Assembly (NCBI GenBank): GCA_937928595.1
Contig: CALGJV010000017.1
Location: 1 to 64,000, forward strand
Source of the DNA: an uncultured Phycisphaerae bacterium
GTDB taxonomy: Bacteria > Planctomycetota > Phycisphaerae > UBA1845 > Fen-1342
DNA length: 64,000 nt
Direction of reading: 5' to 3'
Positions 1 through 64,000 of this stretch are shown here, piece by piece; position 1 is the first letter of the stretch; each line of letters starts with the position of its first letter. A program made the position numbers and the translations under genes. The notes beneath the pieces were generated by a model. The model ran no database searches. It saw only the letters and a program-made list of their open reading frames with translations, and had not been told where the DNA came from.

Positions 1-656
1 CGCAGGGGACCGCGGAAGAAGATCCGGTCCAGGCCGCCGGTCGGGGCAAAGCTCGGATACGTGCGGATGGGCCGGCGCTGGCCCAGCCGCCGGCTGGTCG
101 CGCAGGAGAAACCCGCGGGCGCGAAGAAGCGGGGCCCGAGCTTTCCGCGCCAGTCGTTCATGTCACCGGCGACGAGGCAAGGATCGCCGGGGCTCAGGCG
201 TCGCAGGTCCTCGGCCGCGAGGAGCCGGGTCATCTGCTGGCGCCGGAGGTGGGCGGTCAGGCTCAGGTGCACGTTGAAGACGTCCAGCCGCAATCGAGCG
301 CCGCGTTCGGCGAGTTCGAGCTGCGTGTGCTGGGCACCGCGCGGCTTGGCCCGCCCGATCGTCAGGTCGATGTTGCGCTGGCGGCCGATCGGGTGCCGGG
401 ACAGCGTCGCGTTGCCGTAACGGCCGGTCTTGAGGTAGACGTTCAGCCCGAGGGCGTGGTGCTCGTAGCCGAGCTGCCGGGCCAGCCAGGCGGCCAAGTT
501 CAGCAGACGGGAGCGCGGAGCGCCGCAGTCGACTTCCTGAAGCAGGACCAGGTCGGCGTCGTGGTAGCGCAGGATTTCGGCGATTCGGTCGGGCGCGAAC
601 TTCCGGTCCAGGCCGATCGCGCGGTGAATGTTGTATGTCAGGACACGCAGTCGCAT
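1..656 (-). CDS. Endonuclease/exonuclease/phosphatase family protein, truncated by window edge
   Basis: The reading frame starts with ATG at 656 on the minus strand and is still open at base 1, so the C-terminus is missing. The visible 218 residues begin MRLRVLTYNIHRA and carry the family's metal and catalytic motifs in order: LLQEVD (metal-binding Glu), FNVHLS, GDMNDW (the GDxN motif) and LDRIFFRG near the cut end. Members hydrolyse phosphodiester or phosphomonoester bonds in nucleic acids, inositol phosphates or lipids, so the substrate cannot be set from sequence. No signal peptide is seen. No Shine-Dalgarno lies before the ATG; a TACGAT box sits 8 nt upstream, so the mRNA may be leaderless. 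The family is secure, the substrate unknown. Confidence 0.85.
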   Translation of the reverse strand, partial: MRLRVLTYNIHRAIGLDRKFAPDRIAEILRYHDADLVLLQEVDCGAPRSRLLNLAAWLARQLGYEHHALGLNVYLKTGRYGNATLSRHPIGRQRNIDLTIGRAKPRGAQHTQLELAERGARLRLDVFNVHLSLTAHLRRQQMTRLLAAEDLRRLSPGDPCLVAGDMNDWRGKLGPRFFAPAGFSCATSRRLGQRRPIRTYPSFAPTGGLDRIFFRGPL

Positions 657-664
657 CCGCGGAT

Positions 665-670
665 ATCGTA
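665..670 (-). promoter_or_regulatory. Candidate -10 box of the EEP gene
   Basis: On the minus strand TACGAT lies 8 nt before the ATG at 656, and the intervening bases contain no Shine-Dalgarno sequence. No convincing -35 box is seen. If used, transcription would begin at or next to the start codon. Confidence 0.35.
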
Positions 671-870
671 GCGCGCGGCCGCGGCCGGTGTGAGGGCGAT
701 GTTCGCCGCTGGAAGAGCGTGGTGCGTTGGCAGCGCTCGGGGTCCTCAGGATCGCAGGCGGGAACCCACGGCGTTTCCTACGTCCCAAGTGCTGGGAGGC
801 GCGCAGGGGGGGCCCAAGAGGCGTTCGACGGGCTTGTGCTGGACTCCGTCCGGGCCCGAGGGGCAAGAAG

Positions 871-905
871 CTCCGGCGGCTGCGCAAGCCGCACAGCCGC
901 CGGAG
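871..905 (-). terminator. Hairpin terminator after tRNA-Ser
   Basis: A perfect 12-bp inverted repeat, CTCCGGCGGCTG (871-882) and CAGCCGCCGGAG (894-905), has an 11-nt loop. It begins 9 nt beyond the 3' end of the minus-strand tRNA-Ser and is followed on that strand by a short pyrimidine-rich stretch. It probably ends the tRNA transcript. Confidence 0.65.
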
Positions 906-913
906 GTTAGGAC

Positions 914-1001
<88 letters not shown>

Positions 1002-1365
1002 GACCGGCGCCGCGACCGCGCCGTTGGCTTTCATCGACGGCTTACCCTGCGGGCACTCACACGCCGCCGAGCGCCGTCGCGCTGAGTCGCTCAGGGTAGC
1101 AAGGACACAATGGCGCGTCCAGTTGCTCGCGGGCGGCGCGTGGACAACGAGCACACGGCCGCGGCGGGTTCGAGGCACCGCCACGGCGACCCCTGGCGCG
1201 GCGGTTGGGCCGGCGCCGGGCCGCGACTTCGATTCCGCGCGGGAAGCAAGTGCTTCGCGCTGGAAGCAGGCGGCAATCTGAGATAGCCTCCGCGTTCTGG
1301 AACGCACCGCCAGCGATGATCGGCGGCGCGTCGGCGCATCTTGCCGTTGTCCCGCGGACCGAAGC
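1002..1365. other. Intergenic stretch between tRNA-Ser and the acetyltransferase
   Basis: This 364-bp divergent gap should hold promoters for the tRNA (minus) and the acetyltransferase (plus). Open frames crossing it lack recognisable protein motifs and look like GC-driven shadows. No clear -10/-35 pair or hairpin stands out. Confidence 0.4.
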
Positions 1366-2337
1366 ATGAAACCACTGCTCGTCATGGCGCCCGCGCCGGC
1401 TCGCTGGCCGGCACTCGAAAACCTCTACCGCCACAAGGGGCAGCCCTGGCTGGCCGACATTGAGGCGCGGGTCCGCCGCGGCGTGCTCGGGGCCCAGGAT
1501 GCGTACGCGATCATCCCGGACGGGGGGCAGGTCCTGGCGGCGGCCGGAATCAGCAAACGCGGGCCGCTCGGCGTGCTGGGGCACGTCTTTACGCGGCCGG
1601 AGCACCGCCGGCGCGGCTTCGCGCGGCAACTCGTCGAGACGCTGCTGGCGTGGTTCGACATGGTCGGCGGCCGGTGGCTCTACCTCGGAACGACGGCGGA
1701 GCTGGATGCGTCGCTCTACGCGAAGTTCGGCTTCGCACCGCTGCACCGCGTCGCCTGGACGCCGTTCGACCGGATCACGATGCAGCGCGTGCGGCCAGGC
1801 ACGCCGCCGGACCCACTCGCGGATGCGACCGGCACGGCGCGCGTGCGGCCGCTGACGCGGGCCGACTGGCCGGCGATGGTGGCGCTGCTCCAGCACCGGC
1901 CCGGGCCGGACCCGCGATTGCCGCTGGCCGAGTCGGCGGTGACGGCGGAGGTGTTCACGCTGGACCTGATCGGGCACCAGGAGCGCGGGGCGGCGCAGTT
2001 ACGCGGGGCGTACTTCGGCGACCGGCTGCTGGGGCTGGGGACGCTGGCAACGGAGAAGCCCGGCGAGCGGACTTACGCGATGGTCGTGCCGCATCGGGAC
2101 GCGCCGGCCGCGCTGCGGGCGGCATTGCTCGAACTGGCGCGCGAGCGGGGCTACGCGCATGTGGACTTCCCGATGGATGCGCTGGCGGGGACGGAGCCGT
2201 GGCCGGGGGGCGTGGGGACGGCGGCGCGGGCACCAGCACCCGCGGGCGAGAGGCCGGCGGCGGCCAACGAAGCGGCACCGGTGTCCGAGCCCGCGGGCGG
2301 CCCGTCGAGTTCCGCGGCGACGGAATTCACCATCTAG
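1366..2337 (+). CDS. GNAT-family N-acetyltransferase, probably two-domain
   Basis: A 323-residue protein. The N-terminal half has the GNAT acetyl-CoA signature: a beta strand GVLGHVFTRPEHRRRGFA whose RRRGFA is the Q/RxxGxG/A pyrophosphate loop, then WLYLGTTAELDASLYAKFGF, the usual late-GNAT Y-x-K-x-GF ending. The second half (from about residue 160) looks like a degenerate second GNAT fold, and the last 50 residues are an Ala/Pro-rich, probably disordered tail. Such proteins move an acetyl group from acetyl-CoA to an amine; the acceptor is unknown. It stands alone between tRNA-Ser and the polyamine genes. The ATG at 1366 has no clear Shine-Dalgarno. Confidence 0.75.
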   Translation: MKPLLVMAPAPARWPALENLYRHKGQPWLADIEARVRRGVLGAQDAYAIIPDGGQVLAAAGISKRGPLGVLGHVFTRPEHRRRGFARQLVETLLAWFDMVGGRWLYLGTTAELDASLYAKFGFAPLHRVAWTPFDRITMQRVRPGTPPDPLADATGTARVRPLTRADWPAMVALLQHRPGPDPRLPLAESAVTAEVFTLDLIGHQERGAAQLRGAYFGDRLLGLGTLATEKPGERTYAMVVPHRDAPAALRAALLELARERGYAHVDFPMDALAGTEPWPGGVGTAARAPAPAGERPAAANEAAPVSEPAGGPSSSAATEFTI

Positions 2338-2381
2338 ACAGCGGGATTCCTTGGGGCGGCGCGGGAGACGGCCAATAACAG

Positions 2382-2407
2382 GGCCGGCGTCCACGCGGAC
2401 GCCGGCC
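2382..2407 (+). terminator. Perfect hairpin after the acetyltransferase
   Basis: GGCCGGCGTCC (2382-2392) and its exact complement (2397-2407) form an 11-bp stem with a 4-nt ACGC loop, 45 nt past the acetyltransferase stop. No T-run follows, so it may be a weak terminator or RNA stabiliser. The rest of the 2338-2750 gap holds the pdaD promoter and no gene. Confidence 0.5.
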
Positions 2408-2620
2408 TGCCACGGTACGCTCCTATACCCTCCGGACCGCACCGCTGTCGGCTCCCGGTCTTCATCACTCGCGGTCCGGGCGACGGCCCGGACCGTTGGC
2501 TCCTCACTCAGAAGGTTCAATACAGGGCCCGTCCGGGCAAGTGCCGCCGCGCGAAAAGCACGCGCGGCCCGAGCCGGGCGGCGCGGCGAGGGCCGGCGGG
2601 TGCTTTTTTTTCGCACCGCG

Positions 2621-2648
2621 TTGTGGCAGGGGGCGCGCTCGCTATAAT
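2621..2648 (+). promoter_or_regulatory. Sigma-70-type promoter for pdaD
   Basis: TTGTGG (2621-2626) and a perfect TATAAT (2643-2648) are separated by 16 bp, about 100 bp before the pdaD ATG. An 8-T run (2613-2620 area) lies just upstream. The match and spacing fit the main vegetative sigma factor. Confidence 0.65.
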
Positions 2649-2750
2649 CCGCCCCTTCTCGGCGGTGTTGCCGAGTCGGGTACCCGGTCGCAGGATCCGG
2701 GGCACGGGTTTCGGGCGCGCAAGCGCAGCTGCACTGCCAGGAGGGCCGAC

Positions 2751-3305
2751 ATGAGCCCGATGGTCCCCTCGCGGGTGTTCTTCACGCGCGGCGTCGGTAA
2801 GCACCGCCACAACCTGGAATCGTTCGAAGCGGCCCTGCGCGACGCCGGCATCGCGCAGTGCAACCTCGTCAAGGTTTCGAGCATCTACCCGCCGGGCTGC
2901 AAGATCATCTCGCGCCAGGCCGGCCTGCGGCAGCTCCTGCCCGGGCAGATCACGTTCTGCGTGATGGCCGACGCCCGCACGGACGAGCCGAACCGGCTGG
3001 TGTCGGCCGGCATCGGGCTGGCGATCCCCGCCAAGGGCGACCAGTTCGGCTACATCTCCGAGCACCATGGCTTCGGGATGACCGAGAAGAAGTGCGGCGA
3101 CTTCGTCGAGGATATGGCCGCGAGCATGCTGGCGACGACGCTCGGCATCGAGTTCGATCCCAACCTCGCGTATGACGCGCGGCGCGAGGTGTACAAAATG
3201 AGCGGTCAGATCGTGAAGACGCGCAACGTCGTGCAGACGGCCGAGGGCGACAAGGACGGCCTGTGGACCACGGTCGTTGCGGCGGCGGTGTTCCTGTTCG
3301 ACTAG
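2751..3305 (+). CDS. pdaD: Pyruvoyl-dependent arginine decarboxylase
   Basis: The product (184 residues) should convert arginine to agmatine plus CO2 using a pyruvoyl group made by self-cleavage of the proenzyme. The cleavage motif is visible as KVSSIYPPGC with the Ser43-Ser44 pair, followed by the core FGMTEKKCGDF around the expected catalytic Glu and by a typical C-terminus (TTVVAAAVFLFD). Length matches the family of about 160-195 residues. The start ATG at 2751 is chosen because GGAGGG lies 6 nt before it; the longer upstream frame lacks family similarity. Agmatinase follows 125 bp downstream, giving a two-step arginine-to-putrescine route. This enzyme type is mainly archaeal, with bacterial members in chlamydiae, planctomycetes and a few others. 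Confidence 0.92.
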   Translation: MSPMVPSRVFFTRGVGKHRHNLESFEAALRDAGIAQCNLVKVSSIYPPGCKIISRQAGLRQLLPGQITFCVMADARTDEPNRLVSAGIGLAIPAKGDQFGYISEHHGFGMTEKKCGDFVEDMAASMLATTLGIEFDPNLAYDARREVYKMSGQIVKTRNVVQTAEGDKDGLWTTVVAAAVFLFD

Positions 3306-3430
3306 CCCGCCGGGGGAGGGACCGCGGCAGAAGCTGTCGGCGTCCGCGCGCCGGACGCGACAGGCGGCGCGGCGGCGCCGCGCGGGTGTAGGCCCTTGGG
3401 GGCGGCATCGCAAGGAAAGGCGGCTGCGGC

Positions 3431-4300
3431 GTGACGCACACCGTACCGGACAACTTCCTCGGACTCGAGGGCCGCCACGCGGACTATCGCCGGGCCCGCT
3501 TCGCGGTGCTACCGGTGCCCTACGACGCGACGACCAGCTTCGGCGTCGGGGCGCGTGACGGCCCGCGGGCGATCATCACGGCTTCCCAGCAGGTTGAGCT
3601 GTACGACGAGTCCCTCGGCCGGGAGAGCTTCGGGGCCGGGGTGGCGACGCTTCCGCCGCTCGGCATCGAGGCGGCCGGGCCCGAGGCGATGGTGGCGGCG
3701 GTCTACGCGGCGGCGCGAAGGGTGGTACGGGACGGGAAGTTTCTAATTGGGCTCGGGGGCGAGCACAGTATCACGTCCGGACTCGTGCGGGCGGTGCGTG
3801 GTCGGCACCAGGGCCTCAGCGTGCTTCAGATCGACGCGCATGCGGACCTGCGCGACAAGTACCAGGGCACACCGTGGAGCCACGCGGCCGTCATGCGGCG
3901 GGTTCACGACCTGGGTGTGCCCGCGGTCGGCGTCGGGATTCGGAATTACTCGAAGGACGAAGCCCGGTTCATTCGCAGCGCGGGCAAGCCGATCTTCAGC
4001 GCGACCGCCTGCCGCGGGGGGCGGGCGTGGCTGAACGACGTGCTGGCGCACCTGACGGACGAGGTCTACGTCACGGTGGACATCGACGGGTTCGATCCGG
4101 CTTACGCACCCGGCACGGGCACGCCGGAGCCGGGCGGGCTGGACTGGTGGCAGGTGACCGACCTGCTGGCCGCCGTCGCGAAGACCCGGCGAATCGTGGC
4201 GGCCGACGTGGTGGAAGTCCGCCCGATTCCACCGAACACGGTGACGGAGTTTCTGGCGGCCAAGCTGCTCTACCGGCTGATCGGACTCGTGTCGCGCTGA
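3431..4300 (+). CDS. speB: Agmatinase (ureohydrolase family)
   Basis: This 289-residue enzyme belongs to the arginase/agmatinase family, which hydrolyses a guanidino group at a binuclear Mn2+ centre. All metal motifs are present: GGEHS with His112, DAHADLRD with Asp135, His137 and Asp139, and DIDGFDPAYAPGTGTPEPGG with Asp217 and Asp219. Start is GTG at 3431, preceded by a purine-rich stretch. Agmatinase is favoured over arginase or formimidoglutamase because the gene directly follows pyruvoyl arginine decarboxylase, so agmatine is the natural substrate and putrescine plus urea the products. It converges on the minus-strand gene ending at 4337. Confidence 0.88.
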   Translation: MTHTVPDNFLGLEGRHADYRRARFAVLPVPYDATTSFGVGARDGPRAIITASQQVELYDESLGRESFGAGVATLPPLGIEAAGPEAMVAAVYAAARRVVRDGKFLIGLGGEHSITSGLVRAVRGRHQGLSVLQIDAHADLRDKYQGTPWSHAAVMRRVHDLGVPAVGVGIRNYSKDEARFIRSAGKPIFSATACRGGRAWLNDVLAHLTDEVYVTVDIDGFDPAYAPGTGTPEPGGLDWWQVTDLLAAVAKTRRIVAADVVEVRPIPPNTVTEFLAAKLLYRLIGLVSR

Positions 4301-4336
4301 GCCGCGCGAGGCGCGCGACCGGCCGGTCCATCCGCG

Positions 4337-4654
4337 CTATTGTGGCGGCGGCGTCGCGCCTTCCGGGGGCGGGGGCTCGGGCTCCTCATACTTGTGCGCC
4401 GTGAAGTCGTTGCACTTCGGGCACTTGATCAGCAAGGTCTTCGTGTGCTGGTCCGGGACTTTGAACAGGCGACGGTCGTTCGTGATGCGGTCCCACTCTG
4501 CGTACGTGACCTCGAACTTCAGGTTGCACCGCGAGCAGACGAAAGTCAGTCCGCCGGACGGCGGGGCGTCCTCGGCCTTGCCGCGGAAGAAGCGGTACAT
4601 GGCCACCCCAATCAGCAGCACTGCGACGGTCCCGAGTAGCACGTTCTTCATCAT
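4337..4654 (-). CDS. Membrane-anchored zinc-ribbon-like protein, unknown function
   Basis: A 105-residue protein. Residues 4-20 form a transmembrane segment (VLLGTVAVLLIGVAMYRFF), then a short charged stretch and a probable zinc ribbon with two pairs, CSRC and CPKC, about 38 residues apart, and a Pro/Glu-rich tail. It is translationally coupled to the GroES-like gene: its ATG overlaps that gene's stop (4651-4654). No family is recognised. A structural metal site facing the cytoplasm or periplasm is plausible, but no enzymatic motif is seen. Confidence 0.7.
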   Translation of the reverse strand: MMKNVLLGTVAVLLIGVAMYRFFRGKAEDAPPSGGLTFVCSRCNLKFEVTYAEWDRITNDRRLFKVPDQHTKTLLIKCPKCNDFTAHKYEEPEPPPPEGATPPPQ

Positions 4655-5001
4655 CGTCCGGCCTCCGGTCCCTCGTCGGCGGCCCGCGGCCGGCGGAAAA
4701 CCGCCACGACGTCCTCGATCGGGACGACGTACAGGCGGTTGTCGCCCTCGAAGTCGACGGGAACCGCGTTCTTGGGGTTGAACAGCACCTTGTCGTATTG
4801 CGCCACGGGATAGTCGGCGTCGCGCTCGATTTGGGCGGATACGGCGACCACGCGCCCGGTGATGGTCGGGATCTCGATATTGCCGGGAAGCTGGATGCCT
4901 CCCTTCGTGGTCTTCTTATCCTCATCCTTCCGGATCAAAACTCGCTTGCCGAGCGGCTCGACCGTCTCGAACGACGATTTGCTGCTACGCGCCGAGGTCA
5001 T
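4651..5001 (-). CDS. Divergent GroES (Cpn10)-like co-chaperonin
   Basis: A 116-residue protein with the Cpn10 beta-barrel pattern: VEPLGKRVLIRKDEDKKTTK, then GGIQLPG at the place of the GroES mobile loop (which in GroES contacts GroEL), TGRVVAVS, YDKVLFNP and a C-terminal strand YVVPIEDVVAVF. About 20 extra N-terminal and 12 C-terminal residues exceed the usual 95-100. No groEL is adjacent; instead a membrane zinc-ribbon gene overlaps its stop by 4 nt. It may serve a GroEL encoded elsewhere or have taken another role. ATG at 5001 is preceded by a strong GAGGAGG site. Confidence 0.7.
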   Translation of the reverse strand: MTSARSSKSSFETVEPLGKRVLIRKDEDKKTTKGGIQLPGNIEIPTITGRVVAVSAQIERDADYPVAQYDKVLFNPKNAVPVDFEGDNRLYVVPIEDVVAVFRRPRAADEGPEAGR

Positions 5002-5052
5002 ACGCCTCCTCTCGTGACCATGCTGCGCTCATCATATACTACCGCCGGTCGG
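5002..5052. promoter_or_regulatory. Short divergent promoter region, GroES-like gene / larB
   Basis: The 84-bp gap between the two divergent starts contains an AT-rich patch with TATACT (5035-5040) readable as a -10 box for larB, and overlapping ATATGAT on the other strand. No strong -35 is seen in either direction. Confidence 0.4.
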
Positions 5053-5085
5053 ATGCGTACCTGGCGACCCGGGCGGAGAGGCACG

Positions 5086-5883
5086 GTGGATGCGGCGCGG
5101 TTGCGGGAACTGCTCGCGGATGTGGCCCGCGGCACCGTCGGAGTCGAAGCGGCGATGGCCCGGCTGGAGACGCTGCCGTACGAGGATCTCGACTTCGCCT
5201 GCCTCGACCACCACCGCCCGCTGCGCTGCGGCCTGCCCGAGGTGATCTTCGGCCAGGGCAAGACCCCTGAGCAGATCGAGACGATCTTCGACCGGCTGGC
5301 AGCCCGTGGGGGCAACGTGCTTGCGACACGCGTCGCACCCGAGGCCGCCGCGCGGGTTCGGGCGGCGTTTCCGACGGCCGAGTATCACCCCCTGGCCCGC
5401 ACGCTCAGCCTGCGCCGCACGCCGCCGCCGACCGGCCCGCGTTTCGTCGGTATCGTCTGCGCCGGCACCGGCGACCTGCCGGTGGCCGAGGAGGCCCGCA
5501 TCACCGCGGAGCTGATGGGCCAGCCGACCCGCACCATCTACGACGTGGGCGTCGCCGGGCTCCACCGCCTGCTGGCCCGGTCCGATGACCTGCGCGCGGC
5601 CGGGGTGCTCGTCGTGGCCGCGGGGATGGAGGGCGCGTTGCCGAGCGTGGTCAGCGGCCTGGTGCGGGTGCCGGTGATCGCCGTGCCGACCAGCGTCGGG
5701 TACGGCGCGAGCTTTCAGGGGCTGGCGGCGCTGCTCGCGATGCTCAACAGCTGCGCCGCGGGGGTCTCCGTCGTCAACATCGACAACGGCTTCGGCGCCG
5801 GATGTCAGGCTGCCCTGATCAACCAGCTGTACGGCATGGACGCTCCCCCACAGGCAACGCCCGTGTCGCCGGCGCGAGAATGA
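5086..5883 (+). CDS. larB: LarB, pyridinium-3,5-bisthiocarboxylate (nickel-pincer) cofactor synthesis carboxylase
   Basis: The 265-residue product matches LarB, which carboxylates nicotinic acid adenine dinucleotide in the first step of nickel-pincer nucleotide synthesis; the C-terminal half resembles AIR carboxylase (PurE). Recognisable blocks are LPYEDLDFACLDHHRPLR, PEVIFGQGKTPEQI, the PurE-like CAGTGDLPVAEEA, VAAGMEGALPSVVSGL, VPTSVGYGASFQGL and NIDNGFGAGC. GTG at 5086 is chosen because GGAGAG lies 6-8 nt upstream; an in-frame ATG at 5053 would add 11 residues. larC, larE and a racemase are not in this window. nnrD follows after one base, so the two are surely co-transcribed. Confidence 0.88.
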   Translation: MDAARLRELLADVARGTVGVEAAMARLETLPYEDLDFACLDHHRPLRCGLPEVIFGQGKTPEQIETIFDRLAARGGNVLATRVAPEAAARVRAAFPTAEYHPLARTLSLRRTPPPTGPRFVGIVCAGTGDLPVAEEARITAELMGQPTRTIYDVGVAGLHRLLARSDDLRAAGVLVVAAGMEGALPSVVSGLVRVPVIAVPTSVGYGASFQGLAALLAMLNSCAAGVSVVNIDNGFGAGCQAALINQLYGMDAPPQATPVSPARE

Positions 5884-5884
5884 A

Positions 5885-6799
5885 ATGAGCTCTTCGCCAT
5901 CCGGTCCGACCCTGATCTCCGACGTACCCGGGTTGCCGCCCCGGCTGCCGACCCTGCACAAGGGACAGGCGGGGCGCGTCTGCATCATCGCGGGCAGTCG
6001 CGGGATGAGCGGCGCGGCCGTGCTCGCGGCCGGAGGCGCGCTGCGGGGCGGCGCCGGACTGGTCCGCGTGTGCTGCCCGGCCGGCATCCAGCCAGTGGTC
6101 GCCGCGGCGGAGCCGTGCCTGATGACCGTGGGCTTGCCCGAGGATGCGGATGGCCGGGTGCGCGGGCCGGAGGCGGTCCGGACTCTGGACTTCGACTGGC
6201 CGTCGGTGGTGGCAGTCGGCCCGGGCCTGGGGCAGGCCGACGCGCTGCCGGAGTTCGTCGCCGCCGTGCTGCGGCGGTTTGCCGGCCCGGTCGTGGTGGA
6301 TGCGGACGGACTCAACAACCTCGCACCCCTCGCGGAATCGGCGCTGGCGGATCGCGGCAAGCGCCCCACGATCTTCACGCCCCATCCCGGCGAGATGGCG
6401 CGGCTGCGGGCCGCCCGCGGCTGGCCGCCCGCCGCGGAGGACGACGCCGGCCGCCTGCGCTCGGCGCACGAGTACGCCGCCGCGGCCCGCGTGATCGTGG
6501 TTCTCAAGGGGCACCGCACGGTTGTGGCGACCGGGACACACGCGTACGTGAACACGACGGGCAACCCGGGCATGGCCACCGGTGGAATGGGCGATGTGCT
6601 GACCGGGCTGCTCGCCGCGCTGGTGGCGCAGGGACTGCCCGCCTTCGAGGCCGCGCGGCTGGCGGTGTACGCCCACGGGCTGGCCGCGGACCATGCCGCG
6701 TTGCGGGTCGGGCCCGTGGGTTTCCTGGCGCGGGACGTGGCGGACCTCCTGCCGGCGGCACTGGCCGAGGCGAGTCGCCCGCGTATCGGCTTCCGCTGA
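5885..6799 (+). CDS. nnrD: ADP/ATP-dependent NAD(P)H-hydrate dehydratase
   Basis: A 304-residue ribokinase-like enzyme that repairs hydrated NAD(P)H by phosphate-driven dehydration. Family motifs are clear: GQAGRVCIIAGSRGMSGAAV near the N-terminus, GLVRVCCP, VAVGPGLGQ, VVVDADGLN, TPHPGEMARL, VVLKGHRTVVA and the nucleotide/catalytic motif NPGMATGGMGDVLTG. Only the dehydratase domain is present; the NnrE epimerase domain often fused in bacteria is absent. It sits one base after larB; both handle nicotinamide/nicotinate nucleotides, so the pairing makes metabolic sense. Confidence 0.9.
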   Translation: MSSSPSGPTLISDVPGLPPRLPTLHKGQAGRVCIIAGSRGMSGAAVLAAGGALRGGAGLVRVCCPAGIQPVVAAAEPCLMTVGLPEDADGRVRGPEAVRTLDFDWPSVVAVGPGLGQADALPEFVAAVLRRFAGPVVVDADGLNNLAPLAESALADRGKRPTIFTPHPGEMARLRAARGWPPAAEDDAGRLRSAHEYAAAARVIVVLKGHRTVVATGTHAYVNTTGNPGMATGGMGDVLTGLLAALVAQGLPAFEAARLAVYAHGLAADHAALRVGPVGFLARDVADLLPAALAEASRPRIGFR

Positions 6800-6838
6800 C
6801 ACCGGCAACGCCGCGCACCCGCGCGGTCAGGAGTGCGG

Positions 6839-7981
6839 ATGCGGGTCGTCCTGCTGGTGACCGACCTTGAGCTCGGTGGCACGCCGCTGCGGCTGGCGCG
6901 GTTGGCGCGCGGTTTGCGGGGCGCGGGCGTGGACGTGCACGTCGGGTGCCTGGCGCGGCTGGGGCCGGTGGGTCAGGCACTCGCGGCCGAGGGCATTCCG
7001 ACCTTCGCGGGCGATGCGGCGGACGCCCGCGACGTCACGGCGCTGTTCCAGGTCGCGCGCGAGGTCCGGCGCCGCGCTCCGGACCTCATCCACAGCACGC
7101 TGGTCCATGCGAACGTGGCGGGGCGGCTCATCGGTGCCGTGCTGCGTATCCCGGTGGTCGGGTCCACGGCGACCATCGAAGTGGAGCGGCCATGGCACCG
7201 CGCGGCGGAACGCGTAACGGCGTGCGTCGACCGTGCTCACATCGTGAACAGCCGCGCGCTGGCCGCACACGTGCGTCGGGCGTTCGGACTACCCGCGGAG
7301 CGGATCTGCGTGGTGCCGCCCTCGCTGGGTCCGGCGAAGCTGCCCGAGCGGGCCACGGCCCGGGAGGTGCTGGGCATCCCCGCCCACGAGTTCGTCGTGG
7401 CGTGGGCGGGGCGACTCGATCGCGTCAAGCGGCTTGAGATCGTGGTCCGGACGGCCGAGATCCTCACGCGCGTGCCGTCACGCTTCCTGCTCGTGGGAGA
7501 CGGATCCGAGCGGGCCCACGTCGAGCAACTGCTGCGGTTGAGTAACGCCGGGCGGATCGTGCATCTGCTGGGTTGGCGGGAGGACGTGGGGAGCGTGCTG
7601 GCCGCCGCCGACGCCTTCCTGTTTCCGTCACGCACCGAAGGCATGCCCAACGCGTTGCTCGAAGCGCTGCGGGCCGGCGCGCCGGTCGTCGGCAGCGACA
7701 TTCCCGTGCTGCGCGAGCTGGGCGGCGAGCCGCGCTCCGCGGGCGCCGGGCCGGTGACCGTTCTCGCTCGCCTGATTACGGTTGCGGGGCCCGACCCGAA
7801 GGACTACGCGGCGGCCCTGTTGCGGCTGCGGTCCGACCCGGCGCTGGCGCGCAGTCTCGGCGCTGCGGCCGCGGATTGGGCGCGCACGGCCCTTGACCCG
7901 GCGGCCACAGTGCGGGCGACGCTGGACGTGTACGCCCGCGTGCTGGGCCGGCGGGCCGGCGGAGCGTCTGCGGGCCGCTGA
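6839..7981 (+). CDS. Family 4 glycosyltransferase (GT-B fold)
   Basis: A 380-residue GT4-type enzyme. The N-terminal Rossmann half opens VVLLVTDLELGGTPLRLARL (glycine loop), the hinge region has IHSTLVHANVAGRLIG, and the C-terminal half carries AGRLDRVKRLE, FLLVGDGSERAHVEQL, and the donor-binding motif FLFPSRTEGMPNALLEA with the ExxxxxxxE pattern. It probably transfers a sugar from a nucleotide-sugar to a polysaccharide or lipid; donor and acceptor are unknown. ATG at 6839 is preferred over GTG at 6833 because AGGAG (6828-6832) fits its spacing. It follows nnrD by 39 bp and converges on fliM. Confidence 0.85.
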   Translation: MRVVLLVTDLELGGTPLRLARLARGLRGAGVDVHVGCLARLGPVGQALAAEGIPTFAGDAADARDVTALFQVAREVRRRAPDLIHSTLVHANVAGRLIGAVLRIPVVGSTATIEVERPWHRAAERVTACVDRAHIVNSRALAAHVRRAFGLPAERICVVPPSLGPAKLPERATAREVLGIPAHEFVVAWAGRLDRVKRLEIVVRTAEILTRVPSRFLLVGDGSERAHVEQLLRLSNAGRIVHLLGWREDVGSVLAAADAFLFPSRTEGMPNALLEALRAGAPVVGSDIPVLRELGGEPRSAGAGPVTVLARLITVAGPDPKDYAAALLRLRSDPALARSLGAAAADWARTALDPAATVRATLDVYARVLGRRAGGASAGR

Positions 7982-7988
7982 GCGGGAG

Positions 7989-9017
7989 TTAGAGCGGTTC
8001 GTCGATGGCGGCCGGGCGGACGATCCGGATCGCGCGGTGCCCGCGGATCTGGCCCGGCACGCCCGCGAACTTGGTGCGGCCGCCGACCTGGAGGAGCACG
8101 TGATCGCTCGTGGTCTTGTCGATTTGGATGAGGTCGCCGGGGCGCAGCGCGTAGAGGTCGGCGAGGCGGACGCGGGTCCGGCCGAGGTAGGCGGTGAGAG
8201 AGACCATCGACTTGAAGAGATTGCGGTGGATCCGCTGCTTCTGGTTCTCCGTGGCGCCCTTGGGGCGGTAGCCGAACCACGACTGCGTGGTGAGCTTGCT
8301 GAGCACCGACTCGATGGTGTTGAAGGGGATGCAGATGCTCATCGTGCCCGCGCACTGGCCCATCTTGATCTCGAACGTGATGTAGACCACGACCTCGGTG
8401 GGCGCGACGATGTGGACGAGCTGCGGATTGCTTTCGGTCTCGACAACCTGGAACTTGGCGTCGACCAGGTTCTTCCACACTTCGGAGAGGTGTTCGAGCG
8501 CGCGGTCGATGAGGCGCTTGATCAGGCGCCACTCGATGGCGGTGAGGGGCCGCTGCGGGATGTACAGGCTGGCGTTGGTGCCGCCGAGTAGGCGGTCGAT
8601 GATCGGATAGACGATCAGTGGGCTCAGCTCGAGGCACATTTGCCCCTCGAGCGGCGGCGCCTGAAGAATGACGAAGCATGTCGGGTTCGGCAGCGAGTGG
8701 ATGAACTCGCTGTAGGTCAGCTGCTCGACACCCACCACGCGGACCTCGATGATCGTCCGCAGGAAGCCGGAGAGCGTCGCGCCGAAGTTGCGGGCGAAAC
8801 CGTCGTGAATGGATCCGAGCGCCCGAATGTGGTCCTTGCTGACGCGCTCGGGGCGCTTGAAGTCGTATGTGCTGACGTTCGCGCGCGGGGCGGTGGTGGG
8901 ACGCTCAGATGGCGCGGGGCCGGCGTCCCCCGTTGCCGTCGCGGCGGCGGGCATCGCCTCGGTGGCCACCGCGGCCAGCAGGGCATCGATCTCGGACTGG
9001 TCGAGGACGTCGCCCAC
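7989..9017 (-). CDS. fliM: Flagellar motor switch protein FliM
   Basis: A 342-residue C-ring protein. It starts GDVLDQSEIDALLAA, the N-terminal motif that binds phospho-CheY in FliM, followed by an Ala/Pro-rich linker, the FliM core (RPERVSKDHIRALGSIHDGF, RLLGGTNASL, the duplicated SpeA-like lobe VVYITFEIKMG, then CIPFNTIES), and a C-terminal SpoA/FliN-like domain (LADLYALRPGDLIQIDK). GTG at 9017 is chosen over GTG at 9041 because FliM proteins begin just before this motif. No other flagellar gene is adjacent, so the remaining flagellar genes must lie elsewhere. It implies motility at some stage of the life cycle. Confidence 0.93.
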   Translation of the reverse strand: MGDVLDQSEIDALLAAVATEAMPAAATATGDAGPAPSERPTTAPRANVSTYDFKRPERVSKDHIRALGSIHDGFARNFGATLSGFLRTIIEVRVVGVEQLTYSEFIHSLPNPTCFVILQAPPLEGQMCLELSPLIVYPIIDRLLGGTNASLYIPQRPLTAIEWRLIKRLIDRALEHLSEVWKNLVDAKFQVVETESNPQLVHIVAPTEVVVYITFEIKMGQCAGTMSICIPFNTIESVLSKLTTQSWFGYRPKGATENQKQRIHRNLFKSMVSLTAYLGRTRVRLADLYALRPGDLIQIDKTTSDHVLLQVGGRTKFAGVPGQIRGHRAIRIVRPAAIDEPL

Positions 9018-9187
9018 GCGGCCGTTCCGTCGGGTCCGCACGCCCGCCGAGGGCCGCCCGAGCGGCCCGAGCGCGGGGCACGCGTGATCCGGAAGTGCTA
9101 TCGGAACGGTCCCGGCGGGGGGCTGAAGGTGGAGCGGGCGCCGGCCCGACGGTCGGGGCCGACCGGCAAAGGCTGCGCCGGGCCGCC

Positions 9188-9217
9188 TTGACGCTGCCGG
9201 GCGGGCGGGCCTATAGT
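9188..9217 (+). promoter_or_regulatory. Promoter of rpsB-tsf
   Basis: TTGACG (9188-9193) and TATAGT (9212-9217) are spaced by 18 bp, a good vegetative promoter. The predicted start near 9224 gives a leader of about 125 nt before rpsB, long for this window and able to hold a regulatory structure. Confidence 0.7.
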
Positions 9218-9320
9218 GGCGAGTCTGCGGAAAGGGCGTCTGCGGCCAGCGTCAGTCCATGGGGGACGGCTGGAATCGGCCGGTTGAAGCTCCGGGGGTC
9301 GCCCGAGGAGCTGACTGCGA

Positions 9321-9345
9321 CTCTCCCCGCGGGGAGAGGAGGTGA
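9321..9345 (+). promoter_or_regulatory. Palindrome overlapping the rpsB Shine-Dalgarno
   Basis: CTCTCCCCGCGGGGAGAG (9321-9338) is a perfect 18-bp palindrome. Its 3' edge enters the unusually strong ribosome-binding site AGGAGGTGA (9337-9345), which sits 6 nt (from GGAGG) before the TTG start. Folding or protein binding here could limit ribosome access. See findings. Confidence 0.5.
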
Positions 9346-9348
9346 CGA

Positions 9349-10182
9349 TTGTCGTCCACCCTGGTCCGCGAGCTGCTGGACGCGGGCATCCACTTCGGCC
9401 ACCGGTGCAGCCGGTGGAATCCGAAGATGGGGCCGTACATCTACGGCAAGCGGAATGCGATCCACATCATTGACATTCGCGAGACGTTGCGGGGGCTCCT
9501 GCGGGCCAAGAAGTTCGTTTCCCGCGTCGTGGCGAACGGCGGCGATATCCTGTTCGTCGGTACGAAGCGCCAGGCGCGCGAGATCGTCGAGCGCCACTCG
9601 ACGCGCTGCGGGATGCACTCCGTCACCGAGCGCTGGCTCGGCGGCACCCTGACCAACTTCCGCACGATCCGCTCGCGGCTCCAGCGCCTCGATGAGCTCG
9701 AGAACCTGATGGCCAGTCCCCAGTGGGAGACCGGCTACTCCAAGAAGATGAAGTCCACGCTCTCGCGCGAGCTGGCGAAGATCCGCCGCAACCTGAGCGG
9801 CATCCGGCGCATGGGCCGGCTGCCCGCCGCCCTGGTCGTGGTGGACGTGCGCAAGGAGCACAACGCGCTCCGCGAGGCCCGCGCCCTGGGCATTCCGACG
9901 ATCTGCCTGATCGATACCGACAGCGATCCGGACCAGGCCGATATTCCCATTCCGGGCAACGACGATGCGATGCGGGCCATCGAGCTCGTGATCCGCGAGA
10001 TCGCCGACGCCGCCGAGGAAGGCCGCAAGAGCCGGCCGGAGCCGGTGGCCGACAACGGCGCGCGGGATGGCGCCGCCCCCCGGCGCCGTCTGCGGCGCGG
10101 GCGCGAAGAGGGCCGCGAAGGCGAAGCGGAAGCGCCGGCGGAAGCCGCGCCCGTCCCGTCCCCGGAACAGTCACCGGCCTAA
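9349..10182 (+). CDS. rpsB: 30S ribosomal protein S2
   Basis: A 277-residue S2. It opens [20 protein letters not shown] and continues [19 protein letters not shown], with [33 protein letters not shown] and [14 protein letters not shown], all S2 hallmarks. S2 binds the 30S head-body junction next to S1. The last 40 residues form an Arg/Glu/Ala-rich extension beyond the usual end. The start is TTG at 9349, supported by a near-perfect AGGAGGTGA; the weak start codon paired with a strong site suggests tuned initiation. tsf follows after 83 bp, the classic rpsB-tsf pair. Confidence 0.97.
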
Positions 10183-10265
10183 CGCCGTTCGAGGCTCGAA
10201 GACCGGGTCTTCGCCCGCGCTGCCGTTCGCGGATGACCGGGTCGTCCAACTGGAGGTTACCGGCG

Positions 10266-11084
10266 ATGATCAGTGCCGCATTGGTGCGGGAGCTGCGCGA
10301 GGAGACCGGGCTCCCCATGATGGAATGCAAGAAAGCCCTGGAGGAAACCGGCGGCGACAAGCAGGCGGCCGTGGACCTGCTGCGCAAGAAGGGGCTCGCT
10401 CAGGTCGGCAAGCGGGCGGATCGCACCACGTCCGAGGGGCGGGTGCTGTACCAGGCCGACCCCGCCACCGGCCGGCACGCGATGGTCGCGGTGCTGTGCG
10501 AGACCGAGCCGGTGACCGGCACGGACGAGTTCAACAACCTGGCCCAGGCAGCCATCCAGGCGGCCGTGAAGATGGATGATCCGTCGGCCGAGGCGATCCT
10601 TGCGCAGCCGGCGCCCGGCGGGCACAAGATCAGCGATCTGCTGCTGGACGCCGTGAACCGCATCCGCGAGAACATTCGCCTCGGGCAGGTCGCCTGTTAT
10701 CGCGGCGAGGTCGGCTCCTATCTCCACCACGACCGCAAGAAAGGCGTGCTGGTCGAATTCAGCGGCCCGTGCCCGGCCGAGATCAAGGCCGACGTGTGCA
10801 TGCACATCGTCTCGATGCGGCCCCCGTACGTGCGTCGCGAAGAAGTCGACCCGGCCCTCCTGGAGCAGGAGAAGGCCGTCGCCGCCGAACAGGCCAAGGG
10901 CAAGCCCGCGAACATGATCGAGAAGATCGTGATGGGCAAGGTCAACCGCTGGTACTCCGAGATCTGCCTGCTCGAACAACCGTTCGTCAAGGACGACAAG
11001 AAGTCGGTCGGGCAGCTCCTGGGCGAAGTCTCTCCGGGGCTGACCGTGAACCGGTTCGTCCGCTTCGAGATCGGCGGCGGTTGA
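10266..11084 (+). CDS. tsf: Translation elongation factor Ts
   Basis: A 272-residue EF-Ts, the guanine nucleotide exchange factor for EF-Tu. The N-terminal domain has LVRELREETGLPMMECKKAL, where MMECKKAL is the family signature, then TGGDKQAAVDLLRKKG. The core holds the usual D-F-x-x-N-like segment as TDEFNNLAQ. The end, GQLLGEVSPGLTVNRFVRFEIG, matches the dimerisation/C-terminal strand. The start is ATG at 10266 with GGAGG 9 nt upstream; the longer open frame upstream overlaps rpsB and is not real. A strong terminator follows. Confidence 0.96.
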   Translation: MISAALVRELREETGLPMMECKKALEETGGDKQAAVDLLRKKGLAQVGKRADRTTSEGRVLYQADPATGRHAMVAVLCETEPVTGTDEFNNLAQAAIQAAVKMDDPSAEAILAQPAPGGHKISDLLLDAVNRIRENIRLGQVACYRGEVGSYLHHDRKKGVLVEFSGPCPAEIKADVCMHIVSMRPPYVRREEVDPALLEQEKAVAAEQAKGKPANMIEKIVMGKVNRWYSEICLLEQPFVKDDKKSVGQLLGEVSPGLTVNRFVRFEIGGG

Positions 11085-11109
11085 TGCCTGTCGCTCTCGC
11101 CGGAGTCAC

Positions 11110-11147
11110 GCCGCGGCCGGCCTTGCGCCCGGCCGCGGCTGTTTTCT
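11110..11147 (+). terminator. Intrinsic terminator after tsf
   Basis: GCCGCGGCCGG (11110-11120) pairs perfectly with CCGGCCGCGGC (11129-11139) across an 8-nt loop, and TGTTTTCT follows. It lies 25 nt beyond the tsf stop and closes the rpsB-tsf transcript. Confidence 0.8.
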
Positions 11148-11603
11148 ACCGGGCGCGGGGGGCGTTCGCGGCGATGATGCCCCGGGGCCGCGGCGGGGCG
11201 CAGTTTCGGCCACAATCGACAGCCCCTCAGGCGGGACGCTTACCGTTCGAGCGAGTTGTGTCGATAACTCCCGTGTCGGCGGTCGTCTCAACGCCGACCG
11301 TTTGCCACGGATGGCATGGCCCTTGACGTGCGAGGGGACGCGGCCGATTGCGGTCGCGTCACCCGGGTCGCGGGTTTGGCAAGGAGGCCCCACCCGCGAG
11401 TGCCGGCCCTCGCCGACAAGGTCCGCGTGGGGGGTGGGGGCGGGTCCGCCCGCCCGGCGAGTGCCTGTCGGGCGTGCACAGCGCGGTACCGCTGGACAGC
11501 GGGGCCGCTTCCGGGTACCAAGAACCCCGGAGAGCCGTGAGCCCGCCGGCCAGGCACCGGGCGCGGTTTCCGTCGGCTCGCTGCGCTGGAAATCGGGTCG
11601 CCG
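11148..11603. other. 456-bp intergenic region before RNase D
   Basis: No convincing gene is seen on either strand; the long frames crossing it are GC-driven. A small hairpin, GTCGGCG and CGCCGAC around 11275-11300, and a lone TTGACG near 11323 are visible. Motifs of tmRNA, RNase P RNA and SRP RNA were looked for and not recognised. The promoter for rnd should lie here. Confidence 0.4.
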
Positions 11604-12806
11604 ATGCAAGAGCCGGAGTTCGTGACGGACCAGGAGTCCCTCGAGCGGCACTGCCGTGCGTGGGCCGCGGCGGGGCGATTCGCGTTCGATACCGAGTTCA
11701 TTCGCGACGACACGTACGATGCGGCGCTCTGCCTCGTGCAGGTGGCGACCGACGCCGGCGTTGTGCTGATCGACCCGACCGCTCCGCTCGACCTCGCGCC
11801 GTTCTGGGAGCTCGTGACGGACGAGCGCATCGTGACGATCGTCCACGCCGGCAAGGAGGACTTCGAAGTCTGCCTGCGGGCGACCGGCCGCGTGCCGCGC
11901 AACGTGTACGACGTGCAGATCGCCGCGGGTTTCGTGGGCTACGGCTATCCGCTCAGCCTGGTGCGCCTGGCCGAAGCGCTGGTGCACCGTCGGCTCGCGA
12001 AGGCCCAGACGCTCACCGACTGGCTCCGCCGGCCACTGACGGACGACCAGCTCCGCTACGCGGTCGAGGACGTGGCCCACCTGCCGGAGATTCATCGGCG
12101 GCTGACACGGGAAGTGGAGCAGGCCGGCCGCAGCGCCTGGGTGGCGGAGGAGATGCGCTGTTTCGAGGAAGCCGAGTTCTACAAGCTGCCGACGGAGGAA
12201 CGCGCGCTGCGGCTCAAGGGCAGCAAGCGGCTCGACGGCCTCGGGTTGCTGGTGCTCGAGCGCCTGGTCGAGTGGCGCGACGACTGGGCTCAGTCGCGCA
12301 ACCGGCCGATCCGCGCGCTGATGCGCGACGACGTGCTGGTGGAGATCGCCCGGCGGCGGCCGCAGAAGGAGAGCGACCTCGAGGTGTTGCGCGGGTTCCC
12401 GCAGGCCCGCAACCGCCGGGTCGTCGGCGAGCTGCTGGAGCTGATTCGCGCGGTCAGCCGCACGCCGCGGAGCGAGTGGCCCAAGCCGCATGAGGTCCGC
12501 GAGGACTCGCCCATGATGAAGGTCATGCTGGACTTGCTCGCGGCGATCACGCAGGCCGTCTGTCACGAGGAACGCGTGAGCCGCAACCTCCTCGGCGGCA
12601 CCCAGCGTCTCCGCGAGCTGATCGAGAGCCATGCCGGGCGCCGCAGCGAGCCAGCCGCGCTGCTCACGGGCTGGCGGGGCGAGTTCATCGGACACCGCCT
12701 GGTCGACGTGCTCGAAGGCCGCAGCGCGATGCACCTGGCGGGTTGGCCGACGAATCCGCGCCTGCGAATCGCGCCGCGCCCGCCGCGGCCGGGCGATCCA
12801 TCCTGA
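11604..12806 (+). CDS. rnd: Ribonuclease D-like 3'-5' exoribonuclease
   Basis: A 400-residue protein with a DEDDy exonuclease domain followed by an HRDC domain. Catalytic motifs are AFDTEFIRDDTY (Asp and Glu of Exo I), VHAGKEDFEV (Asp of Exo II) and YAVEDVAHL (Tyr and Asp of Exo III). The HRDC-like part begins near residue 205 (LDGLGLLVLERLVEWRDDWA, then RDDVLVEIA). RNase D trims 3' ends of tRNA precursors and other small RNAs, using two metal ions. Length is close to the E. coli enzyme plus a short tail. Start ATG at 11604 directly precedes the first domain; no clear Shine-Dalgarno is seen. Confidence 0.92.
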   Translation: MQEPEFVTDQESLERHCRAWAAAGRFAFDTEFIRDDTYDAALCLVQVATDAGVVLIDPTAPLDLAPFWELVTDERIVTIVHAGKEDFEVCLRATGRVPRNVYDVQIAAGFVGYGYPLSLVRLAEALVHRRLAKAQTLTDWLRRPLTDDQLRYAVEDVAHLPEIHRRLTREVEQAGRSAWVAEEMRCFEEAEFYKLPTEERALRLKGSKRLDGLGLLVLERLVEWRDDWAQSRNRPIRALMRDDVLVEIARRRPQKESDLEVLRGFPQARNRRVVGELLELIRAVSRTPRSEWPKPHEVREDSPMMKVMLDLLAAITQAVCHEERVSRNLLGGTQRLRELIESHAGRRSEPAALLTGWRGEFIGHRLVDVLEGRSAMHLAGWPTNPRLRIAPRPPRPGDPS

Positions 12807-12859
12807 GCACCGCCGCTCGGCCGCCCGACGAGAGAACCCCCGAACCGGACAGATTTGTA

Positions 12860-12894
12860 TCGCACACGGCCGCGCGGCCGCGTATAGTGTGCGA
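12860..12894. promoter_or_regulatory. Long inverted repeat over a -10 box, upstream of the radical SAM gene
   Basis: TCGCACAC (12860-12867) is mirrored exactly by GTGTGCGA (12887-12894). Between them lies the internal palindrome GGCCGCGCGGCC (12868-12879), and a TATAGT box (12883-12888) overlaps the right arm. The site is 39 bp before the radical SAM start. The arrangement suits a repressor operator covering the promoter. Confidence 0.5.
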
Positions 12895-12932
12895 CCGACG
12901 GTGCGGCCGGCGATGCCGCACAGGAGCCGCGC

Positions 12933-14675
12933 ATGGCCGACCGCCTGCCGCCGGGTTACGACAGCCGCACGGAAACCGCCGAGCACACCACCGCGCACCG
13001 GCTGCAAAAGCAGTACGTGCACGGCGGGGCGTTGTCCGCCGGCGGGACCAAGGACGCCGCGCGCCCGGATGACGGGCACGTTACTTCGCAGGAGTACGCG
13101 GCCGCGGCGCGGCCGGTCGGCGCCGGGACGGGCGGACCGGGAGCGGGCCCGGCGGCGCTCGACGTCGAGTTCCACCATCCGCTGGAGAGGTGGCTCGGAC
13201 GGCGCGGCCCGCGCCGGTTGCTGGCATTCCTGGCGCGGCGCCGCCGCAATGGACGGACCATCATCGAGGACGTGCTGGACAGCTACCACAACCCCGGCGC
13301 GCCTCTGCGGCAGCGCGTGCTGCACTGGCCGCTGCACCGGTTCATTGATCGGTTGCGCGGGGGCGTGTCGGTGGCGACGTTCCGGGCGCGGATCAGCGAG
13401 CACGTCAGCACCGTGCGGGGGCTGGTTGTAACGGCCCGCAGCGTGGCGGAATTCGGGCTCACCGTGCCGCAGCGCTTCTCCGCGCCGCTCTTCGCCGTCT
13501 GGAACTTCACGAACCAGTGCAACCTGCAGTGCCGGCACTGCTACCAGGACAGCGGCCACGCGGCGCTGGCGGCCGAGCTGTCGCTTGACGAAAAGCTGGC
13601 CCTCGTGGACGAGATCGCCGAGCAGTACGTGCCGATGATCGCGTTCGCCGGCGGGGAGCCGACCATCAGCCCGGACCTCCTGCCGGTGCTGGAGCGCTGC
13701 CGGCAGCACGGCATCCACACGAGCGTCGCGACGCACGGCGGGACGATGACGCCCCGGCTGGCCGCCGCCCTCGCGGCAGCCGGCGTGAAGTACGTCGAGG
13801 TCTCGCTCGATTCGGTCCACCCGGAGAAGCACGACGCCTTCCGCGGCCAACCGGGCATGTGGCATCGCACGGTGCGCGGGATGCGCTACGTCGTGCAGCA
13901 GCCCGGCCTGCGGCTGGGCATCGCGATGTGCGTGCACCAGGGCAACTTCGCCGAGGTCCCGCAGATGCTCCAGTTCGCGGTGGACATCGGCGCGGGGTGC
14001 CTGGCGCACTTCAACTTCATCCCGGTCGGACGTGGGCTCGAGATGGTCGCCGGCGACCTGACCCCCGCCCAGCGCGAGTGGCTGCTGCGCACGCTCAACG
14101 ACTGGATGCAGTCCGGCCGCATCGGCGTGATCTCGACCGCGCCGCAGCTGGGCCGCGTGTGCCTGGCACACGGACCGGCCGGGGGACGCCAGGCGTGCTC
14201 CCACGCGGGCAGCGGCGGCGGCGTGAAGGCCAAGGTGGTGGCGAAGTACCTGGGCGGGTGCGGGGCCGGACGGACGTACGTGTGCATCGAGCCGACCGGC
14301 AACATCACGCCATGCGTGTACCTGCCGCACCGCGTGCTCGGCAATGTGCGGCAGCGCCGTTTCATCGACATCTTCCGGCAGAACGAGTTCTGGGACCTGC
14401 TCTGCGACCGCTCGAAGCTGACGCACCACTGCGAGGTGTGCCGGTTCAAGAACTACTGCGGCGGCTGTCGGGCCCGGGCCGACGCGTACTTCGGTGCGGT
14501 GAACGCGGGCGATCCGGGATGCATCTTCAACGAGAAGCATTGGGAGGAGCTCGTCCGCCAGGGAGTCGCGGCTGCGGCCGATGCCGAGCAGGCCCGGGGC
14601 GGCGCGGGCGAGCCGGCAGCGCCACCCGCGGTGAAGCAATACGACGGCTGCACGACCAGTTGGACGCGGCAGTGA
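12933..14675 (+). CDS. Radical SAM/SPASM-domain protein of unknown substrate
   Basis: A 580-residue protein. Residues 1-185 form an extension without a known domain. The radical SAM core starts at WNFTNQCNLQCRHCYQD, whose CxxxCxxC binds the SAM-cleaving 4Fe-4S cluster, followed by the SAM-binding FAGGEPT. The C-terminus is a SPASM region for auxiliary clusters: CIEPTGNITPC, CEVCRFKNYCGGC and a final DPGC. Relatives modify peptides, enzymes or haem intermediates. No candidate precursor peptide or partner enzyme is adjacent, so the substrate is open. ATG at 12933 has AGGAG 7-8 nt upstream. A strong inverted repeat sits over its probable promoter. Confidence 0.85.
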   Translation: MADRLPPGYDSRTETAEHTTAHRLQKQYVHGGALSAGGTKDAARPDDGHVTSQEYAAAARPVGAGTGGPGAGPAALDVEFHHPLERWLGRRGPRRLLAFLARRRRNGRTIIEDVLDSYHNPGAPLRQRVLHWPLHRFIDRLRGGVSVATFRARISEHVSTVRGLVVTARSVAEFGLTVPQRFSAPLFAVWNFTNQCNLQCRHCYQDSGHAALAAELSLDEKLALVDEIAEQYVPMIAFAGGEPTISPDLLPVLERCRQHGIHTSVATHGGTMTPRLAAALAAAGVKYVEVSLDSVHPEKHDAFRGQPGMWHRTVRGMRYVVQQPGLRLGIAMCVHQGNFAEVPQMLQFAVDIGAGCLAHFNFIPVGRGLEMVAGDLTPAQREWLLRTLNDWMQSGRIGVISTAPQLGRVCLAHGPAGGRQACSHAGSGGGVKAKVVAKYLGGCGAGRTYVCIEPTGNITPCVYLPHRVLGNVRQRRFIDIFRQNEFWDLLCDRSKLTHHCEVCRFKNYCGGCRARADAYFGAVNAGDPGCIFNEKHWEELVRQGVAAAADAEQARGGAGEPAAPPAVKQYDGCTTSWTRQ

Positions 14676-14764
14676 CGGCCGCGGCCGCGGGGCGCTTCGC
14701 TGCTTGTGACCGATAACTGCATGTCGTCGGGAAGGTGACACGGCCCGCGGCGCGACGCTTTCGG

Positions 14765-14770
14765 TACAAT
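14765..14770 (+). promoter_or_regulatory. Candidate -10 box of the M1 peptidase gene
   Basis: TACAAT (14765-14770) lies 67 bp before the ATG at 14838. No good -35 is found at 16-18 bp, so the box may depend on an activator or be an extended type. Moderate to low certainty. Confidence 0.4.
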
Positions 14771-14837
14771 GGGGGCGGATTCGCTTTCATGCTCCTGGTC
14801 CTTGCAGGCTCCCGCGCTGGGAGAAGGATGCCGGACG

Positions 14838-17177
14838 ATGACAACTCAGAGATTCGGGCGGGCGCTGGCGGCGCAACTGGTTCTGGGGTGCGCGATCGTG
14901 GCCGTCGCGGCGCAGGACGTGCCGCCGCCGTCACGCGGGATCATCGGCTGCGGCAAAGCGCAGGCTTACGCCCGCCGCATGGCCTGCGAGGCAGCGCGCC
15001 GGGCCGAAGCGGCGGAGTACGCCCAGCAGGTGCGGGACGGCCTGCGCGAGGCCCTCGAGGACACCGACGTCCTCCATTGTGACTTGCAGATCGAGATTCG
15101 GCCCGGCCAGTCGCCCAACCTGATCGGCACCAACACGCTGACGGTTCGCAGCCAGTCGCCGGCCCTGACGCAGTTCACGTTCCGCTTGCGCGAGCAGTTC
15201 GGGATCTCGGCGGCCACGGTGAACGGCGTGCCGGTGACCGTTACGCCGCTCTCGACCACCACGCGGGTCGTGACGCTCGACCGCACATACGGGCTGGGCG
15301 AGGTGTTCACGCTGTCCATCGGCTACAGCGGCGTGGCGGTGTCGCGGGGCTTCGGCTCGATCGAGTTCACGACCCACAACACGTCGGACCCGATCGTCTA
15401 CACGCTCAGCGAGCCGTACTACGCGTACACCTGGTGGCCGGCGAAGGACGGCGTCCCCGGCGCACCCGGCGACAACGGGGACAAGTTTACACTCGACCTC
15501 GCCCTGACGGCGCCCGACCCGCTCGTGGCGGCGTCGAACGGCGTGCTGGTGGGTGTCGACGTGCTGTCCGGGGCCCGCAAGCGCTATCGTTGGTCGACGA
15601 GCTACCCGCTGTCGACCTACCTGGTGTGCTTCTCGGCGACCAACTACAACACCTGGTCGGTGAACTACAACACCCTCGCGGGCGGAACCATGCCGGTGTT
15701 GTTCTACATCTATCCCGAGCACGACACGCCGGCGAACCGGGCGAACTGGGAGCAGGTCGTGCCGATGCTGACGACGCTGCGGGCGCTCTATGGCGAGTAC
15801 CCCTTCGTCGATGAGAAGTACGGCATCTACGAGTGCCAGTTCGGCGGCGGGATGGAGCACCAGACGTTCACCGCCCAAGGCACCTTCGACCCGGGCGTGA
15901 CGGTCCACGAGCTCGGGCACCAGTGGTGGGGCGACCTGGTGACGTGCAAGACGTGGAACGATATCTGGCTCAACGAGGGCTTCGCGACGTACACCGAGGC
16001 GCTGTGGGCGGAGTTCAAGCCCGGCAGTTCCGGGCTGCCGGCGCTGAAAAGCGCCATGGCCGGCAAGAAGTACTTCGGCGCCGGCACGGTCTACGTGCAG
16101 AACGCGGAACTCGGCAGTTTGAACGCCATCTTCGACGGCAACACCACCTACAACAAGGCGGGCTGGGTCGTGCACATGCTGCGGCACGTGCTGGGCGACG
16201 CCGCCTTCTTCGACATGCTGGCCGCGTACCGCGCGGCGTACGCGTTCAGCGCCGCCACGACCGCCGACTTCCAGGCCGTTTGCGAGCCGTTCTACGGCCG
16301 CAGTCTCCAGTGGTTCTTCGATGAGTGGGTCTACGGCGAGCGGGCGCCGGCCTACGCCTACGGGTGGCAGTCGGTGCAGGTCGCCGGCCGGAACTACCTG
16401 CTGCTCTACATCGATCAGACGCAGAACGCGAGCTACCAGCGCTTCAAGATGCCGATCGACATCGTCGTGAACGGCGCGACGTACAAGGTCTTCAACGACG
16501 CCGACCCCGAGCACTTCGTAATCCCGCTGCCGGCGCCCGCGACGAGCGTGCAGCTGGATCCCGACGAGTGGATCCTCGCCAGCGCTCGCACGACGACCAC
16601 CTACGTGCCGGGCCCGCCCACGATCGTCGCGATCAGCCCGGTCCCGGGCGCAGCGCTGCCCCTGTCGGCCGGCACTCAGCAGGTGACGATCACGTTCCAC
16701 ACCCCTGTCAACACGGTCGCGGGTGACTACACCCTCGTCGGCCAGTCCGGTGGTCCGATCCCGGTGACGTTCACGTACACGGCCGCGACGAACACCGCTC
16801 GCCTGACCGCGGCCGGACCGCTGGCGGCCGATACGTACACCCTGACCGTGGACGACACGGTTGTGGCGGTCAACAGCGGGCTTGCGCTGGACGGCGAGGT
16901 CGCCGATCCGCTCAGTCCGGCGGCGCTGCCGTCGGGCGACGGCCTGGCCGGCGGCGAGGCGGTCGTGCGCTTCACAATCACCCGCCCGGCCGGCGACGCG
17001 AACTGCGACGGGGCGGTGAACTTCGACGACATCGACCCGTTCGTCGCCGCGCTCAGCGGGCAGGCGGCCTACGAGGCCGAGTACCCCGGCTGCGTGTGGC
17101 TCAACAGCGACTGCAACGGCGACGGCACGGTGAATTTCGACGACATGGACGCGTTCGTCGCGTTGCTCGGCGGCTGA
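14838..17177 (+). CDS. Secreted M1-family zinc metallopeptidase with dockerin-like C-terminus
   Basis: A 779-residue protein. A signal peptide (about residues 5-26) ends at AVAAQD. The M1 catalytic domain has GGGMEHQT (the GxMEN exopeptidase motif in a variant form, Glu340), HELGHQWWGD (zinc His357 and His361, catalytic Glu358) and WLNEGFATY (zinc Glu380), the exact HExxH-x18-E spacing. About residues 590-710 look like an Ig-like/Big_5 domain. The end holds two calcium-loop repeats, GDANCDGAVNFDDIDPFVAAL and DCNGDGTVNFDDMDAFVALL, resembling type I dockerin motifs common on planctomycete exported proteins. It probably trims peptides outside the cell. Start at 14838 gives a proper signal peptide and a GAGAAGG site. 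Confidence 0.9.
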   Translation: MTTQRFGRALAAQLVLGCAIVAVAAQDVPPPSRGIIGCGKAQAYARRMACEAARRAEAAEYAQQVRDGLREALEDTDVLHCDLQIEIRPGQSPNLIGTNTLTVRSQSPALTQFTFRLREQFGISAATVNGVPVTVTPLSTTTRVVTLDRTYGLGEVFTLSIGYSGVAVSRGFGSIEFTTHNTSDPIVYTLSEPYYAYTWWPAKDGVPGAPGDNGDKFTLDLALTAPDPLVAASNGVLVGVDVLSGARKRYRWSTSYPLSTYLVCFSATNYNTWSVNYNTLAGGTMPVLFYIYPEHDTPANRANWEQVVPMLTTLRALYGEYPFVDEKYGIYECQFGGGMEHQTFTAQGTFDPGVTVHELGHQWWGDLVTCKTWNDIWLNEGFATYTEALWAEFKPGSSGLPALKSAMAGKKYFGAGTVYVQNAELGSLNAIFDGNTTYNKAGWVVHMLRHVLGDAAFFDMLAAYRAAYAFSAATTADFQAVCEPFYGRSLQWFFDEWVYGERAPAYAYGWQSVQVAGRNYLLLYIDQTQNASYQRFKMPIDIVVNGATYKVFNDADPEHFVIPLPAPATSVQLDPDEWILASARTTTTYVPGPPTIVAISPVPGAALPLSAGTQQVTITFHTPVNTVAGDYTLVGQSGGPIPVTFTYTAATNTARLTAAGPLAADTYTLTVDDTVVAVNSGLALDGEVADPLSPAALPSGDGLAGGEAVVRFTITRPAGDANCDGAVNFDDIDPFVAALSGQAAYEAEYPGCVWLNSDCNGDGTVNFDDMDAFVALLGG

Positions 17178-17190
17178 CGCAGCAACCGCG

Positions 17191-17210
17191 CCCCGTTCAG
17201 GCAGACGGGG
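17191..17210. terminator. Small hairpin between convergent genes
   Basis: CCCCGT (17191-17196) and ACGGGG (17205-17210) pair across an 8-nt loop in the 70-bp gap between the M1 peptidase stop and the end of the PEP-CTERM gene. No T-run follows on either strand, so termination is only suggested. Confidence 0.35.
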
Positions 17211-17247
17211 TCATGGATGTCGTCGGGAGACTGCCACGCTGCGCGGA

Positions 17248-17898
17248 TCAGTCGCGGCGACGCCGGGCGCCCAGGGCCGCGAGACCGAGCAGCGCGAGCG
17301 TCGCGGGCTCCGGCACGACCGTGAAGGTCGTGCTCGTGTTGCAGTTGTACGTGAAGTTGATCGGGTTCTGGGGGTCGCTCGGATTCTGAAGCTGGCCGAC
17401 GCCGTCCCAGGCCGACACGATGCTCCCGCCGGTGGCGCTTGTGTACGCGATCGTGCCGCCCGCGGACCCGGGCAGGGCGACGGGCGAGGTCAGCCCGAAC
17501 GGGGTCAGGTCGCCGGCGAAGTAGATCAGGTATACGTCCTGCGTGGTGAACAGGCCCGTGACCGGGTCGTACGGGCCGGGCAAAGATTCCTGGATCGTGA
17601 CGGTGATATCGCCGGTGCTGATGCCGCCCGGCAGTTCGATCGGGTCGACGGTCTGGAAGTAGGACGTGAACCGCGCGGTGCCGCCCACCGCGTCCGTCTC
17701 GAGCGCGTAGGTCGTGGTGGTGATGTTGGCCTGCCGCGGACCGCCGTACACACCGAAGTCGAGCGTAAACGTGCTGTTGACGGTCGGGTCCTGGGTCGCG
17801 ACGAGGCTTACTGGGTCCGCCTGGGCGGCCGAAAGCGCACACAGGACGCAGATGGATGCCGACAACACGCCGATCGACCGAATCGTGTTCCGCTGCAT
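17248..17898 (-). CDS. PEP-CTERM-anchored exported protein
   Basis: A 216-residue protein. It has a signal peptide (MQRNTIRSIGVLSASICVL, cut near AQA-DPV), a Thr/Gly/Ser-rich beta-type body, and a C-terminal sorting signal: VPEPATLALLGLAALGARRR (VPEP motif, hydrophobic helix, Arg cluster). Exosortase/archaeosortase systems remove such tails during export to the surface or matrix; no exosortase is in this window. The body (FTLDFGVYGG through the NFTYNCNTSTTFTV region) matches no known domain. ATG at 17898 is supported by GAGGAG 7 nt upstream. The upstream gap carries a direct repeat, listed separately. Confidence 0.9.
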   Translation of the reverse strand: MQRNTIRSIGVLSASICVLCALSAAQADPVSLVATQDPTVNSTFTLDFGVYGGPRQANITTTTYALETDAVGGTARFTSYFQTVDPIELPGGISTGDITVTIQESLPGPYDPVTGLFTTQDVYLIYFAGDLTPFGLTSPVALPGSAGGTIAYTSATGGSIVSAWDGVGQLQNPSDPQNPINFTYNCNTSTTFTVVPEPATLALLGLAALGARRRRD

Positions 17899-18204
17899 GG
17901 GTCCGCTCCTCGCTGCCGGGTGGCGACGGGCCGCCACAATCGCCAGCGGAAGCCTACTCGCCTGCGTCCGGGGGTTCAAGACGGGCGAACAGCCCGCGCG
18001 CACGGCCGCGTCGGCGACTGGATTGGGCCGGGCCGAGCCGGCGAAAGCCTGAAGTCCGCGGAGCGCGAGTACGCCGAAGCGTTGTCTGCTCGTCGCACGG
18101 CCGAGAGCAGCACGCCGACTTCGCGGACGCGGAGCGCTGTCTGGAGTTTACGCAAACCGCAATCCGAAGCTCGAACGGCCACCGGACCGCAACCGCGCCC
18201 GATT

Positions 18205-18233
18205 TACCGGACGTTAGCACAATACCGGACGTT
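18205..18233. promoter_or_regulatory. Direct repeat upstream of the PEP-CTERM gene
   Basis: TACCGGACGTT occurs exactly twice, at 18205-18215 and 18223-18233, 18 bp apart centre to centre. On the minus strand a TTGAAC (18233-18238) lies at the edge. The repeat sits in the 404-bp gap between ybeY and the PEP-CTERM gene, which otherwise shows no gene. A tandem regulator-binding site is plausible. Confidence 0.45.
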
Positions 18234-18302
18234 GTTCAAGCGGAAAACCGCGCACGCTTGGCCCGCCGCGAGCCGCCCGGGCTAATGAGGGCCGACGTGG
18301 GC

Positions 18303-18782
18303 TTATCGGTGCCGCTGACGCCGGCCGGGCGACGGGGGCTGGGCACTGAAGACGCGACCGAGGCCGAGGGCCGCGAGCAGCTCGTCCTCGCGTCGGTGCA
18401 TGCGGCGGAAGGCGGCGGGCGTCTGGTCGTCGTAACCGGCGAGATGCAACACGCCGTGGACGACGTAGAGCGCGAGCTCGGCGTGCGCTCCGGCCCGTGT
18501 CAGCGCGCCGCGTACCGCGGCGGCTGCTTCGGCGACATCGGCGCAGATGACGACTTCGCCGTCGAGCCGGCCGGTTGCATTGTCGGTGCCGAGGTCGAAC
18601 GTCAGGACATCGGTCGGTTCGGGTTGCCCGAGATGGGTGGCGTGCAGGGCGGCCATGCGGGCGGAATCAACGACGGCGATCGACAGATCGCCGGAGCGGA
18701 AGCCCTCAGCCCGCGCCGCCTGACTCGCGACACGGCGGAGCAGCGTCGTGCAGCGCCACGCGCGCACGCCGGCCCACGTCAC
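18303..18782 (-). CDS. ybeY: YbeY-type endoribonuclease / 16S rRNA maturation factor
   Basis: A 159-residue protein of the UPF0054/YbeY family, a metal-dependent RNase acting in 16S rRNA 3'-end maturation and ribosome quality control. Family blocks are PTDVLTFDLG, GEVVICADVAEA and the metal site YVVHGVLHLAGYDDQT followed by MHRREDELLAALG. The usual HxxxHxxxxxH triad reads H-G-V-L-H-L-A-G-Y-D-D, so the third His is replaced by Asp. It is last in the minus-strand order phoH-pgpH-ybeY, a widely conserved cluster, 25 bp after pgpH. GTG at 18782 is the probable start. Confidence 0.87.
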   Translation of the reverse strand: MTWAGVRAWRCTTLLRRVASQAARAEGFRSGDLSIAVVDSARMAALHATHLGQPEPTDVLTFDLGTDNATGRLDGEVVICADVAEAAAAVRGALTRAGAHAELALYVVHGVLHLAGYDDQTPAAFRRMHRREDELLAALGLGRVFSAQPPSPGRRQRHR

Positions 18783-18807
18783 CGCGATGCGAAGGCGCGG
18801 CGTGCGG

Positions 18808-21120
18808 TTAGACCGACGTCCGCGGTTCGGGGCGTCCAGAGCGCTCCTCCTCCGGCGAGGGCTCTTCCTGCGTGGGGTACACGATCCGGCCGTGGTAAAT
18901 GCTGTTGAGGCTCTTCACAAGGCTCTTGTGGATGATGTCGAGTTCGCGAAACGTGAGGTCGCACTCGTCAAACTGCCCATCCATCATGCGTTTCTTGATG
19001 ATGCGCGCGACCGTGTCTTCGATGCGGCCGGGGGTCGGCTCGGGCATCGCGCGAACGGAGCCCTCGACGGCGTCGCAGATCATAACGATGGCGGTTTCGC
19101 GCGAGTGCGGCTTGGGACCGGGGTAGCGGAACTGCGTATCCGAGACCTCGGGATCGCCGGGCTTGCGGGCCTGGCTGGCGGCGTGGAAGAAGTACTCCAC
19201 GACGCACGTGCCGTGGTGTTCCGGAATGAACGGGTGCAAGCTGTTGGGCAGGCCGTACGCCTTGGCCATCTCGATCCCGTCCTTGACGTGCCCGATGATG
19301 ATCAGATGGCTCATCGCCGGAGACAGGCGGTCGTGGCGATTTCCCATGCCCAGGCCCTGGTTCTCGACGAAGTACTCGGACTTGTTGATTTTCCCGATGT
19401 CGTGGTAGTAAGCCCCCGTGCGGGCCAGCAGGCCGTTCGCGCCGATGGCCTCCGCGGCGGCGTCGGCCAGCGTGCCGACCATCAGGCTGTGGTTGTACGT
19501 TCCCGGTGACTGGGCGGCCAGCATCCGCATGAGGGGCTTGTTCGGGTCGCACCATTCCAGCAGCGTCATGTTGGTCGTGATGCCGAAGAGCCGTTCGATG
19601 AGCGGCAGGATGCCCTCGACCAGGAACGCGGCCGCCAACGTGGACAGGCCCGCCCACAGCGCCTGGGTCTTCAGCAGCCAGCCCAGCGGCTGTCCGTCAA
19701 CCAGGCCGACCAGCAGGGTCGCCGCCGCCGCCGTGACCGCCGCCAGAGCCCCCACGACGATGATGCGGCCCCGATTGCGCACATCGCGAAGGCCGAAGAG
19801 CAGCACCATCGAGACCGACATCAGCACGACGACAAAAGCGGCGCCCTGGCGAGTTGCCACGGTGATGACCACCGCGAGCAGGACGGCGCTGACGTTGGCG
19901 ACGCCGCGGACGGCCGTGAGCGCCATCAGGGCGACGGCGAGCGCATGGGCGCCGACAGCCAGGTGGGGGAGTGGCGTATAGAGGAACGCGGCCCGGGCCA
20001 GCACAACGATGGCCAGCAGGGTCAGGGCGGTCGCTCGGCGGCGACGGGCGCTGCCCAGCGAGCGTCGGTAGTGCACGATCACGTAGCCGCCGAGGCCGAT
20101 GACCAGGAGCGCGGTGAGCGTTCCCCGGGCGAACCGGGCAAGCGTATACGAGCGGTAGGCGTCGACGTTCGACCGGATCCATGCCAAGTAGGCCCGGTGT
20201 TCCGCCCGCAGCAAGTCGGCCTCGTCCGGCGCAATCAACCCGACATCCGTCAGCCGCGTGCCGATGGGGTACTCCACGTACTGAGGGGCGACCGCGGCCT
20301 CGGCCTCCGCGGCGGCCTGGGCGGACTGCTGTGAGTCGTAGCGGTACAGGGGCTGGAAGCTCTCCGGCTTGTCCCTTCGCAGCATCAGAAGCAGCGACGC
20401 GGTGATGCTGGGTCGCAACACCGGGGGGAACTCGGCGGCCGCGTCGGCGGCGATGCGCTGGACTTCCTCCGCGTCGTTGGCGAATCGCAGCTTGTTGACG
20501 GGCACGGCCCGCCGCGTCTCCAACTCGGGATCCTGAAGGATCGCGTTCTGGCCAGTCCGCCGCAGCGCGAGCTCCTCGGCCCCCACCAGGGGGGCCCGCC
20601 GGAGCACCTGCACGGCCCGCTCCACGGCCTGGGAGTAGGCCATGGAATCCGTCTCGCCGACCAGGGCGATGAGGGCCGCGAGGCCGGCTTCGTCGAGCAC
20701 GACCTTGATCTCGGCTGCCTGGCGCTGCACCTCGGCGGGTGCGGCCGCCTGCTCCCGTGCGACCCGGGCGGCGTTGGTCAGGCGGCCGCGGATGTCCTGG
20801 AGCAGCGAAGTATCCAACCGGTAGAAGACGTCGGCGTTGTCACGGGCGCGCCGCCGCATGTCCTCCGTGCGGGGCCGGTCCTCGAGTCGGAAATCCACCC
20901 GGGCCGTCAGCGCCCGGTGGAGGTACTGCCCGGCCTGGTACGGAGAGACGTCGTCGCCCAGGTTGACGGCCCAGCCCGCCAGCACGGCGCCGAGCACCAG
21001 GATGGCCGGCGGGCGGTATTCCGCCTCGGCGAGCACGCGCCGGTACCACTGCTGCGGCCGCTCGACGCGCGAGCGGCGTTTCTCGTGTGAACCGGGGGTG
21101 AACCACGCGAAGAGGCGCAT
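18808..21120 (-). CDS. pgpH: 7TMR-HD family c-di-AMP phosphodiesterase-like protein (PgpH)
   Basis: A 770-residue membrane protein. Order: a cytoplasmic N-terminus, one membrane helix (ILVLGAVLAGWAVNLG), a large extracytoplasmic 7TMR-HDED domain (about residues 65-310), a seven-helix bundle (about 325-520), and a C-terminal HD phosphohydrolase. HD motifs are SPGTYNHSLMVG, AYYHDIGKINKSEYF, GHVKDGIEMAK, PEHHGTCVVEYF and a late CDAVEGS. In PgpH this domain hydrolyses cyclic di-AMP. The gene starts 3 bp after the phoH stop, so the two are coupled, and ybeY follows. It implies cyclic di-AMP signalling in the organism, although no diadenylate cyclase is in the window. Confidence 0.9.
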   Translation of the reverse strand: MRLFAWFTPGSHEKRRSRVERPQQWYRRVLAEAEYRPPAILVLGAVLAGWAVNLGDDVSPYQAGQYLHRALTARVDFRLEDRPRTEDMRRRARDNADVFYRLDTSLLQDIRGRLTNAARVAREQAAAPAEVQRQAAEIKVVLDEAGLAALIALVGETDSMAYSQAVERAVQVLRRAPLVGAEELALRRTGQNAILQDPELETRRAVPVNKLRFANDAEEVQRIAADAAAEFPPVLRPSITASLLLMLRRDKPESFQPLYRYDSQQSAQAAAEAEAAVAPQYVEYPIGTRLTDVGLIAPDEADLLRAEHRAYLAWIRSNVDAYRSYTLARFARGTLTALLVIGLGGYVIVHYRRSLGSARRRRATALTLLAIVVLARAAFLYTPLPHLAVGAHALAVALMALTAVRGVANVSAVLLAVVITVATRQGAAFVVVLMSVSMVLLFGLRDVRNRGRIIVVGALAAVTAAAATLLVGLVDGQPLGWLLKTQALWAGLSTLAAAFLVEGILPLIERLFGITTNMTLLEWCDPNKPLMRMLAAQSPGTYNHSLMVGTLADAAAEAIGANGLLARTGAYYHDIGKINKSEYFVENQGLGMGNRHDRLSPAMSHLIIIGHVKDGIEMAKAYGLPNSLHPFIPEHHGTCVVEYFFHAASQARKPGDPEVSDTQFRYPGPKPHSRETAIVMICDAVEGSVRAMPEPTPGRIEDTVARIIKKRMMDGQFDECDLTFRELDIIHKSLVKSLNSIYHGRIVYPTQEEPSPEEERSGRPEPRTSV

Positions 21121-21123
21121 TTC

Positions 21124-22170
21124 CTAGGGGTCGGCGCTCGCCGTGGAGGAGTTGACTCCGTCGGTCGTCGGCCGGTCGGGCGGAGCGCCGCCCGAATCCG
21201 CCGACGGCTTATTCCCGGACTCGCGCACGGTCGGCTCGCCGCCCAGCCCGGCGTATCGGGCGACGATGTCCTGCACGAGACGGTGTCGGACGATGTCGCT
21301 GTCGTTGAGCCGGAGCACGCTGACACCCGGGACATGCCGCAAGCGGCGTACCGCGTCGATCAGGCCGGAGCGCTGGTTGGGTTCGAGGTCGACCTGGCTG
21401 TCGTCGCCGGTCACGATCATGCGGCTGTGCTGTCCCAGGCGGGTCAGGAACATCAGCATCTGCTGCGGGGTCGAATTCTGGGCCTCGTCGAGGATGATGA
21501 CCGCGTTGTTGAGCGTGCGGCCGCGCATGTACGCGAGCGGGATCACCTCGATCACGTCGCTGACCATGAAGCGCTTGAGCTGGTCGTACGTCATCATGTC
21601 GTGCATGGCGTCGAACAGCGGCCGCAGATACGGGTTGACCTTCTGCTGGAGGTCGCCGGGCAGGAAACCCAGCTTCTCGCCGGCCTCGACCGCGGGGCGG
21701 ACCAGCACGATGCGTTTGATGCGGGCCTGCTTGAGCAGGTGCACGGCGACGGCGACCGCCAGGTACGTCTTGCCGGTGCCGGCCGGACCGAGGCAGAAGA
21801 CCAGGTCGTGATGGAGCATCGCGTGCACGTAGTGCCGCTGCCCGTCGGTCTTCGGGGCGATGGTCGCGTCGCGCGCGAACACCCCGAGGGCGTCGCCGGA
21901 CGGCTGGCGGTCGGCGTCCGCGACCGCGGCGACGGCGTCGCGCAGGTCGTCGGCGCTGACGCAGTCGCGCCGGCGCAGAAGGTCCTGAAGCTTCTCGATC
22001 ACGGCCGCCACGCGGGCGACGTCCGGCGGTTCCCCCAGGATGCGGATGGTCTCGCCGCGGGCCTGGAAGCGGACGCCGAACTGGTTGCGCAGCTCACGCA
22101 ACCAGGCGTCGTTGGGTCCGAAGAGCTCCGCCCGCCGTCCGGGCTGGCGCAGCGTGACGGCAAGTTCCAT
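21124..22170 (-). CDS. phoH: PhoH-like ATPase
   Basis: A 348-residue PhoH-family protein. The N-terminal 90 residues form the KH-like part (LRQPGRRAELFGPND, VRFQARGETIRILG). The ATPase domain has Walker A GPAGTGKTYLA, VLVRPAVEAGEKLGFLPGDL, PLAYMRGRTLNNA and Walker B VIILDEAQN, then TGDDSQVDLE. PhoH-like proteins act in RNA metabolism and phosphate response, often next to ybeY. The open frame runs far upstream, but ATG at 22170 is where family similarity begins. No Shine-Dalgarno is present; a promoter-like pair ends 7 nt before the ATG, so the transcript may be leaderless. It heads phoH-pgpH-ybeY. Confidence 0.92.
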   Translation of the reverse strand: MELAVTLRQPGRRAELFGPNDAWLRELRNQFGVRFQARGETIRILGEPPDVARVAAVIEKLQDLLRRRDCVSADDLRDAVAAVADADRQPSGDALGVFARDATIAPKTDGQRHYVHAMLHHDLVFCLGPAGTGKTYLAVAVAVHLLKQARIKRIVLVRPAVEAGEKLGFLPGDLQQKVNPYLRPLFDAMHDMMTYDQLKRFMVSDVIEVIPLAYMRGRTLNNAVIILDEAQNSTPQQMLMFLTRLGQHSRMIVTGDDSQVDLEPNQRSGLIDAVRRLRHVPGVSVLRLNDSDIVRHRLVQDIVARYAGLGGEPTVRESGNKPSADSGGAPPDRPTTDGVNSSTASADP

Positions 22171-22177
22171 GCTGGAT

Positions 22178-22206
22178 AGCGTAGGCCGCGCCGGGGCAGG
22201 CGGCAA
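22178..22206 (-). promoter_or_regulatory. Promoter of phoH with -10 adjacent to the start codon
   Basis: On the minus strand TTGCCG (22201-22206) and TACGCT (22178-22183) are spaced by 17 bp. Only seven bases, ATCCAGC, separate the -10 from the ATG at 22170. Transcription would start at or within a base of the A of the ATG. Confidence 0.55.
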
Positions 22207-22303
22207 CGTCTCGGCGCGCCGGGAGGGCCGGCGGTTGCGCGGGCGGTGCGGCCGGCCGGGTGCCGGCCGCGCGGAGGCGACGCGAATCCTGTCCCACACG
22301 GGG

Positions 22304-22332
22304 TTGCGAAGCGCACGGCGCGGCCCCACAAT
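22304..22332 (+). promoter_or_regulatory. Promoter of the MreC-like/mreBC block
   Basis: TTGCGA (22304-22309) and CACAAT (22327-22332) are separated by 17 bp in the 309-bp divergent gap with phoH. The predicted leader to the GTG at 22480 is about 140 nt. No other gene is seen in the gap. Confidence 0.5.
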
Positions 22333-22479
22333 AGGCGGCGCTGGCGACCCGTCGGACATTCCGGCGGCGATGTCCACCGCGGCGCGGCCTGCGCGTCGCG
22401 CTCCGCCCCGGTATGCGGGCCGCCGCACCGTACGAGGCAGCCACGGGTCAATCGGCGTCTGGTCTGAAGGAGCCGGCTT

Positions 22480-23349
22480 GTGAGCACGATGACGAAGGTG
22501 TTTGTCGTCCTGAACTGCGTCATGGCCATTGTTCTTTCGTGCCTCACCGTCGCCGGGGCGGCGGGCTGGGCCAACAGCCAGCAGCTCGTGCAGACGGAGC
22601 AGCGGCGCGCGGATGCCGAGAGTGTGCGGGCCCGGCAGGTCGAGGCGACCGCGGCCGCCAATCTGGCCATCAAGGACGACGCGATCCAGGAGCGGGACCG
22701 GCTTCTGGCGACTGCCGCGCAGGAGCGCGCCCGGCTCGACGAGCAGCTCGCCACGCTGCGCAACGAGCTCGCCAAGCAGACGAACATGGCGGTGGCCGCG
22801 GAGGCCGGCCGCAAGAAGCTCGAGGAGATCCTCGGGGTCCAAACGGCCGAGCTCACGAACACGCAGAAGCAGAACCAGGTGCTGCTGGCCCAGAGCATCG
22901 AGTTGCAGACGCGCAACCAGCGGCTCTCGAGCCGCCTGCTGGAAGTCACCGGGCAGCTGACGATCGCGACGGACCAGGCTCGCAACCTGACGGAGAAGAA
23001 CTACGCGCTCGAGCAGCAACTCCGTGAGAAGGAGCAAGCGCTCGCGAGCGGGCGGCGCGTCGCGGCCGCCCCGGAGACGCCGGCGGGCGTGATGGCGGTC
23101 TCGCCGCTCGTGGCGGGACCGATCCGCGGCGAGATCGTCAACCTGGATGGCCGCTACGCCAGCCTTAACATCGGTGAGACGTCGGGCGTCGTGGCGGGCA
23201 TGACGTTCATGGTCTATCGCGACGGCGAGTACATCGGCGACCTGCAGATCGACACGGTTCGCCCGAAGGAGAGCGGGGCGAAGGTCGTGCTGGTCGCGAA
23301 GGACCGGGTCGTGCAGGTCGGCGACCGGGTCGTGTACGGGTACGAGTAG
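22480..23349 (+). CDS. MreC-like membrane-anchored coiled-coil protein
   Basis: A 289-residue protein. Residues 5-32 form one membrane helix, residues about 35-205 a long coiled coil rich in Gln/Ala/Arg/Glu, and residues 215-289 a compact beta domain: RGEIVNLDGRYASLNIGETS, GVVAGMTFMVYRDGEYIGDL, ESGAKVVLVAKDRVVQVGDRV. This order of helix, coiled coil and beta domain, and the IGxxxGVxxGM pattern, resemble MreC. It lies two genes before mreB, so a role in envelope growth or shape is inferred. GTG at 22480 has AGGAG 6-7 nt upstream. No named family is recognised with certainty. Confidence 0.75.
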   Translation: MSTMTKVFVVLNCVMAIVLSCLTVAGAAGWANSQQLVQTEQRRADAESVRARQVEATAAANLAIKDDAIQERDRLLATAAQERARLDEQLATLRNELAKQTNMAVAAEAGRKKLEEILGVQTAELTNTQKQNQVLLAQSIELQTRNQRLSSRLLEVTGQLTIATDQARNLTEKNYALEQQLREKEQALASGRRVAAAPETPAGVMAVSPLVAGPIRGEIVNLDGRYASLNIGETSGVVAGMTFMVYRDGEYIGDLQIDTVRPKESGAKVVLVAKDRVVQVGDRVVYGYE

Positions 23350-23382
23350 ACGGACGCCACCGACAGCAGGAGCAGGGTGCGT

Positions 23383-23550
23383 ATGTCGAGCTTCAACGTC
23401 GGTCCCCAGGGCACGCGCCCGGCCGCGGACAATGACATCTACACGGTGCTGCTGGCGATTTCGGCGCTGGCGCTGCTGGCGGCGACGGGCTACGTGGCGT
23501 ACCGCATGGTGACGCTGTTCGGCAGTCTGCTGCCGCCCGGCGGCGGTTGA
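23383..23550 (+). CDS. Small single-helix membrane protein before mreB
   Basis: A 55-residue frame with ATG at 23383, preceded by AGGAGCAGGG. After a polar N-terminus (MSSFNVGPQGTRPAADNDIY) comes one strongly hydrophobic helix, TVLLAISALALLAATGYVAY, and a short tail ending LLPPGGG. It lies 33 bp after the coiled-coil gene and 97 bp before mreB, on the same strand. Such small membrane peptides often regulate or anchor larger complexes, but no function can be assigned. Coding status rests on the ribosome-binding site, hydrophobic design and operon position. Confidence 0.65.
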   Translation: MSSFNVGPQGTRPAADNDIYTVLLAISALALLAATGYVAYRMVTLFGSLLPPGGG

Positions 23551-23647
23551 CCGGCGAGACGAAACACGTCCGGACGGACGGCGGTCGTGCGCACGGCGCG
23601 GGTGCGACGGCGGCGGCCGGCCGCAGCGGGCCTGTCTGGAGAGAGCG

Positions 23648-24706
23648 GTGTTCCTGAGCCGCCTGATGGGGCTGTTCAGCCTCGACATGGGCATCGACCT
23701 GGGAACCTGCAACACCCTCGTGGCGGTGCGGGGCGAGGGGATCGTCCTCAACGAGCCGTCGGTCGTCGCCGTAAAGAAGGGCACCAACGAGGTGCTGGAT
23801 ACGGCGGAGGGCAAGGCCGTCGGCCTGGCGGCCAAGGAGATGCTGGGCCGGACGCCGGGCTCGATCAGCGCCATCCGCCCCATGAAGGACGGCGTCATCG
23901 CCGACCTCGACATCACCGAGGCGATGCTCAGCTACTTCATCAAGAAGGTGCACGGCAACCGCGGTCTGGCGCACCCCCGCGTCGTCATCGCGGTGCCGTC
24001 GGGGATCACCGCCGTCGAGAAGCGGGCCGTGCTCAACTCGGCCAAGCGGGCCGGGGCCCGCACGGTCTACCTGGTGGACGAGCCCAAAGCGTCGGGGATC
24101 GGAGCGGGGCTGCCGATCCACGAGCCGCGCGCGTCGATGATCGTGGACATCGGCGGCGGTACGACCGAGGTCGCGGTGCTCAGCCTGTCCGACATCGCCG
24201 CCTGCACGTCGCTGCGCGTCGCGGGCGACGACATGGACGAGGCGATCATGAACTACATGCGCCGCACGTACAACCTCATGATCGGCCCGCAGACCGCGGA
24301 GAACATCAAGATCCAGATCGGCTCCACCTCGCCGCTCAAGGAGGAGCTGAAGATGGAGGTCAAGGGCCGCGACATGATCAGCGGCCTGCCGCGCCGCGCC
24401 ATGATCGCCAGCGAAGAAGTCCGCGAGGCCCTCAAGGAGCCGGTCGGCCAGATCATCGAGGCGGTGCTCCACACGCTCGAACAGCTCGAGCCGGAACTGG
24501 CGGCCGACCTCGTGGACAATGGCATCTGCCTGGCGGGCGGCGGCGCGCTGATGCGCGGCATCGATTCGGTCCTGGCCAAGGCGACCGGGCTGGATGTGCG
24601 CGTGGCCGACGACCCCCTGACCTGCGTTGCGCGCGGCACCTGCGAGTGGCTCGAGAACCTCGACGAGTGGGGGACCGCGATGGAATCGGACGAGGACGAG
24701 ATCTGA
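23648..24706 (+). CDS. mreB: Rod-shape-determining actin homologue MreB
   Basis: A 352-residue bacterial actin. Nucleotide-binding motifs are complete: phosphate 1 MGIDLGTCNTLVAV, connect 1 AVPSGITAVEKRAV, phosphate 2 MIVDIGGGTTEVAVLSLS, adenosine LAGGGALMRGID. The N-terminus FLSRLMGLFSLD may form the membrane-binding helix, and the C-terminus is acidic. MreB forms short membrane filaments that orient peptidoglycan synthesis. Start GTG at 23648 has GGAGAG just upstream. Its presence with an mreC-like gene downstream argues for a rod or MreB-dependent shape programme, which many budding planctomycetes have lost. Confidence 0.97.
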   Translation: MFLSRLMGLFSLDMGIDLGTCNTLVAVRGEGIVLNEPSVVAVKKGTNEVLDTAEGKAVGLAAKEMLGRTPGSISAIRPMKDGVIADLDITEAMLSYFIKKVHGNRGLAHPRVVIAVPSGITAVEKRAVLNSAKRAGARTVYLVDEPKASGIGAGLPIHEPRASMIVDIGGGTTEVAVLSLSDIAACTSLRVAGDDMDEAIMNYMRRTYNLMIGPQTAENIKIQIGSTSPLKEELKMEVKGRDMISGLPRRAMIASEEVREALKEPVGQIIEAVLHTLEQLEPELAADLVDNGICLAGGGALMRGIDSVLAKATGLDVRVADDPLTCVARGTCEWLENLDEWGTAMESDEDEI

Positions 24707-24729
24707 TCCGCCGCGACGCGAGTTGAAGG

Positions 24730-25608
24730 ATGCGCCTGCCGTCCAAGTCCACCACCTTCCTCGTGCTGATGCTCGTTTCGGCGCTGGCGGCCTTCGTGCT
24801 GCCGGCGGCCTGGACGAACTGGCTGCGCAGCCCCTTTCAGTTGCGCGGGCTGCTCCAGCTCTGCATGACCTGGGGCGCCCGCTCCGTGCGCGAGGCCTTC
24901 ACCGACCTCGGCGGCGTGCCGCTCACCCCCGATCAGGTGCGCGAGATTCTCCGCGAGCACGACGCCCTCCAGCGCCAGGTCGGACACCAGGAGCTGCGCC
25001 TCCAGGAGCAGCAGCAGGTCCTGGACGCGCTGACGGCGCTGCGGGGGCAATCGTCCGACGGACTGACGGCCGTCGTGCTCGGCAAGGTCATCGCCTACGA
25101 TGCCGACCCCCGCCGCGAGACGATCCAGGTCATGCTCAGCGGGGCCGCCCGCGGCTACGTCGAGACGGGCCAGTGGGTCGCGGCCGGGGCGTGGGAGACG
25201 CCGACGCGCACGGGCGTGGCGCGGCAGTGGCTGGTCGGAACGGTCAGCGAGGTGCACTCGCAACTGGTGCGTGTGCGGCTGACCACGGACCCGGCCTTTG
25301 CCACCGAGGTGAAGGTGGCCCGCGTGCTGGCCGACGGCACCTGGCAGCCGGCCGACCAGGCATGCGAGCTGCGGGGGCTCGGCCGCGGTCGGATGGAAAT
25401 CCGGGCGGCGGAGGAGGATTACTACAAGAGCGGCTACCGGATGGTCGTCGCGCCGAGCTCAGCGCAACTGCCGTTGTCGCTGAGCGTAGGACGGGTAGAG
25501 GGGGCCCGGGCCCGCGACGACTCGCCGCTGCATTTTGACCTGGCGGTCACCCCCTGGGAGACGCCGCGGACCCTCCGTTACGTTTACATACTGGCCACGC
25601 GGCCCTGA
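24730..25608 (+). CDS. mreC: MreC-like rod shape protein
   Basis: A 292-residue protein. It has an N-terminal membrane helix (TTFLVLMLVSALAAFVLPAA), a coiled coil at about residues 75-105 (REHDALQRQVGHQELRLQEQ) and a C-terminal beta-rich part with VLGKVIAYDADPRRETIQV, GYVETGQWV and LVGTVSEVHSQLVRVRLTTD, which follows the MreC pattern of two beta barrels. The match is divergent, and position 23 bp after mreB gives much of the support. MreC links MreB filaments to the periplasmic wall synthases. No mreD, pbp2 or rodA follows; the ribosomal superoperon begins instead. Confidence 0.78.
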   Translation: MRLPSKSTTFLVLMLVSALAAFVLPAAWTNWLRSPFQLRGLLQLCMTWGARSVREAFTDLGGVPLTPDQVREILREHDALQRQVGHQELRLQEQQQVLDALTALRGQSSDGLTAVVLGKVIAYDADPRRETIQVMLSGAARGYVETGQWVAAGAWETPTRTGVARQWLVGTVSEVHSQLVRVRLTTDPAFATEVKVARVLADGTWQPADQACELRGLGRGRMEIRAAEEDYYKSGYRMVVAPSSAQLPLSLSVGRVEGARARDDSPLHFDLAVTPWETPRTLRYVYILATRP

Positions 25609-25767
25609 TTGGCGGCATCGACTCGATATTATCGGAACATCAGTTGGTCTGCGTGCTGGTGATGTCGGCGGTCCAACCGCGTCGGCCGCGAACGTGGGGG
25701 CTCATCGTCGGCGGCCGTCGGAGTGCTGCGCGCGTCGCGGTGCGAGAATTTTGCCGGGGCGCGCTAC

Positions 25768-25795
25768 TTGACGCGTGCGCCTGCGGTTGTATCCT
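25768..25795 (+). promoter_or_regulatory. Promoter of the S10-spc-alpha superoperon
   Basis: TTGACG (25768-25773) and TATCCT (25790-25795) are spaced by 16 bp. The predicted start near 25802 gives a leader of about 65 nt to rpsJ. A second, weaker pair, CTGATT and TATTAT (25627-25632), lies farther upstream. The 257-bp gap after mreC holds no gene. Confidence 0.6.
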
Positions 25796-25865
25796 AACCT
25801 GTCTCGGCTCGTTTTGCCGGGATGTGTCAGGGGTAGCGAAGGCGGCCCGAAGGTACGAGTGATTC

Positions 25866-26174
25866 ATGGCGGGAGAGCGGATTCGGATTCGGATGGAGGC
25901 GTACGATCACCGGGCGCTCGATTCGTCGGCGCTGGAGATCGTGGATCAGGCCAAGCGCACCAGTGCCAAGGTACGGGGCCCGATCCCGCTGCCCACCCGC
26001 ATCGAGCGCTTCACCGTGCTCCGCTCGCCCCACATTGACAAGAAGTCCCGTGAGCAGTTCGAGATGCGCACGCACAAGCGTGTCATCGACATTTTCGAGC
26101 CCACGGCTCGGACCGTCGAGGCGCTGAACCGCCTCGTCGTGCCCGCGGGCGTGTTTGTGAAGATTAAGGCTTAG
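25866..26174 (+). CDS. rpsJ: 30S ribosomal protein S10
   Basis: A 102-residue S10, first gene of the superoperon. The motifs [38 protein letters not shown] and [18 protein letters not shown] are typical; the loop between the strands reaches the 30S head beside S3 and S14. Length is standard. It follows a clear promoter, and rplC starts 82 bp later. S10 also binds NusB in antitermination in other bacteria. Confidence 0.98.
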
Positions 26175-26256
26175 GCGGCGCCGGAGGCCGCCCATGTTGT
26201 CCTACGCGTGCGGACGGGGCCGCCCCGGCGGCGTCGTCTGGCAGGAGTGCCGAGGC

Positions 26257-26913
26257 ATGATCCCGGCGATCCTCGGGAAGAAAGTCGGCATGACGCAGGT
26301 GTTCGAGCCCACGGGTGAGCGGGTGCCCGTGACGCTCGTGCAGGCGGGGCCGTGCGTCGTGCTCCAGATCAAGCGGGCGGACGGCCCGGACGGCTACCAC
26401 GCGGTGCAGCTCGGTTTCGACGACGGGAAGCCGCACCGCGCGACGCTGCCGGAGATCGGCCACTGCCGCAAGGCCCAGACCGCGCCGAAGCGGTACGTCC
26501 GCGAGATCCGTCTGGATGCGCCCGTGGACAAGAACGTGGGCGACACCGTGACGGTCGACCTGTTCCAGCAGGCCGAAGTCAAGTTCGTGGACGTGATCGG
26601 GGTGACGAAGGGGAAGGGGTTTCAGGGTGTGATGAAACGGTGGGGCTTCGGCGGGCAGCCGGCCTCGCACGGCACGGAGCGCAAGCACCGCTCCCCGGGC
26701 TCGATCAGCGGGCGGGCCGCGAACCGCGGAACGAGCGGCGCGGGGAAGAAGGGGCGGCGGATGGCGGGGCACATGGGGCACGCCCGCCGAACCATCCTGT
26801 CGCAGGCGCTGGTGGGGGTTGATGCGGAACAGAACCTGCTGCTAATCCGCGGCGCGGTGCCGGGACCGACCGGGGGCTACGTCATCGTCCGGCAGGCGGT
26901 CAAGCGCTCGTAA
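26257..26913 (+). CDS. rplC: 50S ribosomal protein L3
   Basis: A 218-residue L3, starting [23 protein letters not shown] at 26257 is used because AGGAG lies 9 nt upstream and L3 proteins start here; the frame's earlier ATG at 26194 would add a meaningless 21 residues. The family core [38 protein letters not shown] and [16 protein letters not shown] is intact. L3 reaches the peptidyl-transferase centre and binds the 3' end of 23S rRNA. Confidence 0.98.
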
Positions 26914-26928
26914 TACGGAAGCTTCGCG

Positions 26929-27573
26929 ATGCTCAGCGTACCGGTATACGACACGACGGGTCAGCAGATCGGGACCGAGACGATCGACGAGGCGCTGCTG
27001 GGCGGCGAGGTAAACTTCGCGCTGCTCAAGCAGGCCGTCGTCATGTACCATGCGAACCGCCGGCAGGGCACGGTGGCGACCAAGTCGCGGGCCGAGGTCG
27101 AAGGCTCCTCGCGCAAGCTCTACCGCCAGAAGGGCACCGGGCGGGCCCGCGCGGGCAACATCCGGACTCCCGTGCGGCGGGGCGGCGGGCACGCCTTCGC
27201 CAAGAAGCCGCGCGACTTCCGCCAGGCCATGCCCGCCAAGATGCGGCGCCTGGCTCGCAATCAGGCGGTGCTGGCCAAGATTCAGTCCCAGGACGCGGCC
27301 ATTATCGACGGGCTCCAGCTCACGGCCCCCAAGACCGCCCCGCTGGCGCGGCTGCTCGCGCGGGTGCAGGCGGATCGCGGGTGCGTACTGGCCACCGACG
27401 GCCGTGACCTGAACGTGTACAAGAGCGGCCGGAACATCCCGCGGACCGAGGTCACGGACGTGGCCGGGCTGAACGCGGGCCAGGTGCTGTCGCGGCGCAA
27501 GCTGCTGTTCACGCGCGCGGCCTTCGCGAGGTTCCGGGAACTGGCGGCGGGCAGCGCCGCGGTGCGGGAGTAG
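26929..27573 (+). CDS. rplD: 50S ribosomal protein L4
   Basis: A 214-residue L4. The tunnel-lining loop is visible as RKLYRQKGTGRARAGNIRTP followed by VRRGGGHAFAKKPRDF. The C-terminal globular part ends GLNAGQVLSRRKLLFTRAAF. L4 lines the exit tunnel with L22. It lies 15 bp after rplC and 6 bp before rplW. In enterobacteria L4 represses this operon through the S10 leader; the short leader here shows no obvious equivalent. Confidence 0.97.
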   Translation: MLSVPVYDTTGQQIGTETIDEALLGGEVNFALLKQAVVMYHANRRQGTVATKSRAEVEGSSRKLYRQKGTGRARAGNIRTPVRRGGGHAFAKKPRDFRQAMPAKMRRLARNQAVLAKIQSQDAAIIDGLQLTAPKTAPLARLLARVQADRGCVLATDGRDLNVYKSGRNIPRTEVTDVAGLNAGQVLSRRKLLFTRAAFARFRELAAGSAAVRE

Positions 27574-27579
27574 GCGGCG

Positions 27580-27873
27580 ATGGACATTTACCACACGATC
27601 ATTCGCCCGCTCGTGACCGAGAAGTCGACGCACCAGTCGCGGCAGACGACCCGGCGGCACGGCGGCACGTACAGCTTCGAAGTGCACGTCGCGGCCAACA
27701 AGGCCCAGATTCGGGACGCGGTGGAGAAGATCTACGGCGTCAAGGTGCTGGACGTGCGCACGTCGAACCGGCCGGGCAAGCTCCGCCGGTTCCGGTTCAA
27801 GTTTGGGCAGACGGCCCACACGAAGAAGGCGGTCGTGACGGTGGACAAGGACAGCCACATCGACCTGTTCTAG
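27580..27873 (+). CDS. rplW: 50S ribosomal protein L23
   Basis: A 97-residue L23 with DIYHTIIRPLVTEKSTHQ, the VTEKS motif of the family, then YSFEVHVAANKAQIRDAVEK and VKVLDVRTSNRPGK. L23 surrounds the tunnel exit and docks trigger factor and SRP. Length is usual. It sits 6 bp after rplD with an ATG start. Confidence 0.97.
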   Translation: MDIYHTIIRPLVTEKSTHQSRQTTRRHGGTYSFEVHVAANKAQIRDAVEKIYGVKVLDVRTSNRPGKLRRFRFKFGQTAHTKKAVVTVDKDSHIDLF

Positions 27874-27904
27874 GTGCGGGTCGGTGGCGGGCGAGGATGG
27901 TGCG

Positions 27905-28777
27905 ATGGGTATTCGGATTTACAAACCGACGTCCGCGGGGCGCCGCAACGCGAGCGTCAACGACTACGCCGAGGTGACGCACCGGCACCGCAACCGGCCG
28001 GAGAAGTCGCTGCTGGAGCCGCGCAAGAAGACCGGCGGGCGGAATCATCACGGCGTGACGACGTCCTGGTGGCGCGGCGGCGGCAACAAGAAGATGTACC
28101 GCCGCATCGACTTCAAGCGCAACAAGGACGGCCAGCCGGCGACGGTGCTGGAAATCCAGTACGACCCGAACCGGACGTGCCACATCGCGCTGGTGCAGTA
28201 CCCGGACGGCGAGAAGCGCTACATTCTCGCGCCGCTGGGGCTCAAGGCCGGTGCGAAGGTCGAAAGCGGCGCCAAGGTCGAGCCCAACGTGGGCAACGCG
28301 ATGCCGCTGGCGGCCGTGCCGGTGGGGATGGAAGTTCACAATATCGAGATGACGGCGGGGCAGGGCGGCAAACTGGTGCGGACGGCCGGCGGGCTGGCGC
28401 GCCTGATGGCGCGGGACGACCGCTGGGCGACGATCGCGCTGCCGTCGGGCGAGATGCGGCAGGTGCGGGTCGAGTGCCGGGCGACGATCGGTCAGCTCGG
28501 CAACTTGGACCACCAGAACGTGACGCTGGGCAAGGCCGGGCGCAAGCGGCACATGGGGCGGCGGCCGCACGTGCGCGGGAAGGCGATGAACCCGCACGCG
28601 CACCCGATGGGCGGCGGCGAGGGGCGCAGCAACGGCGGGCGGCACCCGTGCTCGCCGTGGGGGCAGCTGGCCAAGGGCGGCCGGACGCGGAGTCCGCGGG
28701 CGCGCTCGAACCGGCGGATTCTGCGGCGGCGCATCACGAAGTCGTATGGCGAGGCGAAACTGCGGCGGAAGTGGTAG
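27905..28777 (+). CDS. rplB: 50S ribosomal protein L2
   Basis: A 290-residue L2, starting MGIRIYKPTSAGRRNASV at 27905 (a GTG 21 bp earlier adds only MAGEDGA and is rejected). Landmarks are KKTGGRNHHGVTTSWWRGGG, NRTCHIALVQYPDGEKRYI, VRVECRATIGQLGN and the conserved HPMGGGEGRSNGGRHPCSPW near the peptidyl-transferase centre. The C-terminus is Arg-rich. L2 is needed for subunit joining. Confidence 0.98.
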   Translation: MGIRIYKPTSAGRRNASVNDYAEVTHRHRNRPEKSLLEPRKKTGGRNHHGVTTSWWRGGGNKKMYRRIDFKRNKDGQPATVLEIQYDPNRTCHIALVQYPDGEKRYILAPLGLKAGAKVESGAKVEPNVGNAMPLAAVPVGMEVHNIEMTAGQGGKLVRTAGGLARLMARDDRWATIALPSGEMRQVRVECRATIGQLGNLDHQNVTLGKAGRKRHMGRRPHVRGKAMNPHAHPMGGGEGRSNGGRHPCSPWGQLAKGGRTRSPRARSNRRILRRRITKSYGEAKLRRKW

Positions 28778-28797
28778 GCCGCGGGCGAGGAAGAGCG

Positions 28798-29073
28798 ATG
28801 TCGCGCAGCTTGAAGAAAGGTCCGTACGTGGACGAGGCGCTGTTCCGCAAGGCGCAGGAGGCGCGCGCCGCGGGTTCGCACGCGCCGCTGCGGGTGTGGA
28901 ACCGGGCGTGCACGATCGTGCCCGAGTTCGTCGGGCTGCACTTCGAGATCCACAACGGGCGCACGTTCCACAAGCTCTTCGTGACCGAGGACATGGTCGG
29001 TCACAAGCTGGGTGAGTTCGCGCCGACGCGGACGTTCCGGGCGCACACGGCGCGGTCCGTGAAGCCGGTGTAA
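28798..29073 (+). CDS. rpsS: 30S ribosomal protein S19
   Basis: A 91-residue S19: MSRSLKKGPYVDEALFRKAQ, the family opening, then WNRACTIVPEFVGLHFEIHN and GHKLGEFAPTRTFRAHT. S19 forms the 30S head with S13 and contacts the A-site tRNA. ATG at 28798 is 20 bp after rplB. Standard length, standard place. Confidence 0.98.
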   Translation: MSRSLKKGPYVDEALFRKAQEARAAGSHAPLRVWNRACTIVPEFVGLHFEIHNGRTFHKLFVTEDMVGHKLGEFAPTRTFRAHTARSVKPV

Positions 29074-29088
29074 GGACGAGGCGAGACG

Positions 29089-29421
29089 ATGGCCTGGGTA
29101 GCGAAACATCGATACGCACGCATTTCGGAGCGGAAGGTGCGGCTGGTGGCGGACATGATCCGCGGGCTGGCCTGCGACCAGGCCGTCGAGCTGCTGAAGT
29201 TCACGCACAAGCGCGCGGCGGGGATGGTGGACCGCGTGCTGAAGTCGGCGATGGCCAGCGCGAACGAGCAGGAAGCGGCGATGAGCCGGCTCTACGTCGC
29301 GGAAGCGCGCGTGGACCCGGGGCCGATCATCAAGCGGTTTCGGGCGAAGGACCGGGGACGGGCCCATTCGATCCAGAAGCGGACCAGCCACATCGTGATC
29401 GCGGTGGACGAGAAGGACTAG
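29089..29421 (+). CDS. rplV: 50S ribosomal protein L22
   Basis: A 110-residue L22 with HRYARISERKVRLVADMIRG, AMASANEQEAAMSRLYVAEA and the extended hairpin RFRAKDRGRAHSIQKRTSHI, whose tip reaches the exit-tunnel constriction. The macrolide-sensing loop is intact. It starts 15 bp after rpsS and ends 3 bp before rpsC. Confidence 0.97.
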   Translation: MAWVAKHRYARISERKVRLVADMIRGLACDQAVELLKFTHKRAAGMVDRVLKSAMASANEQEAAMSRLYVAEARVDPGPIIKRFRAKDRGRAHSIQKRTSHIVIAVDEKD

Positions 29422-29424
29422 GCC

Positions 29425-30123
29425 GTGGGACAGAAAACGCATCCAATCGGGTTCCGCGTCGGCATCACCGAGGGCTGGAAGTCGCGCTGGTACGCGCCGA
29501 AGGCGGCGTTCGGTGCCTTCCTGGTCGAGGATGAGAAGATCCGCCGCTTCATCGACGCGACGCTCAACAAGCAGCCGCCCTACGCGGGCATTACGAAGGT
29601 CGAGATCGAGCGGACGCGCGACGAAGTCAAGGTGATCCTGCACACGGCCCGGCCGGGCATGGTGATCGGGGCGAAGGGCGCGGAGGTGGACCGGCTGAAG
29701 GAGAAGCTGGAGGACCTGATCGACCGCCGCGTCAACGTGAACATCATCGAGATTCGCAACCCGGACATCGACGCGGCCCTGGTGGGGATGTCGATCGCGG
29801 AGCAGCTCAAGAAGCGGATGAGTTTTCGCCGCGTGATGAAGCAGAAGTGCGAGGCGGCGATGCAGGCGGGGGCCAAGGGTGTCAAGATCATCTGCTCGGG
29901 GCGGCTGGGCGGGGCGGAGATGGCCCGGGTCGAAACGCAGATGCTCGGGTCGATCCCGCTGCAAACGCTCCAGGCCGAGGTGGATTACGCGGTGACCACC
30001 GCGGTGACGACGGTGGGCGCGATCGGGATCAAGGTGTGGATCTATCGCGGGATGTACGGCGAGCAGCCGGTCGAGGCCCAATGGTCCGACGGGGGTCGCT
30101 TCCGCCGGCGGGCCCGGCGCTAG
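29425..30123 (+). CDS. rpsC: 30S ribosomal protein S3
   Basis: A 232-residue S3. GTG at 29425 begins GQKTHPIGFRVGITEGWKSR, the family start. A KH domain (VIGAKGAEVDRLKEKLEDL) and the C-terminal domain (GLGGAEMAR-like GRLGGAEMARVE, then IGIKVWIYRGMYGEQP) are present. S3 forms the mRNA entry channel with S4 and S5 and has helicase-like activity there. Only 3 bp separate it from rplV. Confidence 0.97.
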   Translation: MGQKTHPIGFRVGITEGWKSRWYAPKAAFGAFLVEDEKIRRFIDATLNKQPPYAGITKVEIERTRDEVKVILHTARPGMVIGAKGAEVDRLKEKLEDLIDRRVNVNIIEIRNPDIDAALVGMSIAEQLKKRMSFRRVMKQKCEAAMQAGAKGVKIICSGRLGGAEMARVETQMLGSIPLQTLQAEVDYAVTTAVTTVGAIGIKVWIYRGMYGEQPVEAQWSDGGRFRRRARR

Positions 30124-30147
30124 AGCTTCTGAGCGGGAGACGGTCGC

Positions 30148-30567
30148 ATGCCGACGATGCCGAAACGCGTGAAGTACCGCAAGGCCCAGAAGGGCCGCAT
30201 CCGCGGCAACGCCACGCGCGGAAACACGGTCGCGTTCGGGGACTTCGGGCTCCAGGCGCTGGAGCCGGGCATGGTCCACGCCCGGCACATCGAGGCCGGC
30301 CGCGTGGCCGCCGCGCACTTCATGCAGCGGGAAGGCCGCATCTACATCCGGATCTTCCCGCACAAGCCAGTGTCGCGCAAGCCCCTCGAGACGCGCATGG
30401 GCAAGGGCAAGGGCGAGCCGGAGTTCTGGACGGCGATCGTCAAGCCCGGCACGGTGATGTTCGAGATCGGCGGCGTGAACGAGGACGTGGCGAAGGCGGC
30501 GTTCCTGCGGATCGCGCACAAGATGCCCGTGAAGACGCGGTTCGTGACGCGGCGGCACGGGGTGTAG
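30148..30567 (+). CDS. rplP: 50S ribosomal protein L16
   Basis: A 139-residue L16: [20 protein letters not shown], then [40 protein letters not shown] and [21 protein letters not shown]16 stabilises A-site tRNA and ends 50S assembly. Full standard length, 24 bp after rpsC. Confidence 0.97.
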
Positions 30568-30576
30568 GGAGCGGCC

Positions 30577-30816
30577 ATGAAGATTGAGGCGATGCGCGCC
30601 ATGAAGATCGACGAGCTGCACGCGGAGCTGGAACGGCTCCGACGGCACCTGTTCGACCTGCGGGCGCAGGCCGTGACGGAGAAGCTCGAGAACCCGATGC
30701 AGCTCGGGCAGACCAAGCGGGCGATCGCCCGGCTGCTGACCGTGCTGCACGAGCGCGGGGAGCGGCACATCGAGCAGCGGCAGGCGCATCTGACGGCGCA
30801 GGGCGCGCGGCGGTAA
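30577..30816 (+). CDS. rpmC: 50S ribosomal protein L29
   Basis: A 79-residue L29. The helical hairpin is seen in MKIDELHAELERLRRHLFDL and ENPMQLGQTKRAIARLLTVL. The first eight residues, MKIEAMRA, look like a duplicated start; an in-frame ATG at 30601 would give 71 residues, closer to the usual 60-70. The upstream GGGAG favours 30577. L29 sits beside L23 at the tunnel exit. Confidence 0.94.
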   Translation: MKIEAMRAMKIDELHAELERLRRHLFDLRAQAVTEKLENPMQLGQTKRAIARLLTVLHERGERHIEQRQAHLTAQGARR

Positions 30817-30853
30817 CGGAATCCGACCAGGACCGGGATGAGCGGACGTTGAG

Positions 30854-31174
30854 ATGACCCCAGAGACGAACAGTGTGACGGCCCCGGCACCGGCGGACGC
30901 GGCGCGGCGGCCACGGTCCACCCGGATCGGCGTGGTGACGTCCTCGTCGCGGGACAAGACCATCAAGGTCACCGTGTCGTACCAGGTGCGGCATCCGAAG
31001 TACGGCAAGTACATCCGGCGGCGCACGGTGCTGCACGCCCACGACGAGCGGAACGAGTGCCACGACGGCGACCTGGTCGAAGTGATGCACTGCCGCCCGC
31101 TGAGCAAGACGAAGTGCTGGCGGCTGGTGCGGATCCTGCGGGCGGCGCCGCGCGAGAGGGGCGGTGAGGCATGA
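30854..31174 (+). CDS. rpsQ: 30S ribosomal protein S17, N-terminally extended
   Basis: A 106-residue S17. The OB-fold core is [40 protein letters not shown] and [20 protein letters not shown]. About 22 residues rich in Thr, Ala and Pro precede it, so the protein is longer than the usual 80-90. S17 binds early to 16S rRNA in the 30S body. Its stop overlaps the rplN start by 4 nt (ATGA), giving coupled translation. Confidence 0.96.
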
Positions 31175-31560
31175 TCACGCAGTACACGCGACTGGACGTG
31201 GCGGACAACACCGGGGCCAAGCGCCTCATGTGCATCCAGGTGATGAAGGGCGGCGCGGCGAGCTGGGGCAAGCGGCGGCTCCGCGTCGGGTACGTGGGTG
31301 ACATCCTGATGTGCTCGGTGAAGCAGGCCCTGCCGTCGTCGGACCTGAAGAAGGGCGACAAGGTGCGGTGCGTGGTCGTGCGGACGAAGTACCCCACCCG
31401 CCGCAAGGACGGCAGCTACGTGCGATTTGACAGCAACGCCGCGGTGATCATCGACGCGGAGGGCAACCCGAAGGGCACCCGCGTGTTCGGGGCGGTGGCC
31501 CGGGAGCTGCGCGAGAAGAACTTCACGAAGATCATCTCGCTGGCGGAGGAGGTCTGGTAG
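31171..31560 (+). CDS. rplN: 50S ribosomal protein L14
   Basis: A 129-residue L14: [80 protein letters not shown] and [17 protein letters not shown]14 forms an intersubunit bridge and is the binding site for RsfS. Slightly longer than the usual 122, owing to a short insert near residue 30. It overlaps rpsQ by 4 nt. Confidence 0.98.
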
Positions 31561-31562
31561 CA

Positions 31563-31946
31563 ATGGCCGCCCGGATCCGCAAGGACGACATGGTGGTGGT
31601 GATCGCCGGCGACCACAAGGGCGCGCGGGGCAAGGTCCTGCGCGTGTTGCGGGACAAGGACCGCGTCGTGGTCGAGGGCGTGAACATGGTGTACCGGCAC
31701 GTGCGCAAGAGCCGCCAGAACCCGCAGGGCGGCCGCGTGCAGAAGGAGGCACCGATCCACATCTCGAATGTGATGCCGCTCGACCCGCGGGCGGACCGCG
31801 GCGTGCGGGTCCGCTTCGTGACGCAGACGGACGCGCGGGGCCGAACGGTCTCGAAGCAGCGCGTCGCCGCCGGCCGGCGGGCCAGCGGGGCGGTGCTGAG
31901 CGAGGTGACGCGGGCCGGGCAGACGGCGCCGGCCGGGAGTCGCTGA
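31563..31946 (+). CDS. rplX: 50S ribosomal protein L24
   Basis: A 127-residue L24 with the KOW motif [20 protein letters not shown], then [20 protein letters not shown] and [20 protein letters not shown]. The C-terminal 25 residues ([20 protein letters not shown]) exceed the usual end. L24 initiates 50S assembly. Its TGA stop shares a base with the rplE ATG. Confidence 0.96.
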
Positions 31947-32506
31947 TGGCGCGCTTGGCGGAGAAGTACAAGAACGAGATCGTGCCCCAGCTCAAGGCGC
32001 AGCTGGGCCGCACGAACCCGATGTCGCTGCCGCGGCTGACGAAGGTGGTCGTGTCGATGGGCCTGGGCAAGGCCGTGGCCGAATCGACCACCAAGGCCCG
32101 GGAGAACAAGCGGTTCGTCGAGGCCGAGCAGGCCCTGACGACGGTCACCGGACAGAAGCCGAAGGTCTGCAAGGCCCGCAAGAGCGTGTCGAACTTCAAG
32201 CTCCGCTCGGGCTACGACGTGGGGCTGATGGTGACGATGCGGGGCCGGCGGATGTACGAGTTTCTCGATCGGCTCATCTCGCTGGCGGTGCCGCGGGTCC
32301 GCGACTTCCGCGGGCTCAACCCGAACAGCTTCGACGGGCGGGGCAACTACGGCATGGGGCTGACCGAGTACGGCGTGTTCCCGGAGATCGACCCGGACAA
32401 GGTGACGTATCAGCAGGGCATGAACATCACCATCTGCACGACGGCCCGCAGCGACGCGGAGGCGCGGACGCTGCTGACGTTGCTGGGCATGCCCTTCAGG
32501 AGCTAG
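31946..32506 (+). CDS. rplE: 50S ribosomal protein L5
   Basis: A 186-residue L5: [94 protein letters not shown] and [21 protein letters not shown]5 holds 5S rRNA and touches P-site tRNA. ATG overlaps the rplX stop by one base. Confidence 0.98.
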
Positions 32507-32513
32507 GCGGACC

Positions 32514-32699
32514 ATGGCCAGGCTGGCGCTGAAACTCAAGTGCAAGCGGACGCCCAAGTACCGCGTGCGCGCCTACACGCGCTGCGAGCTGTGCGGGCGG
32601 TCCCGCGCGGTGTACCGCAAATTCCGGGTGTGCCGCTGCTGCTTCCGGAAGCTCGCGCACGAGGGCCGCATTCCCGGCGTGCGCAAGGCGAGCTGGTGA
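32514..32699 (+). CDS. rpsN: 30S ribosomal protein S14, zinc-binding type
   Basis: A 61-residue short (type Z) S14. It has the four zinc cysteines in [20 protein letters not shown] and the ending [18 protein letters not shown]. The zinc form is the ancestral version, as opposed to the 100-residue zinc-free paralogue induced under zinc limitation. S14 packs against S3 and S10 in the 30S head. Confidence 0.97.
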
Positions 32700-32712
32700 A
32701 GGAGCCCCGACG

Positions 32713-33114
32713 ATGTCGATTTCGGATCCCATCGCCGACATGCTGACCCGCATCCGCAACGCCAACGCGATCGGCAAGGCCCGCGTGCGCGTGAAGCGGA
32801 CCAAGGTGTGCCTGGGCATCGCGCAGGTGCTCAAGGAAGAGGGCTACATCCGCGACTACCTGTCCGTGGACGACTCCACGGGCCAGGGCGTGATCGAGAT
32901 CGATCTGAAGTACGGCGAGCTGGGTGAGAAGATCATCCGCCGGGTCGAGCGCGTCAGTCGTCCGGGGCGGCGCACGCACCGGGGCGTCCACGAGCTGGAG
33001 CGCGTGCTCGACGGCCTCGGCATCGCGGTGGTTTCCACGAACCAGGGCGTCCTGAGCGATCGCCAGTGCCGCGCGCGGCGGGTGGGCGGCGAAGTGCTCT
33101 GCACGGTGTGGTGA
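32713..33114 (+). CDS. rpsH: 30S ribosomal protein S8
   Basis: A 133-residue S8: ISDPIADMLTRIRNANAIGK, VKRTKVCLGIAQVLKEEGYI, VERVSRPGRRTHRGVHELER and GIAVVSTNQGVLSDRQCRAR, ending GGEVLCTVW. S8 binds the central 16S domain and, in E. coli, represses the spc operon. Normal length, 13 bp after rpsN. Confidence 0.98.
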   Translation: MSISDPIADMLTRIRNANAIGKARVRVKRTKVCLGIAQVLKEEGYIRDYLSVDDSTGQGVIEIDLKYGELGEKIIRRVERVSRPGRRTHRGVHELERVLDGLGIAVVSTNQGVLSDRQCRARRVGGEVLCTVW

Positions 33115-33118
33115 GGTT

Positions 33119-33712
33119 ATGTCACGCATTGGCAAGAAACCGGTGCCCATCCCGAAGGGCGTGAAGGTCGAGGTGTCCGGCGCTACCGTGAAGGCGGCGG
33201 GGCCCAAGGGCCAGCTCGCCTGGACGCTGCCGGCCCCGATCACCGCCGCGGTCGAGTCCGACCACGTCGTCGTGCGGCGGCCGGACGACACGGCCGACAG
33301 CAAGCGGCTGCACGGCCTGAGCCGGGCGCTCGTGGCGAACATGGTCAAGGGCGTGGCCGAGGGCTACACCGTCGGCCTGGAGATCTACGGCACCGGCTTC
33401 AGCGCCAAAGTCGAGGGCAAGACGCTTCAGCTCAACATCGGCTTCATGGGCCGGGGCGTCGGCCGCAAGGCCCAGTTCGAGCTGCCGATTCCGGCGGGCG
33501 TCGAGGTGAAGGTCGAGGTGCCGCAGGCCCGCGGAAACAACGAGCCCGCGAAGTTCGCGATCAGCGGCGCCGACAAGCAGGTCGTAGGGCAGTTCGCGGC
33601 CGAGATCCGCAAGCTGCGGAAGCCCGAGCCGTACCTGGGCAAGGGCATCCGGTACGCTGGTGAGCACATTCGGCGCAAGGCCGGCAAGGTCTTCGCCGGC
33701 GGCGGCGGTTGA
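33119..33712 (+). CDS. rplF: 50S ribosomal protein L6
   Basis: A 197-residue L6: [51 protein letters not shown] and the C-terminal motif [20 protein letters not shown] near the sarcin-ricin loop. Length is slightly above the usual 180. It starts 4 bp after rpsH. Confidence 0.98.
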
Positions 33713-33738
33713 GCAGGCGGATAGCGAGGAGCAGCGCG

Positions 33739-34107
33739 ATGCGCAAGGAAATGCTGAAAGCGGTGCGGCTGGAGCGGCGCAAGCACAGGGTGCGGCGCGC
33801 CGTGACGGGCCGCCCGGGCCAGCCGCGCCTGGCGGTGTCCCGATCGCACCGCAACATCTACGCGCAGATCATCGACGACGTGACCGGCCGCACGCTCTGC
33901 GCCCTGGGCACGCGCTCGAAGGAGCTGCGGGCGCAGCTCGCGTACGGCGGCAACCGCAAGGCGGCCGCCGTGGTCGGCAAGGCGCTCGGCGAGAAGGCCA
34001 AGGCGCTGGGGATCGAGGCGGTGTGCTTCGACCGGCGCGGACGGAAGTTTCACGGACGCATCAAGGCCCTGGCCGACGCGGCGCGCGAAGCCGGGCTGAA
34101 GTTCTAG
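33739..34107 (+). CDS. rplR: 50S ribosomal protein L18
   Basis: A 122-residue L18: [40 protein letters not shown] and [20 protein letters not shown], ending EAGLKF. L18 binds 5S rRNA with L5. ATG at 33739 is chosen for the GAGGAG 8-9 nt upstream and the normal N-terminus; an in-frame start at 33709 would overlap rplF. Confidence 0.97.
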
Positions 34108-34125
34108 GCAGCGGGACGGCACGAT

Positions 34126-34890
34126 ATGGCAGACAGGCCGCCAAGAGCACGCAACACGGAACCGGGCGAGTTCGCCGAAGAACGCGCGGTTGAGGATACG
34201 CTCGTCAAGCTTTACCGCTGTGCAACGGTGGTGAAGGGCGGGCGGCGCTTTTCGTTCGGCGCCCTCGTCGTCGTGGGCGACCGGCAGGGATCGGTCGGCT
34301 ACGGCTACGGCAAGGCCAACGAGGTACCGCCGGCGGTCGAGAAGGGCGTCAAGCAGGCCCGTCGCAGCATGGTGCGCGTGCCGCTGCGCGGCACGTCCAT
34401 CCCGCACCGCGTCATGGGCCGTTTCGGCTCCAGCCGCATCATGCTCATCCCGGCCGCGGAGGGCACGGGCGTCATCGCCGGCTCGGCCCCGCGGGCCGTG
34501 CTCGAGCTGGCCGGGGTGAAGGACGTGCTGACCAAGTGCTACGGCTCGACGAGTCCGAAGAACCTGGTCAAGGCGACCCTGGACGGTCTTCTGAACCTGC
34601 GAACCCGCGCTCAGACCGAGGCCCTGCGCGGCGTGAAGCTCGATCTACCGCCGGAGCCCGAGCCGGTGGCCGTGGCCCCGGCCGCGCCGTTCGTGGCCGC
34701 GGAAGGCGGCGAGCGGCGCCGCGGCGGTCGCGGTGGCGGCCGACACGGGGGCGAACGCCCCGGTGCGGCTCGTCCGCGAACCGGGCCGCGGGAGCGCATG
34801 GCGCCGGCCGAGCCGGAGGCTCCAGCCGCACCGACCCAGGAACTGGCGCCAGCGCCGGACACGGAGGGCACGCCGCATGATGGTCAATGA
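34126..34890 (+). CDS. rpsE: 30S ribosomal protein S5 with long RG-rich tail
   Basis: A 254-residue S5. The dsRNA-binding-like N-terminal fold (EDTLVKLYRCATVVKGGRRF, SFGALVVVGDRQGSVGYGYG) and C-terminal fold (SRIMLIPAAEGTGVIAGSAP, KCYGSTSPKNLVKATLDGLL) are complete by about residue 168. The remaining 85 residues are an added tail with RRRGGRGGGRHGGER and a Pro/Ala/Glu stretch. S5 shapes the mRNA entry channel and decoding fidelity. The stop overlaps rplO by 14 nt, and rpmD, normally next, is absent. Confidence 0.96.
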   Translation: MADRPPRARNTEPGEFAEERAVEDTLVKLYRCATVVKGGRRFSFGALVVVGDRQGSVGYGYGKANEVPPAVEKGVKQARRSMVRVPLRGTSIPHRVMGRFGSSRIMLIPAAEGTGVIAGSAPRAVLELAGVKDVLTKCYGSTSPKNLVKATLDGLLNLRTRAQTEALRGVKLDLPPEPEPVAVAPAAPFVAAEGGERRRGGRGGGRHGGERPGAARPRTGPRERMAPAEPEAPAAPTQELAPAPDTEGTPHDGQ

Positions 34891-35413
34891 GATCACGATC
34901 CGCGCCGGCGCGCACAAGCGTCGCAAGCGGGTAGGCCGGGGCGAGAGCAGCGGCCACGGGAAGACGTGCGGCCGCGGGAACAAGGGCTGCCAGGCGCGAG
35001 CGGGCGGCGGCACCCGTCCGCTGCACGAAGGCGGGCAGATGCCGATCTTCCGGCGGCTGCCGAAGCGCGGCTTCAGCAACTTCCATTTCCGCGTGGAGTA
35101 CCAGGTCGTCAACCTGGCGGCGCTGGAAAAGCACTTCCAGGCGGGCGATGCGGTGGATGCCGCGGCCCTGAAGCGGGCCGGGCTGATCCCGAGCGCCACC
35201 GGCCGCGTCAAGATCCTGGGTGAGGGGAGCTTGACGCGGAAGCTGGCGGTCAGCGCGCACGCGTTCAGCGGGAAGGCGAAGGCGGCGATCGAGCAGGCAG
35301 GCGGCACTGTGACGGTGCTGCCGGTCCGGGATCCCGCGGCGCTGGCCAAGGCGAAACGCAATACGGCCAAGCGGGCCCGGGCGGCGGCGCGGGCCGGCGC
35401 TGCGCCGCAGTAG
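34877..35413 (+). CDS. rplO: 50S ribosomal protein L15
   Basis: A 178-residue L15: NEITIRAGAHKRRKRVGRGE, SSGHGKTCGRGNKGCQARAG, GGGTRPLHEGGQMPIFRRLP and KRGFSNFHFRVEYQVVNLAA. The C-terminus is extended by an Ala/Arg/Lys-rich tail. Two ATG codons in tandem (34877, 34880) both fall inside the end of rpsE, so translation is probably coupled. L15 is a late 50S assembly protein. Confidence 0.97.
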   Translation: MMVNEITIRAGAHKRRKRVGRGESSGHGKTCGRGNKGCQARAGGGTRPLHEGGQMPIFRRLPKRGFSNFHFRVEYQVVNLAALEKHFQAGDAVDAAALKRAGLIPSATGRVKILGEGSLTRKLAVSAHAFSGKAKAAIEQAGGTVTVLPVRDPAALAKAKRNTAKRARAAARAGAAPQ

Positions 35414-35438
35414 TGCCCCGAGGCGAGGTAAAGCGCTC

Positions 35439-36818
35439 ATGTTCCGTGCCTTCCTCAACGTGTTCAAGATCCCGGACCTTCGCAAGAAGGTGCTGTTCAC
35501 GCTGTTCATGCTGAGCGTGTACCGGATCGGGTTCTACGTGCCGTTGCCGGGCGTGGACCAGGAGCGGCTCGCCCGGCACTGGCAGGGCGCGGGCGGAGCG
35601 GCGGAACAGGCGGCGGCGCTCTTCGCGATGTTCACCGGCGGCGACCTCGGGCAGAGCACGTTGTTCGGCCTGGGGATCATGCCGTACATCAGCGCGTCGA
35701 TCATTCTTCAACTGCTGGTGACCGTGGTGCCCGCGCTGGAGAAGCTCCAGAAGGAGGGCGAAAGCGGCCGGCGCAAGATCATGGAGTACACGCGGTACCT
35801 CACGGTGCTGCTATGTCTGATTCAGGGCGTGTTCTGGGTCCGTTATCTGAATGCCAACGCGCTGGTCTACGAGGACTTTCGCAACACGTTCGATTTCATC
35901 CTCGTGGCACTGACCGGCCTCATGTGCGGCACGCTCATCCTGATGTGGGTCGGCGAGCAGATCGACGAGTACGGCATCGGTAACGGCGTCAGCCTGATCA
36001 TCATGGCCGGCATCATCGCCCGGCTGCCGTACGTGTTCATCGAGGTCGGGCGGGGGATCATGGCCGCCAGCGGCGGCGCCGGCGCGCAGGCCTCCGGCAC
36101 CTTGACGCCGGAGAAGATCGTTTTCCTGATCGTTTCGTTCGTCGGGGTGGTGGCCGGGTCGATCCTGATCACGCAGGCCCAGCGGCGAATTCCGATCCAG
36201 CAGGCCAAGCAGACGCGCGGCCGGCGCGTCGTGGGCGGGGCGCGGCACTACCTGCCGCTGCGGGTCAACCACGGCGGCGTGATGCCGATCATCTTCGCGA
36301 GCTCGTTCCTGCTCTTCCCGGGCGTGATTTTCGGCTGGCTGGGCAGCCACGGCATTTGGCCGCGGGGACTCTGGAGCTTCCTGCGGAACGCCTTCACGCC
36401 GGGGCAATTCCTGCACGAGTTCTTCTACGTCGCGATGGTTTACTTCTTCGCGTACTTCTGGGTCTCGGTGCAGTTCCAGCCCAAGGAGCTCGCCAACAAC
36501 CTGCGCGACATGGGGAGCTTCATCCCCGGCCTGCGCCCCGGCAAACGGACCGCCGACTATCTCGAGTCGGTGATGAATCGCATCACGTACGTCGGGGCCG
36601 GGTTCCTCGCCGTCATCGCCCTGATTCCGTCGGTCGTCGCCGTGCATCTCGAGATCCCGTACGGCATCTCGGCGTTCCTGGGCGGCACGGGCCTGCTGAT
36701 CGTCGTCAGCGTGGCCCTCGACGTCATCCAGCGGCTCGAGGCGAACCTGATCATGCGCAACTACGAGGGGTTCCTCGGCGGTGAGGGCGTCGGGCGCGTG
36801 AAGGGGCGGATGTACTGA
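35439..36818 (+). CDS. secY: Preprotein translocase channel subunit SecY
   Basis: A 459-residue SecY with ten membrane helices. It starts FRAFLNVFKIPDLRKKVLFT, has YRIGFYVPLPGVD in TM1, the plug region GGDLGQSTLFGLGIMPYISA, SIILQLLVTVVPALEKLQKE, the cytoplasmic loop AQRRIPIQQAK, VNHGGVMPIIFASSFLLFPG (TM7), the C5 loop NNLRDMGSFIPGLRPGKRT and the ending MRNYEGFLGGEG. It forms the pore for exported proteins with SecE and SecG. It shares a base with adk. Confidence 0.98.
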   Translation: MFRAFLNVFKIPDLRKKVLFTLFMLSVYRIGFYVPLPGVDQERLARHWQGAGGAAEQAAALFAMFTGGDLGQSTLFGLGIMPYISASIILQLLVTVVPALEKLQKEGESGRRKIMEYTRYLTVLLCLIQGVFWVRYLNANALVYEDFRNTFDFILVALTGLMCGTLILMWVGEQIDEYGIGNGVSLIIMAGIIARLPYVFIEVGRGIMAASGGAGAQASGTLTPEKIVFLIVSFVGVVAGSILITQAQRRIPIQQAKQTRGRRVVGGARHYLPLRVNHGGVMPIIFASSFLLFPGVIFGWLGSHGIWPRGLWSFLRNAFTPGQFLHEFFYVAMVYFFAYFWVSVQFQPKELANNLRDMGSFIPGLRPGKRTADYLESVMNRITYVGAGFLAVIALIPSVVAVHLEIPYGISAFLGGTGLLIVVSVALDVIQRLEANLIMRNYEGFLGGEGVGRVKGRMY

Positions 36819-37486
36819 TGAGCGCCCTGCGGCTGATCTTTCTGGGGCCGCCCGGGTCGGGCAAGGGCACGCAGGCCCAGCGGCTTGCAGTGCGCCTCGA
36901 CGTCGTGCAGCTCTCGAGCGGCGATGTGCTTCGCCGCGAGCGCGCCGAGGGCACCCCCATCGGAAAGAAAGCCGCCCAGTACATGGACGCCGGCACGCTG
37001 GTCCCGGACGATGTCATCACGGGCGTGATGCTGGCGGGCATCGACAAGCTCCCCGCCGGGCGCGGCTTCATTCTGGACGGCTTCCCGCGAACGGTGCCGC
37101 AGGCTGAAGCGCTCACGGCCGGCCTGGCCGAGCGGCGGCTCGGGCTCACGGCGGTGATCGATTTCAAGCTGGACGACGACGAGATCATTCGGCGGGTATC
37201 CGGCCGGCGGGTTTGCGTCGGCTGCGGAGCCACCTATAATACGAGTTTTCTTCCGCCCAAGGTGGCGGACGTGTGCGATAACTGCGGTCAGAGTTTGATT
37301 CAGCGCAAGGATGACCGGCAGGACGTGGTCATGACGCGCCTGGCGACGTACCGGGCGCAGACGGCCCCGCTGATCGAGTACTACGCGCGCGGCGGACTGC
37401 TGCACGCGGTGGACTCGGCGCGCGGGGCGGACGCCGTGGAGGCGGAGGTCCTGCGGATCGTCGGCGCCGCGGGCCGGCCCGGATGA
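36818..37486 (+). CDS. adk: Adenylate kinase with zinc-type LID
   Basis: A 222-residue adenylate kinase (ATP + AMP to 2 ADP). P-loop GPPGSGKGTQA, AMP site LSSGDVLRRE, FILDGFPRTVPQAEAL and RRVSGRR are present. The LID holds four cysteines, CVGCGATYN and CDNC, the zinc-stabilised form. ATG at 36818 overlaps the secY stop by one base, and its own end overlaps map by 4 nt. A TATAAT inside the LID coding sequence is judged incidental. Confidence 0.97.
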   Translation: MSALRLIFLGPPGSGKGTQAQRLAVRLDVVQLSSGDVLRRERAEGTPIGKKAAQYMDAGTLVPDDVITGVMLAGIDKLPAGRGFILDGFPRTVPQAEALTAGLAERRLGLTAVIDFKLDDDEIIRRVSGRRVCVGCGATYNTSFLPPKVADVCDNCGQSLIQRKDDRQDVVMTRLATYRAQTAPLIEYYARGGLLHAVDSARGADAVEAEVLRIVGAAGRPG

Positions 37487-38268
37487 AGCCCAAGGTGGTG
37501 CTGAAGTCGCCGCGGGAAGTCGCGCTGATGCGGGCGGCCGGCGGCGTGGTGCACCGGGTGCTTCGGGAGCTGGCCCGGCTGGTGCGGCCGGGAGTGACCA
37601 CGGCCGAGCTGGATGCCCGGGCGGACGAGGTGATCCGGGCGGCCGGCGCCACGGCGCTGTTCCGCGGTGTGCAGAACCGCCAGGCGCGGTTCCCGTTTCC
37701 GGCGTGCATCTGTGCGTCGGTGAACGAGCAGGTGGTGCATGGGATTCCCGGCGACCGCCCGCTGCAGGCCGGCGACATCGTGAGCGTGGACTGCGGCGTC
37801 CGGCTGAAGGGCTATTGCGGCGACGCGGCGGAGACGTTCGCGGTCGGGCCGCTGGCCCCGGAGGCCGAGCGGCTGCTGGCAGTGACGCGGCAGGCGCTGG
37901 CGATCGCGGTGGCGGAAATCCGGCCCGGCCGGCGCTGGAGCGCGGTGGCCCGGCGGATCCAGGCGAGCGTGCAGCAGGCCGGGTTCGGCGTGGTGCGCGA
38001 GTTTGTCGGACACGGCATCGGCCAGGAAATGCACGAGCCGCCGAACGTGCCGAACTATTTCGAGCGCGGCCTGTGCGAGGATTTCGAGCTCGTGCCGGGC
38101 ATGACGCTGGCGATCGAGCCGATGGTGACGGCCGGACGGCCGGAGGTGGTGCTGGGCGACGACACCGGCTGGCCGGTGGTGACGAAGGATGGGTCGCTGG
38201 CGGCCCACTTTGAGCACACGGTGGCGGTGACGGCGGACGGCGTCGCGGTGCTGACGAACGGCGAGTGA
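37483..38268 (+). CDS. map: Methionine aminopeptidase type I
   Basis: A 261-residue enzyme that removes the initiator Met. Metal ligands are all in place: [20 protein letters not shown] (with the substrate His), [20 protein letters not shown] (two Asp), [19 protein letters not shown] (His), [12 protein letters not shown] (Glu) and HFEHTVAVT (Glu). No N-terminal zinc-finger extension. It overlaps adk by 4 nt, the usual secY-adk-map arrangement. Confidence 0.97.
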
Positions 38269-38302
38269 AACGGTCCCGCGGAAGCGGCGGGAGGTCAGGG
38301 CG

Positions 38303-38416
38303 ATGAAGGTGCGAAGCAGCGTCAAGCGGATCTGCGAGAACTGCAAGATTGTGAAGCGCCGCGGCGTGGTGCGGGTGATCTGCACGAACCCGCGGCACAA
38401 GCAGCGGCAGGGCTAG
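38303..38416 (+). CDS. rpmJ: 50S ribosomal protein L36, zinc type
   Basis: A 37-residue frame, [20 protein letters not shown] and onward to NPRHKQRQG. The zinc ligands Cys11, Cys14, Cys27 and His32 are present. It starts 34 bp after map, with GGGAGG upstream, and lies in the standard map-rpmJ-rpsM order. L36 is a small late-assembly protein of the 50S. Confidence 0.97.
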
Positions 38417-38437
38417 GAGCCCCGAGAGGGACGGCGT

Positions 38438-38827
38438 ATGCCACGTATTGCCGGTGTGGACATTCCAGCACAGAAGCGGATCGACGTATCCCTGCGCTAC
38501 ATCTTCGGCGTGGGGCCCACGCGGGCGCTGGAGATTCTGAAGAAGGCCCGGATCGAGCCGCAGGTGCGGGCGAACAAGCTGACGGAAGAAGAGGTCAGCC
38601 GGATCGCGGGCATCATCGAGAACGATTACATCGTCGAGGGCCAGTTGCGGCGGCAGATCGCGCAGAACATCGCCCGGCTGCGGGAGATCCGCTGCTACCG
38701 CGGGCTGCGGCACATGCGCGGCCTGCCGGTGCGCGGTCAGCGGACGCGGACGAACGCCCGCACGCGCAAGGGCCCGCGCAAGACGGTGGCCGGGAAGAAG
38801 GGCGTCAAGGAAATGCACCGCGGGTAA
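38438..38827 (+). CDS. rpsM: 30S ribosomal protein S13
   Basis: A 129-residue S13: [60 protein letters not shown] and [21 protein letters not shown]13 forms bridges to the 50S and touches P-site tRNA with its basic tail. It starts 21 bp after rpmJ. Confidence 0.98.
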
Positions 38828-38845
38828 CGCGAGGGAGCGTGTCGC

Positions 38846-39253
38846 TTGGCTAAGGCAGCAACGGCGAAACGGCGCGGCAAGCGCAACGTGGCGAAGGGCG
38901 TGGCCCACATCAAGGCCACGTTCAACAACACGATCATCACGATCACCGACACCAACGGCGACGTGCTGTGCTGGGCGTCGGCCGGGTCCGTGCCGGCGGC
39001 GGGCGGCGACAAGAAATTCACCGGCGCCCGCAAGAGCACGCCGTTCGCGGCCCAGCGCGCAGCGCAGTTCTGCGCGAACGAGGCCAAGAAGCACGGCGTG
39101 GTCGAGCTCGAGGTGCGGGTGAAGGGGCCCGGCGCCGGACGCGAGTCGGCCATCACGGCGCTGCAGGCCGCGGGCATGCGGATCCAGGCCATCGAGGATG
39201 TCACGCCGCTGCCGCACAACGGCTGCCGGCCCCGCAAGCGGCGGAGGGTGTAA
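38846..39253 (+). CDS. rpsK: 30S ribosomal protein S11
   Basis: A 135-residue S11: [59 protein letters not shown] and the ending [18 protein letters not shown]. The start is TTG at 38846 with GAGGGAG about 9 nt upstream; no ATG fits the family start. S11 shapes the platform near the E site. Confidence 0.97.
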
Positions 39254-39255
39254 CG

Positions 39256-39897
39256 ATGAGTCGGTACCTCGGACCCGCCACGCGCCTGTCGCGGCGCGAG
39301 GGCGTCAACCTGATGCTCAAGCCCATCCGCGACGAGAGCGGCAAGAACCCGCTCGAGCGGGAGTACAAGAACTACCCGCCCGGCATGCACATGTTCCGGC
39401 GCGGCAAGTCGTCGGACTACGCCGTCCGGCTGCGCGAGAAGCAGAAGGTCAAGCGTCATTACGGCCTGCTCGAGCGTCAGTTCCGCCGCTACTTCGCGCT
39501 GGCGGAGCGCATGCCCGGCAACACGGGCGAGGAGCTCCTGCGGATTCTCGAGCGGCGCCTCGACAACGTCGTGTACAAGACGCGCTTTGTGGCCGGGCGG
39601 CGCGGCGCGCGGCAGGCCGTGGTCCACGGGCATTTCCTGGTCAACGGCCGCAAGGTCGACCGGCCCGGGTACCTGGTGAACGTGGGCGACCGGATCACGA
39701 TCCGCAAGCGCGAGAAGACCGAGAAGTTCGTGCGGGCGCAGCTGGCGCTGCTCGAGGGCGTGTCGAATCCGCCGCCGCAGGCGTGGCTGCAGGTTGACCC
39801 CCAGAAGCTCGAGGCGGAGGTAATCGCCCTGCCGAGTCGTGACGACGTGCTGATCCCGGTGGAAGAGCAGCTCATCGTCGAGTTCTGCTCGCGGTAA
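39256..39897 (+). CDS. rpsD: 30S ribosomal protein S4
   Basis: A 213-residue S4 starting MSRYLGPATRLSRREGVNLM, with the S4 RNA-binding motif LERRLDNVVYKTRFVAGRRG, ARQAVVHGHFLVNGRKVDRP and GYLVNVGDRITIRKREKTEK. The N-terminus lacks the zinc cysteines seen in some bacteria. S4 begins 30S assembly and can repress the alpha operon in E. coli. It lies 2 bp after rpsK. Confidence 0.97.
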   Translation: MSRYLGPATRLSRREGVNLMLKPIRDESGKNPLEREYKNYPPGMHMFRRGKSSDYAVRLREKQKVKRHYGLLERQFRRYFALAERMPGNTGEELLRILERRLDNVVYKTRFVAGRRGARQAVVHGHFLVNGRKVDRPGYLVNVGDRITIRKREKTEKFVRAQLALLEGVSNPPPQAWLQVDPQKLEAEVIALPSRDDVLIPVEEQLIVEFCSR

Positions 39898-39961
39898 GGA
39901 CGAGGTCGCGAATCCGGGGGCTGGTGCGCGCCACGGCGCGGGTGCAGGAGGCGCAAGCGAC

Positions 39962-41017
39962 ATGCGGATCAGATGGCGTGGCCTGGAACTGCCGACGCGC
40001 GTTGTGCGGGACGAGAAGGTCAGCACCGCGACGTACGGGTGCTTCTCGATCGAGCCGTTCGAGCGCGGCTTCGGCACCACGGTCGGGAACAGCCTGCGGC
40101 GGATTCTCTTGTCGAGCCTCGAGGGCTCGGCCATCACGCACGCCCGCATCGCCGGGGCGGACCACGAGTTCATGTCCCTGCCCGGCGTCTACGAGGACGT
40201 GACCGATATCATCCTGAACATCAAGAGCATCATCGTCGACCTGGACGCCGACACGCCTAAGACGATGCGCGTGGAGCGCAAGGAGAAGGGCGAAGTCAAG
40301 GCGGGCGATTTCGTGTGCGACCCCGCCATCACCGTCCACAACCCCGACCAGCTCGTCGCCACGCTAACGGACGACGTGCCGTTCTCGATCGAACTGACGG
40401 TCGGCCGGGGGCGCGGCTACGTGCCGGCCCAGGAGCACACGGACGAGAACACCGAGATCGGCGTGATTCCGGTGGACGCGCTGTTCTCCCCGGTGACGCG
40501 TGTCCGCTACCACACCGAGGACACGCGCGTCGGCCAGCGCGTCAACTACGACAAGCTGATCATGGAAATCTGGACCAAGGGCACGACCCGGCCCGAGGAT
40601 GCGCTCGTGGAGGCCGCCAAGATCCTCCGCAAGCACCTCAATCCGTTCGTGCAGTACTTCGAGCTCGGCGCGCACGTCACCGCGGCCGACAGCCGGCTGG
40701 ACGAGCCGCTGCCGGTCGTCAACGACGAGCTGCGCCAGAAGCTGGAGCGCCCGATCAGCTCGCTGGAGCTGGGGGTCCGCGCCAGCAACTGCCTCGAGGC
40801 GGCCAAGGTCAACACCGTCGGCGAGCTCGTCCGCCTGACCGAGGAGGAGTTGCTCGCCCTGCGCAGCTTCGGCAAGACGTCGCTCCAGGAAGTCCGGGAG
40901 AGCCTGGCCAAGCTCGGCCTGAGCCTCGGCATGAGCGTCGCGGCCCTCGAGGCCGCCGGGCGCGTCGAGGGCGGCCTGGCCTCGACCGCTGCCGAGGGGG
41001 CCGACTCGTTCTCCTGA
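39962..41017 (+). CDS. rpoA: RNA polymerase alpha subunit
   Basis: A 351-residue alpha subunit. The N-terminal assembly domain has TYGCFSIEPFERGFGTTVGN and SLRRILLSSLEGSAITHARI; VPVDAL appears as IPVDALFSPVTRVRYHTEDT. After a linker the C-terminal domain, PISSLELGVRASNCLEAAKV and LRSFGKTSLQEVRESLAKLG, binds UP elements and activators. A short acidic tail follows. It starts 64 bp after rpsD. Confidence 0.98.
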   Translation: MRIRWRGLELPTRVVRDEKVSTATYGCFSIEPFERGFGTTVGNSLRRILLSSLEGSAITHARIAGADHEFMSLPGVYEDVTDIILNIKSIIVDLDADTPKTMRVERKEKGEVKAGDFVCDPAITVHNPDQLVATLTDDVPFSIELTVGRGRGYVPAQEHTDENTEIGVIPVDALFSPVTRVRYHTEDTRVGQRVNYDKLIMEIWTKGTTRPEDALVEAAKILRKHLNPFVQYFELGAHVTAADSRLDEPLPVVNDELRQKLERPISSLELGVRASNCLEAAKVNTVGELVRLTEEELLALRSFGKTSLQEVRESLAKLGLSLGMSVAALEAAGRVEGGLASTAAEGADSFS

Positions 41018-41034
41018 AGCGCTGAGGAAGTGCC

Positions 41035-41700
41035 ATGCGTCATCGTGTCCGCGGTCGGAAACTGGCCCGCACCAACAAGCATCGCCTGGCCCTGCGTCGC
41101 AACCTGGCGCAGAGCCTCTTCGAGCACGGCGAACTGCGCACCACGGTCATCAAGGCCAAGGAAGTGCGTGCCTTCGCCGAAAAGCTGATCACCCTGGCCA
41201 TCAACGGCAGTCTGGCCGCCCGGCAGCGGGCGGAGGCGCTGCTGCGCGACCGGTCCATCATCCCGGCCGAGCACCGCGAGGACTACGACCGCATGAGCGA
41301 CGCGAAGCGCGACAAGGTGCTGCGCTCGCGCTCCGGCCGCCGGCACCGGGCCAACAAGACCCGCCCGGGTCTGAAGTTCAGTGCCGAATCGGTACTGCAC
41401 AAGCTCTTTGCGGAGATCGGCCCGCGCATGAAGCAGCGCAACGAGAAGCTCGGCAGCCGCGGCGGCTACACCCGCATCATCAAGCTGTCGGAGCGGCGCC
41501 TCGGCGACGCCGGGCCGCTGGCCATCCTCCAGCTCGTCGGCCCCGACGACAACGCCCGCACCAAGAGCACGGCGCGGACCGAACGCAAGCGCCGCGCCCG
41601 CGTCAAGTACACCGTGTACGCCGGCAAGCCCCGGCCTCACCGCGGCCGCCGGGCGACCCGGACGGCCAAGGCCGAGGGGGAGGCCCCGAAGGCGGAGTAG
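41035..41700 (+). CDS. rplQ: 50S ribosomal protein L17 with insertion and extended tail
   Basis: A 221-residue L17, far above the usual 115-130. The normal start MRHRVRGRKLARTNKHRLAL and RRNLAQSLFEHGELRTTVIK is followed after about residue 70 by an insert of about 40 residues (IIPAEHREDYDRMSDAKRDK and onward) before the core resumes at LHKLFAEIGPRMKQRNEKLG and GYTRIIKLSERRLGDAGPLA. The last 50 residues are a basic tail. L17 lies near the tunnel exit. Last gene of the alpha operon. Confidence 0.95.
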   Translation: MRHRVRGRKLARTNKHRLALRRNLAQSLFEHGELRTTVIKAKEVRAFAEKLITLAINGSLAARQRAEALLRDRSIIPAEHREDYDRMSDAKRDKVLRSRSGRRHRANKTRPGLKFSAESVLHKLFAEIGPRMKQRNEKLGSRGGYTRIIKLSERRLGDAGPLAILQLVGPDDNARTKSTARTERKRRARVKYTVYAGKPRPHRGRRATRTAKAEGEAPKAE

Positions 41701-41705
41701 AGCCC

Positions 41706-42125
41706 ATGGCGGGTGCCCCGCGCTCGATCTTCGCGCGTATCGCGGCGGGGGAGATTCCCTGCCAGAAGGTGTTCGAGAACGAGCACGTGCTGGCGTTCCT
41801 CGACATCCACCCGCTGGCCGACGGACACACGCTCGTGATTCCGAAGCAGGAGGTGGCCCACCTGGACCAGCTCGCCCCGGACATCGCGGCGGAACTCGGG
41901 CGCGTGCTGGGGCTCGTGGCGCGGAAGGTCGTGCAGGCCATGGGAGCGCCGGGCTACAACGTGCTGCTCAACAACGGCCGCGTCGCGGGGCAGGAAGTGG
42001 AGCACGTCCACTTCCACATCGTGCCGCGCCGCGCGGGCGACGGGCTGGGCTACCGCTGGCGGCCGCAGGACCGGACCCCGGCGGAACTCGAGGCCCTGGC
42101 GGCGCGGATCCGGGCGGTGCCGTGA
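41706..42125 (+). CDS. HIT-family nucleotide hydrolase (HinT-like)
   Basis: A 139-residue HIT protein: SIFARIAAGEIPCQKVFENE, AFLDIHPLADGHTLVIPKQE and the histidine triad HVHFHIVPR. Members hydrolyse AMP-lysine, AMP-NH2 and similar adenylates, including aminoacyl-adenylates. It starts 5 bp after rplQ, so it is probably read through from the ribosomal operon. Standard length. Confidence 0.92.
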   Translation: MAGAPRSIFARIAAGEIPCQKVFENEHVLAFLDIHPLADGHTLVIPKQEVAHLDQLAPDIAAELGRVLGLVARKVVQAMGAPGYNVLLNNGRVAGQEVEHVHFHIVPRRAGDGLGYRWRPQDRTPAELEALAARIRAVP

Positions 42126-42151
42126 GGGCTGTGCGCCGGCCGAGCCGATGG

Positions 42152-42157
42152 TATAAT
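42152..42157 (+). promoter_or_regulatory. -10 box of tRNA-Ala
   Basis: A perfect TATAAT (42152-42157) lies 15 nt before the tRNA 5' end. The -35 region is poor, but the box and distance suit a stable-RNA promoter, so the tRNA need not depend on read-through from the superoperon. Confidence 0.6.
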
Positions 42158-42172
42158 GCCACAAGCAGCGTT

Positions 42173-42245
<73 letters not shown>

Positions 42246-42260
42246 GTCCCCGCTGACCAG

Positions 42261-42289
42261 GGCCCCGCCGGATCGGCGGGGCCTTCTGC
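42261..42289 (+). terminator. Terminator after tRNA-Ala
   Basis: GGCCCCGCCG (42261-42270) pairs with CGGCGGGGCC (42274-42283) over a 3-nt loop, followed by TTCTGCT. It lies 15 nt past the tRNA and probably ends both the tRNA and the upstream superoperon; it could also act on the minus-strand gene ending at 42305. Confidence 0.7.
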
Positions 42290-42304
42290 TGCGCGGCCGG
42301 CGGC

Positions 42305-43723
42305 TCAGTGGGCCGCGGTCTTCGTGTCCCAGCGGGCGCCTTTCGTGAACCAGCCGCGCAGCGCCAGCGCGATGAGCGGACCGGCGATCGCCGGGAGCGC
42401 GAGGATCAGCCACATGGCGCTGGGGGAGTCCCAGAACGGCACCGCGCCGGCGGCGAGTTGGTCGCGGAGAGGGGCCCCCGCGTACTCCTCCGGGCAATAG
42501 CGGGTCAGCATGTAGCCGGACAGGGCGCTGACCCCCGTCTTCGCCACGAACCACGGCACGAGCGACAGCCCGAGATAGGTTCCTTCCTGTCCTTCCGGGG
42601 CGATCGCCGCCGTGTACTCGTTGAGACGCGGCGACCAGATCAGCTCGCCGATCGAGAGGATCGTCAGGCACACCAGGGAGTAGACGTAGGTCTGATTGCC
42701 GTAGGACGGGAACACCAGCGCGAACAGCGATAGCCCGGAGATCATCGCGCCGTAAACCAGCATCTTGTAGACGTTGAAGCGGTGGAGCACCGGGATCAAC
42801 ACGATCAACCCGATGATGATCAGGATCGGATTGACCGCCTGGAGCGTACCCATGCGGGCGTCCTCGCCGATCACGCGCAGCCAGTACTTGGGCATGAGCA
42901 GGTACATGTACGCGAAGACCGCCCGTACGCCGAGGAGCAGCGTGACCAGCGCGGCGAACCGCCAGAACATGCTCTCGCTGAGGACCCGGGCGGCGTTCTC
43001 CCAGGGGGAGAGCCGGACGGGCGCGGCTGCCGCCGCGGGCGGCTCTTCGTCGGGACCGTAGAGCTGCTCCTCGCGGCGGATCGTGAAGGCCGCGACGATC
43101 ATGCAGAGGATCGCCGAGATCACCCCGTACGTGAAGATGTGGGCGTTCGGCAGCTTCAGCCACAGCCGTACGATGTCGATCAGGAAGCCGCCGGCGGCCG
43201 CTCCGATGTTCATGAACAGGTACCACAGGTTGAAGCCGGCACTGCGCGAGCGGGCGGTCGTGAAGCGCTTGTTGGCGGCCTGGAACATCGTCTGCACCAT
43301 CGCCATGAACGGCGCAGACAGCGCGAACGAGGCCGCGACAATCCAGCCGCGGTGCGGAATGTCCGGCATCAGCCCGCAGATGACGGCCGTCAGGCGCAGG
43401 ATGAGCAGGGCCGTCATCGAGATGTACATCGACCGGCGGATGCCGAGCCAGTCCGTGGCCAGACCGGAGAAGAACAGGCAGATGGTCGTGCCGGAGGTGA
43501 AGACCGTGAGAATCCAGCCGGCCGCCTGGTCCGAGAAGCCGAAGTCAGCCGAGAGATAGACGGACGCGATGTTGAGCATCGCGAAGAAGATCGTGCAATC
43601 GAGGAAGTTGATGACCTGGAGGCCCCAGTACTCCGTGCGCGTCTCCTTCAGCACACGAAAATCGCGGAAGTAGTCCACAACCAAGTCGAACGGGCTGCGG
43701 GGCTGCGTAGGCGCTGTGCTCAT
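42305..43723 (-). CDS. MFS transporter, first of a tandem paralogous pair
   Basis: A 472-residue protein of the major facilitator superfamily with about 12 membrane helices. It has VLKETRTEYWGLQVINFLDC at the N-terminus, the motif A-like loop TDWLGIRRSMYI, SAGFNLWYLFMN, PKYWLRVIGEDARMGTLQAV and WSPRLNEYTAAIAPEGQEGT, patterns close to proton-oligopeptide (POT/PTR2) carriers. The substrate is unknown. ATG at 43723 (MSTAPTQPRS) is preferred; an upstream start would add 26 basic residues. A close paralogue lies upstream on the same strand, 106 bp away, the result of tandem duplication. Confidence 0.8.
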   Translation of the reverse strand: MSTAPTQPRSPFDLVVDYFRDFRVLKETRTEYWGLQVINFLDCTIFFAMLNIASVYLSADFGFSDQAAGWILTVFTSGTTICLFFSGLATDWLGIRRSMYISMTALLILRLTAVICGLMPDIPHRGWIVAASFALSAPFMAMVQTMFQAANKRFTTARSRSAGFNLWYLFMNIGAAAGGFLIDIVRLWLKLPNAHIFTYGVISAILCMIVAAFTIRREEQLYGPDEEPPAAAAAPVRLSPWENAARVLSESMFWRFAALVTLLLGVRAVFAYMYLLMPKYWLRVIGEDARMGTLQAVNPILIIIGLIVLIPVLHRFNVYKMLVYGAMISGLSLFALVFPSYGNQTYVYSLVCLTILSIGELIWSPRLNEYTAAIAPEGQEGTYLGLSLVPWFVAKTGVSALSGYMLTRYCPEEYAGAPLRDQLAAGAVPFWDSPSAMWLILALPAIAGPLIALALRGWFTKGARWDTKTAAH

Positions 43724-43829
43724 TTTCCGAAAGCTCCGGGGGCTTCTGCGCAACGGAAGACGAATGCGTCCAGCGTACTCGGCGGGCCGCGGAAACGCCA
43801 CGGGCGCAACGCGGCGGCCGCGACCGGCC

Positions 43830-45254
43830 TCAGTGCGCGGCGGCCTCGGCGCGCGGGGCCCAATGCGCGCCCTGCGTGAACCAGCGCCGCAGCGCCAACG
43901 CGATGATCGGCCCGGCCAGGGCCACGGCCCCGAGCAGCAGCCACAGCATGCTCGGGGTGCGCCAGAAGGGAATCTCGCCGGCCGCCAGCCGGTCCCGCAG
44001 GATCGGCTCGCCGGCCGGGTATTCCGGGACCCAGACGTTCAGCATATGCCCGGAAAGGACGCTGACCGTCATCTTGGCCGCGAACCACGGGATCATCGAC
44101 AGACCGAGGTACGTGCCCTCCTGGCCCTTGGGTGCGATGGCGGCCGTGTACTCGGTGAGCCGGGGAGACCAGATGACCTCGCCGACGGTGAGGATCAGGA
44201 GGCAGGCGAGGCTCGTGTAGTACGTCATGAGGCCGTACGAGGGGATCGCCAGCACGAAGAGCGACAGCGCCGAGATGATGGCGCCGTACGTGAGCATGCC
44301 GTAGACGCTGAAGCGCGAGAGGACGGGGATCAGCACGATCAGGCCCACCGCGACCAGCAACGGGTTGACCGCCTGCAGCGTGCCGATGGCCGCGTCCGGA
44401 CCGATCACGCGCAGCCAGTACTTGGGCCACAGGATGTGCAGGTACAGGAAGACGGCCCGCACGCCCAGGAGGAGGAACACCAGCACGAGGAACCGCCAGA
44501 ACACAGGCTCCCGGATGACGTTCGCCGCCACTTCGAGCGGCGAGCCGCGCCGGGCGGCCGCCGCCGCGGGGGCGGGCGGCTCGTCCGGCCCGCGGAGCTG
44601 TTCCTCGTTGCGCACCAGGACGTACGTGCAGACGACGCACAGCGCACTGCCGACGATGCCGACGACGAGGATGTACGCGTTGGGCAGGCTCAGCAGCTTG
44701 CGAACCAGGTCGACCGACATGCTGCCGACGAAGAACCCGGCGTTCATCGTCAGGTACCACAGGTTGAAGCCGGCCCCGCGCGACCGGTCGGTCGTGAAGC
44801 GTCGGTTGCCGGCCTGGTACATCGTGACGCCCATCGCGATGAACGGCGCCATGGCGATCAGGGCCGCCGCCGCGATCTGGCTGCGGTACGGAAAGGCCGG
44901 CTGGAGCGCAACGACGAGCATCAGGACCCGCAGCCCGAGCAGCGCGAGCATCGAGATGTACAGGGTCCGACGGATGCCCAGCCAGTCCGTCAGGAATCCG
45001 GTGAAGAACAGGCTGATCGTCACGCCCATCGTGAACGCCGAGAAGATGTAGCCCGCGTGCACGTCGCTGTAGCCGAAGTCGTGCGACAGAAACACCACCG
45101 CGATGGCGGTCAGCGACATGTACGCGGCGCTGTCGATCAGATTGATGACCTGGAGCCCCCAGTACTCGAGCCGGGTCTCCTTCAGGACCGCGAACCCGCG
45201 GAGGTATTGCGTGACGGGGTTGGTCGGAACGGCGGGAACGGCGGCCTGGGTCAT
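43830..45254 (-). CDS. MFS transporter, second of a tandem paralogous pair
   Basis: A 474-residue, 12-helix MFS protein plainly paralogous to its downstream neighbour: shared blocks are VLKETRLEYWGLQVINLIDS, TDWLGIRRTLYISMLALL, GAGFNLWYLTMN, PKYWLRVIGPDAAIGTLQAV and WSPRLTEYTAAIAPKGQEGT. Both carry a Pro/Ala-rich cytoplasmic loop after an R(R/N)EEQL(Y/R)GPDE motif between the two six-helix halves. Peptide, amino acid or sugar could be the substrate. ATG at 45254 has GGGAG 8 nt upstream. It may be transcribed with the beta-helix gene 155 bp upstream. Confidence 0.8.
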   Translation of the reverse strand: MTQAAVPAVPTNPVTQYLRGFAVLKETRLEYWGLQVINLIDSAAYMSLTAIAVVFLSHDFGYSDVHAGYIFSAFTMGVTISLFFTGFLTDWLGIRRTLYISMLALLGLRVLMLVVALQPAFPYRSQIAAAALIAMAPFIAMGVTMYQAGNRRFTTDRSRGAGFNLWYLTMNAGFFVGSMSVDLVRKLLSLPNAYILVVGIVGSALCVVCTYVLVRNEEQLRGPDEPPAPAAAAARRGSPLEVAANVIREPVFWRFLVLVFLLLGVRAVFLYLHILWPKYWLRVIGPDAAIGTLQAVNPLLVAVGLIVLIPVLSRFSVYGMLTYGAIISALSLFVLAIPSYGLMTYYTSLACLLILTVGEVIWSPRLTEYTAAIAPKGQEGTYLGLSMIPWFAAKMTVSVLSGHMLNVWVPEYPAGEPILRDRLAAGEIPFWRTPSMLWLLLGAVALAGPIIALALRRWFTQGAHWAPRAEAAAH

Positions 45255-45409
45255 CGAACGCTCCCGTACACGGAGCGAGGACATGCGGCGGCCGGCGACC
45301 GCCGGCCGGCCAAGGTTGGCGGCATTACGCCCGCGGACGGCACGTTCGTCAAGGGTACTGAGGATCCGAACCGACGCGGTCCGCCGCGCCTCGATCCGGC
45401 ACGGGCGAC

Positions 45410-46834
45410 CTACAGGTACGCGCCCCGCAGTCCGAGGTTGTGACCCAGGACCGTTTCGCGGTCATCCTCGCGCCGAATGTCGGCCTCGACGTTCTTGTTG
45501 ATCTTGTTCTGCTCGATGACCGTGCGGTCCGCCCCGGCCAGGTGAATGCCGATCCGGTTGTCCTGGATGTCATTGAAGCGGATGACGTTGCCGGTCGGCC
45601 GCAGGTCGGGCCGGCCCGCGTCCTCCGGGGCGACGGGGCGAATGCCGTGGTCGCGGTCGGCCAGGATCGCGATGCCGGTTCCGTTCCGCAGGAAGCGGTT
45701 CTTCTCGATCAGCCAGTCGCGGACCGTGCGGTTGTCCGGCGTCGTTTCCACGAACGCCGCGACGTACTTGGTCCAGAGCAGGATGCCGTGGCCGTTGCTC
45801 TGGAAGTCATTGTCCCGCACGACGAAGCCGACGCCGTGCTCGACGGCGATACCCGCCTGCCGGTTCCAGAGCATGCGGTTGCCCTCGAGGACATTGTCCG
45901 TCGAGTAGCCGAGCCAGAAGCCGTAGTTGCAGCGGTCGGCCCAGTTATGCCGAAAGATGTTCCCGCGGCTGAACGTGGCCTCGAAAGCGATGTTCGGGCT
46001 GAGCGACCCGTCGTTGTGCTCGAACAAGTTGTCGTTACAGCCGACATCTTCGCCCTGCGGGTTGCGTCCGGCAAGGAAGAAGCCGTCCCCACCGAGCCGT
46101 GCGAAGTTCCGCCGGAACACGTTGCGGCAGGATTTGTAGACGATGAGGAAGCCCGCGGCGTCGGCGCCCATGTGCCCGATGGAATGCGCACCGACGACCG
46201 GCCGGCCCTTATCGCGCGGCTCGTAGCGGCAGCAATAATCGGCCCAGTTTTCCTCGAACACGCTGTCCGAGGTATCGAACAGGTGGAACCCGAACCCGCT
46301 GTTGTAGCTGGCCACGTTGCGGCGCACGCTGAGCCGGTCGCAGTGGTAGGTCAGCAGCCCGTTCATCTGGTGTTGGAGATCGTTGTCGCAGACCTCGCCG
46401 CCCGCGACGCCCTCGAGCAGGATCCCGCCGCCGTAGGGGTCAGTGGCCGGGCGCCAGATGTCGAGGAAAATGGTGTTGGGCTCGACTTCCGCGGTGGACG
46501 TGATCTGGTTGTGCTCAATGGTGACCGCCGGGGCCCGCCGGGCCACGATGCCGTGGTAGTACTCGCGAATGCGGAGATTGCGAATTGTGACGTTTGCACG
46601 GCCGTTCACGAGCACGCCGACTCCCCGACGTCCCTCGCCAACCATTGTCGCGCCATTGCCGTCAAGGATCACATCGTCGGCGTCGACGATAAGCCCCTCG
46701 GGGAGGAAGTACGTTCCCGGCTCCAGTTGCGTGTTGGCGCGGATGACCATGCCACTCGTTGGCACAACGGTGGCATCCGTGATCGGAGCGATGTTCATGG
46801 GCTGGGCACCGCGAGGACCTGAAAATGTTTTCAC
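45410..46834 (-). CDS. Right-handed parallel beta-helix protein
   Basis: A 474-residue protein built of repeated turns of 20-25 residues of the NosD/pectate-lyase type: NVTIRNLRIREYYHGIVARR, VTIEHNQITS, NVFRRNFARLGGDGFFLAGR, NVLEGNRMLWNRQAGIAVEH, DWLIEKNRFLRNGTGIAILA. Such folds bind or cleave/epimerise polysaccharides. No signal peptide is seen with either candidate start (GTG 46834 or ATG 46798, 462 residues), so it could act inside the cell or be exported by another route. Neither start has a Shine-Dalgarno; the promoter lies just before GTG 46834. Two MFS genes follow, suggesting a carbohydrate-linked locus, by inference only. Confidence 0.75.
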   Translation of the reverse strand: MKTFSGPRGAQPMNIAPITDATVVPTSGMVIRANTQLEPGTYFLPEGLIVDADDVILDGNGATMVGEGRRGVGVLVNGRANVTIRNLRIREYYHGIVARRAPAVTIEHNQITSTAEVEPNTIFLDIWRPATDPYGGGILLEGVAGGEVCDNDLQHQMNGLLTYHCDRLSVRRNVASYNSGFGFHLFDTSDSVFEENWADYCCRYEPRDKGRPVVGAHSIGHMGADAAGFLIVYKSCRNVFRRNFARLGGDGFFLAGRNPQGEDVGCNDNLFEHNDGSLSPNIAFEATFSRGNIFRHNWADRCNYGFWLGYSTDNVLEGNRMLWNRQAGIAVEHGVGFVVRDNDFQSNGHGILLWTKYVAAFVETTPDNRTVRDWLIEKNRFLRNGTGIAILADRDHGIRPVAPEDAGRPDLRPTGNVIRFNDIQDNRIGIHLAGADRTVIEQNKINKNVEADIRREDDRETVLGHNLGLRGAYL

Positions 46835-46880
46835 TTAACCGTTTCAGTGTATCCGAACGCCAAATCAAAGTGAACCGTTT
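46835..46880 (-). promoter_or_regulatory. Promoter and paired repeats of the beta-helix gene
   Basis: On the minus strand TTCACT (46869-46874) and TACACT (46846-46851) are 17 bp apart, with the -10 ending 11 nt before the GTG at 46834. The direct repeat AACCGTTT (plus-strand reading) occurs at 46837-46844, at the predicted transcription start, and at 46873-46880, at the -35. That placement suggests a two-site repressor. Confidence 0.5.
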
Positions 46881-46890
46881 TCTCTACACA

Positions 46891-48726
46891 TCATTGGGAT
46901 TCCGGGTAGACGTCCAAAGCCCGGTTCCAGCCCGCCAGTTTTCGGACCCGCGCCGCGGGTTCGGTTGGGAGCGCGATCGGCCGGCCGCGACCATCGAGAA
47001 TCAGCCCCACCACTCCGCCAGACAGCTCCCGCGTAACCGGTTGCCCCGGCCCCGCTCCGACATCGAAACCACGGGCAGGCAAGGCCGTGACGGTGGCGCG
47101 TTCTCCGGCCGCATGGGGCACCAGCCTTAGCTCCCCGAAACGGACTTCGTGACGCTCGGCGCGTCCAGGGGAGCGAAACTCGACGGTGAAGCAGGGCTGA
47201 CCGTCCCGGACGCGGCCGGCGCTGCGGGGAGCGATGGACCAGCCCAGGCGGATCAGGCAATCCTTGTTGAAGACTTGAAGAGCGGCGGGCTCGTGGACGG
47301 TGCTGAGGACGCCGAGCTGCGGCATCATGAAAATCGAGTCGACCGTCAGCTCGGTGAAGCCCTCGGGCTGGAAGCCGTCCAGCATCATCAGCGCCGCTTG
47401 CACGCGGCGCGGGCTGTGCGAGAGCACGCCGCCCGAGCCTACGATCATGTCGAGCGTCATGAGGTCGACGAGCGACCGGCCGGAGAGCTGCTGGTCGAGA
47501 GCCTCGGCCATGGTGCGCTGCTGCTGGACGCCCTTGAGGCCGACGGCCATTTCCTTGTGCTGAATGAAGGCGAGCCGTAGGGCTTCGCGGCAGAGCGCCT
47601 GCTCGATCATGAGTTCGTCGAGCGTCTGCGGGATGGTCGTCGGGCGGATCATCTTGTTGCGGATGCGGTCGCGGATGTCGCGCTCGTCGAGCTCCAGCGG
47701 GACCCAGCGGACGACGTTCGCGAAGGTGGCTTCGGCGACGACGTTGAAAATGCTGTAGCTCATGCCGAGGTTGGCACTGACGGTGCGGTTGAAGACGGTG
47801 GGGGCGGCCGGGTCGCGCGGGTCGGCGCGGAACACGCTGAACACGTCCGTCGTGGCGCCGCCGATGTCCACGCCGACCACCTGGATACGCTCGCGCTGCG
47901 CGATGAGCTGCATGATGAGGCCGACCGCCCCGGGGGTCGGCATGAGCGGCACGGTGGTCCACGTCATGAGCTTGCCGTAGCCGGGGGCCTGCTTCATGAC
48001 GTGCTCGAGGAACAGGTCGTGAATGCGGTCGCGGGCCGGGCCGAGGTTCTCGCGCTCGAGCTGCGGGCGGAGGTTCTCGGTGACGTACAGGGCGGTGCGC
48101 TGCCCGAGGATCCGGCGAATCTCTCCCTGGGCCTGGTTATTGCCCGCAAAGATCACGGGCAACTGGAAACCCTGCCCGAAGCGCGGCTTGGGGTCCGCGG
48201 CGGCGATAATCTCGGCCATCTCCACCACGTGCCGGATCGTGCCGCCGTCGGTGCCGCCGGACACGATGATCATGTCCGGGCGCATGCTGCGGATGCGTTC
48301 GATGCGCTGGTGGCTGGCCCGGCCGTCGTTGGTGGCCAGCGTGTCGATAACAATGGCCCCGGCGCCGAGCGCGGCGCGCTGGGCGCTCTCGGCCGTCATG
48401 TTCTTGACGACGCCGGCGACCATCATCTGGAGTCCGCCGCCGGCGCTGGACGTGCCGATGTAGGCATCGCAGCCGTTCTCGCCGTCGCGCGGTTTCCAGA
48501 TCGTATCGTCGCGGATGAACTTGCGCCGCGTGAGATCCTCAATCTCGCCTACGGCGTTCAGCACGCCGCGGGTAACGTCCTCCGCGGGGGCCTCGACGGT
48601 GGTGGGCGCTTCGCCGCGGCAGACGAGGCGGTACTCCCCGTCACGCTGCTCGATGAGGATCGCCTTGGTGGTGGTCGATCCGCAGTCGGTCGCGAGGATC
48701 GTTCGGAGGTCGGGCGCGGCGGCCAT
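46891..48726 (-). CDS. MutL-family ATPase (GlmL-like adenosylcobalamin enzyme reactivase)
   Basis: A 611-residue protein of the MutL/GlmL family, ASKHA ATPases found with B12-dependent mutases and aminomutases that are thought to help reactivate them (it is unrelated to DNA mismatch MutL). Phosphate motifs are ILATDCGSTTTKAIL at the N-terminus and VVGVDIGGATTDVFSVF in the middle. Other marks are YIGTSSAGGGLQMMVAG, IIVSGGTDGGTIRH and DMIVGSGGVLSHSPR. No mutase subunit is adjacent, which is unusual for the family. ATG at 48726 has GAGGA about 11 nt upstream. The end is 56 bp before the beta-helix start. Confidence 0.82.
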   Translation of the reverse strand: MAAAPDLRTILATDCGSTTTKAILIEQRDGEYRLVCRGEAPTTVEAPAEDVTRGVLNAVGEIEDLTRRKFIRDDTIWKPRDGENGCDAYIGTSSAGGGLQMMVAGVVKNMTAESAQRAALGAGAIVIDTLATNDGRASHQRIERIRSMRPDMIIVSGGTDGGTIRHVVEMAEIIAAADPKPRFGQGFQLPVIFAGNNQAQGEIRRILGQRTALYVTENLRPQLERENLGPARDRIHDLFLEHVMKQAPGYGKLMTWTTVPLMPTPGAVGLIMQLIAQRERIQVVGVDIGGATTDVFSVFRADPRDPAAPTVFNRTVSANLGMSYSIFNVVAEATFANVVRWVPLELDERDIRDRIRNKMIRPTTIPQTLDELMIEQALCREALRLAFIQHKEMAVGLKGVQQQRTMAEALDQQLSGRSLVDLMTLDMIVGSGGVLSHSPRRVQAALMMLDGFQPEGFTELTVDSIFMMPQLGVLSTVHEPAALQVFNKDCLIRLGWSIAPRSAGRVRDGQPCFTVEFRSPGRAERHEVRFGELRLVPHAAGERATVTALPARGFDVGAGPGQPVTRELSGGVVGLILDGRGRPIALPTEPAARVRKLAGWNRALDVYPESQ

Positions 48727-48875
48727 CGGGCGCGATTCCTCTCGGGGGCCGGTGCGGGGCGGCACGCTGCCGCGCCCCGGCGACGCCCGGCCGGGGCATT
48801 CTAGAGAAACGGATCGCGGCGTCCAGCGGCGCTGCCCGGGTCCCGCCGAGCTCGCAGCGCCGCCCCGGGCGCGGC

Positions 48876-50030
48876 TCAGCCCGCCAGCCACGCCGCGAGA
48901 AGTTCGACCGCAGCCTTCGCATCCGCGCGGTGAACCGCCTCGGTGATCGTGTGGATGTACCGGGTGGGCACCGAAAGGGTAATGGCCTTGACGCCCGCGC
49001 GCGTGCGCTGCACGGCGCCGGCGTCGGTACCGCCGCGCGGCAGCAGCTCGCGCTGGTGCGGGATGCGGCGCTTCTTCGCCAGGGCCACGAACTCGTCGAA
49101 GAGCCCGCGGTGGCTGATGCTGGCGCTGTCCATCACCTTGATCGCGACGCCCTTGCCGAACTCGGTCACCGCGTCATCCTTGCCGATGCCCGGGGTGTCG
49201 CAGCAGAGGGTAGTATCGATACAGATGCCGATATCGGGCTCGACGCCGTACGCGGCCGTCCCCGCGCCCCGCAGGCCGACCTCCTCCTGGACGCACGCGA
49301 CGAAGTAGATGTCGTACGGGCAGCCGAATGCCCGCGTGCCCTTGCCGACGCGCCGCGTCCCGCCGTCGCCGAACCCTCCGTCCGCGCCCGGCAGCAGGTA
49401 GTCGAGCCCGGCGGCCCGTCGGACCGCGTTGATGCCCACCCACAGCGCGATCCGGTTGTCCATCGCCTTGCCGCAGACGGCATCACCAATGAACTCGGTC
49501 GTCTGGAGCAGCGTCACGGGGTCGCCGATCTCCACCAGGCGACTCACCTCGGCCTTCGGCAGGAACAGGTCGATGCAGAACTCGTTAATCTGCGGAATCT
49601 TCTTCTTTTCCTCTTCGGTGGCGATGTGCACCGGGCGGCCCACCGGGTTCAGCACCCCGACGAGGTCGCGCTTCCCGTGCACGACGACCCGGCGGGCGAA
49701 CAAGTTGCGGGTATCGAACCCGCCGACGTTCTGAATCCGAAGGTAGCCGTTCTCATCGACGTAGCGCACGTAGAAGCCGATTTCGTCCATGTGGCAGGCG
49801 AGCATGACGCGCAGCGGCCGCCCTGCCGGGGCCCCCTTCCGCCCGACCGGCGGCCGCGTGGCCCGCTTCAGGCAGATGAGGTTGCCCATCGCATCCTCGC
49901 GCACTTCGTCCCAGAGATCGGCCGTGGCCTGCCGGACCAGGTCCCGGACGCGTTCCTCCCGGCCGGGTACGCCGGGGGTCTCCGTGAGCGTCTTGAGGAA
50001 CAGGAATGGGGCGTAGTCGTGCGTAGCCAT
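48876..50030 (-). CDS. M42-family metallo-aminopeptidase
   Basis: A 384-residue M42 (tetrahedral TET-like) aminopeptidase. The dinuclear metal ligands are visible: CHMDEIG (His), KAMDNRIALW (bridging Asp), QEEVGLRGAG (catalytic and metal Glu), GICIDTT (Asp) and TRYIHTITEAV (His). A glycine-rich insert, GADGGFGDGGTRRVGKG, lies between the bridging Asp and the EE pair and is not usual in the family. It probably degrades peptides in the cytoplasm. ATG at 50030. The 150-bp gap to the MutL-type gene holds nothing visible. Confidence 0.9.
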   Translation of the reverse strand: MATHDYAPFLFLKTLTETPGVPGREERVRDLVRQATADLWDEVREDAMGNLICLKRATRPPVGRKGAPAGRPLRVMLACHMDEIGFYVRYVDENGYLRIQNVGGFDTRNLFARRVVVHGKRDLVGVLNPVGRPVHIATEEEKKKIPQINEFCIDLFLPKAEVSRLVEIGDPVTLLQTTEFIGDAVCGKAMDNRIALWVGINAVRRAAGLDYLLPGADGGFGDGGTRRVGKGTRAFGCPYDIYFVACVQEEVGLRGAGTAAYGVEPDIGICIDTTLCCDTPGIGKDDAVTEFGKGVAIKVMDSASISHRGLFDEFVALAKKRRIPHQRELLPRGGTDAGAVQRTRAGVKAITLSVPTRYIHTITEAVHRADAKAAVELLAAWLAG

Positions 50031-50244
50031 GCGTCTGCTTCCAAGTGTCCGAATCTTCGGGGCCCGACACCGAACTCCGTCGGTGGGTTAGTGTACGGGC
50101 CGGCGGCGGCGATGCCAAACGGGCGGCCGGCTGCGACGCGGCGCGCCGTGGCGGGTATAACTGGGCACGGTGCGTCCGCCGCGGTGGCGGTACGCGCCCC
50201 AGGAGCGGCCGGTGCGGCCGACGAGGCATCACAGCGGGTAGGGT

Positions 50245-52188
50245 ATGACGACGTTCAGAAAGACCGCGTTCGTTCTCCTGACCTGGGTCGTGCTCGGGCT
50301 GGCTGGCTCGCCCGGATGGGCCCAGGCTCACTCGGCGCCCTCCGACGACGCAGCCGATTGCGCGGGCGCACTCGTCCGCGAGCCGGCCGCCGCCGCGACG
50401 TCGGACCGGCTGCCGCCGACGAGCTTCTGGCCCGACGTGACCCCGGGCACGCTGGCCTGGTTCGCGGCGATCGTGATCCTGTCGCTCACCTTCCGCCCGT
50501 GGCCGCTCCTCAGCCTGCACAATCTGGACGCGGTCGTGCTGGCCATCATGGCGCTACTGCTGCCGTTGCGCGATGCGACCGGCCGCCCGGTCGCGAACGG
50601 CGCCACGTGGCAGGAGTGGTCGTACGCGGGCCTGGCGGCGCTGTTGGGCTACTGGGTGGTGCGAGCCCTGTTGCTTTTGCGCGACCGTCGCGCGGCCCGC
50701 TCGGATGTCAACGTCGCTCCGGGGGCGATGGTCGTGCTGCTGGCGGTGGGGCTGGGGCTGGCGGTTCACGAAATCGCCACCGCGCCGCTCTCGTCCGCCT
50801 CGCAGGACGGGGTCTACGGCGGCTTGTGCGTGGCCGAAACCGGCCGCCTGCCGTACGGCGACTCCGCCGGCGGCGACGGCCGATCACCGCTGTTGTACCT
50901 GGTCCACGCGCCGGTCGTGCGGGCGGTGCCACCGTCGATTACGCCGCCGGATGCCGGGCCGTTGCAACCGCTGCGCTGGGCGCAACGGGCCACTTGGAGC
51001 GGGCCGGGCTGGGCGGAGTGGAGCGACCCTGCCGCGCCGCGCCTCGTGAACGCCGCGCTGTTCGTCGGCCTGGTGCTGGGGCTGTACCTGATCGGACGAC
51101 GTCTCGGCGCGCCGGCGCTCGGGCCGACCATGATCGCGATCTTCTGCGTGTTTCCGGGCGTGATCGAGAACCTCGCCCGGCCCGATGTGCTGCTGACGGC
51201 GCTGCTGTTGACGTGGTCCGTCGCGCTGGCGCTGCTGCCGGTCGTCGGTCCGCTCTTGTCGACGGCGATGTTGGCGCTGGCCGGGGTCGCGTGGCCGTGG
51301 GCGTGGCTCGGGTTGCCGGTGCTCCTGGCGTGGCACCTGCGCCGCGGGTGGGCGCTGCTCGGGGCTCTCATCGGGCTTGCGGGCGCCGCGGCCGCCGGCG
51401 TGGCGGGTCTGCTGACGCTCGTGCCGGTGACGTTGCCGCGGGCCGATGCTGCGCTACGCCTGGCCGGAGCCGAAGTCCGCTTCAACGCGCGCGTCGCCGA
51501 GGGCGCGACCATCGTACTCGACGAGCGCCCCCGGCCCGATGAGCCGGCCGCACCGGCGGCGCTCACCGCCCGCCTCTGGCGCGTTCTCCTGGAAGCGGAG
51601 TCCGTGCCCCTGCGCGACGCCGCAGCTCGCCAGATTCAGCTTGACTGGCCCAACGACGCGGACAGCGCCGGTGTGCTCATGCGTGCGGTGGCCGCGACAC
51701 CGGACGCTGCCCTGCTGCTCGACCCGGTGTACCGCGCGGCGGTCCAGGAGTTGCCGGCTGCGCGGCGGGCCCTCGTGGCACTCCGTACGGTGCTCGAAGC
51801 GGCCTGGGTGCCCGTGCGGCCGGAGACGCCGGAGTTCAGGCCGGCATGGGCGCTGTGGGGTGGGGATCCGTTGTCGGGTCGCGCGCTCTTCTGGCACCGG
51901 GCCGCGAAGGCCGGCGCGGCCGTTCTGGCGGCTTCGATTGCGATTGTGCTTCTGCTCGCCCGGTCCGTCGGACACCGGCACCTCGTCGGGGGCCTGCTGG
52001 CCGTGATGGCCGCGGCGGTGCTGGCGAGTCACGCCGGGGCGCCAGGTAACCTGGCCGTGGTGCTCCCACTGGTGCTGCTGGTCTGGGCGGTGCACGAAGC
52101 GCCCGCCGCGAGCGGGCCGGTCGATACGGCGCGGATCGCCGCGCGCCTGGCTGGTCGCGAGCCGCCGCCGCGCATCACGACGGATTGA
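50245..52188 (+). CDS. Multi-pass membrane protein of unknown function
   Basis: A 647-residue protein with a signal-like first helix ([20 protein letters not shown]), about 10 further membrane helices (for example [65 protein letters not shown]) and a hydrophilic domain at about residues 410-550. The arrangement of early acidic residues in [20 protein letters not shown], then helices, resembles GT-C membrane glycosyltransferases such as the ArnT/GT39 group, but no diagnostic motif is certain. guaA begins 31 bp later. The 214-bp divergent gap upstream shows a TATAAC near 50156 but no firm -35. Confidence 0.65.
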
Positions 52189-52219
52189 CCGGGCCCCGGC
52201 CGCGCGGTATCGGGGCGGA

Positions 52220-53773
52220 ATGAATCCGCGCGAAACAATCGCGATCCTCGACTTCGGCAGCCAGTACTCGCAGTTGATCGCCCGGCGCGTGCGCGAGTGC
52301 CACGTCTACAGCGAACTGCTGCCGCCCGGCGTGAGTCCGCAGCGCCTGCGGGATCTCGGGGTCCGCGGCATCATCCTCTCGGGAGGTCCGGCCAGCGTAT
52401 ACGAGCCGGGCGCGCCGCGGTGTGATCCGGGAATTTTCGCGCTGGGGATACCCGTCCTGGGCATCTGCTACGGGATGCAGCTCGCCTGCCAGATCCTTGG
52501 CGGCCGCGTGGGGGCCGGGCAGACGCGCGAGTACGGCCGGGTCCGCCTGCGAGTGCGCCGGCCCGAGGGTGTGTTCGTCCACGTGCCGGCCGACCTGCTG
52601 GTGTGGATGAGCCATGGGGACGCGGTGACGGAGGTGGCCGACTGCTTCGAGAGCCTGGCGGAGACGGAGGCGTGTCCGGTGGCGGCCGTTCGGCACCGCA
52701 CGCTGCCCGTCCACGGCGTGCAATTTCATCCGGAGGTGACCCACACGCCACAGGGCGAACAGATGCTCCGCACGTTCGTGTACGACATCTGCGGATGCCG
52801 CGGCGACTGGCGGGTGGAGAACGTGATCGAGGCAGCGGTGACCGCCGTCCGCGCGCAGGTGGGACCGGAGGACCGCGTGATTTGCGGGCTGTCCGGCGGA
52901 GTGGACAGCAGCGTGACCGCAGCGCTGGTGCATCGCGCCATCGGCGACCGGCTGGTGTGCATCTTCGTGGACAACGGGTTGTGCCGAAACCGCGAAGCGG
53001 AGCTCGTGGAAACGACGTTCCACGATCATTTCGGCATGCAGCTCCGCGTGGCGAATGCGCGCGACCGCTTCCTGACGGCCCTGGCGGGCGTGGTCGACCC
53101 GCAGGAGAAACGGCGGATCATCGGCCATGAGTTCATCGCGGTCTTCAAGCAGGAGGCCCGCGCGATCCCGGGGGCCCGGTTCCTCGCACAGGGCACGATC
53201 TACCCGGACGTGATCGAATCGGGACACGGACCGGCCGGGCAGTCGGCGGTGATCAAGTCGCACCACAACGTGGGCGGCCTGCCCGCGGAGCTCGGATTCG
53301 AGCTGGTGGAACCGCTGCGGCTGCTGTTCAAGGACGAGGTGCGCCGCGTTGGCGAGGCGCTCGGCCTGCCCGAGAACCTGGTTTGGCGGCACCCCTTCCC
53401 CGGGCCGGGCCTGGCTGTTCGGATCGTGGGGGACGTCACGCCCGAGCGCCTGCACATCCTGCGAGCGGCGGACGACATCCTGCTCGAGGAGCTGACCGCG
53501 GCCGGCTGGTACCGCAAGGTGGCCCAAGGGTTCGCCGTGCTCGTGCCCGTCGCGAGCGTGGGCGTGATGGGCGACGGCCGGTCTTACGAGGGCCAGAACC
53601 TCGTCGTGATTCGACTGGTGGAGTCCCGGGACTTCATGACCGCCGACTGGGTGCACATCGACTACGAGGTCCTCGCGACGGTCAGCAACCGCATCATCAA
53701 CGAGGTGCGGGGCGTGAACCGCGTGGCGTACGACGTGTCGAGCAAACCGCCCAGCACGATCGAGTGGCAGTAG
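52220..53773 (+). CDS. guaA: GMP synthase (glutamine-hydrolysing)
   Basis: A 517-residue enzyme converting XMP to GMP. The N-terminal class I glutamine amidotransferase has [18 protein letters not shown], the nucleophile [13 protein letters not shown] (Cys) and [10 protein letters not shown] (His, Glu). The ATP pyrophosphatase domain has [14 protein letters not shown] (PP-loop) and [15 protein letters not shown]. The C-terminal dimerisation domain includes [15 protein letters not shown] and ends [16 protein letters not shown]. Full, standard length. Confidence 0.98.
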
Positions 53774-53791
53774 GGGGGCGGCGCCGGCGGC

Positions 53792-53820
53792 TTGGGGAGT
53801 GGGGCCGGACGCGGCATAAT
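53792..53820 (+). promoter_or_regulatory. Promoter of the Gfo/Idh/MocA oxidoreductase gene
   Basis: TTGGGG (53792-53797) and CATAAT (53815-53820) are separated by 17 bp, 45 bp before the ATG at 53865. This would uncouple the gene from guaA, whose stop lies only 19 bp upstream of the -35 box. Confidence 0.5.
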
Positions 53821-53864
53821 GGTGGACCTGGACGGGGGCGCGCGACAGGACACGGAAGGTCGGC

Positions 53865-54944
53865 ATGGCGAAGCTGCGCTTCGGTATCTGCGGGCTCGGA
53901 TGCATGGGGCGGGGGCATTTCGCGCGGCTGTATCAGAACCCGCGAGCGCAGATTACGGCTGTCTGCGACGCGAACGAGGCCCGCCGGTGCGGCGACTGGA
54001 ACGACGAGCTCGGCAACATCGATCTCGTGCGGACCCGGGGCGGCCGCGCGCCGCTGGGCGGCATGGCCCAGTACGGCACGCCCGCGGAGCTGATCGCGGA
54101 TCCGAACGTGGACGCCGTGTTGATCACGCTGCCGACCGTCTTTCATGCCGATGTGGCCGTGCAGGCGCTCGAGGCCGGAAAGCACGTGCTGTGCGAGAAG
54201 CCGATGGCCCTGCGCCCGGCCGACTGCGACCGCATGATCCGGGCCGCGGAGAAGGCCGGTCGGTGCCTGATGGTGGCGCAGTGCCTGCGGTTCTGGCCGC
54301 AGTACACGCTGATCAAGGAGCTCGTGGACGGCGGGCGGCTGGGGCGCGTGCGGCACGTCGCGCTGCGGCGCGTCGGCAGCCCGCCGACGTACTCCGCGGG
54401 CAACTGGCTGCTGAAGGCGGAGCAGAGCGGCGGAGCGCTGCTTGACCTGCACGTGCACGACATCGACTTCGCCCATTACCTCCTGGGCGTGCCGGCGACG
54501 ATCTACGCGCGCGGAGCGGTCGGGCTGTCGGGCGGCATCGACCACATCGTGTCGCTGTACTCGTACGAGGATGGCCGCTTCGCCGTCCTCGAGGGCGGCT
54601 GGTGGCGGGCGCCCACCTGCCCGTTCGACATGGAGATCATGGTCCAGGGCGAGGAAGGTACGCTGCATTGGCAGTCGTCGGCCGGTCCGGACGTCCATCT
54701 CCATCGCGCGGGCGCGGCGACCGAGGTGCTGACGGCCGGCGGTGACGCCCTGGCCGCGGAGCAGGAGTACTTCCTTGACGCCGTGCTGAACAACCGTTCG
54801 GTGGAGCGCTGCTCGCCGCAATCGACGCGGACGAGCGTGGTGCTGGCCTGGCTGGAGCGCCGCTCGGCGGAGTCCGGTATCGTCGTGCGCGTGACGGACC
54901 GTCTGCGCGCGGCGTGGACGGAAGAACCGGCCAACGCAAGTTAA
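53865..54944 (+). CDS. Gfo/Idh/MocA-family NAD(P)-dependent oxidoreductase
   Basis: A 359-residue dehydrogenase. Rossmann motif GICGLGCMGRGHFARL, then VDAVLITLPTVFHADVAVQA and the family signature LCEKPMAL with the catalytic Lys. The C-terminal substrate domain has GGALLDLHVHDIDFAHYLLG, where His/Asp take part in catalysis. Members oxidise sugars, inositols or related alcohols; planctomycetes encode many. The true substrate cannot be told from sequence. ATG at 53865 follows GGAAGG. Confidence 0.88.
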   Translation: MAKLRFGICGLGCMGRGHFARLYQNPRAQITAVCDANEARRCGDWNDELGNIDLVRTRGGRAPLGGMAQYGTPAELIADPNVDAVLITLPTVFHADVAVQALEAGKHVLCEKPMALRPADCDRMIRAAEKAGRCLMVAQCLRFWPQYTLIKELVDGGRLGRVRHVALRRVGSPPTYSAGNWLLKAEQSGGALLDLHVHDIDFAHYLLGVPATIYARGAVGLSGGIDHIVSLYSYEDGRFAVLEGGWWRAPTCPFDMEIMVQGEEGTLHWQSSAGPDVHLHRAGAATEVLTAGGDALAAEQEYFLDAVLNNRSVERCSPQSTRTSVVLAWLERRSAESGIVVRVTDRLRAAWTEEPANAS

Positions 54945-55015
54945 CGGACCGAGCCGCCCAAGGTCCCGTAAAGCGTGCGACGCCGATGGGCCGCTGCGCC
55001 GTCGCCCCGGGGGGT

Positions 55016-55043
55016 TTGACTCATCGCAAGCAATCCCGAATAA
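55016..55043 (+). promoter_or_regulatory. Promoter of the small lipoprotein gene, -10 adjacent to start
   Basis: TTGACT (55016-55021) and GAATAA (55038-55043) are 16 bp apart. Only 7 nt separate the -10 from the ATG at 55051, and no Shine-Dalgarno is present, so a leaderless mRNA is predicted. Confidence 0.5.
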
Positions 55044-55050
55044 CCTGTTG

Positions 55051-55362
55051 ATGGGAAAGCAGGCCGTCATTGGGGCGTTGGCGCTCTCACTCATGGCGTG
55101 TCGTGCGCCGCAGCCCGCGATCATCGCGGCCGCGGACGACGCACCGACGGTGAACCTCGCCCTGGGTCCGACGGCCGAGCACGCATGGCTTGCGACGGAG
55201 CTGTCGTGGCGTTCGGACTGGCCGGCCGTGCGGCTCGGCTATCGGTTCGACGATGTCACGTACTACTACAGCGTGCTGTACAACGAGAACTCGATGTACG
55301 ACCGCAACGGCAGCGTGTCGGATACGCAGGAGTCCGTGCGGACGGGCGTCTGGGTGCGGTAG
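55051..55362 (+). CDS. Small lipoprotein of unknown function
   Basis: A 103-residue protein. The N-terminus MGKQAVIGALALSLMACRAP is a lipoprotein signal with lipobox LMAC, so Cys17 would be lipidated. The mature part has TVNLALGPTAEHAWLATELS, then the Tyr/Asp/Asn-rich VTYYYSVLYNENSMYDRNGS and an acidic-to-basic end GVWVR. No family is recognised. It precedes the three collagen-like lipoproteins by 180 bp on the same strand and may belong with them. ATG at 55051 (a TTG lies directly before it). Confidence 0.6.
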   Translation: MGKQAVIGALALSLMACRAPQPAIIAAADDAPTVNLALGPTAEHAWLATELSWRSDWPAVRLGYRFDDVTYYYSVLYNENSMYDRNGSVSDTQESVRTGVWVR

Positions 55363-55542
55363 GGTCGGCCGGGCGGGACACGGTCGGGCGACAGGCTTGT
55401 GTGACGCCCGCGCGTACGGGCGAGCGAGCCGGTTGTGTTATGGACGCGGTTGATCTCGCAGCGCGGTGCGTTGCGAGAGCGAGGTTTCGAGCGTTACGCC
55501 GAGCGAAGTGTCGGCGGCTGGGAAAGCTCTGAGGAGAGCAGT

Positions 55543-56184
55543 ATGAATCGGGCTTTGTTGGGTGCAGCAGTACTGGCGGCGGTCCTGGCCGGCCTGACGG
55601 TGGGATGCGGAACCGTGAGCGGCGCGGCGATGGACGCCTACTGGATCAACGCCCTTTACAACCAGCAGAACGGCGGCAGCGGGCAGGTTAATCCTGGTCC
55701 CGCGGGCCCGGCCGGTCCGCAGGGCGAGAAGGGCGACAAGGGTGACCAGGGCGACCCGGGGCCGGCGGGTCCGGCCGGACCGGCGGGTCCGCAGGGTCCG
55801 GCGGGTGCCGATGGCGTCTCGACGGCGGTCGTCCGTGGCCGGGTCGACGCGGCGGGTGCGACCACGGGTGGGTCGCCGGAGGTGAGCTCGTCGCTGCTCA
55901 CGACGGGCAAGTATCGTATCGTCGTGACGCTTCCGGAGAGCCTCGATACGAGCCCGGCGCTTTCGCACTTCAACTTCCCGATCCTCGTGACGCCCGAGGC
56001 CCTGCCGCTGGGTGGCGAGCTGGCCGAGATCCCGCTGGTCGCGACGGTGAACCCGCTTCAGTACAACGACACGAACAGTAACGGCTTGCGGGACCAGCTC
56101 GTGATGGAGGTGTACATGCGGAAGCTCCAGCCGAGCATCGAGTTCGTGAACGCCCCGTTCAGCCTGGCGGTGCTGGAGCCGTAG
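55543..56184 (+). CDS. Collagen-like lipoprotein 1
   Basis: A 213-residue protein. Lipoprotein signal MNRALLGAAVLAAVLAGLTV ends VGC (Cys22). After about 25 residues come 13 uninterrupted Gly-X-Y triplets (residues about 50-90: GPAGPAGPQGEKGDKGDQGD and onward), able to form a trimeric collagen helix. The C-terminal 120 residues are a globular domain shared with the next two genes: TGKYRIVVTLPESLDTSPAL, FPILVTPEALPLGGELAEIP, YNDTNSNGLRDQLVMEVYMR and the ending FSLAVLEP. DTNSNGLRD looks like a calcium loop. ATG at 55543 follows GAGGAGAG. Confidence 0.8.
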   Translation: MNRALLGAAVLAAVLAGLTVGCGTVSGAAMDAYWINALYNQQNGGSGQVNPGPAGPAGPQGEKGDKGDQGDPGPAGPAGPAGPQGPAGADGVSTAVVRGRVDAAGATTGGSPEVSSSLLTTGKYRIVVTLPESLDTSPALSHFNFPILVTPEALPLGGELAEIPLVATVNPLQYNDTNSNGLRDQLVMEVYMRKLQPSIEFVNAPFSLAVLEP

Positions 56185-56220
56185 TCAGGCTCTGATCCCG
56201 CCGGAAGTCCGGATTTTTCG

Positions 56221-56268
56221 ACCGGGCGGCGCCACTCGTATGGAGAGTGGAGCCGCCCGGTGTTATTT
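56221..56268 (+). terminator. Compound hairpin terminator after collagen-like gene 1
   Basis: ACCGGGCGGC (56221-56230) pairs with GCCGCCCGGT (56252-56261), and inside it CCACTC pairs with GAGTGG, making a long two-part stem. GTTATTT follows. A smaller CCGGA-AG-TCCGG hairpin with ATTTTT sits just before it (56201-56217). Confidence 0.75.
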
Positions 56269-56348
56269 GGCCCGGGGGATCGCGCTGTTATCGCGACGTC
56301 GGCCCCGCGGGCCCACTCTTTCGTTCAGGAGGGCAGAGCAAGTAATTT

Positions 56349-56381
56349 TATTGGACACCGCTCCCGGTTTGGGCATATAAC
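56349..56381 (+). promoter_or_regulatory. Promoter of collagen-like gene 2
   Basis: TATTGGAC (TTGGAC at 56351-56356) is followed by CATATA/TATAAC (56374-56381), spacing 17-19 bp. It lies about 115 bp before the ATG at 56497. The same TATTGGAC plus a C/G block ending CCCGGT occurs before gene 3. No gene is seen in the 312-bp gap. Confidence 0.5.
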
Positions 56382-56496
56382 TTGCGCCTTGGGTTTCCGA
56401 CCCGGGCGGGGTCGGACGGAGTCGAGGGTCGCTCGGGAACGCTACTCGGACGTTCGGCGTGGCGGAGTCCCAGGGCACATCAGGAGACGCAAGGTC

Positions 56497-57195
56497 ATGA
56501 AGACGCGGGCGCTTACCATGGTCGCCGGGTTGTTGTTGGCAGGGTTATGGGGCTGTGGGAATCAGTCGGACCTCCAGAGCCAGATCGACGAGCTGCAGGC
56601 TCAGTTGACCGATCTGGCCGGCCGGCCGGCCGTCGGCCCGGCGGGTCCGCAGGGCCCCGCAGGTCCGCAGGGGCCTGCGGGAGCGGACGGGGCGAACGGC
56701 GCGAACGGGACGAACGGCACCAACGGAACGAACGGGGCCGATGGCGCCCCCGGGCCGCAAGGGCCCGCCGGGCCGGAGGGTCCGCAGGGACCTGCGGGTC
56801 AAGACGGTCAGGACGGCCAGGATCTGACGGGTGTGGTCGCCAGGGCGCAGGTCGGCCCCGACGGGCAGAACGTCAGCGGGACCCGCGGCCTCGTGTCGGA
56901 GCTCATCTCGACGGGTGTCTACCGGATCGTGGTCGATATTCCCGAGACGCTGGACACGGGCGACCCCGCTGTCGATCACTGGGCCTTCCCGGTTGTCGTA
57001 ACCCCGTGGGAACTCCAGATCAGCGATGAGATTCGGGCGATCATGGTGGCGTCAGTGGAGCCGATTTCGTACGGCGACAGCGACGCTAACGGAAAGCGCG
57101 ACAAGCTGAGCGTCCGTGTCTACATCCGCAAGATCTGGCCCGGAGAACCAACGCTCTGGAACGACGGCTTCGGTGTGCTCGTGCTCGAGCCGTGA
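56497..57195 (+). CDS. Collagen-like lipoprotein 2
   Basis: A 232-residue protein. Lipoprotein signal with lipobox LWGC, Cys20. Residues about 24-42 (LQSQIDELQAQLTDLAG) form a short coiled coil that could nucleate trimers. It is followed by 21 Gly-X-Y triplets, including the unusual run GANGANGTNGTNGTNGADG. The C-terminal domain matches its neighbours: TGVYRIVVDIPETLDTGDPA, FPVVVTPWELQISDEIRAIM, YGDSDANGKRDKLSVRVYIR, NDGFGVLVLEP. The ATG at 56497 follows AGGAG at a somewhat long distance. Probably surface-anchored. Confidence 0.82.
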   Translation: MKTRALTMVAGLLLAGLWGCGNQSDLQSQIDELQAQLTDLAGRPAVGPAGPQGPAGPQGPAGADGANGANGTNGTNGTNGADGAPGPQGPAGPEGPQGPAGQDGQDGQDLTGVVARAQVGPDGQNVSGTRGLVSELISTGVYRIVVDIPETLDTGDPAVDHWAFPVVVTPWELQISDEIRAIMVASVEPISYGDSDANGKRDKLSVRVYIRKIWPGEPTLWNDGFGVLVLEP

Positions 57196-57233
57196 GGCGG
57201 TGAAACCTTCGAACTGAAGAAGTGACGAACGCT

Positions 57234-57276
57234 GACGGCTGGGCGCTGCAAAGGCGGACCCGGCCGTCTTCGTTTT
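57234..57276 (+). terminator. Terminator after collagen-like gene 2
   Basis: GACGGCTGGG (57234-57243) pairs with CCCGGCCGTC (57259-57268), one G-U pair included, with TTCGTTTTC after it. It lies about 40 nt past the stop and closes the gene 2 transcript. Confidence 0.7.
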
Positions 57277-57462
57277 CAGCAGGAGACGCCGCGCCGAGAT
57301 GGGGAGCGGCGCGGCCACAAGCGGCGGGGTCCGCGGACATTACTCCTAAACCGGTGCGCCGAAATATGCCGATGGAACGGGAGCGATTCCGGATTGATCG
57401 GGAGGGCTCATTGTGTCTCGATAATGCGCACTTGGAGGTTTCCGTGCGCAGGCACGGGATTG

Positions 57463-57492
57463 TATTGGACTCGCCCCGGTGGATTCTGTAGA
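57463..57492 (+). promoter_or_regulatory. Promoter of collagen-like gene 3
   Basis: TATTGGAC (TTGGAC at 57465-57470) and TGTAGA (57487-57492) are 16 bp apart, about 100 bp before the ATG at 57592. The upstream block matches that of gene 2. No gene is seen in the 396-bp gap. Confidence 0.45.
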
Positions 57493-57591
57493 TTGTTCGT
57501 TATGGGTCCCGAGAAACGGTGGAAGCGGCTCGCGACGCCAACTGGTTAGCCAGCGGAGTCGGGAGTGCTTCCGTAATCAAGGAGTGGGGAC

Positions 57592-58182
57592 ATGAAGCGG
57601 GTATTGTTCGTGTTTGCGTCTCTCGTTGGGACGCTGCTGTGGGGGTGCGGGTTCGCGTCGCTGGATTCGGGCAGCGTTTTGAACACCCAGGTCCAGGGTG
57701 AGACGCAGTCCTCGCCGACGGGCGACTCGGCTGCGGAATCGCCGGCCATCATCGTCGGCCCAGCCGGACCCGCGGGGCCACAGGGCGAGAAGGGCGACCC
57801 GAGTCGCGACCTGACCGGTCTGATCGCGCGGGCGCAGATCGACGCGCAGGGCGCCAACATCAGCGGGGCGGCGAACGTGGCCAGCGCGCGCCTGGCGCGC
57901 GGCATCTACAGCGTGGTGGTGACGGTGTCGGAGTCGCTGGACACGGGCGCCGCCACGCGCGACTACTACGACTTTCCCGTGCAGGTGACACCCTGGGAAC
58001 TTCCAATCAGCGACGAGGTCCGCGCGACGATGCTGGGATCGTTCGAGCCCTTCGCGTACGAAGACACGGACGGCAACGGTCTGCGCGATCGGCTGACGGT
58101 CAAGGTCTACATTCGCCTCATCCTGACGGGGCTGCCGCAGCTCTGGGACGGCGGCTTCAGCGTACTCGTGCTCGAACCCTGA
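57592..58182 (+). CDS. Collagen-like lipoprotein 3 (short repeat)
   Basis: A 196-residue protein. Lipoprotein signal MKRVLFVFASLVGTLLWGCG with lipobox LWGC, Cys19. A polar linker precedes only five Gly-X-Y triplets (GPAGPAGPQGEKGDP), the rest apparently lost. The C-terminal domain is again shared: RDLTGLIARAQIDAQGANIS, SVVVTVSESLDTGAA, FPVQVTPWELPISDEVRATM, YEDTDGNGLRDRLTVKVYIR, DGGFSVLVLEP. It is closest to gene 2. It converges on the minus-strand membrane protein. Confidence 0.8.
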   Translation: MKRVLFVFASLVGTLLWGCGFASLDSGSVLNTQVQGETQSSPTGDSAAESPAIIVGPAGPAGPQGEKGDPSRDLTGLIARAQIDAQGANISGAANVASARLARGIYSVVVTVSESLDTGAATRDYYDFPVQVTPWELPISDEVRATMLGSFEPFAYEDTDGNGLRDRLTVKVYIRLILTGLPQLWDGGFSVLVLEP

Positions 58183-58230
58183 GCGGTCGCAGCGAAGTCG
58201 CGCGGGCAGGGGGGCAGCCGGACAGCCGCT

Positions 58231-59949
58231 TCACGGCTGGCGCCGATAGACGAACGCCGGTTTGTTGGCCCAGGTGATGCGGGCGAACGGCCCCTGCGGG
58301 GGGAACTGCGCCGCCAGGCGGTACGAACCGGCGTCGATCCACCAGTCCCGCGCGTGAACTGCCGGATCGTCGGCGGTGAAAACAACCCACTCAGGCAAAG
58401 TACGCGGGTCGAGATCCGGGGGCGCGGTGGGTGGCAGCCACACGACGCCGGTCCGTGCGAAGTCCAAGGGCGGAACTGCATAGGGTGCGGGTTCCTGCAG
58501 TACGCCGACCGTGGCGTCGGCGTCCGGGAGCAGCCCGCGGAGGAACATCCCGGCCGCGCGTCGCGACTCATGCTCGCCGCGGGCGTCCGTGGCGAACGCC
58601 GTGAGGTACGCCGGGGTTTTCATGGTCGCGAGGATTGCCACGGCCAGAGCCAGTGCGAGCCCCGGTCGGGTCCGCGCCAGTTGCATGACGGCGGTCGCGG
58701 CACATACGCAGAGAACCGTGGCCGGCAGGAGAAGGAAGCGTGCGAACTCCGCCGGCTTGCCCGCGCCGAGGAGAAGGGCCAGCACGAGGAGGGCCAGCGC
58801 GGGAGCGGCGACGGTCGCAGCCGGTCGGCTGCGGCGCAACAGGAGGACGCCGCTGACCAGGCCGATGATCGGGGTGAGAGCGCCGGCTGCTTCAGGCAGC
58901 AGTTGGGCCACACGAAGCGCCCCCGCAGGCGCGCGCGCCGCCTGGTCGCGGTACATCGCAAAACTGTTGCCGAGGTTGCTCTCCAGCGTGGCTCCCCCTT
59001 TCGCAGCGTGCTTCACGATGTACGGATTCGTCGCCGCGTACACGAGGAATGCCAGCCCCGCGCTCCAGACGAGGGCGCGCCGCGGGACACTGCGGTAGGC
59101 CGCCAGCGGCAAGTAGAGCAGGAGGGCGGCGATCCCGGTGAGGACGAAGGCGAATGCGCCGCCGGCGCTCAGCGCAAGGCGCACGAGGTCCCGCGTGCGG
59201 CCGCGGCGCACGACGTCAAGTGCCGCGAGCATCGCCCAGAGGGTCAGTGCCGCCGACGGGAGGTGGGGCTTGGCCTCGAGCGCGGCGGTGATGAAGACCG
59301 GCGACGCAGCGGTGAGGATGGCAGCGAACCAGCCGGCCCGCCGCCCCGCCGCCCGCGCGGCGAGACGGAACACGGCCACGAGCGTAAAGAGACCGGCCAG
59401 CAGCGAAAGGGAGCGGGCGGCGACGTAGAAGCCGGCGAAGCCCTCCGGCTGTGCCACGTAGTACGCGGCGTCCGACGTCAGGTGCAGCAGGCCCGCGAGG
59501 CTCGCGCCGGCCAAGACGGTGCCGACGAGATAAACGTAAGCCCCCCCATACTGGTAGAGGCGCGGGTCGAAGTCGAGCCGGCGGGGGTTCATCCGTTGCA
59601 GGGCGCGGAGCGTGATCATCTCGTCGGGTTGGCGGGAGTACAGCCGGTAGCGGCGCAGGATTTCGCCGCGGGCCGCCTCGTCGGGGGTCAGGTTGACCAG
59701 TCGATCACGCTGTAGGACGGGGTTGAGGTCGGTGTCGGCTCCGGCGGACCGCTGGCGAAGGGCCTCGACGTCGGCGGCGAGGCTGTAGCGGTCGGGTTCC
59801 CACGGCGGGTCGCCGCCGAAGAGCAGGTCGTCGTTGCGCGACGAGGGCAGACCCCAGAGCGCCAGCGGCGCCATCACCACGAGCCACAGCGCCAGCGCTG
59901 CGACGCCCGTCGCGCGGCGGTGGCGATGACGGGACTCCGGAGCCTTCAT
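58231..59949 (-). CDS. GT-C-type membrane glycosyltransferase-like protein
   Basis: A 572-residue membrane protein with about 11 helices. After the first helix (VAALALWLVVMAPLALWGLP) comes an extracytoplasmic loop with NDDLLFGGDPPWEPDRY, where acidic residues sit as in the first loop of PMT/ArnT-type enzymes, then FDPRLYQYGGAYVYLVG. These enzymes use polyprenyl-phosphate sugars to glycosylate proteins or lipids. The last 100 residues are a soluble domain. Its start overlaps the ubiA stop by 4 nt, so it belongs to the same transcript as ubiX-ubiA; polyprenyl chemistry links them loosely. Donor and acceptor unknown. Confidence 0.68.
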   Translation of the reverse strand: MKAPESRHRHRRATGVAALALWLVVMAPLALWGLPSSRNDDLLFGGDPPWEPDRYSLAADVEALRQRSAGADTDLNPVLQRDRLVNLTPDEAARGEILRRYRLYSRQPDEMITLRALQRMNPRRLDFDPRLYQYGGAYVYLVGTVLAGASLAGLLHLTSDAAYYVAQPEGFAGFYVAARSLSLLAGLFTLVAVFRLAARAAGRRAGWFAAILTAASPVFITAALEAKPHLPSAALTLWAMLAALDVVRRGRTRDLVRLALSAGGAFAFVLTGIAALLLYLPLAAYRSVPRRALVWSAGLAFLVYAATNPYIVKHAAKGGATLESNLGNSFAMYRDQAARAPAGALRVAQLLPEAAGALTPIIGLVSGVLLLRRSRPAATVAAPALALLVLALLLGAGKPAEFARFLLLPATVLCVCAATAVMQLARTRPGLALALAVAILATMKTPAYLTAFATDARGEHESRRAAGMFLRGLLPDADATVGVLQEPAPYAVPPLDFARTGVVWLPPTAPPDLDPRTLPEWVVFTADDPAVHARDWWIDAGSYRLAAQFPPQGPFARITWANKPAFVYRRQP

Positions 59950-60830
59950 GTGAGCAGTACATCCGCGATGCCGAGCGCGCCCAGGACGAGCCCGACCACG
60001 CCGTTGATCGTGAAGAAAGCCAGATTGACCCGCCGCAGATCGTGCGGCCGCACCAGCGCGTTCTCAATCAGCAGCAGCGCCGCGCCGCAACCGACGCCGA
60101 CGAAGTACAGCGATCCAAGGCGAGCTGCGAGACCGACGGCGACCAACGCGGCGACCGAGAGCGCATGGGAAACGCGGGCCAGCCACAACGCCGGCGCCAC
60201 GCCCAGGCGGGCCGGCAGGCTGTGCAGTCCCTGCGCGCGGTCGAAAGCGACATCCTGACAGGCGTAGATGATGTCGAATCCGCCGACCCAGGTCACGACC
60301 GCCAGCACGAGCCAGACCGTTGCCCAGCCGAGCGTGTCCGGCGCGACGGCGATCCAGGCGGCGAAAGGAGCCGCGCCGAGCGCGGACCCGAGCACGAAGT
60401 GCGACCAGCGCGTGAATCGCTTCGTGTACGAGTAAAGACACAACCACGCGAGCACGACGGGGGCCAAGAGGACCGGCCAGCCGTTGTCACACAGCCACCA
60501 GAATCCGGCGGCGGCCAGCAGGAACGCCGCGGCGGCCAGGCCGAAGAAGCCCCACGCCGCGGCGCGCGAGATCCGGCCGGCCGGCAAGGGGCGATCGGCA
60601 GTGCGGGGATTGAGGGCATCGTAGCGGACGTCCGCGAGGCGATTGAACGTCATGGCGGCGCTGCGGGCGGCGACCATGCAGACGACGATCAGCAGCAGTT
60701 GCGTCGGCGTCGGACGCGCCGGGCGGGCGGCCAAAAAAGTCGCCAAGAGGGCGAACGGCAACGCGAACACGGAGTGGCTGAACTTGATCATCTCGCCCCA
60801 CGTCCGCGCGGTTGCCGCTAGTCCGGCCAT
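59946..60830 (-). CDS. ubiA: UbiA-family polyprenyltransferase
   Basis: A 294-residue, 8-9-helix prenyltransferase. The two Mg2+-diphosphate motifs are NRLADVRYDALNPRTADRPL and DIIYACQDVAFDRAQGLHSL, with YSYTKRFTRWSHFVLG between them. It joins a polyprenyl diphosphate to an aromatic acid. As planctomycetes usually make menaquinone, the enzyme may be the futalosine-pathway MqnP type rather than a true 4-hydroxybenzoate transferase. It starts 3 bp after ubiX, whose product makes prenyl-FMN for the decarboxylase of such pathways. Confidence 0.87.
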   Translation of the reverse strand: MAGLAATARTWGEMIKFSHSVFALPFALLATFLAARPARPTPTQLLLIVVCMVAARSAAMTFNRLADVRYDALNPRTADRPLPAGRISRAAAWGFFGLAAAAFLLAAAGFWWLCDNGWPVLLAPVVLAWLCLYSYTKRFTRWSHFVLGSALGAAPFAAWIAVAPDTLGWATVWLVLAVVTWVGGFDIIYACQDVAFDRAQGLHSLPARLGVAPALWLARVSHALSVAALVAVGLAARLGSLYFVGVGCGAALLLIENALVRPHDLRRVNLAFFTINGVVGLVLGALGIADVLLT

Positions 60831-60833
60831 GGG

Positions 60834-61436
60834 TCACTCCTCGGGGGCGGGCGGTGCCGCCGCCGGGTCCCACCGGATCGCGAGGCGGTGCGAGATGCCG
60901 AGCAGATCGAGCACGCGGCCGACGACGAAGTCGACCAGGTCCTCCACGCGCTGCGGCCGCAGGTAAAACCCGGGACAGGCGGGACAGATCAGCGCGCCGG
61001 CCTGGCTGGCGCGCAGCATGTTCGCGATCTCGATCTGCGAGAGCGGCATCTCGCGCGGCACGAGGATCAGGCGGCGGGCCTCCTTCAGCGTGACCATCGC
61101 GGCACGGGCGACCAGGTCGTCGGCCGTGCCCGCCGCGATCGCGGCGAGCGTGTTGCTGCTGCACGGACAGATGACCATGCCGGCCGTGAGAAAGGAGCCG
61201 CTGGCGATCCGGGCGGCCTGGTCGCGGTGGGGGTAGAGCGTAACGTTCTCGGCCGGGCGGCCGAGCAGGTCCGCGACGGTGGGGCGGCGGACCCCAAGCT
61301 CCTCGGCCAGGATCCGGGCGCCGTGGGGCGAAACGACAAGGTGGACGTGCGTGTCGCTGTCCGCGAGGCACTGGAGCAGGCGGCGGGCGTACGGCGCGCC
61401 ACTGGCGCCGGTGATACCCAGGACGACGTGCTTCAT
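60834..61436 (-). CDS. ubiX: Flavin prenyltransferase UbiX
   Basis: A 200-residue flavoprotein that attaches dimethylallyl phosphate to FMN, forming prenyl-FMN for UbiD-type decarboxylases. Motifs are VVLGITGASGAPYARRLL, MVICPCSSNTLAAIAAGTAD, LVPREMPLSQIEIANML and PACPGFYLRPQ. ATG at 61436 overlaps the stop of the upstream gene by 4 nt. The matching UbiD is not in the window. The pairing with ubiA points to quinone synthesis. Confidence 0.94.
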   Translation of the reverse strand: MKHVVLGITGASGAPYARRLLQCLADSDTHVHLVVSPHGARILAEELGVRRPTVADLLGRPAENVTLYPHRDQAARIASGSFLTAGMVICPCSSNTLAAIAAGTADDLVARAAMVTLKEARRLILVPREMPLSQIEIANMLRASQAGALICPACPGFYLRPQRVEDLVDFVVGRVLDLLGISHRLAIRWDPAAAPPAPEE

Positions 61437-63361
61437 GGGGTCTCCGCTGGCGCGTCCCTCGGATGGTAGCGCGGCTCGCTGATCCGGAGCAACTCCGCCG
61501 CCTGCCGCGCCCAAGCACTGTGCGGGTAATCTGCGATAATCGTGCGCAGTCGGGCGAGGCCCGCGGCGCGGCGCTGCGGGTCCGCGGCACCGGACTGGTG
61601 CAGCTCGTAGTCGGCCAGCTGAAAGAGCGCTTCCGGGGCCGCATCGCCCGTGGGGAAGCGGGCCAGGCATGCGGCGAGACGCTCCGCCCGCAATTCGCGT
61701 TCGCGGGTGGCCGCGGCGCGGCGGACCTGGAGGTTGTCCTCGAGCAGACCGCCGGCGTACGTTTCCGCCAGGCGGGCGAGCTGCGCGGCATAGAGCGGGC
61801 GGTGCGGGTCGAGCTGGGCCAGGGCCTGGAGGGGCGCGACGCCGAAACGCGGATCGTCGCGGTTTGCGAGGATCAGCTCGCGCAAGCGCTCGACCTCAAA
61901 GAGGTACGGCTCCGGATCAAACTCGAGGCTGGCTTCGGGCGGACGGCTGTACAGCAGCCGCCGCATCGTCGGCTCGCGCGGCACCGGGGGACGCGGCGGA
62001 ACCGCCGAGGCCGCGGCAAGTTCGGCGAGCGCCCCATCGGCATCCCCGCGTCGCAGACGGAGTTGCGCCAGGCGGAGCCGTCCGGCCACCGCGAGCGGCG
62101 AGTCCGGATACTGGGTCACGAGATTGATCCACGCCGGCTCGGACTGGGCGTGCGGGAAGTCCGTGTAGAGCTCGCGCTGGGCTTCGGAGCCGACCAGCCG
62201 GCGCTCGTCCATCCGCGTGTCGAGAGCACGAGCCTGGATGTACACGACGCAGGGGACGTACCGGCTGCGCGGGTAGTCGGCGATGAACGCCCGGCATGCG
62301 TCGTACGCCTCGCGCCGGTCGGTCAGCAGTTCGAGAACCAGCGGGCGGAGGATGCGCCGCTTGAGGGCATCCAGCTCGGACGGCTGCGCGCTCCAGACCG
62401 TCAGCAGCGCAGCACGCAGGGGCTCGCGGTCGATGCCCGGCTGCGTCCAGCGGTGGAGCAGGTCGAGAATGCGGTTGGCGGCGTCCTGCACGGGCTCGAA
62501 GCGGGCCGAGCGGGGACCGAACTCCGCCTCGAGCAAACGGTAGCGCAGCTCGTCCACGCCGACGTACATGTGAAAGAGCACGGCCGGCGTCGCGAACATG
62601 ACGGCCATGACCGGCGCGACGCCGTCCGGGCGGTAGTTGACCACCCGTGCGATGAAGATGATGAGCGCGAGCATCGTGCAGGCGCCGAGGATACCCAGCA
62701 GCCACGGGCCGATGAGCAGCAGCTTCAGCTCCGGCGAGGTGCTGACGCTCGGCACGCTCGGCGAGCCGCGCGTCGCGAGGTACAGGTACAGCAGCACCGG
62801 CAGCAGCCCGACGAGGGCTGAGGCGTAGCGAAACGACAGCCGGAACGGCCGCACGGCGGCGAGGATGCAGCTCCCCAGCAGCGTGATCGACAGCCACGGC
62901 GTGTGCGCGAACACGAACACGGCCGCCACGAACGGCAGCGCGCTGCTAAAGCGATAGAGGATGGCGACGGAGATCGGGACGGCCACGGTCGCGGCCAGGA
63001 GCAGCCCGAGCACGATCCCGTAGACCGGGGTCTGTACGACGCTGATGGGAAAAAGGACGAAATCGGTGAGGTTCTGCGTCTGGGGCCCCCAGAAGCGGAG
63101 CGGCTCGAGGTAAGCGGACCAGCGGAAATCGAACGCCCGGGCGAAGTGCAGCCAGTGGATGAAGACGCACAGGCCGGCATAGAGGGTGAGGTTCAGCAGC
63201 AGGAGCAGACGGGCCCGAACGCGATACTTGCGGGCGGTCCAGGACCAGACGTCGGTGATGGGTTCGGTGTGCGGGCGGACCGGCGGCGCCGCGGCGAGCG
63301 TACCGGGCCCCCCGGCCACGGGGGCGTCACGGGCCAGCGGATCGGCGTGGCGCTCGCTCAT
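61433..63361 (-). CDS. Membrane protein with TPR-like C-terminal half, unknown function
   Basis: A 642-residue protein. The first half has about six membrane helices (LLLLLNLTLYAGLCVFIHWL, YGIVLGLLLAATVAVPISVA, LPFVAAVFVFAHTPWLSITL). The second half, from about residue 330, is helical and soluble with tetratricopeptide-like units seen in BamD/YbgF-type proteins: AFIADYPRSRYVPCVVYIQA, QYPDSPLAVAGRLRLAQLRL, AACLARFPTGDAAPEALFQL, IIADYPHSAWARQAAELLRI. A membrane-anchored scaffold is likely, but no family is certain. It is translationally coupled to ubiX. ATG at 63361 lies 60 bp past tRNA-Arg. Confidence 0.72.
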   Translation of the reverse strand: MSERHADPLARDAPVAGGPGTLAAAPPVRPHTEPITDVWSWTARKYRVRARLLLLLNLTLYAGLCVFIHWLHFARAFDFRWSAYLEPLRFWGPQTQNLTDFVLFPISVVQTPVYGIVLGLLLAATVAVPISVAILYRFSSALPFVAAVFVFAHTPWLSITLLGSCILAAVRPFRLSFRYASALVGLLPVLLYLYLATRGSPSVPSVSTSPELKLLLIGPWLLGILGACTMLALIIFIARVVNYRPDGVAPVMAVMFATPAVLFHMYVGVDELRYRLLEAEFGPRSARFEPVQDAANRILDLLHRWTQPGIDREPLRAALLTVWSAQPSELDALKRRILRPLVLELLTDRREAYDACRAFIADYPRSRYVPCVVYIQARALDTRMDERRLVGSEAQRELYTDFPHAQSEPAWINLVTQYPDSPLAVAGRLRLAQLRLRRGDADGALAELAAASAVPPRPPVPREPTMRRLLYSRPPEASLEFDPEPYLFEVERLRELILANRDDPRFGVAPLQALAQLDPHRPLYAAQLARLAETYAGGLLEDNLQVRRAAATRERELRAERLAACLARFPTGDAAPEALFQLADYELHQSGAADPQRRAAGLARLRTIIADYPHSAWARQAAELLRISEPRYHPRDAPAETP

Positions 63362-63420
63362 CAGCCGTAGATGCTACTGCCGAGGCGGGGGAGTGCAATC
63401 CGGCGCGGCGGGGGGCGAAC

Positions 63421-63494
<74 letters not shown>

Positions 63495-63711
63495 AACACG
63501 GCCAGCGCCACCGAATCCGTGACTCGCCGGCCGCGGAAAGTGTACAGCGCCGGGGGGGTGCGTCAAGCAACATCGCGAGGCAAGCGCGGCACGGCACCTG
63601 GAAGGAGCGTTGTGCCGGCGGCGGGCGCGCCCGTGCGCGCCCCCTGCGGCGAGCGCAGCGCAGAGCGCCGTCGAAAGTCGGGGTATCATGCCGCCTCGAA
63701 GGAGCTGCACG

Positions 63712-64000
63712 ATGGGCGAACTCGCCCAGGACATCCTCCGGCTGACGGCGGCCCTGCTGGCGGGCGGCGTCATCGGGCTGGAGCGCGAGTCGCAGGACAA
63801 GCCGGCGGGATTGCGGACGAACATCCTGATCTGCGTCGGGGCGGCGCTGTTCGCGCTGGTGTCGGGCCGCGCGGCGGCGGCATCCGGCGGTGATCCGAAC
63901 CGCATCGCCGCGCAGATCGTCACGGGGGTGGGTTTCCTCGGGGCCGGGGCGATCATCCAGCACCGCGGCGCGGTCTCGGGCTTGACGACGGCGGCGACGA
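63712..64000 (+). CDS. MgtC/SapB-family membrane protein, truncated by window edge
   Basis: The 96 visible residues begin MGELAQDILRLTAALLAGGV and carry the MgtC family marks: IGLERESQDKPAGLRTNILI with the conserved E and R, CVGAALFALVSG, and RIAAQIVTGVGFLGAGAIIQ. MgtC proteins sit in the inner membrane and modulate the F1Fo ATP synthase and Mg2+ or phosphate homeostasis. The C-terminus lies beyond the window. ATG at 63712 follows AAGGAG; a TATCAT (63684-63689) may be the -10. Confidence 0.88.
   Translation, partial: MGELAQDILRLTAALLAGGVIGLERESQDKPAGLRTNILICVGAALFALVSGRAAAASGGDPNRIAAQIVTGVGFLGAGAIIQHRGAVSGLTTAAT

Follow-up and report, generated by a model that had tools for sequence, protein, structure and literature searches.

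Three consecutive genes in the window, a stretch of 64,000 nucleotides from an uncultured Phycisphaerae bacterium, encode an uncatalogued family of proteins built from a collagen-like stalk and a C-terminal head; the family is triplicated locally, and the head has a recognisable type of fold. The genes, here called copies A, B, and C, lie in a row on the plus strand and carry 13, 21, and 5 Gly-X-Y triplets, respectively (Table 1). By sequence comparison they appear to be local paralogues of a gene that is normally single-copy and present throughout one Phycisphaerae family. The reading that we favour, and consider reasonably probable, is that they are lipid-anchored, trimeric surface proteins of "lollipop" shape, in which the head mediates trimerisation and has a surface glycan or an envelope partner as its probable ligand. 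We advance only tentatively the wider idea that the locus represents an undescribed two-gene surface system of this family, in which a small lipoprotein accompanies a collagen-stalked, lipid-anchored receptor resembling a phage fibre tip, occupying a single chromosomal position in different genera and multiplied here into heads at different heights. No description of collagen-like surface proteins of Phycisphaerae was found in the literature searched.

The coordinates of the three genes are exact, and the triplet counts first given were correct on the translations. The reading frames contain no stops or frameshifts, GC3 is 82-86%, and dN between copies is 0.37-0.55 relative to a dS of about 1, which is near saturation; the high GC3 and the excess of dS over dN support A, B, and C as real coding genes. 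Their signal-peptide-like N-termini end in VGC (A), WGC (B), and WGC (C). Judged by eye on the translations, A has a conventional lipobox (LTVG-C), and in the LWG-C of B and C position −2 is occupied by Trp, a residue unusual for the lipobox pattern there; lipidation is likely from these motifs, with a weaker prediction for B and C. The family N-terminal motif C-x6-A-M-D-x-x-W is kept in A and absent from C, and segments similar to the heptad-like DLQSQIDELQAQLTDLAG of B are present in relatives. Promoter-like elements precede B and C; the pattern was picked after both sites had been seen, and its low chance expectation is therefore flattering. That both share TATTGGAC suggests that separate promoters were copied along with the gene. 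Scans for sigma-70 promoters and terminators gave counts not above chance.

Table 1. Features of the collagen-like gene cluster and the adjacent small gene (window coordinates)
Feature	Position	Strand	Basis or remark
Small putative lipoprotein gene, ~103 aa, LMAC lipobox	55051..55362	+	Homologues upstream in relatives
Copy A, putative collagen-like lipoprotein	55543..56184	+	213 aa, ORF translation
Copy A, Gly-X-Y tract, 13 triplets	55696..55812	+	Translation; Pfam Collagen E 1.3e-7
Copy A, C-terminal domain (head)	55813..56181	+	Homology; AlphaFold pLDDT 89.3
Copy A, Dx[DN]xNGxxD loop DTNSNGLRD	56068..56094	+	Between two predicted strands
Promoter-like element TATTGGAC-N19-TATAAC, upstream of B	56349..56381	+	Pattern chosen post hoc
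Copy B, putative collagen-like lipoprotein	56497..57195	+	232 aa, ORF translation
Copy B, short heptad-like segment DLQSQIDELQAQLTDLAG, between lipobox Cys and collagen tract	56566..56622	+	Sequence
Copy B, Gly-X-Y tract, 21 triplets	56635..56823	+	Translation; Pfam Collagen E 7e-9
Copy B, C-terminal domain (head)	56818..57192	+	AlphaFold pLDDT 92.1, pTM 0.85; fold matches
Copy B, calcium-type loop DSDANGKRD	57076..57102	+	Sequence, AlphaFold model
Promoter-like element TATTGGAC-N18-TAGATT, upstream of C	57463..57494	+	Pattern chosen post hoc
Copy C, putative lipoprotein, very short collagen tract	57592..58182	+	196 aa, ORF translation
Copy C, Gly-X-Y tract GPAGPAGPQGEKGDP, 5 triplets, start as in A's	57757..57801	+	Translation
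Copy C, C-terminal domain (head)	57805..58179	+	54% identical to B
Copy C, calcium-type loop DTDGNGLRD	58063..58089	+	Sequence, same place as A and B

The likeness among the three C-terminal domains (CTDs) is far above chance: identity over the domain is 54% between B and C, 44% between A and B, and 39% between A and C, and a search of the whole genome with the CTD of B matched only B, C, and A (E values of 1e-81, 7e-42, and 2e-24). The original prediction of a shared domain was borne out, although its length is 122-125 residues and not about 115; the proposed TPWEL block and DxDxNGxRDxLxVxVYIR motif are exact in B and C but read TPEAL and DTNSNGLRDQLVMEVYMR in A, and the terminal VLEP ends all three proteins alike. 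As predicted, the domain is unrecognised by sequence, with no match in Pfam, NCBIfam, or PDB sequences. Its best PDB profile match, a phage tail protein, was not significant (E 0.17), PHROGs gave chance-level matches only, searches of phage (by tblastn), plasmid, and viral-contig collections found no CTD, and there was no sequence-level match to any known lectin or adhesin head.

Profile searches of whole genomes, a check of the kind originally suggested, found the CTD in 23 of the 27 genomes of the same Phycisphaerae family, a count that takes in one doubtful genome, G019 (E 0.009). Each of these genomes has one copy, except the source genome of A-C with three and G002 with two. Beyond the family, CTD matches were confined to two further genomes of the class sample, both of the same order, and to two weak matches in long proteins of the phylum sample. 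Scanning a genome collection with the three-copy alignment of A, B, and C gave no match, and a narrower alignment gave four MAG loci titled Phycisphaerae or Planctomycetota bacterium. In the relatives that were read the CTD sits C-terminal to Gly-X-Y tracts, the exception being L032, the second copy of G002 (= L044:7992-8327), which has zero triplets and is a head without a stalk. The long G019 protein, which has a tail-fibre-like C-terminal domain and resembles the tail fibre phrog_3484 (E 4e-4), had no phage match by tblastn; its profile match to the CTD was weak, and it was not used as evidence of homology.

AlphaFold models of the CTD were confident (pTM 0.85 for B and 0.83 for A; pLDDT in Table 1), and both are all-β sandwiches with nearly identical strand order. 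A shared fold, a point on which the original prediction was open to refutation, therefore holds for the A and B models, and C is expected to fold like B because the two are 54% identical. For both models the CTD of the phiAB6 tailspike (PDB 5jsd/5js4) ranked first, with Z 8.5 over 85 residues at rmsd 2.8 for B and Z 7.5 over 103 residues at rmsd 5.0 for A. The next-ranked matches included white-spot virus VP37 and the R1 pyocin foot, AP22 gp53, and Helix agglutinin, the last three having Z 5.5-5.8 with both models. PDB Foldseek E-values were weak (0.015 for B and 0.002 for A), and matches in a viral structure library were phage tail-fibre-like proteins (best E 7e-6). The CTD of phiAB6 is a β-sandwich of three- and four-stranded sheets, three copies of which form a dome (PMC5314372); the jelly-roll of the pyocin foot, AP22, and agglutinin is a lectin-type fold with variable distal loops (PMC6363177). 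The suggestion that the domain might be new thus did not survive at the level of fold, the models matching trimeric tailspike and fibre tip domains. On these models the CTD appears to have a phiAB6 CTD-like fold; the Z-scores are moderate, and fold similarity is not proof of homology or sugar binding. At the sequence level, neither tblastn nor the PDB profile search (E 0.17) detected homology between the CTD and phage tail proteins.

A calcium-like loop had been put forward as a hallmark of the domain. The pattern D-x-[DN]-x-N-[GD]-x-x-D was found only in A, B, C, and L004, a homologue in G002; other relatives have a shorter turn in its place. In the models of A and B the loop joins two predicted strands, and in C and L004 its location is the same. 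DSDANG, DTDGNG, and DTNSNG fit the calcium motif Dx[DN]xDG except that position five is Asn, as it occasionally is in that motif (PMC3123361). The loop is, on sequence grounds, a lineage-specific candidate calcium loop and not a property of the CTD family.

Both A (31.7 bits) and B (35.7 bits) exceeded the Pfam Collagen (PF01391) cut-off of 27.2 bits; copy C had no match to this family and would qualify as a bacterial collagen-like protein only through its homology to A and B. Collagen geometry allows 0.86 nm per triplet, which predicts stalks of about 11 nm (A), 18 nm (B), and 4 nm (C), and the five-triplet tract of C may be too short for a stalk. In a phylogenetic tree the three copies group as a single clade (support 89/83) in which B and C are closest (96/92), and they occupy the site at which relatives have a single gene. 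The original account of local duplication followed by variation in tract length agrees with this tree and with the differing counts, whereas the repeat expansion that it also invoked is doubtful: tracts of relatives total 7 to 41 triplets with a median total of 27, all three tracts here are below that median, and C looks truncated. Shortening therefore explains more than expansion does. The GPAGPAGPQGEKGDP of C matches the start of the GPAGPAGPQGEKGDKGDQGDP of A, which fits an internal loss of triplets. TRF detected 18-nt DNA repeats inside the tract of B, and short repeats of this kind could slip.

The locus proved to be more than the tandem family first described, namely a module that is conserved and includes a partner gene. 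Of the 16 family loci examined, 15, the A-C locus among them, have a gene for a small putative lipoprotein immediately 5′ of the collagen-like gene; in the exception, G011, the two genes are on different contigs. The small protein has no Pfam or NCBIfam family and has conserved motifs NLALGP...RSDWP...GYRxDDVT...RTGVWVR (the family form ends in RTGVxxR). The gene order is guaA, Gfo/Idh oxidoreductase, small putative lipoprotein, and collagen-like gene(s), converging on GT39-like, UbiA-like, UbiX-like, and TPR-type genes; it recurs, whole or in part, across genera, the neighbours being named by sequence recognition and not by family scan. Adjacency of the small lipoprotein and the collagen-like gene suggests a joint function, and because it is conserved we regard the small lipoprotein as the most likely functional partner. 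That a head and a partner which both lack Pfam and NCBIfam entries share one syntenic site in most family genomes suggests a core role in the envelope or in attachment. Across the class the small-gene family is more widespread, with members in 25 of 198 genomes, and eight small-gene stretches away from the collagen locus, comprising six from other families or orders, G008, and the small-gene contig of G011, contained neither collagen tract nor CTD. G008, a family member, has the small gene (G008:C12:4828-5115, L079) among different flanking genes, and no collagen-head gene was detected in its assembly.

We propose that A, B, and C are each exported and probably anchored in lipid through the signal peptide and Cys. 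The C-terminal β-sandwich head would trimerise, as its resemblance to trimeric tailspike and fibre tip domains suggests, and would probably nucleate the collagen triple helix beneath and set its register, a role known from other collagens and proposed for Legionella Lcl (PMC11162425). The helix would form a thin rigid stalk, about 11 nm in A or 18 nm in B and a stub at most in C, keeping the head at a distance from the outer membrane. Variable loops of the head may bind a glycan or another envelope or surface ligand, the weakest step of the proposal. Duplication followed by change of the tract, mostly shortening, would then show heads at different heights, and the small lipoprotein encoded just upstream may be the partner; both the binding of a ligand or glycan through the head and this partnership are speculative.

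Several known proteins share parts of this design. Lcl is a lollipop with a stable trimeric CTD (PMC11162425), and resembles the design proposed for A, B, and C in its exported collagen-like stalk, trimeric C-terminal head, helical N-terminal region, and variable repeat number. In contrast, Lcl is a peripheral, T2SS-secreted protein anchored by an amphipathic helix, the CTDs were unrelated by sequence in these searches, and NCBIfam adhesin_Lcl scored 27 bits with A and 42 with B, mainly via the collagen tract, against a cut-off of 500. By analogy, A, B, and C would work like lollipop adhesins such as Lcl, yet outside the Lcl family. The phiAB6 CTD likewise is a β-sandwich at the end of a fibre and packs as a trimer, but it is 14-18% identical to the A and B heads with no significant sequence match, and is joined to a phage β-helix depolymerase instead of to collagen and a lipid anchor. 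The R1 pyocin fibre foot, AP22 gp53, and Helix agglutinins (discoidin/H-type-lectin-like jelly-rolls) have the same general β-sandwich; their similarity is only moderate, and sugar-binding residues were not identifiable in the A and B heads. Bacillus anthracis BclA also combines a collagen stalk with a C-terminal β-sandwich head, in its case C1q/TNF-like and trimeric; its anchoring differs, however, and its Z of 4.3-4.5 was not above background (BclA and TNF together gave Z 4.2-4.5), with no Pfam C1q match in A, B, or C. In the head, a fold like that of phage fibre tips is apparently combined with a bacterial collagen stalk, and it could supply a useful new trimerisation module.

The resemblance to phage fibre tips raises the question of whether the cluster belongs to a prophage or tailocin, its genes being tail-fibre genes with collagen repeats, as collagen-like proteins of pathogenic E. 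coli, which also combine a collagen tract with phage-type domains, are located in prophages (PMC3368898). Those are prophage genes, whereas A, B, and C lie at a conserved chromosomal locus whose guaA, Gfo/Idh oxidoreductase, GT39-like, UbiA-like, and UbiX-like flanks keep their order across many genera, and this synteny largely rules out a prophage origin. The matchless phage, plasmid, and viral collections and an N-terminal signal and lipobox in place of a baseplate-binding domain point the same way, and we consider such an origin very improbable. Drift is another explanation, in which A is nearest the ancestral protein, B and/or C are redundant duplicates, and C is losing its tract and decaying. 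The five triplets of C, its missing N-terminal family motif, and the second G002 copy, L032, with no triplets would agree with decay; the intact reading frames, a dN below dS (again near saturation), the retained terminal and core residues, and similar promoter-like sites before B and C argue against it, and we judge drift to be unlikely.

Where bacterial collagens lack hydroxyproline, a trimerisation domain commonly keeps the chains together, and the head could be such a clamp only, the proteins acting as envelope spacers or tethers, for example with the small lipoprotein, that have no external ligand; divergence of the head sequence would then reflect a requirement for the fold alone. The frequency of these domains among hydroxyproline-free collagens favours this explanation, as does the family alignment, in which near-invariance is limited to a small number of core residues (GxY, F, and terminal P) and no conserved polar surface patch is evident; the single copy and very constant genomic setting would also fit a housekeeping envelope role. 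Triplication with differing tracts and the lineage-specific calcium-type loop suggest instead that the exposed part has diversified, and sugar binding is frequent among similar folds (PMC6363177). A head that serves solely as a clamp seems to us somewhat doubtful, and we prefer lollipop proteins whose trimeric head probably also binds a surface or envelope partner.

Three further observations concern collagen-like genes. Another family of the order has an independent tandem pair of 7-triplet collagen-head genes (L035, G043:C2:39522-40417), which lacks the small partner gene and the conserved flanks. The source genome of A-C contains a separate 607-residue frame with several collagen tracts (G000:C13:40921-41304; L071, L072, L074) and no match to the CTD of A, B, and C. 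In the relatives L009, L010, L013, L022, L025, L064, L065, and L066 the collagen tract is broken by Cys-bracketed modules of the form CWDLNGNGxxDxxEDxNxDGxxxxxDC; these resemble paired calcium loops and are possibly disulphide-pinned kinks in the stalk.
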